Part shown: positions 1 to 46,544 of the stretch, piece after piece
Layout of the letters: every line of letters starts with the position of its first letter
Position numbering within the stretch: position 1 is the first letter of the stretch
Assembly: GCA_029932915.1 (NCBI GenBank)
Contig: JAOZPE010000017.1
Span: 12,836 to 59,379 of the forward strand
Length of the DNA stretch: 46,544 nt
Direction: 5' to 3'
Source: Candidatus Krumholzibacteriia bacterium
GTDB taxonomy: Bacteria > Krumholzibacteriota > Krumholzibacteriia > JAJRXK01
Program-made: the position numbers and the translations under genes
The notes under the pieces: model-generated
The model's database searches: none
Seen by the model: only the letters and a program-made list of their open reading frames with translations
Told to the model about the DNA's origin: nothing

Positions 1-81
1 GAGAAACTGCGATGATCGCGGCTCTCCAGGCGGGGTGAGCGTCTCATCCACGGGGTGGATCCATCCACAGGGAGGCCAGGC

Positions 82-741
82 ATGAACGCATCCGGACCGG
101 ACGGCGGACGAACCCCTCCCGGGAACCCTTTCTCCACCGGGGCGGACGGCGGCACCGTCCGGCTCTCCCTGCTCGCCCTCGCCGTGGCCCTCATCGCGGC
201 CCACCCCGCATCCGCGCACATCATGAAGAGCGAGGCCGGCGGTTTCCTCAGCGGCCTGCACCATCCCATCTCCGGATGGGACCACATCCTGGCCATGGTC
301 GCCGTCGGCATCTGGGGCGCCCAGCTCGGGGCACCGGCGATGTGGCTGCTGCCGGTGACCTTCCCGGTGGTGATGGCCCTGGGCGGCATGCTCGGCCTGA
401 TCGGCGTCCCCCTTCCCGGGGCGGAGATCGGGATCGCCCTGTCCGCCCTGCTGTTGGGCATCATGGTCCTCGCCGAAGCACGGCCGCAGCTGTGGGTGGC
501 CGCCGTCCTGGTCGGCGTGTTCGCCATCTTCCACGGCTACGCGCACGGCACGGAGCTGCCCGAGGGTGAGAGCGGGCTGCTCTACAGCCTGGGCTTCGTG
601 GTGGCCACCGGAGGCCTCCACGCCGTCGGCATCACCATCGGTCTGATCCATCGCTGGATGGTGGGTCGCCGCCTGCTGCAGTTCTGCGGAGCGATCATCG
701 CCGCCGGAGGCGTCTACTTCCTCATGGGAGCGCTGGGATGA
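82..741 (+). CDS. HupE/UreJ-family membrane protein
   Basis: A 219-aa integral membrane protein with an N-terminal signal-like segment (about residues 25-45, ending in HPASAHA-type sequence) and about six hydrophobic helices. It contains both family signatures: HX5DH at H61-D67-H68 (HPISGWDH) and the FHGxAHG block (FHGYAHGTELP). HupE/UreJ proteins are thought to be nickel or cobalt permeases that supply hydrogenase or urease; no such enzyme lies in this window, so the metal is unknown. The ATG at 82 is chosen over an in-frame GTG at 55 because GGAGG lies six bases upstream of it. The gene overlaps the next one by four bases (ATGA), so the two are translationally coupled. Confidence 0.88.
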   Translation: MNASGPDGGRTPPGNPFSTGADGGTVRLSLLALAVALIAAHPASAHIMKSEAGGFLSGLHHPISGWDHILAMVAVGIWGAQLGAPAMWLLPVTFPVVMALGGMLGLIGVPLPGAEIGIALSALLLGIMVLAEARPQLWVAAVLVGVFAIFHGYAHGTELPEGESGLLYSLGFVVATGGLHAVGITIGLIHRWMVGRRLLQFCGAIIAAGGVYFLMGALG

Positions 742-1406
742 GCAGGCTCTCCGGGCCGGAGCGCATGCCGGTGCAGCCGGCCGCCACGGGGCGTCTCCAT
801 CCCATCCGCCTCCGGCCCGCCGTCCCGGCCGCTCTGCTGGCGCTGACCCTGCCCGGGGTCGCCCATGCCCACCTGGTGACCACCGGCCTCGGTCCGGTCT
901 ACGACGGGATGAGCCATCTCTTCCTCAGCCCCGACGACCTGTTGCCCGCGCTGGCGGTGGGACTGTACGCCGGCCTGCGGGGAGCGGCCTACGGACGCCG
1001 CGCGATCTTCGTCCTTCCGCTGGCGTGGTTGGCCGGCGGCATCGTGGGGCTTCTCTCCAGCGGAACGGCGCCGCCCTCCTCGCTCACCACCGCCTCGTTC
1101 CTGGTCATGGGCGCGCTGGTTGCATCGGACGCCAGGCTCTCGTTGCCGTCCTTCGCGGCCCTGGCCGTTCTCCTGGGACTGCTGCACGGAACGGCGAACG
1201 GCGCATCCATGGACACCGCGACGAGCGAGGCCCTCCGGGCGCTGCTGGGGATCTCCCTGAGCCTCTTCGTCCTGCTCTCCCTCACCAGTGCCTTCGTGCT
1301 GGGTCTGAAGTCGCACGCGGCGCGGATCGCGGTGCGCGTGGCCGGAAGCTGGATCATGGCCACCGGAATCCTCCTTCTGGGGTGGTCCTTGAGAAGGAAG
1401 GGATGA
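738..1406 (+). CDS. HupE/UreJ-like membrane protein, divergent paralog
   Basis: A 222-aa protein with a signal-like segment ending at AHAH (about residue 45) and five to six hydrophobic helices. Its arrangement parallels the upstream HupE protein: a His/Asp-containing loop after the signal (DGMSHLFLSPDD) and a later LLHGTANG block where the paralog has FHGYAHG. The canonical HX5DH motif is replaced by HX5DD and the second His block is altered, so metal specificity may differ or transport may be lost. It starts inside the stop codon of the upstream gene, which suggests a two-gene operon and possibly a heteromeric complex. Family membership rests on pattern resemblance, not a search. Confidence 0.7.
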   Translation: MSRLSGPERMPVQPAATGRLHPIRLRPAVPAALLALTLPGVAHAHLVTTGLGPVYDGMSHLFLSPDDLLPALAVGLYAGLRGAAYGRRAIFVLPLAWLAGGIVGLLSSGTAPPSSLTTASFLVMGALVASDARLSLPSFAALAVLLGLLHGTANGASMDTATSEALRALLGISLSLFVLLSLTSAFVLGLKSHAARIAVRVAGSWIMATGILLLGWSLRRKG

Positions 1407-1458
1407 AGATCCCAGGACCGTCCCGGGCAATTCGAAACCGTCGGCCAGGAGAAGAGAC

Positions 1459-1608
1459 ATGCGGAAGAAGTGGGAATACCGTCGCAGGATCGCCTTCGTG
1501 TGGAACGAGATGCGGATCATGGAGGAGATGGGCGGCCAGGGCTGGCAACTCTGCGCCTGCTGGGGATTGTGGCTGTACTTCGGGCGGCCCGTCGATCACG
1601 ACTCCTGA
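1459..1608 (+). CDS. small DUF4177-like protein
   Basis: A 49-aa protein beginning MRKKWEYRRR. The layout KWEYR ... (A/V)xxLNxxGxxGWELxxxxxxxxYFxRP is the pattern of DUF4177 proteins; here it reads MEEMGGQGWQLCACWGLWLYFGRP. The ATG follows a strong Shine-Dalgarno region (AGGAGAAGAG, 1447-1456). It lies 52 bases after the second HupE-like gene and 64 bases before gltS on the same strand. Function is unknown. It is unusually rich in Trp and has two Cys (CAC). Confidence 0.6.
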   Translation: MRKKWEYRRRIAFVWNEMRIMEEMGGQGWQLCACWGLWLYFGRPVDHDS

Positions 1609-1672
1609 CACCGGACGCTCGGCCTGATACCATGACGCCGCGGTCGACCGCCGCCGAGAAGAGGAGTGGCAC

Positions 1673-2866
1673 GTGGAGCTGGATCCCCGTCGGACCATCA
1701 TCATCGGAATCCTGGTCCTGTTGCTGGGCAAGTACCTGAACGGACGCTTCCCGCTGCTGCGGCGTTTCAGCATCCCCCAACCCGTCACCGGAGGCCTGGT
1801 GGCCTCCCTTCTCTTCGCGCTCCTGCATCTGGTGGGCATCGACCTCAGCTTCTCCAACCACTTCCGCGATGCCCTGTTGGTGGTGTTCTTCACCGCCATC
1901 GGCCTGTCCACCGAATTCTCCAGCATCATCCGCGGTGGGCGGATCCTGTTTCTCCTGTCGATCCTGGCCGTCGCGTATCTCTTCCTGCAGAATTACGTGG
2001 GCGTCCTGATGGCCCTGCTCTTCGGACAGAATCCCCACATGGGCATCCTGGCGGGGGCGGCCTCCCTCCAGGGCGGCCACGGGAACGTCGTGGCGTGGGC
2101 CCCCATCCTCGAGCACCAGTACGGTGTGAGACACGCCATGGAGATCGGCATGACCAGCGCCACCTTCGGCCTGATCTTCGGCGGCATCCTCGGAGGGCCG
2201 GTGAGCAGCCGTCTCATCGACCGCTATCGTCTCGACCCGTCCGACGATGAGGAGATCACCGTCGGCGTGAAGGAGGGATCCCACCTGAGCATCGACGTCG
2301 ACTCGATGCTGATCGTCCTGTTGATGATCGCCCTCTCCGTCGGTCTGGGGATCTATCTGCACGACTGGGCTGCACAGCTCGGATTCACCCTTCCGCTCTT
2401 CGTCACCTGCATGTTCAGCGGAGTGCTGTTGAGCAATGTCCTTCCCCTGGCCATCCCCCGTCTGAAGTGTCCGCACGGCTCGCCGACCTTGGCCATCGTC
2501 TCCGACCTGAGTCTGGGCCTCTTCCTGGCCATGGCGATGATGGGCCTGCGCTTCTGGGAGATCGGAGACCGGGCGCTGTTCATCTTCTCCACCCTGTTCG
2601 TCCAGGTGCTGATCCTCCTCGTCTTCGCCGTCTTCGTCGTCTTCCGGGCGCTGGGCAGGAATTACGACGCAGCGGTGATCACCGCCGGCTACATCGGCTC
2701 CTCCCTGGGCGCCACCCCCACCGCCATGGCCAACATGGCCGCGGTCACCCAGCGCTACGGACCATCCCCCATGGCGTTCATGGTCATTCCCATTGCCGCC
2801 GCGTTCATCCTCCAGTTGAGCAACGCGGTGGTGATCCAGATCATCCTGAACCTGATGAAAGGCTGA
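1673..2866 (+). CDS. gltS: sodium/glutamate symporter GltS
   Basis: A 397-aa inner-membrane protein of normal GltS length (about 400 aa) with ten or more hydrophobic helices in two inverted halves. The first half carries the re-entrant-loop motif GGHGNVVAW and the second carries GATPTAMANM, both close to the E. coli GltS motifs as I recall them. GltS imports L-glutamate with Na+. The start is GTG, preceded by GAGGAG at 1661-1666. A mgtC-like gene follows seven bases downstream, probably in the same transcript. A charged loop between the halves (about residues 185-205, DPSDDEEI) is cytosolic in the family topology. Confidence 0.9.
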   Translation: MELDPRRTIIIGILVLLLGKYLNGRFPLLRRFSIPQPVTGGLVASLLFALLHLVGIDLSFSNHFRDALLVVFFTAIGLSTEFSSIIRGGRILFLLSILAVAYLFLQNYVGVLMALLFGQNPHMGILAGAASLQGGHGNVVAWAPILEHQYGVRHAMEIGMTSATFGLIFGGILGGPVSSRLIDRYRLDPSDDEEITVGVKEGSHLSIDVDSMLIVLLMIALSVGLGIYLHDWAAQLGFTLPLFVTCMFSGVLLSNVLPLAIPRLKCPHGSPTLAIVSDLSLGLFLAMAMMGLRFWEIGDRALFIFSTLFVQVLILLVFAVFVVFRALGRNYDAAVITAGYIGSSLGATPTAMANMAAVTQRYGPSPMAFMVIPIAAAFILQLSNAVVIQIILNLMKG

Positions 2867-2873
2867 GTGTTCC

Positions 2874-3563
2874 ATGACCGACTTACCCTGGATGGGCGGC
2901 AGCAATACTGTCTACCTGACCCGCCTGGTGATGGCCATGTTCCTGGGCGGCCTGATCGGACTCGAACGGCAGAGCCGCGGTCGTTCGGCCGGTCTGCGCA
3001 CGAACATCCTGGTCTGCCTGGGCTCGGCGGCCATCATCATCGCCTTCGACAAACTCTCCATGGAACTCTCGATGGGTTCGGAATCGTTCATCCGCATGGA
3101 TCCCGCCCGCGCCGCCGCCGGCGTGATCACCGGCATCGGCTTCCTCGGAGCCGGGACCATCGTCAAGAGCCGCGACTTCGTCCGGGGTCTCACCACCGCG
3201 GCCTCCATATGGGCCGTCGCCGCGGTCGGCGTGACCGTCGGCCTGGGAGAGTATCTCCTCGCCGTCGTTCTCACCGTCCTGATCCTCATCGCCCTGTACG
3301 CCTTCCACCTGCTGCCCATCGTCTCCGATCACTACTTCACCCTGAACCTGAGCTGGCATGGACCGCCCCATCTGCTCGACGAGATCGCCGACCGGCTTCT
3401 CCAGGAGCGTGTCCATATCAAGCACCGCAGCGTGACCGCTCAACCGGAACGGCACGAGTACCGGGCGATCCTGAACCTGCGGATGCGCTATCGGTGGTAT
3501 GAGAACGAAGTGTTGAAGGACCTGCAGACCGATACCCGATTCGACGAGGTGAGCTGGAGTTGA
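2874..3563 (+). CDS. MgtC/SapB-family membrane protein
   Basis: A 229-aa protein. The N-terminal half (about residues 15-150) has five hydrophobic helices with the family blocks GGLIGLER, RTNILVCLGSA, GIGFLGAGTI and GLTTAASIWAVAAVG. The C-terminal 70 residues are soluble and probably form the ACT-like domain seen in longer MgtC proteins. MgtC proteins modulate growth at low Mg2+ or inside hosts, partly through the F1Fo ATPase; the role in a free-living bacterium is not clear. The gene begins seven bases after gltS, which points to co-transcription. Confidence 0.9.
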   Translation: MTDLPWMGGSNTVYLTRLVMAMFLGGLIGLERQSRGRSAGLRTNILVCLGSAAIIIAFDKLSMELSMGSESFIRMDPARAAAGVITGIGFLGAGTIVKSRDFVRGLTTAASIWAVAAVGVTVGLGEYLLAVVLTVLILIALYAFHLLPIVSDHYFTLNLSWHGPPHLLDEIADRLLQERVHIKHRSVTAQPERHEYRAILNLRMRYRWYENEVLKDLQTDTRFDEVSWS

Positions 3564-3620
3564 GAGCCGCGCTGAGCTTGGACGGAGATCTCCCGCCCTC
3601 GATCCACCTCTGAGGAAACC

Positions 3621-4700
3621 GTGAACCAGAGCAAGAACCCGTTGATCGACTTCATCTCGAAGCAATGGCTGCTCATCGTGTCCGGCAGCGGACTCCTGTT
3701 GACATCCATCTACGCCGGCCATCTTCCGTCCTATTCGACGCGCGAAGTCGAGGTGCTCTTCGTCCTTCTCGTGCTCTTCGTCGTCATCAACGGGCTTCGG
3801 CAGAGTGGACTGATCGCACGGATGTCCCAACACCTGGACACAGGGCGGTTCATCGCCCTCAAACTGGTGCTGGTCACCTTCCTTCTGTCGATGTTCCTGA
3901 CCAACGATGTCGCCCTGATGGTCGTGGTACCCATCACCCTCGCCCTGGACATCACCGGAAAGAGCACGCTGGTGATCCTGCTGGCCCTGGCCGCCAACGC
4001 CGGATCGGCCCTGACGCCGATCGGCAATCCCCAGAACCTGTACATCTACTGGTTCTATGAGCTGACGGCCGTCGAGTTCGTCCGCTCCATCGCTCCCTTC
4101 TCCCTGGTCTTCCTGTTGATCCTCACCGCGGCATCGTTGGTGGTGAAGACCGAAAGGAAGGCCGTGTCCGGCCGCCTCACCGCCACCGCTGACCGATCCT
4201 GCTATGTCTATGGATTCCTGTTGGCGGGTGTCCTCCTCACCGTCCTGCACGTCGTCCCCGTACCCGCGGCCGGCATCGTCATCGTCTACGCGCTCTTCTT
4301 CGACCGCAAGGCACTGCGGGTCGATTACGCGCTGCTCTTGAGCTTCTTTCTCTTCTTCGGACTCGCCGACAACATCCGATCCTTCCTGGCGTCGGACATC
4401 CAGCAATCCGGCCACATCTTCCTGTTCTCCGCGCTGGCGAGTCAGCTCATCAGCAACGTGCCAGTGACCCTGCTCTTCGCCAAACTCACCACCCAGTGGG
4501 ATGCGTTGCTGTGGGGAGTGAATGCCGGTGGCTTCGGCAGCCTCTTCGGTTCACTGGCCAACCTCATCGTCTACGGCATCTATATCAAGAGTGAGGACCG
4601 GGCCCACATCGGTCGCTTCACCGCCCAGTTCCTCTTGATGGGTTACGCGGCTTTCTTCATCGCCATCGGACTGTATTTCCTCTTGCAACACGGCGGCTGA
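3621..4700 (+). CDS. ArsB/NhaD (ion transporter superfamily) permease
   Basis: A 359-aa polytopic membrane protein with about ten hydrophobic helices. It carries the two paired motifs of the ion-transporter superfamily: TNDVALMVVVPITLAL in the first half, followed by NAGSALTPIGNPQNLYIY, and SNVPVTLLFAKLT plus GSLFGSLANLIVYG in the second. These resemble arsenite, citrate and Na+/H+ antiporter families; the substrate cannot be read from sequence. It is shorter than typical members (about 420 aa). The GTG start is preceded by GAGGAAACC. No arsenic genes are nearby, so an arsenite role is not supported by context. Confidence 0.8.
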   Translation: MNQSKNPLIDFISKQWLLIVSGSGLLLTSIYAGHLPSYSTREVEVLFVLLVLFVVINGLRQSGLIARMSQHLDTGRFIALKLVLVTFLLSMFLTNDVALMVVVPITLALDITGKSTLVILLALAANAGSALTPIGNPQNLYIYWFYELTAVEFVRSIAPFSLVFLLILTAASLVVKTERKAVSGRLTATADRSCYVYGFLLAGVLLTVLHVVPVPAAGIVIVYALFFDRKALRVDYALLLSFFLFFGLADNIRSFLASDIQQSGHIFLFSALASQLISNVPVTLLFAKLTTQWDALLWGVNAGGFGSLFGSLANLIVYGIYIKSEDRAHIGRFTAQFLLMGYAAFFIAIGLYFLLQHGG

Positions 4701-4719
4701 TCCGAAGAGCCGGGTACGG

Positions 4720-4737
4720 CCGTCCACCCGAGGACGG
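4720..4737. terminator. hairpin between convergent genes
   Basis: A 6-bp inverted repeat (CCGTCC, 6-nt loop, GGACGG) lies in the 43-bp gap between the convergent permease and hypD genes. No T-run follows on either strand, so it is only a weak candidate for a bidirectional terminator. Confidence 0.3.
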
Positions 4738-4743
4738 ATCTGC

Positions 4744-7101
4744 TCAGATCTCGTGCTCGGTGCGGCGGATGATCTCATCCTGCAGTTCGCGGCCGATGTC
4801 GCAGAAGTAGTCGCTGTAGCCGGCGACGCGGACGATGAGGTCGCGGTGCTCCTCGGGATGCTTCTGCGCCTCGCGCAGGGTCTCGGCCCCCACCACGTTG
4901 AACTGCACGTGGTGACCATCGAGGCGGAAGTAGGTGCGCACGAGCTGGGCCAGTTTGCCCAGGCCCTCATCGTCCTCCAGCACCGACGGCATGAACTTCA
5001 GGTTCAACAGGGTACCGCCGGTATGCAGATGATCCATACGGGCAGCCGAACGGATCACTGCGGTCGGGCCCTGACGGTCGGCTCCCTGCACCGGTGAGAT
5101 GCCCTCGGACAGGGGAGCACCCTTGTGGCGGCCGTCGGCCGTCGCGCCGGTGACCGATCCGAAGTAGATGTGGCTGGTCGTGGGCAGCATGTCCACGTGA
5201 TAGCGTCCACCCTTGGTGTTGGGCCGACCGTCGATGGTCTTCACCAGGGTGTCGAAGACGCGCATCATGATGCCATCGGCCTGCTCGTCGTCGTTCCCGT
5301 AGCGCGGCGTGTGATTGGCCAGGTGCAGACGCAGGGTCTCCGTTTCGGCGAAATCCGTGGCAAGGGCATCGAGCAGCGCATCCATGGACGGCTCACCCTT
5401 CTCGAACACGTGGGTCTCGATGGCCGAGAGGCTGTCGGTGATCGTCCCGATGCCCACACACTGGATGTAGCTGGTGTTGTAGCGTGGTCCGCCGTCGTTG
5501 TAGTCGCGTCCCTTCTCGATGCAGTCGTCGATGAGGACGGACAGAAAGGGAGCGGGCATGTTCTCCGCGTAGAGGCGCTCGATGAACTGGTTGCCTTCGA
5601 TCTTCACATCGACGAAGTGCCGCAGTTGCCGGGTGAAAGCCGCCATGGCGTCGTCGAGGCTCTCCCACTCGCGCGGGTCGCCGGTCGCGGGCCCGATCTG
5701 CCGGCCGGTGCGCGGATCGATGCCGTCGTTGAGGGCGATCTCCAGGATCTTGGGAAGATTCAGGTAACCGGTGAGGATGTAGGCCTCCTTGCCGAAGGCT
5801 CCGGTCTCGATGCAGCCGCTGGTTCCCCCCTCGCGGGCGTCCTGGAGGCTCTTTCCCGCCCGCACGAGTTGCTCGACGACCCCGTCGGCATTGAACACCG
5901 ATGGATAGCCGTAGCCCTTGCGCACCACCCCCAGTGCGGCTTTCAGGAAACGGTCGTCGTTCTTGCGGCTGAGCTGGATGTTCCCCTGCGGCTGCAACAG
6001 ATGCAGATCGTCCATCACCTCCAGCAGGAGATAGGAGAGCTCGTTGACCCCGTCGCGGCCGTCGGGCAGGACCCCGCCGAGATTGATGTTGGTGAAGTCG
6101 TTGTAGGTGCCGCTCTCCTGGGCAGTCACCCCCACCTTGGGCGGGGCCGGGTGGTTGTTGAACTTGATCCAGAAGCACTCGATCAGCTCGCGGGCCGATT
6201 CCCTCGTCAACACGCCCTTCTCCAGATCGGCGCGGTAGAAGGGAGCGAGATGACGGTCGAGGTGGCCGGGATTCATCGAGTCCCAGCCGTTGAGCTCGAT
6301 GATCGTGCCCAGGTGCATGAACCAGTACATCTGCAGCGCTTCCCACAGATTGCGCGGAGCGTGACGCGGCACCCTTCGGCAGACGGCCGCAATACGCTCG
6401 AGTTCGTCACGGCGGACGGCGTCCTCCTCGGTGGCGGCCATCTCCTCGGCCCGATCGGCGTGCCGTTCCGCGAAGGCGATGACCGCGTCGCAGGCCACGA
6501 GCATGGCCCGCAGTTCTTCCAGCCGGGCCGCGGCGCGGGGGTCATGGAGAAAGTCGAGGCGATCGATCCGCTCGGTGATCTGCGTCTTGAAGTCCTCCAG
6601 GCCCTTCGCGTAGAACTTCCCGTCGAGGGTGGTGTGACCCGGCGCCCGCTGTTCCATGAACTCGGTGAACACGCCGGCCTCATACGCCGCCTTCCATTCC
6701 TCCGACACCCCCTGGAAGATGCGCTCGCGCAGGGTGCGGCCCCGCCAGAACGGAATGACCTCCTTGCGGAATACCTCCATGTCCTCCTCGCTCACGCGAT
6801 AGGGGGTCTTCTCCCGCCGATCGAGGATCCGCAGATCCTCCTCGCTGTGACAGGTCACCTCCGGATAGGTCGGGGTCGCCTTCGGTCGCGGCCCCCGCTC
6901 GCCGACGATGAGTTCCCCATCGCCGATGTACAGGCTCTGCCGGTGGAGCACGTACTCCAGGGCTTTCGCCCGCATCATCGGAGGCGACCAGCGGCCCAGG
7001 TTCTCCCGGTGGAATTCGGTGATCAGGGCCGCACGCTCGCTGGAGAGCGTGACCTCGGCCTGGTAGCTCGCCTGCCGCAGCCGTCGGGTACGTTCGTTCA
7101 T
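4744..7101 (-). CDS. hypD: glycyl radical enzyme, probable trans-4-hydroxy-L-proline dehydratase
   Basis: A 785-aa pyruvate-formate-lyase-like enzyme. The glycyl-radical loop is RVAGYSDYF with G761; the thiyl loop GGTSGCIETG gives C430 and general base E432. Active-site residues I recall for the Clostridioides difficile HypD (H160, D278, S334, F340, C434, E436, Y450, T645, G765) all have identical residues here at a constant offset of four (H156, D274, S330, F336, C430, E432, Y446, T641, G761). HypD dehydrates trans-4-hydroxy-L-proline to pyrroline-5-carboxylate anaerobically. The ATG at 7101 is preceded by AGGAG. The activase gene lies 25 bases upstream. No proC is in the window, although P5C reductase usually completes the route to proline. 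Confidence 0.85.
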   Translation of the reverse strand: MNERTRRLRQASYQAEVTLSSERAALITEFHRENLGRWSPPMMRAKALEYVLHRQSLYIGDGELIVGERGPRPKATPTYPEVTCHSEEDLRILDRREKTPYRVSEEDMEVFRKEVIPFWRGRTLRERIFQGVSEEWKAAYEAGVFTEFMEQRAPGHTTLDGKFYAKGLEDFKTQITERIDRLDFLHDPRAAARLEELRAMLVACDAVIAFAERHADRAEEMAATEEDAVRRDELERIAAVCRRVPRHAPRNLWEALQMYWFMHLGTIIELNGWDSMNPGHLDRHLAPFYRADLEKGVLTRESARELIECFWIKFNNHPAPPKVGVTAQESGTYNDFTNINLGGVLPDGRDGVNELSYLLLEVMDDLHLLQPQGNIQLSRKNDDRFLKAALGVVRKGYGYPSVFNADGVVEQLVRAGKSLQDAREGGTSGCIETGAFGKEAYILTGYLNLPKILEIALNDGIDPRTGRQIGPATGDPREWESLDDAMAAFTRQLRHFVDVKIEGNQFIERLYAENMPAPFLSVLIDDCIEKGRDYNDGGPRYNTSYIQCVGIGTITDSLSAIETHVFEKGEPSMDALLDALATDFAETETLRLHLANHTPRYGNDDEQADGIMMRVFDTLVKTIDGRPNTKGGRYHVDMLPTTSHIYFGSVTGATADGRHKGAPLSEGISPVQGADRQGPTAVIRSAARMDHLHTGGTLLNLKFMPSVLEDDEGLGKLAQLVRTYFRLDGHHVQFNVVGAETLREAQKHPEEHRDLIVRVAGYSDYFCDIGRELQDEIIRRTEHEI

Positions 7102-7126
7102 GCTCCATCTCTCCTTGCCGGCGGCT

Positions 7127-8029
7127 TCATACCGCCACCTGCACGCCATGGCCGCGAAGGCGCGCGGCCAGTTCCTCCAGGCGCGTCGGCCCCGGCGGAT
7201 GGAGATCCTCGGGCCAGACGGTGTCCATTCCGAATCGCCTGTACTTCTCGCGGGCGGTCTCGTGGAAGGGCAACAGGGTCACCTTCACCGGTCGGGGCAG
7301 CGACGACACGAAGGCTCCGATCGCATCGAGGTTCTCAACCTCGTCGGTCGCGCCCGGAACCACCGGCACCCGGATCTCCACCCGATGGCCTTCGGCGACC
7401 AGCCATTCCAGGTTCTCCAGGATCCGCTCGTTCCCCACGCCCGTGAGCTGCCGGTGGCGATGGGTATCCATGTGCTTGAGGTCGAAGAGGAAGAGGTCCG
7501 CCCGTGGCGCGATCGCCCTCAGGACAGCGGGCGCGACCGCCCCGCAGGTGTCGACGGCAGTGTGGATGCCACGGCGGCGGCATTCGTCCAGCAATTCCCC
7601 CAGGAAGGCGGGCTGGGCCAGGGGCTCACCTCCGGAGAAGGTGACCCCACCACCGGACTCGTCGAAGAACGGCACATCGCGTTCGATCGTCTGCATCAAC
7701 GCGTCGACGCCCATCTTCGAGCCCACCCATTCGACCGCCTGGGTGGGACAGACCTCCTCACAGCGGCGGCACTCGACACACGCATCGCGATCCCACTGCA
7801 TCCCCTCTGGACCGAACGACCGGGCCTGCGACGGACACGCCAGCAAACAGGCTCCGCAGCCCACGCAGAGCGCTGCGTTGTACGACAGCTCCGGACCCGG
7901 GGCCTGGCTCTCCGGATTGTGGCACCACCAGCACGACAGGGGACAGCCCTTCAGGAACACCGTGGTGCGGATGCCCGGCCCGTCGTGGATGGCGAAGCGC
8001 TTGATGTCGAAGATCGTGCCCGAGCTCAT
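7127..8029 (-). CDS. glycyl radical enzyme activase (radical SAM)
   Basis: A 300-aa AdoMet radical protein that should install the glycyl radical on the adjacent HypD. The radical-SAM cluster motif CX3CX2C is C29, C33, C36 (GCPLSCWWC). Two ferredoxin-type 4Fe-4S motifs follow at C55/58/61/65 and C84/87/90/94, the layout of PFL-activase-like enzymes of the larger class. SGGEP occurs at about residue 137. The ATG at 8029 is used because MSSGTIFDIKRFAIHDGPG is the normal N-terminus of the family; a GGGGGG stretch precedes it. It is first in a two-gene operon with hypD and is transcribed away from the PAS-AraC regulator. Confidence 0.92.
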   Translation of the reverse strand: MSSGTIFDIKRFAIHDGPGIRTTVFLKGCPLSCWWCHNPESQAPGPELSYNAALCVGCGACLLACPSQARSFGPEGMQWDRDACVECRRCEEVCPTQAVEWVGSKMGVDALMQTIERDVPFFDESGGGVTFSGGEPLAQPAFLGELLDECRRRGIHTAVDTCGAVAPAVLRAIAPRADLFLFDLKHMDTHRHRQLTGVGNERILENLEWLVAEGHRVEIRVPVVPGATDEVENLDAIGAFVSSLPRPVKVTLLPFHETAREKYRRFGMDTVWPEDLHPPGPTRLEELAARLRGHGVQVAV

Positions 8030-8058
8030 TTCCCCCCTGCCTCCTTCGCCCTCTACTG

Positions 8059-8093
8059 TATACTGGCCGTCTAGGAGAATCGCGGACCCGCGA
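8059..8093. promoter_or_regulatory. divergent control region with a perfect 6-2-6 inverted repeat
   Basis: The 115-bp gap between the activase and the regulator holds TATACT at 8059-8064, a possible -10 box for the + strand, and the perfect dyad TCGCGG-AC-CCGCGA at 8080-8093. Such a dyad between an AraC-type regulator and its divergent target operon is a plausible operator. No convincing -35 was seen. Binding by the regulator is inference. Confidence 0.4.
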
Positions 8094-8144
8094 CTCACGA
8101 ATCCGCACAATGGACGTATCGAACGACCGCCCCGGGGGGTCGGC

Positions 8145-8840
8145 GTGAACGGACTTCCTCTGGAAGAACTCTTCGACCGCGTCGCCGATCTGGTGTTCTT
8201 CGTCAAGGACCGCCAGGGACGCTACACCCTGGTCAACGAGACCCTGGTGCGGCGCTGCGGCCTCGATCGCAAGGAGGAGTTGCTGGGAAGGACCGCGCTG
8301 GAGGTCTTTCCCGCCCCACAGAACGCCTCGTACTTCGAGCAGGACCGGCAGGTGCTCGAAGAGGGGCATCCCGTACTCGACCAGCTCGAGCTGCACCTGT
8401 ATCCGCAGGGGGAAGCGGGATGGTGCATCACCAACAAGCTGCCGATCGAAGAGGACGGAGAGATCACCGGTCTGGTCGGGGTGTCCCGTGATCTCCACCT
8501 TCCCGCCGACGATGCGTCGGGATACCGCGAACTCGCCGACTCGATCCGCCACATCCAGGAGAACTTCGGGGAGGGTCTGAGGGTGGAAACGCTGGCCCGC
8601 ATGTCCTCGCTGTCCCCATACCAGTACGAACAGAGGATGAAGAAGGCCTTCGGTCTCACCGCCGGACAATTCATCACCCGAACGCGCATGGAGGCCGCCT
8701 GCCGGCTGCTGCGCGAAACGGACCGTCCCATCGGGGAGATCGCCCTCGACTGCGGTTTCTACGACCAGAGCGCCTTCACCCGCCAGTTCAAGGCCACCAC
8801 CGGGTTCACCCCTCGTCAGTACCGATCGCAGGTGGACTGA
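8145..8840 (+). CDS. PAS-domain AraC-family transcriptional regulator
   Basis: A 231-aa protein. Residues about 5-120 form a PAS domain (VADLVFFVKDRQGRYTLVNE, then LLGRTALEVFP and the closing GLVGVSRDL). Residues about 140-231 are an AraC/XylS double helix-turn-helix (VETLARMSSLSPYQYEQRMKKAFG; IGEIALDCGFYDQSAFTRQFKATTGFTPRQYR). The GTG at 8145 is chosen because the PAS domain begins right after it and a GGGGGG stretch precedes it; the longer upstream frame runs through the activase on the other strand and lacks coding character. Divergence from the activase-hypD operon suggests it controls hydroxyproline use, with the PAS domain sensing a ligand or redox state. Confidence 0.88.
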   Translation: MNGLPLEELFDRVADLVFFVKDRQGRYTLVNETLVRRCGLDRKEELLGRTALEVFPAPQNASYFEQDRQVLEEGHPVLDQLELHLYPQGEAGWCITNKLPIEEDGEITGLVGVSRDLHLPADDASGYRELADSIRHIQENFGEGLRVETLARMSSLSPYQYEQRMKKAFGLTAGQFITRTRMEAACRLLRETDRPIGEIALDCGFYDQSAFTRQFKATTGFTPRQYRSQVD

Positions 8841-8941
8841 AGTCTGACCGGCGACTCCATCCCGCTGCGGCTGGCATCCGTCGGACACCGGCATGCCCTG
8901 CGCGCGACATCGACGGACGAGCGAAGGTCCAGAAGCTGAAC

Positions 8942-9934
8942 TCAGCGGGAAAGCAGCTCCTCACCCATGGCGAAGAGCGCCGGGCTGCCCCCGGTGTGCC
9001 AGAAGAGGACGCGGTCCTCTCTCTGGAAGCGGCCTCGGCGGATGAGGTCGATCAAGCCGCCCAGGGCCCGGCCGGTGTACACCGGGTCGACGAAGATGCC
9101 CTCGGTGGAGGCGGCGAGGCGAATGGCCTCGCGTTCGAGTGCGCCGACGACGCCGTAGCCCCCGCCGAAGTATCCGGTCTCCACCCGGACCTCCCCGGGG
9201 GAGAAACTCCACGACCGGCCCAGGCGGCCCGCCGCCTCGGTGGCGATCGCGGCGACGTTCTCGGGCAGCGTGCGGCCAGCGGTCTTCTCCGGATCGATCT
9301 GGATGCCGATGATCTCGGCCGACAGCTCAGCCATCCGGGCACCGACGAGAAGGCCCGCCTGGGTGGCCCCGGAACTGGAGGCCACGACGATATGGCTCAA
9401 CTTCCACTCTCTCTCGTCCAACTGGGCCGCCAGTTCCAGCGCCGCCTCCACGTAGCCCACAGCCCCGGTGGCGTTCGATCCACCGTAGGGAATGATGCAG
9501 GGCGAGCCCCCTTGACGGCGGATCTCCTCGGCGATGCGGTCGAGGTCCTCTCCCTTGCGATGCTCTCCGCACCAGTGGATCCGCGCGCCGAGCAGATGAT
9601 CGAGCAGGAGATTGCCCACCACGGCTTCCTCCCCATCCCCACCGAGGGCCAGGTGGCAGGAAAGCCCACACGCCGCCGCCGCGGCGGCGGTCTGCCGGCA
9701 GTGGTTCGACTGGGCAGCGCCGGCGGTGATCACCGTATCGCAGCCCTGCTCGACGGCCTCGCCCAGAAGGAACTCGAGCTTGCGGATCTTGTTGCCGCCC
9801 AGGCCGCGCCCGGTCAGGTCGTCGCGCTTGATCACCAGGCGAGGCCCGTCGAGCAACGCGCCCAGGCGCGGCAACTCCATCAAAGGAGTGGGGAATGTTC
9901 CCAGTCGGCGGCGGGGAAGGTCTTCCGTATCCAT
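8942..9934 (-). CDS. D-cysteine desulfhydrase/ACC-deaminase family PLP enzyme
   Basis: A 330-aa fold-type II PLP enzyme. The Schiff-base lysine is K49 in GLGGNKIRKLE; the phosphate- and substrate-binding block is TAGAAQSNHCRQTAA, and the C-terminal DPVYTGRALGGL and FWHTGGSPALF blocks are typical. The family includes D-cysteine desulfhydrase, ACC deaminase and L-cysteate sulfo-lyase; motifs do not separate these, and D-cysteine desulfhydrase is the usual annotation. AAGGAG precedes the ATG. It lies 54 bases downstream of the PepF-like gene on the same strand and could be co-transcribed with it. Confidence 0.82.
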   Translation of the reverse strand: MDTEDLPRRRLGTFPTPLMELPRLGALLDGPRLVIKRDDLTGRGLGGNKIRKLEFLLGEAVEQGCDTVITAGAAQSNHCRQTAAAAAACGLSCHLALGGDGEEAVVGNLLLDHLLGARIHWCGEHRKGEDLDRIAEEIRRQGGSPCIIPYGGSNATGAVGYVEAALELAAQLDEREWKLSHIVVASSSGATQAGLLVGARMAELSAEIIGIQIDPEKTAGRTLPENVAAIATEAAGRLGRSWSFSPGEVRVETGYFGGGYGVVGALEREAIRLAASTEGIFVDPVYTGRALGGLIDLIRRGRFQREDRVLFWHTGGSPALFAMGEELLSR

Positions 9935-9988
9935 CGCACACGCTCCTTGGGCGACACAGCCGGCGCCGGTATGGCTCCCGTCCTGCCC

Positions 9989-11965
9989 CTACTGGTCTTC
10001 CAGCAGCTTCTCCATCTCCGTCAAGGTCTCGTCGAAGCTCTCCAGGGCAGAGGCGATGGCATCGGGCCGGGTGAGGTCGACACCGGCCTTCCTCAAGAGG
10101 ACGAGCGGCGGCTCGCTGCACCCTCCGCTGAGCATGGCCATCAAGCCCTTCTGGGCCGCCTCGGGATCCTCGCCGCGCAGCCTGCGGGCGATGGCGATGC
10201 CGCTGGACAGGCCGGTCGCATAGGTGAAGACGTAGTACTTGTAGTAGAAGTGCGGGATGTACGCCCACTCCATGCCGTCGTTCTCGTCCACGGTGAAGTC
10301 GGGCCCGTAGTAACGCCGCACCAGTTCGGAGTAGGTCTCGTCGAGCAGGCTGGCGGTGATCGGAACGCCTTCCTCGACGAAGGTGTGCACCTTCAGCTCG
10401 AATTCGGCGAAGAGGGTCTGGCGGTAGATGGTGGTACGGATGGTCTCCAGCCGGTCGCTCAACAGGTAGGCCCGCTCGGCGCGGTCCTGGGCGTGGGCGA
10501 TGAGATAGTCGCTGAGAAGGGCTTCGTTGCAGGTCGAGGCGATCTCGGCCAGGAACGGTACGTAGCGGAAGCTCGAATAGGGCTGGTGGGTCATCGCCAG
10601 GTGGCTGTGGATGGCGTGCCCGAACTCGTGGGCCAGGGTCGACTCGTCGTCCTGGCTGTTCTGGAAGTTCATCATCACGTAGGGATGGTTGCCGTAGACG
10701 CTGGCCGAGAACGCCCCGCTGCGTTTGTTCAGGTTGGGGTAGACGTCGATCCAGCCGTTGGCCGGATCGGTGCCCTCCCGGATCAGCGCCAGGTAGTCTG
10801 CACCCAGGGGTTCGAGCGCTTTCAGCACCTCCGCGCGCGCCTCGTCGTAGCTCACCTCCTTCTCCACGCCGGCGGTCAACGGACGGTACAGGTCGTAGAT
10901 GTGCAGGTCATCGAGGCCCATGGCTTTCTTGCGCAGGCGCACGTAGCGGTGCAGGGCATCCAGGTGCGCGTTCACCGTGGCGATCAGGGTCTCGTACACC
11001 TCCGGTGTGAGTCCGTCCTTGTCCAGGTAGGCCTCCAGGGCGGTGTCGTAGCCGCGTGAGCGCGCCAGGGACACGTCGAACTGGTACTGGCCGCCCAAGG
11101 TGGCCGCGAAGGCGTGCTGGTACTGACGCAGGGTGGCGAAGAAGGCCTCGACCGCTTCGCGGCGCACCGCCCGGTCGGCCGATCCGCGGAAGCGCGGGTA
11201 GCTGGCCAGGGTCATCCGCACCTCGTTGCCTTCCTCGTCGTGCACCATCGGCCACTCGATGTCGGTCAGCAGGGCGCCGAAGGCGGTCTCGTAGCCCGAC
11301 GGGATCTCGTTGAGATCGATCTCGGCCCACTGGTTGTCGCCCATCAACTGCAGGATGCGTTCACTCTCGGGGCTGAGCACCCGTGCGCGGCGCCGGCGCA
11401 GGTTCTCGATGTAGGGCCGGTAGGTGGCCAGTTCGGGTTGCTCACGGTAGGCCTTCTCCATCGCGTCGTCGTCGATGGCCAACAACTCACCGCGGATGAA
11501 GGTGGCCGATGCGGTGAGTTTGTCCATGAGTGCCAGGGCGCGGGTCTCCATGGCGTGGGCATGGTCGTCGGCGGTGTCCACGCTCGACTTGAGGTTGCCG
11601 TACAGGGTGCAGTGGTTGATCCGGTCGTGCAGATCGAAGTACAGGGCGAGGCACTCGTTCATCATGGCCGGATCGCCCAGCCGTCCCTGGTAGCCGGCAA
11701 CCTTGGGCACCTCCGTCTCCAGCTCCTCCATCGCCACCTCCCAGGCCTCGTCGTCGGCGAAGAGCGGGGTGAGGTCCCACTTGTAGAGATCGGGCACCTC
11801 GCTGCGAGGCACGTTCGGGTCGGGCTGGTAGGCCGTCTCCGCGGCGTGCGCCGGCGCGGGAAACGCGATGGGCGACGCCGTGCCCCCGATGCCGACGATG
11901 AGGCTCGCAAGCACGAGCAAGAGGGCAGGGAACGCAAGCGGGTGGAGGCTGGAGCGCTTCGACAT
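9989..11965 (-). CDS. exported oligoendopeptidase F-like M3 metallopeptidase
   Basis: A 658-aa zinc peptidase. HEFGH at residues 446-450 gives two zinc ligands and the catalytic Glu; E474 in FLAEIASTCNE is the probable third ligand. The YATGLSSGIAIA block and the ordering of motifs fit PepF. Unlike the usual cytosolic PepF, this protein starts with an n-region (MSKRSS), a hydrophobic stretch at about 10-30 and an AHA-AET cleavage-like site near residue 42, so it is probably periplasmic or secreted. The ATG at 11965 is chosen because it opens the signal peptide; GAGGTG precedes it. It would degrade short peptides, and its closeness to the hydroxyproline genes is suggestive only. Confidence 0.85.
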   Translation of the reverse strand: MSKRSSLHPLAFPALLLVLASLIVGIGGTASPIAFPAPAHAAETAYQPDPNVPRSEVPDLYKWDLTPLFADDEAWEVAMEELETEVPKVAGYQGRLGDPAMMNECLALYFDLHDRINHCTLYGNLKSSVDTADDHAHAMETRALALMDKLTASATFIRGELLAIDDDAMEKAYREQPELATYRPYIENLRRRRARVLSPESERILQLMGDNQWAEIDLNEIPSGYETAFGALLTDIEWPMVHDEEGNEVRMTLASYPRFRGSADRAVRREAVEAFFATLRQYQHAFAATLGGQYQFDVSLARSRGYDTALEAYLDKDGLTPEVYETLIATVNAHLDALHRYVRLRKKAMGLDDLHIYDLYRPLTAGVEKEVSYDEARAEVLKALEPLGADYLALIREGTDPANGWIDVYPNLNKRSGAFSASVYGNHPYVMMNFQNSQDDESTLAHEFGHAIHSHLAMTHQPYSSFRYVPFLAEIASTCNEALLSDYLIAHAQDRAERAYLLSDRLETIRTTIYRQTLFAEFELKVHTFVEEGVPITASLLDETYSELVRRYYGPDFTVDENDGMEWAYIPHFYYKYYVFTYATGLSSGIAIARRLRGEDPEAAQKGLMAMLSGGCSEPPLVLLRKAGVDLTRPDAIASALESFDETLTEMEKLLEDQ

Positions 11966-12092
11966 GGAGATCACCTCGGTCCAGGAGATTCGACGACAGC
12001 GGCCGGCGATCACGCACGGCCCTTCCACCGCTGAAGATCCTCCGCCCCGCCGCCGACGTCAAGTTGCGCAGGCGAGGCCGCGCACCACGGCG

Positions 12093-12676
12093 GTGACCTG
12101 GAAGCTCCTTGGCGTGGCCGGTCTGCTCGGCATCTGGTACCTGGCCTTGAGCAGCGCGGGGCAGTGGTGGGCACGTCGAGGAAAGGACGCAAGCCGTGCA
12201 GCCGATGGAGGAACGGCTTCCCACGCCATCGAAGGAAGACCCCGAAGTGGAGGGGAGCCGCCTCATCGCCTGCCCGTCCGGGTCCCGGGCTTCACCGTGG
12301 CCCTGGCCGTGATCCTCATGCGGTCGAGCTCGCCCGGGTCGTCCCTGACGATGCACTCGTGGCGAACCTGTGGGACGACGGCAGCGCATGGGCGATGCAC
12401 GTGAGCGACCGGCGTTTCCTCTTGCCCTGTGCATGGGACCTGAAGACGCCCGAAGGCGGTTCGTTGCACCAGGTGGCGGCGGGCCTGGCCCAAGAGCCCT
12501 GGCCCGAAGCCACCGCACGGGTGCTGCGGGCCCATTCCATCGGCTATCTCTATGTCAGTGACGGGGTGTGGCGAAAGGGAAGCGGTCTGCGGCGGGCGGA
12601 CTTCGACAGCGATCCGCGCTTCGAAGCCATGCTGGTGGGAAGGGAATCGACGCTGTACCGCATCCACATGCCCTGA
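12093..12676 (+). pseudogene. degraded 3' remnant of a polytopic membrane protein
   Basis: Coding signal is spread over three frames. Frame one from about 12093 gives a transmembrane helix (TWKLLGVAGLLGIWYLALS); a second frame gives an acidic linker (VQPMEERLPTPSKEDPEVEG); a third, from about 12305 to the stop at 12676, gives a clean C-terminal domain (ARVVPDDALVANLWDDGSAW ... RESTLYRIHMP). That last part resembles the extracytoplasmic C-terminus of large bacterial membrane proteins of the glycosyltransferase/DUF6541 kind, from memory only. The N-terminal membrane domain is missing and at least two frame changes would be needed to read it, so it is called a pseudogene. Sequencing error cannot be excluded. 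Confidence 0.5.
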
Positions 12677-12677
12677 T

Positions 12678-13592
12678 TCAGTCCCTCGCTTCGACGGCAG
12701 CGACGCCCGAGGGAAGATGGCGGACGATCCAGCCCACCAGCTCGTGCACCGAGTTGACCCGGGCGAAGCTGCGTCTCCAGTAGAGGGAGACCAGCCGATG
12801 GGGCACCGGTTCGTCGAAGGGGCGGATCTCCACCGGCGACGCGCCGCCGATCGGGTGCAGGGCCAGCGAAGGCAACAGCGTACAGCCCACCCCCGCTGCC
12901 ACCATGCTGCGCAGGGTCTCCAGGCTGCTGCCGCGCAGGAGTTCCCGGGCCGGGGTGTCGCGGGTACTGCACACCTCCAGGACCTGATCGCGCAGACAGT
13001 GTCCCTCGTCCAGCAGCAGGAGCGGTTCGCCGACGATCGCGGCCAGATCGATGCGTTCACGGCGGGCCAGGGGATGTTCCCTCGGGGCGGCCAGGTGGAA
13101 GTCCTCCCGGTACAGGTCGGCCCGGTCCAGACCGCTCTCGTCCAGGGGCGGGGAGAGCAGCGCGGCGTCCAGCTTCCCCTGATGGAGCTGCTCGATGAGA
13201 ACAGCGGTCTGCTGTTCGATCAGATGCAGTTGCAGGCGGGGATAGGTCTCGTGAAGGGAGGGAACCAGATGGGGCATCAGATAGGGTCCGATGGTCGGAA
13301 TGGCCCCGAGACGGAAGACCCCGCTCAGGGGATCGTCGGGCAGCCGCGCCAGCTCCTCGAGACGGGCCATCTCCTCCAGCACCCGCCGGGCCTGCTCCAC
13401 CACCCGTTCTCCCCGGGCGGTGGGAAAGACCCTTCGCCGGCTCCTCTCGAAGAGCGGCATCCCCAGTTCATCCTCCACCTTCTTCAGGGCGGCCGAGAGG
13501 GAGGGTTGGGAGACATGGCAGGCCGCGGCCGCGCGGCCGAAGTGGGCGTGTTCGGCCAGGGCGACCAGATAGCGGAGTTCCTGGAGGGTCAT
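12678..13592 (-). CDS. oxyR: hydrogen-peroxide-sensing LysR-type regulator OxyR
   Basis: A 304-aa LysR-type regulator: winged HTH at residues 1-60 (LRYLVALAEHAHFGRAAAACHVSQPSLS) and substrate-binding-like domain from about 90. The redox cysteines are C199 and C208 in GHCLRDQVLEVC, the same numbers as in E. coli OxyR, followed by the conserved SLETLRSMVAAGVGCTLLP. OxyR forms the C199-C208 disulfide with peroxide and activates antioxidant genes. It is divergent from dps, a classic OxyR target. No Shine-Dalgarno precedes the ATG; the predicted promoter would start transcription at or next to the A of the ATG, so the mRNA may be leaderless. An OxyR-like half site lies within its promoter spacer, which suggests autoregulation. 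Confidence 0.93.
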   Translation of the reverse strand: MTLQELRYLVALAEHAHFGRAAAACHVSQPSLSAALKKVEDELGMPLFERSRRRVFPTARGERVVEQARRVLEEMARLEELARLPDDPLSGVFRLGAIPTIGPYLMPHLVPSLHETYPRLQLHLIEQQTAVLIEQLHQGKLDAALLSPPLDESGLDRADLYREDFHLAAPREHPLARRERIDLAAIVGEPLLLLDEGHCLRDQVLEVCSTRDTPARELLRGSSLETLRSMVAAGVGCTLLPSLALHPIGGASPVEIRPFDEPVPHRLVSLYWRRSFARVNSVHELVGWIVRHLPSGVAAVEARD

Positions 13593-13598
13593 GGAAGT

Positions 13599-13649
13599 AT
13601 GATAGACATCATCTATTGTTCTGACAAATACTATTCATTGGCCCTATTG
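13599..13649. promoter_or_regulatory. divergent oxyR/dps promoters with OxyR half-site
   Basis: On the minus strand, TTGTCA (13622-13627), a 17-bp spacer and TATCAT (13599-13604) form a good sigma-70-type promoter; the start would fall about 13592, the oxyR ATG. On the plus strand, CTGACA (13621-13626), 17 bp and CTATTG (13644-13649) form the dps promoter; the two -35 boxes overlap almost fully. ATAG-N7-CTAT at 13602-13616 matches one half of the OxyR consensus and lies inside the oxyR spacer and upstream of the dps -35. A second half site is not clear (further CTAT at 13631 and 13644 are out of register). The segment is much more AT-rich than its surroundings. Confidence 0.65.
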
Positions 13650-13737
13650 CATCTTCATGCCGATCTTGCACGTGACCGCAGAGGAAGATCCCAAGCCCAA
13701 GCCCGGCGCCACGGGGCGCCGACGAAAGGAAGATGCC

Positions 13738-14199
13738 ATGTCCACCATGCGCAGTCCCGAGAGGACCGAGGAGTTGGCCCGTGCCGCCGGCAAGCTGCTG
13801 GCTGACAGCTACACGCTCTACCTGAAGACCCACAACTACCATTGGAACGTGGTCGGACCGATGTTCCAGTCGCTCCACCTGTTGTTCGAGACCCACTACA
13901 ACGAGCTGGCCCTGGCCGTCGACGAGATCGCCGAACGCATCCGTTCGATCGGACATCCCGCTCCGGGCTCGTACACCGAGTTCGCGGCCCTGACCAGTCT
14001 GGAGGAGGCCCGCTCCAACACGGCGGCCACCGAGATGATCCGCATCCTGGCCGAGGACCATCGCAAGGTGGCCGAGGCGGCGCGGGAGATGATCGAGGCC
14101 GCCGAGGTCGTCGGCGATCACGTCTCGGTCGATCTGGGCGTGCGCCGGATGGAGATCCACGAGAAGACGGCCTGGATGCTCCAGAGCCATCTGGACTAG
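13738..14199 (+). CDS. dps: Dps family DNA-binding ferritin-like protein
   Basis: A 153-aa Dps/ferritin-like protein. The ferroxidase-type ligands sit in KTHNYHWNVVGPMFQSLHLLFETHYNELALAVDEIAERIRSIG: the HNYHWNV His, the FxxLHxLFExHY block and the D/E pair. Dps assembles as a dodecamer that oxidises and stores Fe2+ with peroxide and protects DNA. The ATG at 13738 follows AAAGGAAG. An in-frame ATG at 13657 would add 27 residues rich in Lys/Arg/Pro and coincides with the predicted transcription start, so a longer leaderless form with a DNA-binding tail is possible. A GGCGCC-ACGG-GGCGCC hairpin (13705-13720) lies between the two starts. Divergent oxyR supports peroxide induction. Confidence 0.9.
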   Translation: MSTMRSPERTEELARAAGKLLADSYTLYLKTHNYHWNVVGPMFQSLHLLFETHYNELALAVDEIAERIRSIGHPAPGSYTEFAALTSLEEARSNTAATEMIRILAEDHRKVAEAAREMIEAAEVVGDHVSVDLGVRRMEIHEKTAWMLQSHLD

Positions 14200-14252
14200 G
14201 CGGGCCCGGGAAAGGGAAGCGGCGGCGCAGAGCGGGGTGGCCGATGGCCGTC

Positions 14253-15875
14253 TCAGCTCCGCCGGCGCGATCCCCCCGAACGCGAACGGCGACGGCCACC
14301 GCTGCGTCCCCCGCTCCGGCGGCTGCGTCCTTCGCCTTCACCCTTGCCGGCGGCTTCCTCACCGGCGGCCACCTGACCGCCGTCGTCCTCCTCGTTCGGG
14401 CCGTCGTGGGGCTCGGCCGCCACCGGTGCATGCAGACTCTGCTGATAGTTGTCGTTCAACAACATGGCCACCAGCATCGCCCCGTCCTCGTGCTCGGCCA
14501 GCTCGCGGGCCAGGGGAAGAAATCGCTGGATGCGTTCGCGGTCGATCGGGCGGCGCTCGCGCAGACGCGCCTCCAGAAGAGCCACCAGTCGTTCGGATAC
14601 CACCTTCTCGACCTCCTCATCGTGGGGTGGCTCGAGTTCCTCGAACTCGATGCCGTAACGGGCGCGGATCTCGTCGATGCGCACTTTCTCGGTGCGGAAG
14701 GCCAAGGTGATGGCCTTCCCTCCGGCACCGGCCCGGCCGGTGCGGCCTGCCCGGTGCACGTACAGTTCAGGGTCCTCGGGAACCTCGTACTGGAAGACGT
14801 GACTCAGTTCCTGGATGTCGATGCCGCGCGCGGCCACGTCCGTGGCCACCAGGAAACGCAGGCTTCCCGCTCGCACCCGTCCCAGCACCTTCTCCCGATC
14901 GCGCTGCTTCAGCTCGCTCGACAGGCCGTCGGCGTCGTAGCCGTAGCGCTTGAGGATGAGGGAGACGTAGTTCACCTCGGCCTTCGTGTTGCAGAAGATG
15001 ATGGCCGATGTGGGGTTCTCCAGTTCGATGAGCCGGGCCAGGGTGCGGTCCTTCTGCATATCGGGCACGAAGTACAGGACATGATCGACCTCGGTCACGT
15101 GCACGTGGTCGCGGCTGAGACTGAGCATCTCCGGTTCGTGCAGGAATTCGCCGGCCAGCCGCATGACGTGGTACGGGAAGGTGGCCGAGAACATGTAGCC
15201 GTTGCGCGGCCTGTCGCTCAGGAAACGCTTCACCCGCCGCATGTCCTGGTAGAAACCCATCGACAGCATGCGATCGGCCTCGTCGAAGACCAGCATCTTC
15301 AAGTGGCTCAGGTCGAGATTGCCCTGCATCAGGTGGTCGAGGACACGGCCCGGCGTGCCCACCACCAGATGGGCGCCCTTGCGGAAGGCCTCCAGTTGCT
15401 TGCCGTAGCCGACGCCGCCGTAGACCGCGACGGTCCGGATGCCCTCGGGGGCGAGGACCTCGGCGTGGTCGTAGACCTGCTGGGCCAGTTCGCGCGTGGG
15501 CACCAGGATGAGTCCCTGGCACTGGGGCAGCTCGGGGTCGATGCGATCGAGCATGGGCAAGAGGAAGGCTGCGGTCTTGCCGCTGCCGGTGCGCGACTGG
15601 ATCATCAGGTCGCGGCCGGCCAGCACGTAGGGAAGGGTTCTCGCCTGGACCGGCATCAATTCCTTCCAGCCGGCCCGCCGGCAGGCGGCCTGCATGGTCG
15701 GTGACAGTTCTTCCAGGGTGATCGGGGGAAGGGCATTGTCCGGTTCGACCAGTTCGTCACCCTGGGGGACGCTTCCGTCCGGGGTCTCTTCTTCGTCGTG
15801 CTCTTCGCCGGGAACAATGGGGGAAGGGTGGGATCGGGTCTTGCGCACCCGACGCCTGCGTCTCGCTTCGGTCAA
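14253..15875 (-). CDS. DEAD-box ATP-dependent RNA helicase
   Basis: A 540-aa helicase. RecA-like domain 1 has the Q motif (MPVQARTLP), Walker A SRTGSGKT (K100), PTRELAQQ, TPGR, DEAD (198-201) and SAT (230-232). Domain 2 has IIFCNTK, ATDVAARGIDI and HRAGRTGRAG. The last 60 residues are low complexity: Glu/Gly-rich and then an Arg/Ser/Gly tail (RSRRSGGRSGG), a likely RNA-binding region as in other bacterial DEAD-box proteins. The start is a TTG with GAGGTG nine bases upstream. It is the last gene of a six-gene minus-strand run whose gaps are 15-54 bp. Confidence 0.92.
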   Translation of the reverse strand: MTEARRRRRVRKTRSHPSPIVPGEEHDEEETPDGSVPQGDELVEPDNALPPITLEELSPTMQAACRRAGWKELMPVQARTLPYVLAGRDLMIQSRTGSGKTAAFLLPMLDRIDPELPQCQGLILVPTRELAQQVYDHAEVLAPEGIRTVAVYGGVGYGKQLEAFRKGAHLVVGTPGRVLDHLMQGNLDLSHLKMLVFDEADRMLSMGFYQDMRRVKRFLSDRPRNGYMFSATFPYHVMRLAGEFLHEPEMLSLSRDHVHVTEVDHVLYFVPDMQKDRTLARLIELENPTSAIIFCNTKAEVNYVSLILKRYGYDADGLSSELKQRDREKVLGRVRAGSLRFLVATDVAARGIDIQELSHVFQYEVPEDPELYVHRAGRTGRAGAGGKAITLAFRTEKVRIDEIRARYGIEFEELEPPHDEEVEKVVSERLVALLEARLRERRPIDRERIQRFLPLARELAEHEDGAMLVAMLLNDNYQQSLHAPVAAEPHDGPNEEDDGGQVAAGEEAAGKGEGEGRSRRSGGRSGGRRRSRSGGSRRRS

Positions 15876-15929
15876 GATATCTGCACCTCGTACATTCTTC
15901 TTCGTTGGATGGCGGCCGCCGCCGGCCGC

Positions 15930-17006
15930 TCAGAAAGAGTTTCTCTCCTGTTGATCGCGGGGATGGCCGGGGTCCTCCCGGGAATCCTCGAATCCATCCC
16001 CCAACAGGGTAAGGCCGGACAGCCGTCGCCGCCCGGGAAGGGAGGGCCGCGCCCCCAGTCGAGTACAGGCGGCTGCCCCGCACGCCCGTGCGAGGTCGAG
16101 AATCTCGTCGAAGGGCAGGCCCCAGGCAAGGCCGGCGCAATATCCGGCGTGGAAGGCGTCGCCCGCGCCGGTCGTGTCCACCACCGGGGAGACCTCCATC
16201 GCGGGCAGGGCATGCGCCCGGCTATCGTCCCGGCGGGCCCAGACCAACCCTTCCTCCCCGAGGGTCACCACCGCCACCGGAGCCACCCGGCTGAGGGCCT
16301 CCACGGCCGCGCCGGGCTCGCTGCGGCCCGTGAAATCGCGAGCGAAGGTCCACGAAGCCACCAGATGATCGACCCGGCCGGCCAGGAGACGAGTCCCCTC
16401 CCGGACCGAGCCCGCATCGAGGACGGTGACGGTCTCCGCCGCGGGCGAAGCAGAAGGAGCGGGCGGATCCGGGGTGCCCGCCCGCGGCCGGTCCCCGGTG
16501 CCAACCCGGCGGCCCTGCCTCTTGCGCTCGATCTCCTCGAGCACCGCCGCACTCAGGCGCGGCTGGTAGCCGTCGAAGAGCACCACGCGCGCGTTCCAGT
16601 CGACCGTGGCCGGCAAGGTTGGATCGCCCTGGTCGACGGCGGGGGCCCGATGGACGATGCTCCGCCGCCCGTCGGGCTTGACGTAGATCGTCGACACCCG
16701 CATCGGTGCGTCCCCTTCGCTCACCAGCGCGAGATCGACGCCCTCGGAGACGAGTTCGTCACGGTGGGCCCGGCCGAAGGGATCGCGGCTGAGGTAACCG
16801 GCGAAGGCCGAGCTCAGGCCCAGGCGCGCGCAGGCCACCGCCGCATTGGCCGCCGGTCCGCCGCCCCCCACCCACATCTCCCCGGCCTCGACCTTCTCGT
16901 CGTCGGCGGGCTGGTGGTCGAGCCGCAGGGTGATGTCCCATGCGGCGTTGCCCACGCACAGGACGTCCCACGAGCCCGTGCCGCTGTTGTCATCTCGTTT
17001 CATCAC
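15930..17006 (-). CDS. PfkB-family carbohydrate/nucleoside kinase
   Basis: A 358-aa ribokinase-like kinase. The N-terminal PfkB signature appears as VGGGGPAANAAVACARLG and the C-terminal one as VVDTTGAGDAFHAGYCAGLA, with catalytic base D283 in the GAGD anion hole. The first codon is GTG at 17006; the next codon is an ATG at 17003 and either could be used. Residues about 163-192 are a Pro/Ala/Arg-rich insertion (RAGTPDPPAPSASPAA) in the middle of the fold. The frame is intact across it, so it looks like a real linker. The substrate is unknown. It lies 53 bases upstream of the helicase gene in the same operon. Confidence 0.88.
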   Translation of the reverse strand: MMKRDDNSGTGSWDVLCVGNAAWDITLRLDHQPADDEKVEAGEMWVGGGGPAANAAVACARLGLSSAFAGYLSRDPFGRAHRDELVSEGVDLALVSEGDAPMRVSTIYVKPDGRRSIVHRAPAVDQGDPTLPATVDWNARVVLFDGYQPRLSAAVLEEIERKRQGRRVGTGDRPRAGTPDPPAPSASPAAETVTVLDAGSVREGTRLLAGRVDHLVASWTFARDFTGRSEPGAAVEALSRVAPVAVVTLGEEGLVWARRDDSRAHALPAMEVSPVVDTTGAGDAFHAGYCAGLAWGLPFDEILDLARACGAAACTRLGARPSLPGRRRLSGLTLLGDGFEDSREDPGHPRDQQERNSF

Positions 17007-17056
17007 GGTACCGCACGTCCATGGAGGACGATTCCCTGCGCTTGAGGCGAAGTCCG

Positions 17057-18196
17057 TCAGTACAGATCATAGCGGGCCAGGCGCCCGTCGAGGGGACCGT
17101 TGCGCAGGACCCGCTTCCAGCGGGGTCGCAGCCCGACGTTCTTGAGCAGTTCACGATCGCCCACGTAGACGAAGGCGGTCGAGCCGGTGCAGCGCTGCTT
17201 GAGGAAGTCGCCGAAGTCGCGGATCAGGCGCTTCGGATCCTCTCCGGCCAGACGCCGGCCATAGGGAGGGTTGCAGACGATCACCCGGTGGGGCAAGCCC
17301 TCCTTCAACGAGCGGAAGTCGCCGTGCCACCACTCGATGCGATCGGCGTGGGGCAGCAGGGCACAATTGCCTCGGGCGATCTCCAGGTTCCCGGCGGAGA
17401 TGTCACCGCCCCACAACAGCCCCCGCTCGGGTGGCCGGATGCCCCTGTCCGCCTTCTCCCGCACCCGCTTCCACAGCCCCCTATCGAAGTCGGGAAGGTT
17501 CTCCAGGCCGAAACGGCGGCGGAGGTAACCGGCGGGAATCCGCGCTGCCTTCATCAGGGCCTCGGCCACCAGGGTGCCCGATCCGCACATCGGATCGGCC
17601 AGGGGCCGGCTGCCGTCCCACCCGCTCATCTCGAGGATCGCCGCCGCCAGGGTCTCCATCATCGGTGCCTCGACCGAACGGACCCGGTAGCCCCTGCGGT
17701 GCAGGGAGCCGCCCGAGGTGTCCAGGTGCAGGACGGCCCGGTTGCGATGCAGATGAAGGTGCAACCACACATCTGGCGTCTTCGGGTCGACATCGGGGCG
17801 CGAGCCCGTCTTCTCCCGCAGGTGATCGACGGCGGCGTCCTTGACCACCCGCGCCGCGTACTGGCTGTGCCGCACGCGGCTGTCGCTCACGTTGGCGGTG
17901 ACCGCGAAGGTGCGGCCGGGGCGCAGGATCGAGCCCCAATCGAGCTGTCGCAGGGTCTTGTACAGATAGCGCGAGCTGTGGCAGTCGAAGCTGATCAGCG
18001 GGGCCAGGACACGGCTCACCAGGCGCGCGCGGTAGTTGATGCGGTACAGTGCCTGCGCGTCGGCCGTGAAATAGGCACCCCGGTACACGGGCCGCACCGC
18101 ACTCGCGCCGAGCTTCTCCAATTCCCCGCCGGCGAGTTCGGCGAGGCCATCGGCGAACTGCGCGAAGAAGCGATGGGATTTCTGGTATTCGAACAT
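17057..18196 (-). CDS. THUMP-domain class I RNA methyltransferase (RlmL-type)
   Basis: A 379-aa SAM-dependent methyltransferase of the COG0116 type. The N-terminal third (FFAQFADGLAELAGGELEKLGA) is the ferredoxin-like/THUMP RNA-binding part. The catalytic domain has DPMCGSGTLVAEAL (motif I/X region) and the N-type motif VIVCNPPYGRRL. Relatives such as RlmL methylate guanine in 23S rRNA; the target here is not determined. The ATG at 18196 opens MFEYQKSHRFFAQ, the normal family N-terminus. Length matches stand-alone YpsC/RlmL-N type enzymes, without the RlmK half. Confidence 0.88.
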   Translation of the reverse strand: MFEYQKSHRFFAQFADGLAELAGGELEKLGASAVRPVYRGAYFTADAQALYRINYRARLVSRVLAPLISFDCHSSRYLYKTLRQLDWGSILRPGRTFAVTANVSDSRVRHSQYAARVVKDAAVDHLREKTGSRPDVDPKTPDVWLHLHLHRNRAVLHLDTSGGSLHRRGYRVRSVEAPMMETLAAAILEMSGWDGSRPLADPMCGSGTLVAEALMKAARIPAGYLRRRFGLENLPDFDRGLWKRVREKADRGIRPPERGLLWGGDISAGNLEIARGNCALLPHADRIEWWHGDFRSLKEGLPHRVIVCNPPYGRRLAGEDPKRLIRDFGDFLKQRCTGSTAFVYVGDRELLKNVGLRPRWKRVLRNGPLDGRLARYDLY

Positions 18197-18237
18197 GATG
18201 GGCAGCCGGATGTGTGGAGAAGGGGCCCGACGCGCTT

Positions 18238-19032
18238 TCACCCATCCAGCCGCAGGTGCATCTCTCCGCGGATGACGTCGACCGCGTGGCCGCCGATGTG
18301 CACCCGTTTGCCGTGGATCTCCCCGACGATGGTCCCGCCGCGGCGGGAGAGTTGACGCGCGTGCAGGCGTTCCTTCCCCAGCTTCTCCCCCCAGTAGGGA
18401 AGCAGACTGCAGAAGACCGAACCGGTGACCGCGTCCTCGGGCACCCCGATCTTGGGCGCGAAGAAGCGGCACACGAAGTCACAGTCGTCGCCGACGGCGG
18501 TGGGGCACACCCCGACGACATCGAGCTTCTTGAGCAGTTCGAAATCCGGACGCAGCGAGCGCACCTGCTCCTCGCTCTCCAGCAGGACGATGAGGTCGCG
18601 GGCCCGGCCACACCAGAGCGGTTCGACCCCCAGGGCCTTCTTCAGGATCGGATCGATGGGCACTTCCTTCAGCGGGCGCATGGGAAAGTCCAACCAGTGC
18701 CGTCCATCGTGGCGCAGCACCCGAAGCGTCCCGCTGCGCGGGCTCTCGAACACGACCTCACGCCCCTGGGCCAGACCCTCCAGGAAGAGGGCGAACGCGG
18801 CGGCAAGGGTTCCGTGTCCGCACAGGTCGACCTCGACCTCGGGAGTGAACCACCGCAGCTCCCAATCGTCCCCTCGGGGAACCACGAAAGCGGTCTCCGG
18901 AAGGTTGTTCTCCGCCGCGATCGACTGGAGGATCTCATCGGGCAGCCAGTCCTCCAACAGGACCACGGCGGCCTGGTTGCCCTCGAAGGGGCGGTCGGCG
19001 AAGGAATCGACCTGATGGAACGGCAGTTTCAT
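18238..19032 (-). CDS. PhzF-family isomerase/epimerase-like protein
   Basis: A 264-aa PhzF-like protein of normal length. The conserved acid is E46 in NNLPETAFV; the family blocks VDSFADRPFEGNQAAVV at the N-terminus, DLCGHGTLAAA and GVPEDAVTGS are present. PhzF isomerises DHHA in phenazine synthesis, but most homologues outside phenazine operons have unknown substrates, and no phenazine genes are here. It lies 15 bases after the DUF2007 gene and 41 bases before the RNA methyltransferase gene. Confidence 0.9.
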   Translation of the reverse strand: MKLPFHQVDSFADRPFEGNQAAVVLLEDWLPDEILQSIAAENNLPETAFVVPRGDDWELRWFTPEVEVDLCGHGTLAAAFALFLEGLAQGREVVFESPRSGTLRVLRHDGRHWLDFPMRPLKEVPIDPILKKALGVEPLWCGRARDLIVLLESEEQVRSLRPDFELLKKLDVVGVCPTAVGDDCDFVCRFFAPKIGVPEDAVTGSVFCSLLPYWGEKLGKERLHARQLSRRGGTIVGEIHGKRVHIGGHAVDVIRGEMHLRLDG

Positions 19033-19047
19033 CCGCGACTTCTCTCC

Positions 19048-19290
19048 TCAATCGCCGTCGGCATCGGAGGCAGGACCGTCTTCCACCGATTGGAGCAGAC
19101 CCTTGGCGTCGTCGGCGAAGGCCGGCGGCACCATGAGCCGGATACCCTCGCCCAGATTCATCTGGGGTTCCATGCCTCCGACATCGTCGTACACGAGAAT
19201 GCAGGGAATACCGTTGGCCGAGAGCAGGCCCTTGGCCACCTCGGCCTCGGAAACATCCGTGAACCGGGCGACTTCCACTTCCTTGTCCAT
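19048..19290 (-). CDS. DUF2007-type small protein
   Basis: An 80-aa protein starting MDKEVEVARFTDVSEAEVAKGLLSANGIP. The order EVARF.D..EAE.AKGLL.ANGIP....DD followed by a hydrophobic strand (IRLMVPPAFADDAKGLL) is the fold pattern of DUF2007, a ferredoxin-like domain called a putative signal-transducing domain and seen alone in many bacteria. The C-terminus is acidic (SVEDGPASDADGD). No catalytic residues are evident. It sits second in the operon behind the selenoprotein gene. Confidence 0.75.
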   Translation of the reverse strand: MDKEVEVARFTDVSEAEVAKGLLSANGIPCILVYDDVGGMEPQMNLGEGIRLMVPPAFADDAKGLLQSVEDGPASDADGD

Positions 19291-19339
19291 CGTGGTCTCC
19301 TGACTTGATCCATGGAGCCGAAGGCCCGGATGCCGGCGA

Positions 19340-19567
19340 TCAGCTCGTCCGGGCCTTGATGATCTCGACGATCTCGTTCTCCTCGGGAAAGCGACCGAGC
19401 TCGTGCTTGGAGAAGATCATCTCATCGTCGAGTCTGACGTCGAAGACGCCATTTCGGCCCGGTATGAGTTCGGGCGTGAGAGCGAAGTTCTTCTGGAGTT
19501 TCTCCACCAACCTGGCGGCGTGAGGAAGATAGTTTCACTGGACGCAGTATTCGATGCTGACCTTCAA
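19340..19567 (-). CDS. SelW/Rdx-family selenoprotein with in-frame UGA (CxxU)
   Basis: A 75-aa protein read through a TGA at 19535-19537. Before it the frame reads MKVSIEYCVQ and after it NYLPHAARLVEKLQKNFALT, then IPGRNGVFDVRLDDEMIFSK, HELGRFPEEN and a short helix. This is the SelW/SelT/SelH (Rdx) thioredoxin-like pattern: beta strand, YCxxC/U, helix with LVxxL, G.FDV...D...FS....GRFPE. The TGA falls exactly where the second redox Cys belongs, giving C8-V-Q-U11. The start is TTG at 19567 with GAGG seven bases upstream. The reading ends at a second TGA at 19340-19342. A SECIS-like hairpin follows the first TGA at the right distance. It is first in the operon. The selA/B/C/D genes are not in the window. 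Confidence 0.78.
19504..19518 (-). promoter_or_regulatory. SECIS-like hairpin for selenocysteine insertion
   Basis: In the mRNA, positions 20-34 counted from the U of the UGA form a five-pair stem (CCGCC with GGUGG, one G-U pair) closed by a 5-nt loop AGGUU. The loop begins 21 nt after the UGA and has a G within its first two bases. This fits the bacterial SECIS model as I recall it (small loop, G near its 5' side, about 16-37 nt after UGA). An extra C-G pair extends the stem past one mismatch. Confidence 0.55.
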
Positions 19568-19596
19568 GGGCCCACCTCGCCATGAAAAGGGGGAAA

Positions 19597-19614
19597 GCGG
19601 CCCGGCGGGGCCGC
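19597..19614. other. GC-rich hairpin upstream of the selenoprotein operon
   Basis: GCGGCCC-GGCG-GGGCCGC is a perfect 7-bp stem. On the minus strand it is followed by TTTCCCCCTTTTC and then the start of the selenoprotein gene, so it could be an attenuator or terminator in the operon leader. The rest of the 292-bp stretch 19568-19859 shows no gene on either strand; no tRNA-Sec is seen in it. Confidence 0.35.
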
Positions 19615-19859
19615 CGTCGCCGCACAGGATAAGGCCACCGAAGACGGGCGGAAAGGGTGAAAGTCCCGGCGGCGGCGGAGGCCACCGTGACGGGCCCGAC
19701 GAGCGGGGCCTTCCATCCCGCCGTCCTCTTCCAGCCAGAACTGGACGTTCGGGCCGAAAGTGTGGACATTCAAGGCAGGGCGCCGGCCCACCCCCCACGC
19801 GGTGAGGCCGGGACGGCGTCACCGGAAGAGCTGTTCTCCCCCGTCCACGGCCCGTATCC

Positions 19860-20639
19860 ATGAGACATCTGCGTGCCATCCTGCGCATCTTCCTGATGAT
19901 CCTGTGGACCGGATCGGTCGCCCTCGTCTTCCTTCCCCTGGGCTGGCTCGGCAACATGTCCCGCCGTGCGGTCCTCCAGTTGCAGATGGGCTTCCTGCGC
20001 GCATGGGCGTGGGGCGTCGCCGCCATCTGCGGCATGCGCATCCGCCGGGAGGGGACGCCCCCCACCGCACCCTTCGTCCTTGTGGCCCGTCCTCTCAGCT
20101 ACGTGGACCTCGTGCTGCTGACCACGCAGGTCGATGGCTTCTTCCTCATCGGTCCGGAGACCCTGGGGCACACCCTTCCGGAATGGCTCGCGCGGGGGCT
20201 CAACACCATCGTCATCGACGAAGAGCAAGGGCAGATGGCGGCCCCGGCGCTGCGGCGCGTGGAAGCGATCCTCCAGGCCGGCCACGGCGTGGTCTTCCTG
20301 TCTCCGGCCGTGCACCAGGACGAGGCCGATGGCACAGCCGGGACACGGGCGGCGTTCGTGGAGGCGCTGGCCACGCGCTTCCCGGTCCACGCCGTCGTCA
20401 TCGAATACGAGGCGCCACGGGGTCACCCGCCCGCCACCACCTCGATCCACTGGCGGGTCGGCATGGGCCTGTCCACCCATCTCTACCGGCTGCTGCAGAT
20501 GCCCTGGTTCCAGGCGACGGCGATCTTCGGAGAGGGCGTGCGCGGGGAGGAGGAGCGGGGAAACCCGGTCAGGGTCGGCCGGAAGGCGATGAAGCGGGGG
20601 TTCCGTCCCGCTCCAGCCCATCCCACCTCAGGAGAATGA
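19860..20639 (+). CDS. PlsC-like acyltransferase fold protein lacking catalytic motifs
   Basis: A 259-aa protein with an N-terminal membrane helix (about 8-30) and an LPLAT-like core. Where PlsC proteins have VANHxSYxD, this one has VARPLSYVD: the catalytic His and preceding Asn are replaced by P78 and R77, while D83 is kept. Where the FPEG(T/S) substrate motif is expected, it has FLSPAV (146-151). Both active-site motifs are therefore lost although the fold-like order of strands and helices remains. It may be a binding or regulatory pseudoenzyme. Its 3' end overlaps the convergent phytase-like gene by 71 bases. Confidence 0.65.
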   Translation: MRHLRAILRIFLMILWTGSVALVFLPLGWLGNMSRRAVLQLQMGFLRAWAWGVAAICGMRIRREGTPPTAPFVLVARPLSYVDLVLLTTQVDGFFLIGPETLGHTLPEWLARGLNTIVIDEEQGQMAAPALRRVEAILQAGHGVVFLSPAVHQDEADGTAGTRAAFVEALATRFPVHAVVIEYEAPRGHPPATTSIHWRVGMGLSTHLYRLLQMPWFQATAIFGEGVRGEEERGNPVRVGRKAMKRGFRPAPAHPTSGE

Positions 20640-21891
20640 TCTCATTGTCGTCGGGCCGGCCCTCCCGCACGTGACGGCCGCAACTGAACGGCAGGTTGTT
20701 GTCGTTGCACACGGCCAGGGTGTCCTCCCCGTAGCGGACGAGGCCCTCCAGCGTGATGAAGGGCATGGAGAACACCCCGGTGCCGCGGTTTCCCTCGACC
20801 CCGGCCGCCCGGGCCTGGGGGTCGGGGATGCGCAGCAGGTCGGCGAGTTCGCGTTTGCGCAGGACGCGCTCGCGGTGATCGCCCAGATCGGCCAGGTAGA
20901 TCTTCTTGGTGCGCGCCGCCGCGCCCTCCTCGTTGTCCCGTTCGAGGACCGCGATGGTCTGCGTATCGATCACCGCCAACGCTCCGATGTAGTGGCCCTG
21001 GGGTACCTCCAGGGGATAGAAGCGATAGGGCTCGTCGTGGAGAAAGCGGCCGGCCACGGCGTCGAAACGGTAGAGCCGCAGATGGCCGGGAGGATCACCC
21101 CGGGTGGTCTTCTCCAGCAGGGCGTAGAGGATGCTGCCGTCGATGCTGCGGTCCATTCCCTCGAAGCCCCCGCTGGAGGGCTGATCGGGCGGACGGGCAG
21201 CGAGGAAGGGGTTCTCCGGGGCGTACACCCCCGGAGTGGACACCGGCGGGCGATCGAGTCTGCCCTGGCGGTCGAAGTGCAGCAGGAACGGCCCGAATTC
21301 GTCGCCCACCCAGAAACCGCCGTCCGGCGCCCGGGCCAATGACTCCGGATCGAAGTCGGCGCCGGTGAGCAGGCTGGCCCGGCGGATGCGGGGATCGACC
21401 GGCTCGCCGCCGGAAGCGGGCGGGCGGCGGGCGGTGATGACGAAACCCGCGTGGCCGTCGGGATCACCGAGCTCGACGACCTCGTCCACCTCGACCGCGC
21501 CGGCATCGAGATCGAGCTGCAGATGGTAGATGCACAGCACGTAGTCGGCGGAGTTGTCCCGGCTGCCGAAGCCGTTGTCCGAGAGCACCCACAGACCACC
21601 CCGGCCGTCGACCTCCAGATCGGAGAATCCCTGGATCGGCTGTTCGTCGACGAAGGGAGGTGTCACGCCGTGGGCCGGGGCGATCCCCCGTCCACTGGTC
21701 GGGCCTGGCCGGAAGCTCAGGGCGGGAAGGACGACCCGGCCGGCCAGATCCACCCGGGGCTTCGAGCCCGGGGAAGGAAGCAGCTCCTCCGCCGCCGGCG
21801 CGGGGATCGCCGCGAGAAGGAAGGCCGTGGCCATCGCCAATGACAACAGGGCCCCGAATCGATCGCTCTTGTTGGCGGCGACGTTCTCCAT
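20569..21891 (-). CDS. secreted esterase-like activity of phytase family protein
   Basis: A 440-aa protein with a signal peptide (hydrophobic stretch about 15-35, ending APAPAAEE). The body is a beta-propeller-like domain with the order of the phytase-esterase-like family: FSDLEVDGRGGLWVLSDNG, then DPESLARAPDGGFWVGDEFGPFLLHFD, then GFEGMDRSIDGSILYALLE, IGALAVID and ITLEGLVRYGEDTLAVCNDN. Acidic residues in these blocks probably bind Ca2+. The substrate is uncertain; phosphoester or ester hydrolysis is inferred from the family name only. AGGAGG precedes the ATG at 21891. It is divergent from the M16 protease gene; the 133-bp gap holds an 11-bp dyad (CTACA-C-TGTAG) near the latter. Confidence 0.78.
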   Translation of the reverse strand: MENVAANKSDRFGALLSLAMATAFLLAAIPAPAAEELLPSPGSKPRVDLAGRVVLPALSFRPGPTSGRGIAPAHGVTPPFVDEQPIQGFSDLEVDGRGGLWVLSDNGFGSRDNSADYVLCIYHLQLDLDAGAVEVDEVVELGDPDGHAGFVITARRPPASGGEPVDPRIRRASLLTGADFDPESLARAPDGGFWVGDEFGPFLLHFDRQGRLDRPPVSTPGVYAPENPFLAARPPDQPSSGGFEGMDRSIDGSILYALLEKTTRGDPPGHLRLYRFDAVAGRFLHDEPYRFYPLEVPQGHYIGALAVIDTQTIAVLERDNEEGAAARTKKIYLADLGDHRERVLRKRELADLLRIPDPQARAAGVEGNRGTGVFSMPFITLEGLVRYGEDTLAVCNDNNLPFSCGRHVREGRPDDNEIILLRWDGLERDGTPASSPSGRP

Positions 21892-22024
21892 GCCGTTCCT
21901 CCTCGATGGGAACCCGGGGCGTCCAGGGGGAGAAGGTGGGACGCCCGGCAGACCACCAGCCCCGGGTCGACGCCCACCTCCGGGCACCCTACACTGTAGC
22001 CCTCCTCTGGTGAAAGGCCTTCCC

Positions 22025-24904
22025 ATGCGCGTTCGTCCTGTTCTCCTTCCCTCCCTGTTGCCCCTCCTCGGCTGGCTGATGATCGCCCATGGAGTGGCAT
22101 CGCCGAGAGCGGTCCGGGCCGAGACGGACACCCCGGCGGTGGAGCTCTCCGTCGACACCGCCCCGGAGACCCCGCTTCCCTTCGATCCGCAGACCCTGCG
22201 GGGAAGACTGGACAACGGCCTGAGCTACTACATCCGCAGCAACCGGGAACCGCGCGAGCGCGCCGAATTGCGGCTGGTGGTGAACGCAGGCAGCGTGCTG
22301 GAGGACGACGACCAGCAGGGCCTCGCCCACTTCGTCGAACACATGGCGTTCAACGGCACTGCCCACTTCGCCCACAACGAACTCATCGACTACCTCGAAC
22401 GCACCGGCATGGAGTTCGGGCCGGACGTCAATGCCTACACCTCCTTCGACGAGACCATCTTCATGCTCACCGTCCCCACCGACGACGATTCGCTGTTGTG
22501 GACGGGCCTGCAGATCCTCCGCGACTGGGCGGGATCGCTCAGTTTCCTGCCCGAGGAGATCGACAAGGAACGAGGGGTGGTCATCGAGGAATGGCGTCGG
22601 GGGCTCGGCGCCTCCCAGCGTGTGCGCGACCAGGTGTATCCCATCCTGTACGAGGGCTCGCGCTATGCGCATCGTCTGCCCATCGGCAAGAAGGAGATCC
22701 TCGAACATTTCCCCTACTCGGCCCTCACCCGCTTCTACCGCGACTGGTACCGCCCCGAGCTCATGGCGGTCATCGCGGTCGGGGATTTCCCGGTGGAGAA
22801 GATGGAAGCGGAGATCCGCCGTCTCTTCACCGACCTGGGCGACCCCCCCCAGCCCCGACCCCGACCCCGTCTCACCATCCCCGCCCACCCCGCCACCCGT
22901 TTCGCGGTGGCGCGTGACGAAGAGCTCACCGTCAGCCGGGTCCAGGTGATCCTCCAGCAACCCCACCGGACACGCAGGACCGTCGGCGACTACCGCCGCA
23001 GCATGGTCGAGGGGCTGTGGTTCCGCATGCTGAACGCCCGCCTGCAAGAGCTTGTACAGAAACCCGACCCGCCCTTCGTGGCCGCCTTCGGCGGACGCGG
23101 CAATGGCATCCGCCCCGTCGACGAACTCACCCTCACCGTGATCGCCCGGGAAGGGGAGATCGACAAGGGCCTTCGGGCCCTGCTCACCGAGGCGGTGCGC
23201 GCGGCCCGCCTGGGCTTCACCGCCTCCGAGCTGGAACGGGAGAAACTGCGCCGCCTGCGGAGTCTCGAACGTCAGTTCAAGGAGCGCGAAACCACCCCGT
23301 CCTCCCGCTACGCCTCATCCCGGGCAGCGAACTTCCTCCAGGATGCTCCGGTTCCGGGCATCGAATACCTGTATGAACTCAACCGCCGCCTGCTGCCGGA
23401 CATCGACCTGGACGAGGTGAACGCAGCTGCGCCGGATTTCTTCGCCGAAGCCGACCGGGTGGTGGTGGTGACCCAGCCGGACAAGCCGGGCCTGGACACG
23501 CCTTCGCCCGAAGAGCTCCGGGCGGTCTTCAGCGCAGTGGAGGCGTCGACGCCCACTCCCTACCACGATGACACCCTCGAGGCGTCCCTGGTCGATCATC
23601 CGCCCACCGGTGGAAGCATCGTCGAGCGCGGCCAGGACGAGCAGCTGGGACTGCAATGGTGGACCCTTTCCAACGGACTGCGAGTGCTGCTGAAGCCCAC
23701 CGACTTCAAGAAGGACGAGATCCTCGTCTCCGCCTGGAGTCCGGGCGGCACCAGTCTGGGCGACGATACCACCCACTGGTCGAGCGATCTGGCGGGCAAT
23801 CTCATCCCCGCCCTGGGCATGGGTGACTTCACGCCGTCGCAGATCCGCAAGATGCTGGCCGGCAAGCAACTGTCCGTGCGCCCCTACATCGCCTCGCTCG
23901 AGGAGGGCATCAACGGCGGTTGCAGCCCCGACGATCTGCAGACCCTGTTGGAGGTGATCTACCTCTACTTCACCCGGCCTCGTCGCGACGGCGAGTTGTT
24001 CCAGGCGCTCAAGGAGCGATGGGGCGAAGTGCTGGCCAACCGCGCGGCCAATCCCGACCAGGTCTTCAGCGATTCCCTGCAGGTGATCCTCGCGTCCCAT
24101 CATCCCCGCTCGATGCCCATCACCGCCGAAGCCCTGCGCGGGGTCGATCTCGACGTGGCCTACGACTTCTTCCGCGAGCGCTTCGCCGACGCCAGCGACT
24201 TCACCTTCGTCTTCGTGGGCGCCTTCGACCCGGCCGAGCTGGAGGCTCCCGTCGCCCGGTGGCTGGGAGGACTTCCCTCGCTCCACCGCCGGGAGAGCTG
24301 GCGCGACCTGGGCATCCGCCCGCCCGACCACGTGGTCGAGAGGGTGGTGCGCCGGGGAGAGGAACCCCGCAGCCGGACCGCCATCGTCTTCACCGGCGAC
24401 TTCCAGTGGAACCGGCACAACCGTCACCTCCTGTCCTCACTGGGCCAGGTCCTGGAGATCCGCCTGCGCGAGCGCCTGCGGGAAGCGCTCTCGGGCACCT
24501 ACCGGGTCACGGTCTCGGCGAACTCCTCCCTCCGTCCCACGGCCGCCTATACCCTCCGCATCGACTTCGGCTGCGATCCCCAGCGGCTGGTCGAGCTCTC
24601 CGACGAGGTCTTCGCGATCATCGGCGAGTTGAAGCAGGACGGTCCTACTGCGGACGAGCTGGCCAAGGTACGGCAACAGCAGCAACGGCAGTACGAGGAG
24701 GGGCTGCGACGCAACGCGAGCTGGATGCGCTGGATCTCCTTCCGCGACCGCTACGGCCTCGATCAGCGCGAGCTGCTGGAGACGCCCGCTCTCATCGCTT
24801 CGCTGGATGCCGCCGGGCTGCAGGACGCCGCCCGCCGTTGGCTCGATCTCGGCCGTTACGTCCAGTTGAGCCTGCTGCCGCAGGAAACGGCCGCGGAACG
24901 CTGA
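22025..24904 (+). CDS. exported M16-family zinc protease (PqqL-like)
   Basis: A 959-aa inverzincin. The N-terminus is a signal peptide (MRVRPVLLPSLLPLLGWLMI, cleavage near residue 32). The zinc-binding motif is H102-F-V-E-H106 with the distal ligand E182 in EERGVVIEEW context, 76 residues after H106. Two M16 repeats follow the usual plan: active N-half (about 55-480), then a second half without HxxEH (about 490-950) starting WTLSNGLRVLLKPTDFKKDE. It is probably periplasmic and may clear peptides. The ATG at 22025 opens the signal peptide. An RVSANSS/RID segment near the C-terminus is normal for PqqL-like proteins. Confidence 0.9.
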   Translation: MRVRPVLLPSLLPLLGWLMIAHGVASPRAVRAETDTPAVELSVDTAPETPLPFDPQTLRGRLDNGLSYYIRSNREPRERAELRLVVNAGSVLEDDDQQGLAHFVEHMAFNGTAHFAHNELIDYLERTGMEFGPDVNAYTSFDETIFMLTVPTDDDSLLWTGLQILRDWAGSLSFLPEEIDKERGVVIEEWRRGLGASQRVRDQVYPILYEGSRYAHRLPIGKKEILEHFPYSALTRFYRDWYRPELMAVIAVGDFPVEKMEAEIRRLFTDLGDPPQPRPRPRLTIPAHPATRFAVARDEELTVSRVQVILQQPHRTRRTVGDYRRSMVEGLWFRMLNARLQELVQKPDPPFVAAFGGRGNGIRPVDELTLTVIAREGEIDKGLRALLTEAVRAARLGFTASELEREKLRRLRSLERQFKERETTPSSRYASSRAANFLQDAPVPGIEYLYELNRRLLPDIDLDEVNAAAPDFFAEADRVVVVTQPDKPGLDTPSPEELRAVFSAVEASTPTPYHDDTLEASLVDHPPTGGSIVERGQDEQLGLQWWTLSNGLRVLLKPTDFKKDEILVSAWSPGGTSLGDDTTHWSSDLAGNLIPALGMGDFTPSQIRKMLAGKQLSVRPYIASLEEGINGGCSPDDLQTLLEVIYLYFTRPRRDGELFQALKERWGEVLANRAANPDQVFSDSLQVILASHHPRSMPITAEALRGVDLDVAYDFFRERFADASDFTFVFVGAFDPAELEAPVARWLGGLPSLHRRESWRDLGIRPPDHVVERVVRRGEEPRSRTAIVFTGDFQWNRHNRHLLSSLGQVLEIRLRERLREALSGTYRVTVSANSSLRPTAAYTLRIDFGCDPQRLVELSDEVFAIIGELKQDGPTADELAKVRQQQQRQYEEGLRRNASWMRWISFRDRYGLDQRELLETPALIASLDAAGLQDAARRWLDLGRYVQLSLLPQETAAER

Positions 24905-24914
24905 GCCGGGCGAC

Positions 24915-24943
24915 TTGACCGCGCGGCCCCAAGGGCGTATTCC
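24915..24943 (+). promoter_or_regulatory. thiC promoter
   Basis: TTGACC (24915-24920), a 17-bp spacer and TATTCC (24938-24943) lie just upstream of the riboswitch; transcription would start near 24950. The -10 match is modest. Confidence 0.45.
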
Positions 24944-24947
24944 TTGA

Positions 24948-26771
<1,824 letters not shown>

Positions 26772-26886
26772 GCTCCGGTGACGGCGTTTCCACTCCACCC
26801 GATCCCTGCGCTTGCAGCGGTCGAGACTCGCTCATCCCGTCCGGTCTGCCGGTGGCCGCCACCGAGGCGAGCGTTTCCACCGAGCG

Positions 26887-27714
26887 TCAACGCCAGCCGG
26901 CCTTGAAGCGGCCTGCGCTGGAGGAGCGGTTCCCCACCGGGTCTTCGCGCGTGGTGTGATCGAGGTACAACAGTTCGTTCTGGGGATAGTCGTCCCGGTA
27001 GGCGAGACGGCGGCGAGGGATCGCGTTCACCTCGTACCACAAGGTGTCGGCGAAGTCGGCCGCCGCGGCAGCGGCTCCATCGGACTCCGTCCATCCCGGG
27101 GCCCTTTCCGTCTTCCTCCACACCCCCAAACCATCTCGCACGCGCCCGTCGAGCAGCTCGACCGCTCCCGAGACCTGCGTCTGCCGCAGAACGATCCGCC
27201 AGCAGACGAAGGTGTCGGGCGTGGAAGAAGAACCGGCCACGATCGAATCGATCCCGTCGTAGGAAAAGGCGAAGGTGAAGGTACTGCCCCGGGTATCGGT
27301 GGCGGTGGTGCTCCAGTTGCCCTCGGAAACCGGATCCAGGGGCAACCATTGAACGGGCGTGGTATAGAAGGCGGTGTCACGGGCCGCGTCGGCCCAGCCG
27401 ACGAAATCGATGCGTCCGGGCAGACCATCCTCCCGCCAGAACCAGGTCAGATCGGAATAGACCGGGCCCGACTGCCACGCCGACGGAGTCACCGAATCGT
27501 AGTAGGCCGAAAAGGCGGGCAGTCCGCCGACCTTGGTCTGCCAGGACAGGGTGTTGACGGCCAATGGCCCCACGCCGGGCAGGCGGTAGACGACATCCTC
27601 CCGGCGCGGCAGGGTCGAGGGACCACCGTCGGCGGCCATCGGGCCGCTCAAGAAGAGCGGCGACAGGCCCAGAAGGCCCGCCGCCGCCATGAGAAAGCCC
27701 CTTCGCCGGTGCAT
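26887..27714 (-). CDS. secreted protein of unknown function
   Basis: A 275-aa protein I do not recognise. The N-terminus (RRRGFLMAAAGLLGLSPLFL) is a signal peptide with an Arg-rich start. The mature part is rich in Trp, Tyr, Asp and Ser with alternating hydrophobic stretches (TFTFAFSYDGIDSIVAG, ELLDGRVRDGLGVW) that suggest a beta-sandwich. It has no Cys pair or sorting domain. The ATG lies five bases past the stop codon of the beta-helix lipoprotein gene, so it is the last gene of that operon and probably works with it at the cell surface. It converges on thiC across a 115-bp gap holding a CGGTGG-CCG-CCACCG hairpin at 26850-26864. Confidence 0.7.
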   Translation of the reverse strand: MHRRRGFLMAAAGLLGLSPLFLSGPMAADGGPSTLPRREDVVYRLPGVGPLAVNTLSWQTKVGGLPAFSAYYDSVTPSAWQSGPVYSDLTWFWREDGLPGRIDFVGWADAARDTAFYTTPVQWLPLDPVSEGNWSTTATDTRGSTFTFAFSYDGIDSIVAGSSSTPDTFVCWRIVLRQTQVSGAVELLDGRVRDGLGVWRKTERAPGWTESDGAAAAAADFADTLWYEVNAIPRRRLAYRDDYPQNELLYLDHTTREDPVGNRSSSAGRFKAGWR

Positions 27715-27716
27715 TC

Positions 27717-30011
27717 TCAGAAGCCTTCTCCACACCCCACACCCAGCGCGCCGATCTGCACCGCACAGGCGTTGTTGCCGGGAAGAAGAGGTGAGGCTGC
27801 GTCGACGGTGAACTCGCCGTTGTCCATGTCACAGAAGAGCGGATCGGCGCTGAAGCTGTTCGGACCCGGATCGGCACCCGGGCCGTAGTCGAATTCACCG
27901 TTCTGCCAGAAGTCGTCGCAATCCATCGCCACGAACGCCAGGTCGGTACCGATGAGACCGGCGGGCACATTGAAGGCGACCACGCTCTGGAAGATGCTCA
28001 TGTTGCCCGAGTCGTGGTGGATGGCGCCGCTCCCGCCTTGATTGTTGGCAACGGTGCAAGCCAACAGGGCGAGTTCCCCTCCGGGGAGATCCTGGCGGCT
28101 GAAGATCGTGGTGGCGTCCTGCCGGGTGACATCGTTCAGCTTGTTCTCGACGAGCAGGCAGCGCTCGAGAAGCAGGGAACGCGTGAGGTCGCGCGTGTAG
28201 ACCGCGGCGTTTCCGCTGATGTTCTGGCGGAAGATGCACTCGGTCACCTGAACGTCCTGACGGAGGTTGATCGCGTAGAGCGCGCCTCCCTCCTCGCTCA
28301 TGTTCGTCTCGAAGAGGACTCCCTGAAGCGTCAGGTCGGCTTCACTGAGATAGATGCCGCCGCCGCTTCCCGTCTTGGCGTCCTCGTCGCGAGCGACGTT
28401 GCCGATGAACTGGGTGCCGTCCGTGAACCCGCCATGGCCCTCGAGGATGTACACCCCACCCCCACGCTCGAACACCGCGTTTCCGTTGATGGCACAACCG
28501 GAGGCATCGAACGAACCCTCGTCGATGACCGCCAGGCCGCCACCGGAACCCATGCAGGCGTTCGAGGCGAGCTTGCCTCCGGTGAAGACGACCGAACCCG
28601 CGGACACCACGATCCCCCCGCCCAGCTCCAGCGCCGCGTTCTTCTCGACCATGCCGCCCGCGATGGTCGCGTTGGAGGTCTCCCCCACCACCGCAATGCC
28701 ACCGCCGATCTTGCCGAAGTTCAGACTGATGGTCGATGTGCCGTCGATATTCGCACTGGCCCCGTCGATCAAGGCGATGCCGCCGCCGATGGGAGCGTCC
28801 GGGTCGTCCTCGATGGGATCGTCACCCCAACCGATGCCGTTCTCCTTCAGTGAACTTCCCTGAAGTTCGACCCTCACCGTTCCCACCGCCTGGACGCCAC
28901 CGCGGAACCCTCCCTGGACGAGGGATTGGTCGAGATGGACCAACCGCGGTGACTCCGAAGCGACGGCGACGATACCGTACCCGAACTCACCGTCTGTGGA
29001 AGGACCGGTGCTCGAGATCTGTGAACTCATCAGGGAGTCGACCGATTCGGTGCTGAAGATTCCGTAGCGCGCATTCGCGTCGAGGATCACGTGGTCGAGC
29101 ACCAGTTTGCCCGACTCGACCCGGAACCCGCCCATCAGGAAGCGGCTGACCGTGAAGTCGATGAGGCTCAGCCGGCTGCTATCCACCACCGCGGCCCATC
29201 CCGACCCGCTGCGCAGCACGGTGGGAACCTCCTCGGCGACGCCGTCCAGGGTGAGGTCGCTTGCGCCCTCGAGCCACAGACTGGCTTCCTCGCTCTCGGC
29301 CGAGGTCATCCGGGTGACCGTTCCCCTGGCCCCATCGGTCATGGCGATGTCGATCACATTCGACTCGAAGAAGATCGACTCGGCCACCAGGGTACCGGTG
29401 CACCACAGAGCGGCCGAGGCCGCCGGAGGGGATCCCTCGGGGGGATCGAAACCATTGCGACGGAAGAAACACTGCCAGAGCACCAACCTGCCATCCTCCG
29501 GTGCCTTGGTTGCGCCCGCTCCCGCCAACTCGAGGCCGGCCCCCGCATTGTCCATGGCATCACACTTCCGCATCGTCACCGGCACCGTCGAGTTGGATAC
29601 CCTCACGCCGACACCCGCGTTGTTGAAGCCGAGACCCTCGAGGATCAGGCTGTCCGTAGCCGCGTAGCTGCCGCCGATCTGCACGTCCAACGCGGACCCG
29701 CCACCTGAATTGGTGAGGATGGTGTTCTCCTTGCCTGCACTCGATATGAAATGCAGAGGCTTGTCGACGACGAGCGTGCCGTCGTAGACGCCGGGAAACA
29801 CCACGATCACATAGCCGGGCTGGGCCTGCGCCACCGCGTCGACGAGCGGCGCCATGGTACCCAGACTGTCCGGGTGAACCTGGAGATCTCCATCCGGAGT
29901 CACATCGGGCAGGGGATCGGTCACTCCGCCGTCCTCATCCGAACAACCGGCCACCGCCAGGAACGCCGCCAAGAGTACCGTGACGAACCAGAATCGTCCT
30001 GTGAACTGCAT
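27717..30011 (-). CDS. parallel beta-helix surface lipoprotein
   Basis: A 764-aa lipoprotein: hydrophobic signal at 7-20 and lipobox VAGC with C23, followed by an acidic SDEDGG linker. Residues about 60-740 form a right-handed parallel beta-helix: repeated strands ending in Asn/Gly turns such as GxxxxxNxAxxGGGxxxxxG (GGGIVVSAGSVVFTGG, GNAVFERGGGVYILEG, GSGGGIYLSEADLTLQGV), the pattern of polymorphic outer-membrane proteins and pectate-lyase-like folds. No lyase catalytic set was noted, so binding or adhesion is more likely. The ATG at 30011 is preceded by AGGAG. It follows the FG-GAP gene by 44 bases. Confidence 0.85.
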   Translation of the reverse strand: MQFTGRFWFVTVLLAAFLAVAGCSDEDGGVTDPLPDVTPDGDLQVHPDSLGTMAPLVDAVAQAQPGYVIVVFPGVYDGTLVVDKPLHFISSAGKENTILTNSGGGSALDVQIGGSYAATDSLILEGLGFNNAGVGVRVSNSTVPVTMRKCDAMDNAGAGLELAGAGATKAPEDGRLVLWQCFFRRNGFDPPEGSPPAASAALWCTGTLVAESIFFESNVIDIAMTDGARGTVTRMTSAESEEASLWLEGASDLTLDGVAEEVPTVLRSGSGWAAVVDSSRLSLIDFTVSRFLMGGFRVESGKLVLDHVILDANARYGIFSTESVDSLMSSQISSTGPSTDGEFGYGIVAVASESPRLVHLDQSLVQGGFRGGVQAVGTVRVELQGSSLKENGIGWGDDPIEDDPDAPIGGGIALIDGASANIDGTSTISLNFGKIGGGIAVVGETSNATIAGGMVEKNAALELGGGIVVSAGSVVFTGGKLASNACMGSGGGLAVIDEGSFDASGCAINGNAVFERGGGVYILEGHGGFTDGTQFIGNVARDEDAKTGSGGGIYLSEADLTLQGVLFETNMSEEGGALYAINLRQDVQVTECIFRQNISGNAAVYTRDLTRSLLLERCLLVENKLNDVTRQDATTIFSRQDLPGGELALLACTVANNQGGSGAIHHDSGNMSIFQSVVAFNVPAGLIGTDLAFVAMDCDDFWQNGEFDYGPGADPGPNSFSADPLFCDMDNGEFTVDAASPLLPGNNACAVQIGALGVGCGEGF

Positions 30012-30055
30012 CGAACCACTCCTGTGTGAAGTCTGCGCCATCACGCTCCCCTTCC

Positions 30056-33000
30056 TCACTTCACCAGGACCATCTTGCGCTGGCCCATGATCTCGCCGTC
30101 GACAGCGAGGCGATAGAGATACACTCCGGCGGCCACTTCTCCGCCGTCGGCGTCACGTCCGTCCCAGACGGCCTTCTGCGGTCCCGGGGGAAGCTGAGCC
30201 TCGACAAGGGTCTTGATCCTGCGGCCCCGGACATCGAAGACCTCGAGCGTCGTCTTGCCCCCGAGGGGAAGATCGTAACGGATCTCGGTGCGGGGATTGA
30301 ACGGATTGGGGAAGTTCTGGGCGAGCAGCGGAGCGATGGCAACCGGTGTGGACGGCACATCCGTCGCCAGCAACTTCGTCGCGTCGCCTCCATTGTGGAA
30401 ATGCACGGCCACGAGGGAACTCAACTCGTCGGTGATGGCCATGTCCTGCTGTCCGTCCCCGGTGATGTCCCCGAAGGTGACATCGCTGGCAAGCTCGGCG
30501 CTCACGTACAGGAAGGGATCATCGAAGGTTCCATCGCCATGTCCGTGGCGGATGCTGGCTCCGCCCCACGCGGAAACCACCGTCACCAGATCGAGGGGGC
30601 CGTCGCCGTTGACATCGGTGAGGTAGACGCGCCGGGCGGCGAGCGAGAAGCCCGAGACGGCCGGACCGACGGTCAGGGCCGGCCCGAGCAGGAAGCTCCC
30701 ATCGCCATTGCCGAAGTAGATCACCACGTCTTCCTGGCTCTCCCGGAGGATCGCCAGATCCGGCCGACCGTCGCTGTTCACATCACCCGCGCTGACCGCG
30801 ATGGGATGTCCCTCGACGAGGAAGACCTCGGAGACCGGCGCGTCGGTGTCGACGAAGATCTCGTTGGGATCGTTCAGCAGCACGTTGACCTCGTCGCTCT
30901 CACTGTTGACGACCACCAGGTCGATTCCACCATCGCCGTCGAAGTCGGCCGCGGCCATCTTGCCTGGACCCGGGATGCCGCCCTGTCCACCCTTGTAGAG
31001 CAGGGCCAGACCGGCGTCATCACCATCGGTGCCGTCCCTGGATGCCCCGACCACCCAGTCGTCGAAACCATCGCCGTTGACATCTCCATCGCCGGCCAGT
31101 GCTCCGCCGAATTCGGCCTGATCCACGTTCCGGGTGGCGATGACCACCGCGTCATCGGTGGGAAGCGAGCCGCCCCGGATGAGGTACACCCTTCCCTTCT
31201 GGGTCGCGGTGGGGTCGATGCTGTTCACCTGGACATAGCCAGGAGCGGAGACGACGAAATCATCGAAGCCCTGCCCCGTCGGATCGCCGGCCGGCGCGAT
31301 GGCCGTACCCAGGCGCGCATCCGCGCGGCGTCCACTGACGGTGAAGTCCGGCGAGTTGTCGAAGGAAGGACCTCCGAAGTAGAGGTTGACCTGTCCACGG
31401 TCCAGGCTCGACTCGGTGTCGTAGAAGGGCGCGCCAACTCCGATGTCGGCCGCGCCGTCGCCGTTGAAATCGCCGACGCCGGCCACGGAGTATCCCAGTT
31501 GCGCCGACTTGACCTCGCCGTCGGCGACCATCACCGGGGTCGTGGTCATCGCCCCACCGGCATAGACGTAGACACGCCCCACGGCCGGTTCCTCTTCGCT
31601 CAGCTCATGGCCGGGAGCACCCACCACCAGGTCACCCACACCGTCCCCGGTGAAATCCCCCGCCATGGCCGCCGCATGGCCGAAGTAGTCCTCTGCGGCC
31701 TCGCCTTCGAGCACGAGGTCTTCGCCGGCATCGAGCCCACCCCCCCAGAACAGGTAGAGCCGTCCGCTGTTGGAACCGACGCCGTCGTAGGCCGGCGAGC
31801 CGACCACCCAGTCGTCCAGGCCGTCCCCGTTGAGATCCTGGCCGGAGGCGATGACCGCACCGAATGCCTCTCCCGCCTGACTACCCTGCCGCACCAGGTC
31901 GGCACTGCCGTCCTGGTTTCCCAGGAAGACGTAGACCGCGCCGCCGTCCTCAGCCAAAGCGTCGTTGCCGGGAGCCCCCACGAGGATGTCGTCGGAGCCG
32001 TCGTGGTCGAGATCGCCGAACGCGACCGCCGCCCCGAAGCGCTCGCCCGCCTGCTGTCCGGTCAACACCATGGCCGGCGTCTCCGAGGGCGTCGCCGATC
32101 CGAGATAGAGACGAACCGTGTCGTCCCCGGGCGATCCGACGAGCACATCGGAGAAACCGTCGCCGTTGACGTCGCCCATGGCCACCGCGGCGCCGGTCTC
32201 CGCGCCCTCGCCCGGAGACAGGTAGTACAGATCGGCATCACCGTTGACGTCGCTCGGGCCCACCGCGATGGAGATGGGGGCCTTGAAGCTGGCCGGGATG
32301 ATCGACTCGAGGCGATTGATCCGGAAGAAGTCGAGGCGACCGGTCGCGGCGCTGTAGCTCATGAGGTCGTCGACCCCGTCCCGATCGAAGTCGCCGCTGA
32401 CGACATCGGTCGGATCCTCATGGACCGAGAGACGAACCTCTCCCTTGAGCAGGGACTCCTCGCTCGGATCGGCCTGGAAGATCGACAACAGGTTGGTCGC
32501 CGAGTTCACCGTCACCACCTCGGGGAGATCGTCGGTGGTGAGGCCGGCGGTGATCATCGCCTCCGGTTCACGTCCGGTTCTCTGCTGCTCCGGCGCCGAA
32601 CTGAACCAGGGGAAATCGGCCACCCCCTTGCGGACGAGGATGGTACCGCTGCCGGTATTCATGGTGATGAGGTCGAGCAGGTCATCTCCGTTGAGATCGT
32701 CGAGCAACACCCTCAACGGACCCGACCCGGCATCCATGCGCGCCGGTTGGAAGAATGTGCTGGGCGCGCCGCCGATACCGGCTCCGTTGAGGACCATGAA
32801 GCCGTGGCTCCAGTACGAGGTGACGATGAGATCGGGATACCCGTCCCCGTCCACCTGAGCACTCGTGACGCCCATGGGACGGTAACCGCCGTAGTAGAGA
32901 CGCTCGGCCTGGAAGGTCCCCAGGTAGCTTCCCTGACGCACGCCCACCTGGTCGATGTCCTCGAGGGTGTAGACGAGGTCGGGCCGACCGTCGACGTTGA

Positions 33001-33958
33001 AGTCGCCGAACATCACCGAGCGCGGATTTCCCTCGGTGCTGATCGCTTCGACCGGCTCGAAGAGCTCTCCACGTTCCGTCGCCTCCGAGCTGGTCAACAG
33101 GAGACCGATGGTGTCGTCGTAGTAGTTCGCCACTGCGATATCGTCGATACCGTCCTCCACCGCGCCGACTGCGCCCGCCACAGGGCGGCTTCCCGCGTCG
33201 ATGAAGCCGTGGAAGGTGAGCGTCCCATCGGCCGCCCCGAGGTACACAGCCACATCGTCCGACAGGAAATCGACGATCGCGAGATCCTTGAAACCGTCGG
33301 CGTCGAAGTCACCGGTGACCATGTCGATGGGCCGGTTGCCCGCGTCGATCACCACGTTCGAGGCGAATCCCCCGCTGCCGTCGCCGTAGAAGATGCTGAC
33401 GTTGTCCGACCAGTAGTTCGCCACCGCGATGTCATCGTTGCCGTCGCCGTCGAGGTCCTCGAAGATCGCCGCCACCGGATAGTCCCAGACACCCGGGGTC
33501 GCGCCGGCATAGAAGGTGCCGTCGGGTGTCCCGCCGGGCGTCATGGCGATCCATACCGAGAAGCGGTTGAGTGCGCCCTCGGTCACCACCAGGTCGAGCG
33601 CCCCGTCGTTGTTCAGATCGCCGGCAGCGATATCCCACGGTTCCTCACCGACCACGAAACTCGATGCCAATCGGAAACTTCCGTCGCCCACTCCGGAGAC
33701 CGTATTGGCCAGGAAGACGGTGACGGTGTGTGCCGAGAAGCTCGTCACCGCCAGGTCCATGACGCCGTCGGCGTTGAAATCGCCCTTGGCGACGGCGGTG
33801 GGATGGGGATCGGTGGGTTGGAGCAGCCCCGGGTAGTCCGAGCCGGCCAGGGCAGCAGCCGGGATTGCCAGAACCATCGAAAGAAGCAGGAGTGACGGCC
33901 GCAGCGCGCGTCGGCTCAGCGCTGTCAACCAGGTCTCCTCACCGTGACTCGCAAACAT
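30056..33958 (-). CDS. secreted FG-GAP/VCBS-repeat protein with C-terminal sorting domain
   Basis: A 1300-aa exported protein. A signal peptide spans about residues 18-40 (LRPSLLLLSMVLAIPAAALA). The body consists of VCBS/FG-GAP repeats with Ca2+-binding loops of the form DxNxDGxxDLxV (GDFNADGVMDLAV, GDLNNDGALDLVV, GDVNGDGFSDVLVG, GDFNGDGAADIGVG); the middle part resembles integrin-alpha propeller blades. The last 90 residues are a type-A sorting/FlgD-like domain: NFPNPFNPRTEIRYDLP ... GVYLYRLAVDG ... KMVLVK. The ATG at 33958 has GGAGG upstream. It heads a probable three-gene operon of surface proteins. Ligand binding or adhesion is inferred from the fold. Confidence 0.88.
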   Translation of the reverse strand: MFASHGEETWLTALSRRALRPSLLLLSMVLAIPAAALAGSDYPGLLQPTDPHPTAVAKGDFNADGVMDLAVTSFSAHTVTVFLANTVSGVGDGSFRLASSFVVGEEPWDIAAGDLNNDGALDLVVTEGALNRFSVWIAMTPGGTPDGTFYAGATPGVWDYPVAAIFEDLDGDGNDDIAVANYWSDNVSIFYGDGSGGFASNVVIDAGNRPIDMVTGDFDADGFKDLAIVDFLSDDVAVYLGAADGTLTFHGFIDAGSRPVAGAVGAVEDGIDDIAVANYYDDTIGLLLTSSEATERGELFEPVEAISTEGNPRSVMFGDFNVDGRPDLVYTLEDIDQVGVRQGSYLGTFQAERLYYGGYRPMGVTSAQVDGDGYPDLIVTSYWSHGFMVLNGAGIGGAPSTFFQPARMDAGSGPLRVLLDDLNGDDLLDLITMNTGSGTILVRKGVADFPWFSSAPEQQRTGREPEAMITAGLTTDDLPEVVTVNSATNLLSIFQADPSEESLLKGEVRLSVHEDPTDVVSGDFDRDGVDDLMSYSAATGRLDFFRINRLESIIPASFKAPISIAVGPSDVNGDADLYYLSPGEGAETGAAVAMGDVNGDGFSDVLVGSPGDDTVRLYLGSATPSETPAMVLTGQQAGERFGAAVAFGDLDHDGSDDILVGAPGNDALAEDGGAVYVFLGNQDGSADLVRQGSQAGEAFGAVIASGQDLNGDGLDDWVVGSPAYDGVGSNSGRLYLFWGGGLDAGEDLVLEGEAAEDYFGHAAAMAGDFTGDGVGDLVVGAPGHELSEEEPAVGRVYVYAGGAMTTTPVMVADGEVKSAQLGYSVAGVGDFNGDGAADIGVGAPFYDTESSLDRGQVNLYFGGPSFDNSPDFTVSGRRADARLGTAIAPAGDPTGQGFDDFVVSAPGYVQVNSIDPTATQKGRVYLIRGGSLPTDDAVVIATRNVDQAEFGGALAGDGDVNGDGFDDWVVGASRDGTDGDDAGLALLYKGGQGGIPGPGKMAAADFDGDGGIDLVVVNSESDEVNVLLNDPNEIFVDTDAPVSEVFLVEGHPIAVSAGDVNSDGRPDLAILRESQEDVVIYFGNGDGSFLLGPALTVGPAVSGFSLAARRVYLTDVNGDGPLDLVTVVSAWGGASIRHGHGDGTFDDPFLYVSAELASDVTFGDITGDGQQDMAITDELSSLVAVHFHNGGDATKLLATDVPSTPVAIAPLLAQNFPNPFNPRTEIRYDLPLGGKTTLEVFDVRGRRIKTLVEAQLPPGPQKAVWDGRDADGGEVAAGVYLYRLAVDGEIMGQRKMVLVK

Positions 33959-34226
33959 TCTTGCCTCCGAGGCGATCGAGGGCGGGTCTTGATCGCGGGA
34001 TCTGCGTCGTGTGGAAAAGACGAACGAGATGCGATTCGCTGCGGACCATGAAGCACGCCGTCGCAAGGAACGACGTCCTGGCGGGGTTCACCGGTCCCGT
34101 GGCGGTGTCCAAAGGTACACCATCGCATCGCAGGTCTCAACTTGCCAAAGATACGGAACGGGCGGCCGTGGGGAAAAGGCGGAACGCCGAAAAAGGGGCG
34201 CGAAGGCGAATCGGGACGTCTGCCCC

Positions 34227-35009
34227 TCAGCGGGGACATCCGTGCCGATCCACCGGGGTTGCGATGGGGGTGTCCGGACAGGCATCGATCCCATCGAAGA
34301 CCCCGTCGGCATCGGAGTCGGAGGGACAACCCCGTTCGTCGACCACCGCCCCGAGCGGGGTCTGGGGGCAGCGGTCATAGGCGTCACTGACGCCGTCGCC
34401 GTCGCTGTCCCTGTGGGTAGTGGCAAAAGAAAAGCGTAAACCTGCAACAATCAGGACCTGGTGGGTCCACGCATCCTGGAACGTGGCGAGATCGTCCTTG
34501 AACTCACCGAACAGTGCCAGACTGCGTAGAACATGCCATTGCACCCCGATTCCGACACCCACGGCCGGGGACCGCTCGGTGTCGTGGGCCAGGGCCAAGG
34601 TGGCCACCCCCAGCGAAACAGAAAAATAAGGCGAAAACGCTCGCGTCGGGCGAAGAGGGATCACACCGCCCAGGCCCCAGTAGGTGAAGTGGGCTGCGGC
34701 CCCCCCTCCCTCGATCCGGTCGCGGCTGTTGACCCTCTCCGCCTGCAGCTCGAGTCCCCAGGAGAGCCCGGGATGATAGGCGAGGCGGCCGGTCCACAGG
34801 GTCGCGTCCTCGATTCCCAACCATTTCTCGAAGAAGCCGGCCCCGACGCCGCCGGCCAGCTCGGCATGCCCCCCGTCCGCCTGGGCCCAGACCCGTTCCG
34901 GCACCCCCAGCACCAGCCACAGGACGAGGACGGCCGCACCCAGAACCGCGCCGCGGACCTCGACTCGCCGAACGGGCCGGCGATGGGAAGACTTCACCGA
35001 TCGATTCAT
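34227..35009 (-). CDS. outer-membrane beta-barrel protein with thrombospondin-3 repeats, no OmpA domain
   Basis: A 260-aa protein: signal peptide (about 18-40, ending VWAQA), then a beta-barrel-like region of alternating aromatic strands (about 45-200, ending VLIVAGLRFSFA), then two thrombospondin type 3 Ca2+ repeats (DSDGDGVSDAYDRCPQTP; DSDADGVFDGIDACPDTP). In OmpA-like porins of this kind a peptidoglycan-binding OmpA/MotB domain follows the repeats. Here the frame stops right after GCPR and no OmpA domain is found in another frame downstream. It may be a natural short form or a truncation. The ATG at 35009 is preceded by GGAG. The 268-bp gap downstream holds no gene I could support. Confidence 0.75.
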   Translation of the reverse strand: MNRSVKSSHRRPVRRVEVRGAVLGAAVLVLWLVLGVPERVWAQADGGHAELAGGVGAGFFEKWLGIEDATLWTGRLAYHPGLSWGLELQAERVNSRDRIEGGGAAAHFTYWGLGGVIPLRPTRAFSPYFSVSLGVATLALAHDTERSPAVGVGIGVQWHVLRSLALFGEFKDDLATFQDAWTHQVLIVAGLRFSFATTHRDSDGDGVSDAYDRCPQTPLGAVVDERGCPSDSDADGVFDGIDACPDTPIATPVDRHGCPR

Positions 35010-35108
35010 GCGCACTCCATGGGGCGGCGATAGCCGCACATTCCGATCGAAACGGCCAGGAGAATTCCAGCGAGCCGGTTGCGCTCCCTCCCCCGGGGAG
35101 CTGCGCCA

Positions 35109-36638
35109 TCACCAGTTCGATCGCGGACAGAACCGGAAGGGGCTGTCCGGTTCCCACCGTGGACCGCCCTTCGACTGGGCCAGACGATAGCCGGCTCGCA
35201 ACACCATCCGAAGATCCTGCAATCCGCTTCCCACCACCACCGAGGGAACGCCCCGGCGTGCGAAGGCCAGGGCCGCCGACCGGGGCCACGTGCGGTCTGC
35301 ACAGCCATCCCCCGTTTCATGCTGATCGACCTGCGCCGCGGCCTTCAATACCTCCAGCAGCTCACGGCTGGCAAGGGCACAGGTCTTCGTCTCGGCTCCA
35401 TCGAGGACGAAGGCGGCGGCACACTCGGCCATCGCCCGGGGAGGACGATGGGCATAGCGCTCGGCCCCGAGTCGATGGGAAGTGCCGAGGGTGACGGCCA
35501 CGAACTCCACGGATCGCGCGGGCTCCTGGGCCAGGGAGTGGAAGGCTTCGGCCAGGGCCAACAGGCCCGCGCAGGCCTGCGCCCCGGCTCGGCCTCCATC
35601 CCAGTCTGCTGCGATGACCACGCTCTGATCGGCGTCGTAACGGCCGGGGATCTCCCCGACCACGTTGAAGCTGCGCGATCGGCCAACTTCGCTGTCGATC
35701 GTCACCTCGATGGGAAGCTCCAGCACCCGGCCGAGGAATCGAGGGTCACGCGCCGCTTCCAGGGCCCGGGAAGGACGGATGGAAGCCTCGCGCAGGAGAT
35801 GTTCCCCGGCCGCGGCGGGAACCAGGGCCACGAAATCGACGGAGGACGGGGGCGAAGCCTCCGCGGTGCCCACCGGACGGTGAAGCTGCAGGCGGACCGC
35901 AGGAAAACGGCGGCGCCCATCCTCCCAGTCGACGCCCACCTGCCGCTGGTCGTGCACCAGGATCACACCGGCGGCGCCGTGACGCGCGGCCTCGGCCACC
36001 TTGTATCGCCACTGTGCATACCACGACCAGGGGGACGGGGGCATCGATCCACCGTCCGCCGCCGCCTTCTCTCCGGAAAGCTCCGACAGCACCGGACGGT
36101 CGGGATCCCCCAACCACACCAGCGCCACCCTTCCCCTGAGATCGAGCCCATGGTAATCGTCGCGGCCGCGCTCGGGAGCCGTGACCCCGAAGCCGACGAA
36201 GACCACCGACGGGGCGGCACGTTCCAGCCGGCGAAGGGGGCGCTGTGACCAGATCACCAGCTCGTCGCCGGCACGCGCATGCCATCCGGCGAGATCGAGC
36301 TCGGCGTCCACGGTGACGATGCGATCGACGTCGACCGCCTGGAGGTATCCATCCTGCCCCATCGGCTGCAAGCCCGCCTGACGAAAGCGCCGCACCAGAA
36401 ACTTCAGGGTCTGCCGCCCACTCTCGCCGAAGGCCGCTCGCTCTCCATCGCCGATCGCCTCCAGGGCGGCGGTGTCCTCGGCCAGTGGTGCGTGTTCCAG
36501 AAGCTCGATCACCGCCGAGGGGACCTTCCGCGACAAGCGGTCCCACCCGAATTGCAGGCAACCGCCCAGGCCCACGATCAACGGCACGAGAGCGAGACAG
36601 CTCGCCCATCGTCTCGGCCTCCATGACACGATCTTCAT
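35109..36638 (-). CDS. M28-like lipoprotein with PA-type insert, metal ligands lost
   Basis: A 509-aa lipoprotein with lipobox LGGC (C27). Residues about 145-180 carry the PA-domain pattern of M28 peptidases (FVGFGVTAPERGRDDYHGLDLRGRVALVW type). Residues about 324-390 align with the M28 core, SFNVVGEIPGR then VVIAADWDG, but the zinc His of AHxD is D345. GADDNASG is reduced to GAQACAG (352-358) and the catalytic EE pair is TS (about 386-387). All expected ligands are therefore gone, so peptidase activity is unlikely. The ATG at 36638 follows GAGGCGGTG. It is divergent from the patatin gene across 423 bp. Confidence 0.7.
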   Translation of the reverse strand: MKIVSWRPRRWASCLALVPLIVGLGGCLQFGWDRLSRKVPSAVIELLEHAPLAEDTAALEAIGDGERAAFGESGRQTLKFLVRRFRQAGLQPMGQDGYLQAVDVDRIVTVDAELDLAGWHARAGDELVIWSQRPLRRLERAAPSVVFVGFGVTAPERGRDDYHGLDLRGRVALVWLGDPDRPVLSELSGEKAAADGGSMPPSPWSWYAQWRYKVAEAARHGAAGVILVHDQRQVGVDWEDGRRRFPAVRLQLHRPVGTAEASPPSSVDFVALVPAAAGEHLLREASIRPSRALEAARDPRFLGRVLELPIEVTIDSEVGRSRSFNVVGEIPGRYDADQSVVIAADWDGGRAGAQACAGLLALAEAFHSLAQEPARSVEFVAVTLGTSHRLGAERYAHRPPRAMAECAAAFVLDGAETKTCALASRELLEVLKAAAQVDQHETGDGCADRTWPRSAALAFARRGVPSVVVGSGLQDLRMVLRAGYRLAQSKGGPRWEPDSPFRFCPRSNW

Positions 36639-36733
36639 CACCGCCTCGTTCCCCGTCTTCTTCGTCCTTGGTCCACGATCGCCCAGCGCGCACCGGGGAC
36701 TTCACCCTGTCGAATATCCATCATCTTCTCCGC

Positions 36734-36753
36734 GCCTGTTGGATTTCCAACAG
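36734..36753. promoter_or_regulatory. perfect 9-2-9 dyad, candidate operator
   Basis: CCTGTTGGA-TT-TCCAACAGG is fully symmetrical; the flanking bases do not extend it. With a 2-base centre it cannot form a normal RNA loop, so a dimeric protein binding site is more likely. It lies about 96 bp upstream of the M28-like start and 308 bp upstream of the patatin start. Confidence 0.55.
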
Positions 36754-36786
36754 GACGCATGGGACGGCCGCTGCCCCCTACGGGAC

Positions 36787-36816
36787 CTTGAGCAGTGCCG
36801 CTCCAACATCCTAAAT
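36787..36816 (+). promoter_or_regulatory. possible patatin gene promoter
   Basis: TTGAGC (36787-36792), an 18-bp spacer and TAAATG (36811-36816) make a moderate sigma-70-type match in a GC-rich region. The long leader to the start at 37062 weakens the case. Confidence 0.3.
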
Positions 36817-37061
36817 GATTTCCCATGGCGTGGCATCCGCTGTGCGGCGTCCCTCCATCCACGCGAGAAGAGCCGGATGGAGAAAGGATGACCATGTCGC
36901 GACCGTTGGAAGAGACGACTGGACGGAGTGGAGGATCCGGCCGTCGAGGGTCAACTCGAGCGCGGACACGAGAGGATCTTGGCCCCAACCTCTTCGGCCG
37001 GGTATGTTGAAGGAGCTCCACCTGAACGCCTACCCCAACCCCTCCCACCCCGGAGTCGATC

Positions 37062-38957
37062 ATGGCACCATCGTTCCCCGACGACGCGCCCGCCCGTACC
37101 TTCCACCGGCCCGTCTTCTGCGACATCGTGATGAAGGGCGGCGTCACCAGCGGGGTGAGCTATCCCCGCGCCATCGGTGAACTCGCCCGCCGCTTCCACC
37201 TGAAGAACCTCGGAGGCAGCTCGGCCGGAGCCATCGCCGCAGCCGCCGCAGCCGCCGCGGAGTATCGGCGACGTACGTCCGAGAACCTCGACGACATGGG
37301 TGGTTTCGAGATCCTCGAGAAACTCCCCGACTGGCTCGGTCGCGAGGGGCATCTCGTCCAGCTCTTCCGGCCCGACCGGCGGACCCATGCCCTCTTCGAC
37401 CTCGCCCTGAAAGCAGCCGCGTACCAGAAGGCGCGTCTCCTCCGCCTCTTGCTGCGATGCTGGCGGCATTGGCCGCTGGCCTTGCTGGCTGCCTCACTTC
37501 CGGGCCTCGTCCTGACGGCGTTCGCCCTGGCAAGCAGCGTCCACGGAGCCTCCATCCCCCTGGCCACCCTCGGCGGGCTCGGCGGTCTCTTCATCGCCCT
37601 GACCGGCTTCGCCGTGCTTCTGCTCCGTCTGCTCCGCGGACAGCTGAAGGCCGTGGTCGAAGGCAGATTCGGCCTCAGTTCGGGGATGGCCCAGGCCCCG
37701 GCCGGCGAGGCCCCCAGCCTGACCCCCTGGTTGCACGGTCTGCTCAACGAGCTGGCGGGCCTACCATCGGAGCGGCCACTGACCTTCGGCGATCTGTGGA
37801 ATGCCCCCGTTCCGGCGGCCGGGCATGGGCTGTTGCGCGAAGACGAGCCCTCCATCGATCTGAAGATGATCACCACCGCCATCACCCACGGGCGGCCCTA
37901 CGAACTCCCCTTCCGGGAGAATACCCTGTACTTCCAGCCCGATACCTTCCGGGAGCTCTTTCCCGCCGAAGTGGTGCAGTGGATGGTCGAACATTCCCCC
38001 ACCGACCCGGAAGGCCTCGACCCCTCCGGCTGGCGCCGCCTGCCCGCAGCCCGCGATCTGCCGGTGGTGGTCGCCACCCGGATGAGTCTGAGCTTCCCCG
38101 GCCTGATCTCGGCGGTTCCCTTGGGGGGAATCGACTTCGACCGCCCCGCCCTTCCCGGTGGCCGGCGGCCGTTGGAGGTGATCTGGTTCAGCGACGGAGG
38201 GATCAGCAGCAACTTCCCCATCCACTTCTTCGATTCGATGGTGCCGCGTTGGCCCACCATCGCCATCAACCTGCGGCAATTCTCCCCGGATCCCTCGCTC
38301 GACCGGGGATCGCGCAGCCGCGACAATGTCTACGCCATCCACCGGCGCAGCGATGGCGCGACCGAATCGTGGCGGCGCATCCAGGCGAGAAGTCCGGCGG
38401 GGATGATGGGACGCTTCTTCGCTGCCGTCCTCGACACGATGCAGAATTGGTACGACGATTCCCACCTGCCCCTTCCCGGATACCGTGACCGGGTGGTGGA
38501 GATCTGGCAGACCAAGTACGAAGGCGGGTTGAACCTGGACATGGATGATCGAACCGTGCGGCGGTTGGCCCACAAGGGCTTGCGCGCCGGCCAACTCATG
38601 GCCGCCCGCTTCAGCCGGCCGTCGAGCGAGGACTTTCGCCTCGGTTGGGACGATCACCGCTGGGCACGCTATCGATCGATCATGGCCGCGGTGGCCGAGG
38701 CCCACGCCGACCTTCAGCGAACGCTCTACCATTCGACCGATTGGGAAGCTCTCATCCTTCGAGATCGCGACGAGCCGCCCGCCAGTCTGCGCTTCGATAG
38801 CCCGCAACAGGCACGACAGGCCTGGAAGGCCACGACCGGGTTGCTCGATCTGCAGGACGAATGGGAAGCCATGGGCACGACGGTCGAAGCCCATCTGGGG
38901 CCCTTCCGTGGTGCACCGAGTCCGAGGGCGAGATTGGGAGTGAAGGCGATGGGTTGA
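37062..38957 (+). CDS. patatin-like phospholipase with a membrane hairpin insertion
   Basis: A 631-aa patatin-like lipase. The oxyanion motif is KGGVTSGVSYP (25-35), the nucleophile elbow GSSAG gives S54 (52-56), and the catalytic Asp is D378 in SDGGISSNFPI. Between the elbow and the Asp, residues about 130-195 contain two transmembrane helices (LALLAASLPGLVLTAFALA and a Gly/Leu-rich second helix), which would anchor the enzyme in the inner membrane. The C-terminal 230 residues are mostly charged helices. Such enzymes hydrolyse phospholipid acyl esters; targets and trigger are unknown. CGGAG precedes the ATG at 37062. Confidence 0.88.
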   Translation: MAPSFPDDAPARTFHRPVFCDIVMKGGVTSGVSYPRAIGELARRFHLKNLGGSSAGAIAAAAAAAAEYRRRTSENLDDMGGFEILEKLPDWLGREGHLVQLFRPDRRTHALFDLALKAAAYQKARLLRLLLRCWRHWPLALLAASLPGLVLTAFALASSVHGASIPLATLGGLGGLFIALTGFAVLLLRLLRGQLKAVVEGRFGLSSGMAQAPAGEAPSLTPWLHGLLNELAGLPSERPLTFGDLWNAPVPAAGHGLLREDEPSIDLKMITTAITHGRPYELPFRENTLYFQPDTFRELFPAEVVQWMVEHSPTDPEGLDPSGWRRLPAARDLPVVVATRMSLSFPGLISAVPLGGIDFDRPALPGGRRPLEVIWFSDGGISSNFPIHFFDSMVPRWPTIAINLRQFSPDPSLDRGSRSRDNVYAIHRRSDGATESWRRIQARSPAGMMGRFFAAVLDTMQNWYDDSHLPLPGYRDRVVEIWQTKYEGGLNLDMDDRTVRRLAHKGLRAGQLMAARFSRPSSEDFRLGWDDHRWARYRSIMAAVAEAHADLQRTLYHSTDWEALILRDRDEPPASLRFDSPQQARQAWKATTGLLDLQDEWEAMGTTVEAHLGPFRGAPSPRARLGVKAMG

Positions 38958-38975
38958 CCTGGATTCTCCGGCCTC

Positions 38976-39000
38976 ACACCCGCCGAGCGGCGGCGGGTGT
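38976..39000. terminator. bidirectional terminator-like hairpin
   Basis: ACACCCGCCG-AGCGG-CGGCGGGTGT is a perfect 10-bp stem with a 5-nt loop between the convergent patatin and cohesin genes. It ends exactly at the cohesin gene's stop codon. There is no T-run on either strand, so it may act with Rho or as an mRNA 3' stabiliser. Confidence 0.5.
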
Positions 39001-39506
39001 CATCGGATGTACCGCAACTTCCACTGCCCAAGTGAACAGTCCTTCGCCTCCACCGTCTGGACATCCACCGTAGCAGAGCGGCGATCTTCGATGAGCGTCT
39101 CGTTGATGACCGCGCGGGAGATGTCGATGGGCGACTCCCCCAGGGCCACGGACTCGAAGCGGACGATGAAGAGCTTCTGCGGATCGATCACCGAGTAGGC
39201 GGACGCAATGGCGATTCCCAGGGTACCGTCCTCACCCACGTGAAAGACCGGCCCGCCCCAGGACTCGATATCCTCTCCGGTATCGACCCCCACGACGCGA
39301 AGGATCGACGGATCGAAACTGAGGTGGACTTCGATTCCGAACACCTCGGTTTCTTCGGTGGGAAGAAACTCCACGAGCACATCCTGTTGTGAACCCAGCT
39401 CCATGTTCGAAGCTGAAACCAGGATGGAGGACGCGATCGATACCGCCGGGGCCAGAAGAAGCGTGACCACGACCGTGGCGATGACAAGCGTTCTGCGAAG
39501 CTGCAT
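39000..39506 (-). CDS. secreted single-cohesin protein
   Basis: A 168-aa protein: signal peptide (about 5-26, VVVTLLLAPAVSIAS) followed by one cohesin-like domain. The domain shows the expected strands: ILVSASNMELGSQQDVLVEF, then FGIEVHLSFDPSILRVVGV, then GTLGIAIASAYSVIDPQKLFIVRF (the GxLxIAxAS...L..I.F pattern of cohesins). It has no dockerin or sorting domain and ends with KLRYIR. It starts 12 bases after the VWA-cohesin-dockerin gene and is the last gene of the cluster. It might receive the dockerins of its neighbours; this is inference. Confidence 0.75.
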   Translation of the reverse strand: MQLRRTLVIATVVVTLLLAPAVSIASSILVSASNMELGSQQDVLVEFLPTEETEVFGIEVHLSFDPSILRVVGVDTGEDIESWGGPVFHVGEDGTLGIAIASAYSVIDPQKLFIVRFESVALGESPIDISRAVINETLIEDRRSATVDVQTVEAKDCSLGQWKLRYIR

Positions 39507-39518
39507 TGTGATCTCCTC

Positions 39519-42305
39519 TCAATGCCTGGTGACAACGATCTTGCGCACGACGGTCGACCCCGACGACGACCGCAATCTTGCGAAGTAGATTCCACGGGCC
39601 AGAGGAGCAGAGGCGTGGTCACGCACCGCCCATCTCATCGTTCCCGAACTTCCGGTCAATATCTCATGGTCCACCCGTCTTCCACGAAGGTCGTAGATAT
39701 CGAGGATCGGGGCTTGTGGTCCCTCCGTCTTCCATTCGAACAGGAAGCCCGATGCCGTGGGAGAAACGCGGAAGGCCACGATCGAAGAGTTGCCGAAGGG
39801 GCCATCGTCGGTCTGGATCGCCGCGGACCGGTCATCCACGCTCGCGGTCATACCGTCGACTGGCGGCTTCGAGGACGCCGGCAGTTCCATGTACAGAAGG
39901 GGGGCACCGGATCCAACCGGCCTGGCGGTCGCCATGGCCAGGTCCAGGCGCCGGCCACGTGCACGGGCAGCCTGAAGCCACGTATCCGGCACATGCCAGT
40001 GGACCCCGCTCTCTGGCAGACGGATGGACAGCCGGCATGAACTGATCTCATCGTCCCCAGAGTATCGAAGAACCCAATGCCCGCCCTCCTGGCTCGTGCG
40101 TTCCCAACGTACGGCCTCCGCCGCGACACTCTTTTGCGAGCCCTTCGTCGCAACGGCGCCACTGACGTCACCCATCAACACGCCTGTCACATCGGGAATG
40201 ATGGAACCCGGTGTGACGTCGATGGGAGAACACACGAACTTCCATCCGTCCTCGGGAAACTCCGAGATCAGACCAACGAGCCACTGAAGGATCAGGGATG
40301 CGTCGTAGGAACCAACCGTGCCGTCTCCGGACACGTCTGCCGCCATCGCCCGGGGATGGAATTCCCCGCACGACCCATCCATGACCGGCAAGGCGAAATC
40401 CTCCAGGCCCACCGTTGCCCTGAGGACATAGGAGGCGTCCAGGGCGGAGATGGCCATCCCGCCGTCGTCCCCTCCAGCGAAGGCGATCCGGATGTTCCCC
40501 TCCGGACAGAGCTCGTAGGACCCATCCGCTCCGGTCCGGGTCAACACCTCATTGGTGGTGGCGTCGATGACCGATATGTCCTGCAGTCCCGGGTTCCCCG
40601 AGATCCAGGACACGACCCTGCCCGATACGCAACTGGCATCGATGCACACCGCGCCGTCGACCTTCTCCGGCACCGGATAGCCGTCGTTCATCACGACCGA
40701 TGTAAGGGAGAGCTCGACACATCCGCCGGGGGCATCCTCTGCGACGGCGAACGAGAGATTCGCCAGGGCGCCGGATGCCGCGATCGAGTTCGACCCCGCC
40801 GAGGCAATGCGGATCTCGGTGCTGCTCGGTTGGGAGAACACCGGAGCCATCCATCCCGCATCGGCGGTCACACTGCCCGCGTCGTCGACATCGATCAGCG
40901 TGAGATCCGACCGCGACAGATCGATGGTGATCTCGTAGGAGGTGATGAACTCGCCCTGCCACCCGGACAAGGACAACGGAACCACGACCTCTTCACCCGG
41001 CTGGGCGTCTTCACGGCCCAGGGAAACGGTCAGCAGCAAGGTGTCCTCCGGACAGTAGCTCAGTTGATAGCTGCCACCGCCTTCAGGGAGGGTCAGATGG
41101 GTGGAGCCGAAGTCCGCAGTGAAACCGAGGTCGACAAGGTCTCCGGGCGCGAACCATCCCGCGGGAACATCCACACCATAGTGACCCTCGCTGTCCATGC
41201 TCGTCATGGCGAGGTCGTGTTCCGTCCCAGGTCCGGCCGTGAGATGGGCACCGATGGAGTCGGGCGTCGCACAGGGCGGAACTGCGACGATGAGCCGCAC
41301 CGTGTCCTCGGCGTCCTGGCACGCGGAGAAGAGCGCCTCCGTGCGGGGATCGAGAACCAGGGCCGGCGCGCAGGCCGCGGTGTACGAAGTGGTGTCGCAG
41401 ACCATCATGGTTCCGTCATCGAAACAGATCTCGACGGATCGGACACTCCCGTCCGCGCTCGGATCGGCCGACTCGTAGCTGATCAGGGCGAAGCAATCCC
41501 CGCTTTCTCCGGGGTCACCTAGAACCGCATCCCAGTCATCGTCCTCGACACTACCGCAGACTTCGTAGACCCCACCGAGCTCAGCGCTCAGCTCCATGAG
41601 CCAATCCGTGTGGAGCCATTGCGTATGGATCACCGAGAGGGTTCCTCCACAACCCTCGGCAAGCTCGCGAATCAACTCCGCATCGTTGTCGAGGCCGCCG
41701 CCCTCGAGACCGTCGGGAGGGGCGTCGCAGCTGTTGCTGTCCAACTCGATGCCATCGCCGATATAGACGACGCGGCCGCCGCCGGCCTCACAGACGGTCT
41801 GCATGCCGACATAGATGCCGTCGGTCATGGGACTGCCCCCCGAGGGATCGATTCCCTCGATCTCGGCCGCCGCCGCTTCCAGGTCGTCCGTCCAGGGAAT
41901 CAGCAGTTCCGGACAGCCTCGGTAGACGATGACCGCCACCTCGTCACCCGGATCGAGGTGATCGAGCGCATCCAGTGCCGCGTCGCGGATGCAGCTCCAT
42001 TCACCATGGTTCTCGGCGATCTTGGACGCCGACAGAACGAGGGCCACCCGCCGCAGCCCCGGCTCGCCCACCCATTCGACCTGGACCTCGGCGATTTCGT
42101 CGCCATTCTCGCGGACGACGAAGCCTCCATCGAGCGGGCCACAAAGAGCGTGTCCATCCTCGGCCAGGACGACCACCTTTGCGGTCACACCGGGAAACAG
42201 GGAAGCGTCCAGGCTCTGGATATCCAAGGCGGGCGCGGCAAGGGCGCTGGAAACGAATGCGGTGAGCACGAGGCCCACCACGATGGCTCCTCTTGCGTAT
42301 CTCAT
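39519..42305 (-). CDS. secreted VWA-cohesin-dockerin protein with C-terminal sorting domain
   Basis: A 928-aa protein. Order: signal peptide (1-24), a von Willebrand factor A-like domain (about 60-260; the MIDAS DxSxS is replaced by SASK, so metal binding is doubtful), a Cys-rich middle, a cohesin-like domain (about 430-560; VVVPLSLSGW ... GALANLSFAV) and a CnaB/carboxypeptidase-regulatory-like segment (SGRVVSWISGNPGLQDISVI). Two dockerin half-repeats follow (GGMAISALDASYVLRATVG; DVSGDGTVGSYDASLILQWL), and a FlgD-like end (LDIYDLRGRRVD ... GIYFARL ... RKIVVTRH) without the NPFNP box. The ATG at 42305 has GAGGGG upstream. Cohesin and dockerin on one chain could allow head-to-tail assembly. Confidence 0.82.
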   Translation of the reverse strand: MRYARGAIVVGLVLTAFVSSALAAPALDIQSLDASLFPGVTAKVVVLAEDGHALCGPLDGGFVVRENGDEIAEVQVEWVGEPGLRRVALVLSASKIAENHGEWSCIRDAALDALDHLDPGDEVAVIVYRGCPELLIPWTDDLEAAAAEIEGIDPSGGSPMTDGIYVGMQTVCEAGGGRVVYIGDGIELDSNSCDAPPDGLEGGGLDNDAELIRELAEGCGGTLSVIHTQWLHTDWLMELSAELGGVYEVCGSVEDDDWDAVLGDPGESGDCFALISYESADPSADGSVRSVEICFDDGTMMVCDTTSYTAACAPALVLDPRTEALFSACQDAEDTVRLIVAVPPCATPDSIGAHLTAGPGTEHDLAMTSMDSEGHYGVDVPAGWFAPGDLVDLGFTADFGSTHLTLPEGGGSYQLSYCPEDTLLLTVSLGREDAQPGEEVVVPLSLSGWQGEFITSYEITIDLSRSDLTLIDVDDAGSVTADAGWMAPVFSQPSSTEIRIASAGSNSIAASGALANLSFAVAEDAPGGCVELSLTSVVMNDGYPVPEKVDGAVCIDASCVSGRVVSWISGNPGLQDISVIDATTNEVLTRTGADGSYELCPEGNIRIAFAGGDDGGMAISALDASYVLRATVGLEDFALPVMDGSCGEFHPRAMAADVSGDGTVGSYDASLILQWLVGLISEFPEDGWKFVCSPIDVTPGSIIPDVTGVLMGDVSGAVATKGSQKSVAAEAVRWERTSQEGGHWVLRYSGDDEISSCRLSIRLPESGVHWHVPDTWLQAARARGRRLDLAMATARPVGSGAPLLYMELPASSKPPVDGMTASVDDRSAAIQTDDGPFGNSSIVAFRVSPTASGFLFEWKTEGPQAPILDIYDLRGRRVDHEILTGSSGTMRWAVRDHASAPLARGIYFARLRSSSGSTVVRKIVVTRH

Positions 42306-42350
42306 GATCGTTCCCCTCATGGGCGATGACCTCCGGTCCACCACCTCGGG

Positions 42351-43154
42351 CTATCTCAGCACGCTCAGCTTCCCCCGGTATTCCTTCAGGTCGGCCCGGA
42401 CCCGGTAGTAGTAGACGCCGGCCGGCAATCCGCGGCCCTGCGGGTCGACCATCGCCAGGGGCAGTGTCGCCGCGCCGCGCCCGTGGAGGTCCGGCTCGAA
42501 ATGCAGGACCCGTCGCCCCCTCGGGTCGAAGATCTCCACCACGGTCTGCTTCGCCGACCAGTCCTCGAAATGGATGAGGGTGGGAGATCCCGGATGCACG
42601 GGAAGCGGACCGATCCGGAAGGCCGGACGCGGCGCTTCCTCCAGACCGGTGGAGGTGCCGATGTAGACGCCCCCATCGCTGGTCTCACTGGGGGGATCGC
42701 CCTCATTGACGTAGAAGTCGTCGAATGTCACCGGGATATGGACACCCACTTCCGCGGTCTCACTGATGAGGAAATTCAGTTTGATCAGGGTTCCTTCCAG
42801 CTCCATCGAATCCACAGATGCCGCCGCCAGACGAAGGGTCTGCGGATCGACCAGGTTGTCCGCCATCGCACATCCACTGGAGAGGGTGCCGGTGCGGTCG
42901 TAGCCCTGGTAGCTGAGGATCTCCGGATCGAAGTTGATCTGGGCTAGATACCCGTAGATCGGGTTCCCGGCGGGGAAGCTGGCCAGGAGTACCACCTGCA
43001 CCTGTTCTCCCGGCAGCCCACCGACGGTGGTGATGCTCACCCGTGCCGTCCCGTCATCGGCCCCCGCGGGCGTGGGAGGGAAGAAGAATGTGGGAACGAT
43101 GAGGATTCCCACGATGAACAGCCACCGAAGGCGGATCTTGGTTGCATGGTCCAT
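42351..43154 (-). CDS. secreted cohesin protein with C-terminal sorting domain
   Basis: A 267-aa protein. Signal peptide about residues 10-32. A cohesin-like domain covers about 35-165 (VSITTVGGLPGEQVQVVLLA, LAQINFDPEILSYQG, GTLIKLNFLI). The last 85 residues form a FlgD-like sorting domain (VVEIFDPRGRRVLHFEPDL ... GVYYYRVRADL ... GKLSVLR), with HPGSP in place of NPFNP. It follows a strong hairpin after the upstream cohesin-dockerin gene and precedes the VWA gene by 45 bases. No strong Shine-Dalgarno precedes the ATG. Confidence 0.75.
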   Translation of the reverse strand: MDHATKIRLRWLFIVGILIVPTFFFPPTPAGADDGTARVSITTVGGLPGEQVQVVLLASFPAGNPIYGYLAQINFDPEILSYQGYDRTGTLSSGCAMADNLVDPQTLRLAAASVDSMELEGTLIKLNFLISETAEVGVHIPVTFDDFYVNEGDPPSETSDGGVYIGTSTGLEEAPRPAFRIGPLPVHPGSPTLIHFEDWSAKQTVVEIFDPRGRRVLHFEPDLHGRGAATLPLAMVDPQGRGLPAGVYYYRVRADLKEYRGKLSVLR

Positions 43155-43196
43155 GGAATACCGCCGCGTTGATCCAAGACGAGGCCAAGACGAGAC

Positions 43197-43225
43197 GAGT
43201 CGGCCGCCCCGAAGGCGGCCGACTC
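43197..43225 (-). terminator. 12-bp hairpin after the first cohesin-dockerin gene
   Basis: GAGTCGGCCGCC-CCGAA-GGCGGCCGACTC is a perfect 12-bp stem, 14 bases beyond the stop of the 567-aa gene. On the minus strand it is followed by GTCTCGTCTTGG rather than a T-run. It may be a partial terminator that lowers expression of the three downstream genes or a 3'-end stabiliser. Confidence 0.55.
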
Positions 43226-43238
43226 CTTCGTCACCACT

Positions 43239-44942
43239 CTACTTCACGAGAACCATCGACTTCGATGCGATCTGGTTTCCAGCCTTCACCCGGTAGAAGT
43301 AGGTGCCGCTGGCGACCCGGCCGCCCTGGTCGTTCAAGCCATCCCAGACCATGCTCACTTCGCCTTCCATCATCTGGTTGGAAGCGAGGGTCCGGATCTT
43401 CCGGCCGGAGGCATCGAAGATCGCCACCGTGGTAGGGACCTTCTCCGGAATGTAGAAAGTGATCTCCGTCCTCGGATTGAACGGATTCGGATAGTTCCCC
43501 AACAGCTCCAGCTTCTTCGAACTCGGCGTGTCCACCACCGGCTTGTCGCCGAAGGTGACGTTCACCGCCCCATCGTTCAGCTGGGCGCTGGTCAGGGTGT
43601 AGGCATCCACGTCCGCCGGGCCGCGGAAGCTGAGGGTCGCGATTCCACCGTCGCTGGCGAGAGCGCTGGCACCCGCAAAGGCCACCCGGACTGAATGGCC
43701 ATCCTGGTGTGCGGCGACCATCGCCGACTGCACTGCGTCGGAAGTGACCAGTTCGACACCCGGCGCCACATCCAGGGTGATCATGCCGCCGTAGACCTGG
43801 GCGTCGGAGTCCAGGTCGATGCTGACCTGCGTCAATCCCTTCTCCAGTTCCTTCATGCTCAGATGAAGCGCTGCATCGCCGCCGAGGGCCATCTTGCTGG
43901 CATCATCATCGCATCTGGTCACGTCCCCAACCAGGAGTCCATCGAAATCGACACCCGGCGCGCCCTCGAATCCCAGACTGATTCCATTGCAGAAGACCCA
44001 CTCCGCTCCATCGAATGCGGGCATGTGGCCGATGTCCCCCACCAGATAACGGAGGATCAGGGCAGCGTCATAGCTGCCGATGATTCCGTCACCAGATGTT
44101 TCCGCGGCCAACCAATCAGCCGAATGTCCGCTGCCGCAGAATTCCCCCGTGTCGGGAATCATCCGCAGACCCACCGTGTACTGAAGAACGCGCGCAGCAT
44201 CCATGGTGGTGATCATCCCATTCTTCTCATCTTCATCATACACCGCACTGACCACCAGCTTCGCCGAGGGGTCATCCTCGAGACAGGGAGGCAGGCAGCC
44301 GAAGTAATAGCGCCCATCCGCATCCGTCCAGGTGGTTCGCAGGTAGTCTTCGTCTCCGCAACTTCCGTAATACCGCACCTTTACGCCCTTCATTGCCCTC
44401 CCGCAGCTATCCACCACCCTTCCGCCGAAGCTGTAGTCCTTGACATAGACCTGCCCACCATCCAGGCACACCTCGTTGTCCTGGTCGGGCTGGTTGAAGT
44501 GGAGGCTGACCAGGTCGATGTCGCAGACATCGCAAGGCACCGCATCATCAGAGACATCGAACACCAGCTTGATGAGATCACCCTGACCCACAAGAGGTTC
44601 CGAACCAGCGCTTGCGATGGTGATGGTACCGCTCGGATCCTCGTTGGCCTCCGGACCCAACCAGCCGGCGGCACTGGGGATGGTGCCGTCGTCGTCGACA
44701 CCCACGAAGGTGAGCATGTCATCGCCTGCCCCGCAGTAGGTCACCACGAACTCATAGCTGTAGATCTGGTGGACCCCCTGACCGACATCGGAGATGTGCA
44801 CCGGGATCGTGACCGTCGTCCCAGGCTCGACAGTCGTGGTTCCGTCGATCCACACATTGATGCAACCTGCCTGGGCAGACACGCTCCACAGCAAGCCCAA
44901 GGCAGCCAACATTGCTACAAGAAAAACCGATCGCTTTGACAT
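43239..44942 (-). CDS. secreted double-cohesin, dockerin protein with type-A sorting domain
   Basis: A 567-aa protein. Order: signal peptide (1-26, ending SAQA), cohesin-like domain 1 (about 28-160; TTVTIPVHISDVGQG, GDLIKLVFDV), CnaB/carboxypeptidase-regulatory-like segment (FGGRVVDSCGRAMKGVKVRYY), two dockerin half-repeats (NGMITTMDAARVLQYTVG; SGDGIIGSYDAALILRYLVG), cohesin-like domain 2 (about 355-460; YGGMITLDVAPGVELVTS, GGIATLSFRG), and a classic sorting domain (NYPNPFNPRTEITFYIP ... GTYFYRVKAGNQ ... SMVLVK). Ten or more Cys in the N-terminal half suggest disulfides. The ATG at 44942 has AGGAG eight bases upstream. A sigma-54 promoter lies about 105 bp upstream. Confidence 0.85.
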   Translation of the reverse strand: MSKRSVFLVAMLAALGLLWSVSAQAGCINVWIDGTTTVEPGTTVTIPVHISDVGQGVHQIYSYEFVVTYCGAGDDMLTFVGVDDDGTIPSAAGWLGPEANEDPSGTITIASAGSEPLVGQGDLIKLVFDVSDDAVPCDVCDIDLVSLHFNQPDQDNEVCLDGGQVYVKDYSFGGRVVDSCGRAMKGVKVRYYGSCGDEDYLRTTWTDADGRYYFGCLPPCLEDDPSAKLVVSAVYDEDEKNGMITTMDAARVLQYTVGLRMIPDTGEFCGSGHSADWLAAETSGDGIIGSYDAALILRYLVGDIGHMPAFDGAEWVFCNGISLGFEGAPGVDFDGLLVGDVTRCDDDASKMALGGDAALHLSMKELEKGLTQVSIDLDSDAQVYGGMITLDVAPGVELVTSDAVQSAMVAAHQDGHSVRVAFAGASALASDGGIATLSFRGPADVDAYTLTSAQLNDGAVNVTFGDKPVVDTPSSKKLELLGNYPNPFNPRTEITFYIPEKVPTTVAIFDASGRKIRTLASNQMMEGEVSMVWDGLNDQGGRVASGTYFYRVKAGNQIASKSMVLVK

Positions 44943-45046
44943 TTGTGTCACTCCTTAGCATCGGGTCTGCCGTGTAGTAGAGCTTCCACCCACACGGTTC
45001 CACTCACGGACCGTCCTGTCCATGTGGTCCGCTCCCGCCACCTCTT

Positions 45047-45061
45047 GCATGGCATGTGCCC
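45047..45061 (-). promoter_or_regulatory. sigma-54 (-24/-12) promoter of the cohesin cluster
   Basis: On the minus strand GGGCAC-ATGCC-ATGC matches the TGGCAC-N5-TTGC consensus at 8 of 10 defined positions, with the invariant GG and GC at the required 10-base spacing. It points at the 567-aa cohesin-dockerin gene and would give a leader of about 90 nt. A sigma-54 activator gene is encoded immediately upstream. Confidence 0.65.
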
Positions 45062-45169
45062 GATTTCAGCGGGTATTGGGTCACCGCTTGCGGTGTCGGA
45101 TGAAGCCCGGTATCAAAGGACGATCCCGACACGACACGATTCAATGGTCACTCTTCAGCAGAAGAATTC

Positions 45170-45208
45170 GTAACGTTCCTGTTACAAGAAGACTGACGGC
45201 GATGTTAC
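45170..45208. promoter_or_regulatory. candidate enhancer (UAS) for the sigma-54 promoter
   Basis: GTAAC-GTTCCT-GTTAC (45170-45185) is an inverted repeat centred about 120 bp upstream of the -24/-12 promoter, the usual place for a sigma-54 activator site. A third GTTAC half lies at 45204-45208. The rest of the 277-bp gap 44943-45219 shows no gene. Confidence 0.4.
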
Positions 45209-45219
45209 GGTCTCACGCC

Positions 45220-46290
45220 CTAATCATTTTCCATCCGGCGCGCCTGGATGTGACTGGATCGGATCATTCGATGGAGACTGGCCGGCAACACCCCACCCAG
45301 GCGGGCCGCCTGCGACACGTTCCCACCGGTCTGCTGGAGCTTGCGCGCCCAGTACATCTCGCGGAAGATGCGCTGCATCTCCTTGTGCGCCTCGGGATAG
45401 GGCAGGTCGAGCAGGGAAGCGGTGATCCCGTCGCGCGAGGGAATGGACTCGATTCCTTCCGGGGCGAGATTCCGGACGCGCAGCTTCTTCCCCGCTTCGG
45501 CCGAAGCGAGGCTCTGGATCACCACGTTCTCCAGCTGGCGGACATTGCCCGGCCACTGACGAGACGCCAATTCCTCATAGACTCCCTCTTCCACATCGAG
45601 ATCGGGCGGACAACCGACCGCTGCCGCGTGCTTCTTGATGAAGTGTCTCACAAGGAGGGGGATGTCCTCCTTGCGGTCGGCCAAAGGGGGGACGTTGATC
45701 TGAAGAACCTTCAACCGGAAATAGAGATCCTGACGGAAGAGGCCCTTCTGGACCTTTTCCCAGAGGTTCTCGTTGCTTGCGGCGATGATGCGGGCATTGG
45801 TCTTGATGGTTCTCACCGATCCCAGGGGTGAGAATTCCCGTTCCTGGAGGACCCGCAGGAACATTCCCTGGAACTCCAGGCTGATACTGGACACCTCATC
45901 GAGGAACACCGTGCCCCCTGCCCCTTCTTCGAAGGCACCGCGGCGACGATCGTGCGCCCCTGTGAAAGCGCCTCGCTCGTGGCCGAAGAGGCGGCTACCG
46001 GCCAGCTCCCTGGGAACATAGCTGAGATCGACGGGAATGAACTTCCCCTTGCTCGTCAAGGGGTTGAGACGGTGGATCTCCTGGGCCACCAGTTCCTTTC
46101 CCGAACCCGACGGCCCCCAGATGAGTACCGTCACCGAAGGTTGGGTCCTGGCAACGGTCTCGATTCTCTTTCTCAGAGCCTGGATGGAGGGACTCTGCCC
46201 AATCAACAAACTCCGGTCTTCCTCTGACAGCGCACCATCAGGATACACATCAACCCCCTGAGATTGTCCAAGACGACCTCTTGTCACCAT
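45220..46290 (-). CDS. stand-alone sigma-54-dependent transcriptional activator
   Basis: A 356-aa enhancer-binding protein. After only about 30 residues comes the AAA+ domain: Walker A GPSGSGKE, GAFTGA (in HERGAFTGAHDRRRG, the sigma-54 contact loop), Walker B GGTVFLDEV, and RQDLYFRLKVLQINVPPL. A Fis-type HTH (GGNVSQAARLGGVLPASLHRMI) ends the protein. There is no receiver, GAF or PAS domain, so it resembles PspF-like activators governed by level or partner proteins rather than phosphorylation. No strong Shine-Dalgarno precedes the ATG at 46290. It is transcribed toward the cohesin cluster and is the obvious candidate to fire its sigma-54 promoter. Confidence 0.9.
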   Translation of the reverse strand: MVTRGRLGQSQGVDVYPDGALSEEDRSLLIGQSPSIQALRKRIETVARTQPSVTVLIWGPSGSGKELVAQEIHRLNPLTSKGKFIPVDLSYVPRELAGSRLFGHERGAFTGAHDRRRGAFEEGAGGTVFLDEVSSISLEFQGMFLRVLQEREFSPLGSVRTIKTNARIIAASNENLWEKVQKGLFRQDLYFRLKVLQINVPPLADRKEDIPLLVRHFIKKHAAAVGCPPDLDVEEGVYEELASRQWPGNVRQLENVVIQSLASAEAGKKLRVRNLAPEGIESIPSRDGITASLLDLPYPEAHKEMQRIFREMYWARKLQQTGGNVSQAARLGGVLPASLHRMIRSSHIQARRMEND

Positions 46291-46376
46291 CTTCGAGATG
46301 TTCAGGGAGCCGGTTGACCAAGTCCCCTATAACCGGTAGCGTTTCCTCTTGTCAAGAACCGAATGGCCTCTTGTCA
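46277..46376 (-). repeat. three direct copies of TGACAAGAGG around the activator start
   Basis: The 10-mer (plus strand CCTCTTGTCA) occurs identically at 46277-46286, 46345-46354 and 46367-46376. The 22-bp step between the last two is two helical turns. One copy covers the -35 box and one lies in codons 2-5 of the activator gene. Likely regulator-binding sites. Confidence 0.5.
46326..46355 (-). promoter_or_regulatory. promoter of the sigma-54 activator gene
   Basis: Minus strand TTGACA (46350-46355), 18 bp, TATAGG (46326-46331); the -35 box is a perfect match. An inverted repeat CCGGTT-N15-AACCGG (46310-46336) spans the predicted start region. The leader would be about 30 nt. Confidence 0.5.
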
Positions 46377-46462
46377 GCGCCTTCCCGCAAGCTCTCAAAC
46401 TCTATCGAGAACAAGGAACAACCGGGATACATCCACAGATTTGCCTCGAAAGGTTCCGGCTC

Positions 46463-46544
46463 ATGGGCAATGCAAGAGGAGGCGTCAGCCTGCTCGGCGC
46501 CATCGCCATCGGGATCGGTGGAATGGTCGGCGGAGGTATCTTCG
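46463..46544 (+). CDS. APC-family amino acid permease, 5' end only
   Basis: The first 27 codons before the window edge read MGNARGGVSLLGAIAIGIGG and then MVGGGIF. This is helix 1 of APC-superfamily transporters with the Gly-rich substrate-binding break (GxxGGGIF). The ATG at 46463 is preceded by AAAGG. It is divergent from the sigma-54 activator gene. The substrate cannot be judged from this fragment. Confidence 0.75.
   Translation, partial: MGNARGGVSLLGAIAIGIGGMVGGGIF

Follow-up and report, generated by a model that had tools for sequence, protein, structure and literature searches.

Does the TGA that interrupts a short minus-strand frame in the window (the whole stretch of 46,544 nucleotides analysed here) end translation, or is it read as selenocysteine (Sec)? 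The frame (19340..19567, minus strand) starts with TTG at 19567, reaches the UGA at 19537-19535 as codon 11 in the motif C8-V-Q-U11, and continues unbroken for 64 more codons up to the stop TGA at 19342-19340. Its 5' end reads TTG AAG GTC AGC ATC GAA TAC TGC GTC CAG TGA AAC TAT CTT CCT, and the read-through product has 75 residues, of which the eleventh is Sec: LKVSIEYCVQUNYLPHAARLVEKLQKNFALTPELIPGRNGVFDVRLDDEMIFSKHELGRFPEENEIVEIIKARTS. In the alignment, the TTG start lined up with the ATG/GTG starts of relatives, and a Shine-Dalgarno-like GAGGTG (19573..19578, minus strand) was found 5 nt upstream. The frame, coordinates, and residues given in a preliminary description of this locus all agreed with our re-reading of the minus strand.

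The read-through product matched three family profiles over nearly its full length: PF10262 (Rdx; 75 bits, curated cut-off of 22.6), TIGR02174 (CXXU_selWTH; 63.7 bits, cut-off of 34.2), and NF041051 (SelTWH_Campy; 93.6 bits, cut-off of 88). These scores, all above the curated cut-offs, bear out the earlier naming of a SelW/Rdx-like protein and, together with orthologues, identify a selW-like gene of the Rdx family. The CxxU motif is N-terminal, and the U/C column was invariant in the alignment. Solved Rdx structures, which have Cys opposite U11, also matched (the best was PDB 3dex; E=2e-12), suggesting a thioredoxin-like fold. A tblastn search of plasmids with the protein yielded only homologues with less than 60% identity. 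Prokaryotic SelW-like (SELENOW-like) selenoproteins (PF10262/TIGR02174) have the same length, Rdx domain, and CxxU motif with Sec at the second position, and carry a SECIS in the coding region directly after the UGA, as here; the window gene differs from them in its TTG start and AGGUU loop (GGUCU in most of the relatives fetched), and otherwise showed no substantial difference. Rdx proteins with Cys (PDB 3dex SAV_2001, 2fa8 Atu0228, 2oka, and 2obk) share the domain, with CxxC in place of CxxU. Three Cys-form loci (L054-L056) were 39-44% identical to the window protein; they carry three additional residues past the first helix and extend further at the C-terminus.

The genome itself (2.92 Mb in 98 contigs; 98% complete, 4% contamination) contains the machinery for Sec: a tRNA-Sec gene (selC; 72.4 bits, above the Rfam cut-off, and called tRNA-SeC with anticodon TCA by ARAGORN), selB (356 bits, cut-off of 242), selA (446 bits, cut-off of 268), and two selD genes above the cut-off. 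One of the latter (L017, C8:64939-65871) is the second selenoprotein gene of the genome, in which a TGA lies in frame at the catalytic Sec/Cys position of SelD (QHAGAAG-U-AAK), followed 20 nt past it by a SECIS-like hairpin, the loop of which (GGA) begins with G. In a 739-residue frame (L016:1396-3615, minus strand; C5:44687-48613), a NifS-like cysteine desulfurase (MRPIYLDYNATTPIAPE..., recognized by eye) is joined to a Cys-form SelD; NifS-SelD fusions have been reported as rare, with two prokaryotic instances (PMC4561486). No match above the cut-off was detected in the genome for the formate dehydrogenase alpha subunit, a usual Sec protein. Since nearly all genomes of the class carry selA, with or without SelW, co-occurrence of selA with SelW is not discriminating. 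A selA match was absent in three of the 52 SelW-bearing genomes (G040, G058, and G109), probably because these are incomplete drafts (86-92% complete).

The genes downstream of the SelW-like gene raise the possibility that the selenoprotein also belongs to a functional unit with an RNA methyltransferase and a helicase, as a dedicated redox/RNA-modification operon. On the minus strand, the gene is followed after a 49-nt gap by a gene for a DUF2007 protein of 80 residues (19048..19290; PF09413, 34.5 bits) and, 15 nt further on, by one for a PhzF-family isomerase (18238..19032). Family matches then identified a THUMP/RlmL-Trm14-like RNA (guanine-N2) methyltransferase (17057..18196), the start of which was taken as the ATG at 18196 because the first ~100 residues of the 471-residue ORF lie ahead of the homologous part, and a PfkB-family sugar kinase (15930..17006); a CshA/DbpA-like DEAD-box RNA helicase (14253..15875) scored below the equivalog cut-offs. 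The six genes that the preliminary description called an operon are co-directional, with gaps of about 15-55 nt wherever the start codon is clear; its RNA-modifying enzymes and helicase amount to two of the six, one methyltransferase and one DEAD helicase. An OxyR-like LysR regulator lies slightly further downstream, which also speaks for such a unit. On the other hand, these neighbours were not found next to the SelW-like gene in any of the relatives fetched (flanks of ~1.5 kb for most; as much as 6 kb for seven named loci). The linkage therefore looks local, and the setting says little about function, so that the operon setting earlier described as unusual carries little weight, also for a family known for so long. 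A functional unit of this kind is unlikely, and the fuller version, in which Sec-SelW is co-transcribed and works with the methyltransferase/helicase genes and the OxyR-like regulator as a redox-responsive, lineage-particular RNA-modification operon, is only about half as probable as that. The regulator (12678-13592, minus strand; about 660 nt downstream of the helicase gene) has the redox cysteine motif GHCLRDQVLEVC and scored 281 bits for OxyR, below the cut-off of 329. Elsewhere in the window, a 1336-residue ORF (30056-34066, minus strand) contains eleven FG-GAP repeats and a C-terminal domain resembling FlgD Ig-like/Por secretion-tail domains.

We next consider whether the gene is a decayed Rdx pseudogene, in which the UGA is a true stop: an in-frame stop is the typical look of a pseudogene, and the hairpin of the window is unexceptional when taken singly (see below). 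The comparison of relatives covered 118 genomes, counting the own genome; 79 of these belong to the same class or closer, in addition to the own genome. The SelW-like gene was found in 52 of the 118 (own included), and codon 11 was TGA in all 52 (50 by pattern, and L070 and L078 by eye); a weak second match in G004 (L079) falls outside this reading of codon 11. A scan of GTDB genomes added four Sec forms, in MAGs labelled Phycisphaerae, Myxococcales, Deltaproteobacteria, and Halieaceae, and three more distant Cys forms, one in a Methylophilaceae MAG and two in actinobacteria. In the alignment, U and Cys share one column. The UGA codon (19535..19537, minus strand), predicted to be read as Sec, thus stands where distant homologues have Cys, and the earlier placement of it at the second Cys of the Rdx CxxC motif holds, with U or Cys in homologues exactly there. 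Of nine close pairs, eight had dN/dS ratios of 0.11-0.43 3' of the UGA, and one very close pair with very few changes (L069/L072) had a ratio near 1; between the window gene and L050, the ratio was 0.22. Comparisons of the window gene with L021 and L022 were left out, since a one-codon length difference put them out of register. Close pairs are thus mostly under purifying selection after the UGA. A UGA at the identical codon in 56 genomes across lineages, a conserved downstream sequence, mostly under purifying selection and with the frame intact to the next stop, and full Sec machinery in the own genome all stand against decay; the conservation across relatives therefore excludes the pseudogene reading, to which we assign only a minimal probability. 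The preliminary description had named selA, selB, selC, and selD in the assembly, conservation past the UGA, and Cys homologues at U11 as things to look for: all four genes are present, conservation was found (mostly purifying in close pairs), and Cys homologues comprise the three named above and the PDB relatives.

A predicted bacterial SECIS hairpin (19504..19518, minus strand) follows the UGA. The five-pair stem with an AGGUU loop noted earlier was present at 19518-19504: the hairpin CCGCC/AGGTT/GGTGG (stem CCGCC/GGUGG) starts 16 nt past the UGA, and its apical loop (19513-19509) begins 21 nt past it. Across 54 pattern-aligned Sec sequences, the hairpin keeps a constant distance from the UGA, its pairs joining offsets 18-23 to 29-34 (counted from the U of UGA). 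At least four of the six pairs were formed in 52 of the 54, and L034 has a comparable hairpin with its register shifted by one base. The second loop base was G in all 54; the loops were GGTCT (32), AGTTT (10), AGTCT (6), and six others, against AGGTT in the window. The commonest, GGUCU, resembles the loop of the E. coli fdhF SECIS.

Among 32 sequences, 87% of the hairpin pairs were formed (78.5% when columns were shuffled); the covariation score was 0.270, compared with 0.091 when shuffled and at most 0.101 in slid registers; at the column pair 21/33, CG, UA, GC, and UG were all seen. Since the hairpin is itself part of the coding sequence, synonymous codons were resampled as the null: 167 of 192 hairpin pairs were observed, against 130.6 +/- 4.1 expected (maximum of 145 in 1000), while neighbouring registers were at the null level. 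Relatedness among the sequences inflates the significance in both the covariation and codon-resampling tests, which therefore overstate it; yet other registers carry equal relatedness and stay at expectation. The hairpin thus keeps its register and shows compensatory changes and a loop that hardly varies, to a degree beyond the constraint of the protein sequence.

From the window sequence alone the evidence is weak, although as a family feature the hairpin is above chance. Comparable hairpins at <= -7.5 kcal/mol follow 98 of the 1100 TGAs in the window (9%), which is 66% GC. The window hairpin has a folding energy of -6.7 kcal/mol by itself and of -7.6 to -8.0 kcal/mol once flanking bases are included. 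Within a 48-nt stretch, alternative folds were equally stable, and the probability of the conserved pairs was about 0.17; when offsets 16-37 alone were folded (from the U of UGA), which may mimic a ribosome sitting at the UGA, it was 0.99. Taken singly, neither the window sequence (p about 0.12) nor most relatives had a minimum free energy (MFE) significantly different from the synonymous-codon nulls; in contrast to these, only the fixed-register test across all sequences was significant. RNAalifold alone gave a weak consensus; more was learned from counting pairs in the named structure. An Rfam scan of 19200-19750 returned chance matches only, without a SECIS family match. The published bacterial SECIS model has a 3-9 nt loop whose first two positions include G, mostly N1-G-[G/U]-N-N2, a stem of 4-16 bp, a spacing of 16-37 nt, and an MFE <= -7.5 (PMC13188914); the loop length, position of G, 5-bp stem, and 21-nt spacing of the window hairpin fit this model, and its energy is borderline.

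Genome-wide reassignment of UGA to Trp or Gly (code 4 or 25), which would also explain read-through in the SelW-like gene, has a negligible probability and is excluded, since all twelve window ORFs checked, including genes with family matches and the SelW-like gene itself, end in TGA and homologues have Cys, neither Trp nor Gly, at the aligned position; the SECIS is also conserved.

We are therefore nearly certain that 19340-19567 (minus strand) is a bona fide bacterial SelW/Rdx selenoprotein gene with its UGA read as Sec, and on sequence grounds the in-frame UGA is very probably decoded as selenocysteine. SelB carrying Sec-tRNA would bind the SECIS hairpin, with the apical loop starting 21 nt past the UGA, and the ribosome would place Sec at codon 11 rather than terminating; the resulting protein would have 75 residues and carry a CxxU redox motif close to the N-terminus. 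Sequence comparison points to Sec insertion itself and to a putative role for the protein as a small thiol/selenol oxidoreductase, perhaps one linked to glutathione, as reported for SelW (PMC1088965).

SelW-like CxxU proteins are a long-known family of bacterial selenoproteins (PMC1088965, PMC1794560, PMC2398784, PMC13188914). A survey of bacterial genomes in 2006 assigned 10 selenoproteins to it and observed that organisms using Sec have very few, if any, Cys homologues (PMC1794560); it is the largest selenoprotein family in the GOS table (427; PMC2398784), and a 2026 review grades it as "predicted with high confidence" (PF10262, CxxU; PMC13188914). The window gene is a further member of this established family, whose bacterial members have been known since the mid-2000s. 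In the class of the host, only the Sec form seems to occur (52 of the 52 genomes that carry the gene); this agrees with published work that takes Sec to be the original state of bacterial SelW-like proteins (PMC1794560). An out-of-frame ORF of 115 residues without a Pfam match overlies the gene (19422-19769, minus strand), and stop-based annotation may call this ORF instead. The significance of the finding is mainly one of annotation: gene finders that take UGA as a stop lose the SelW-like gene, as the preliminary description had warned, or shorten it. The covarying hairpin also provides a clean set of SECIS examples.
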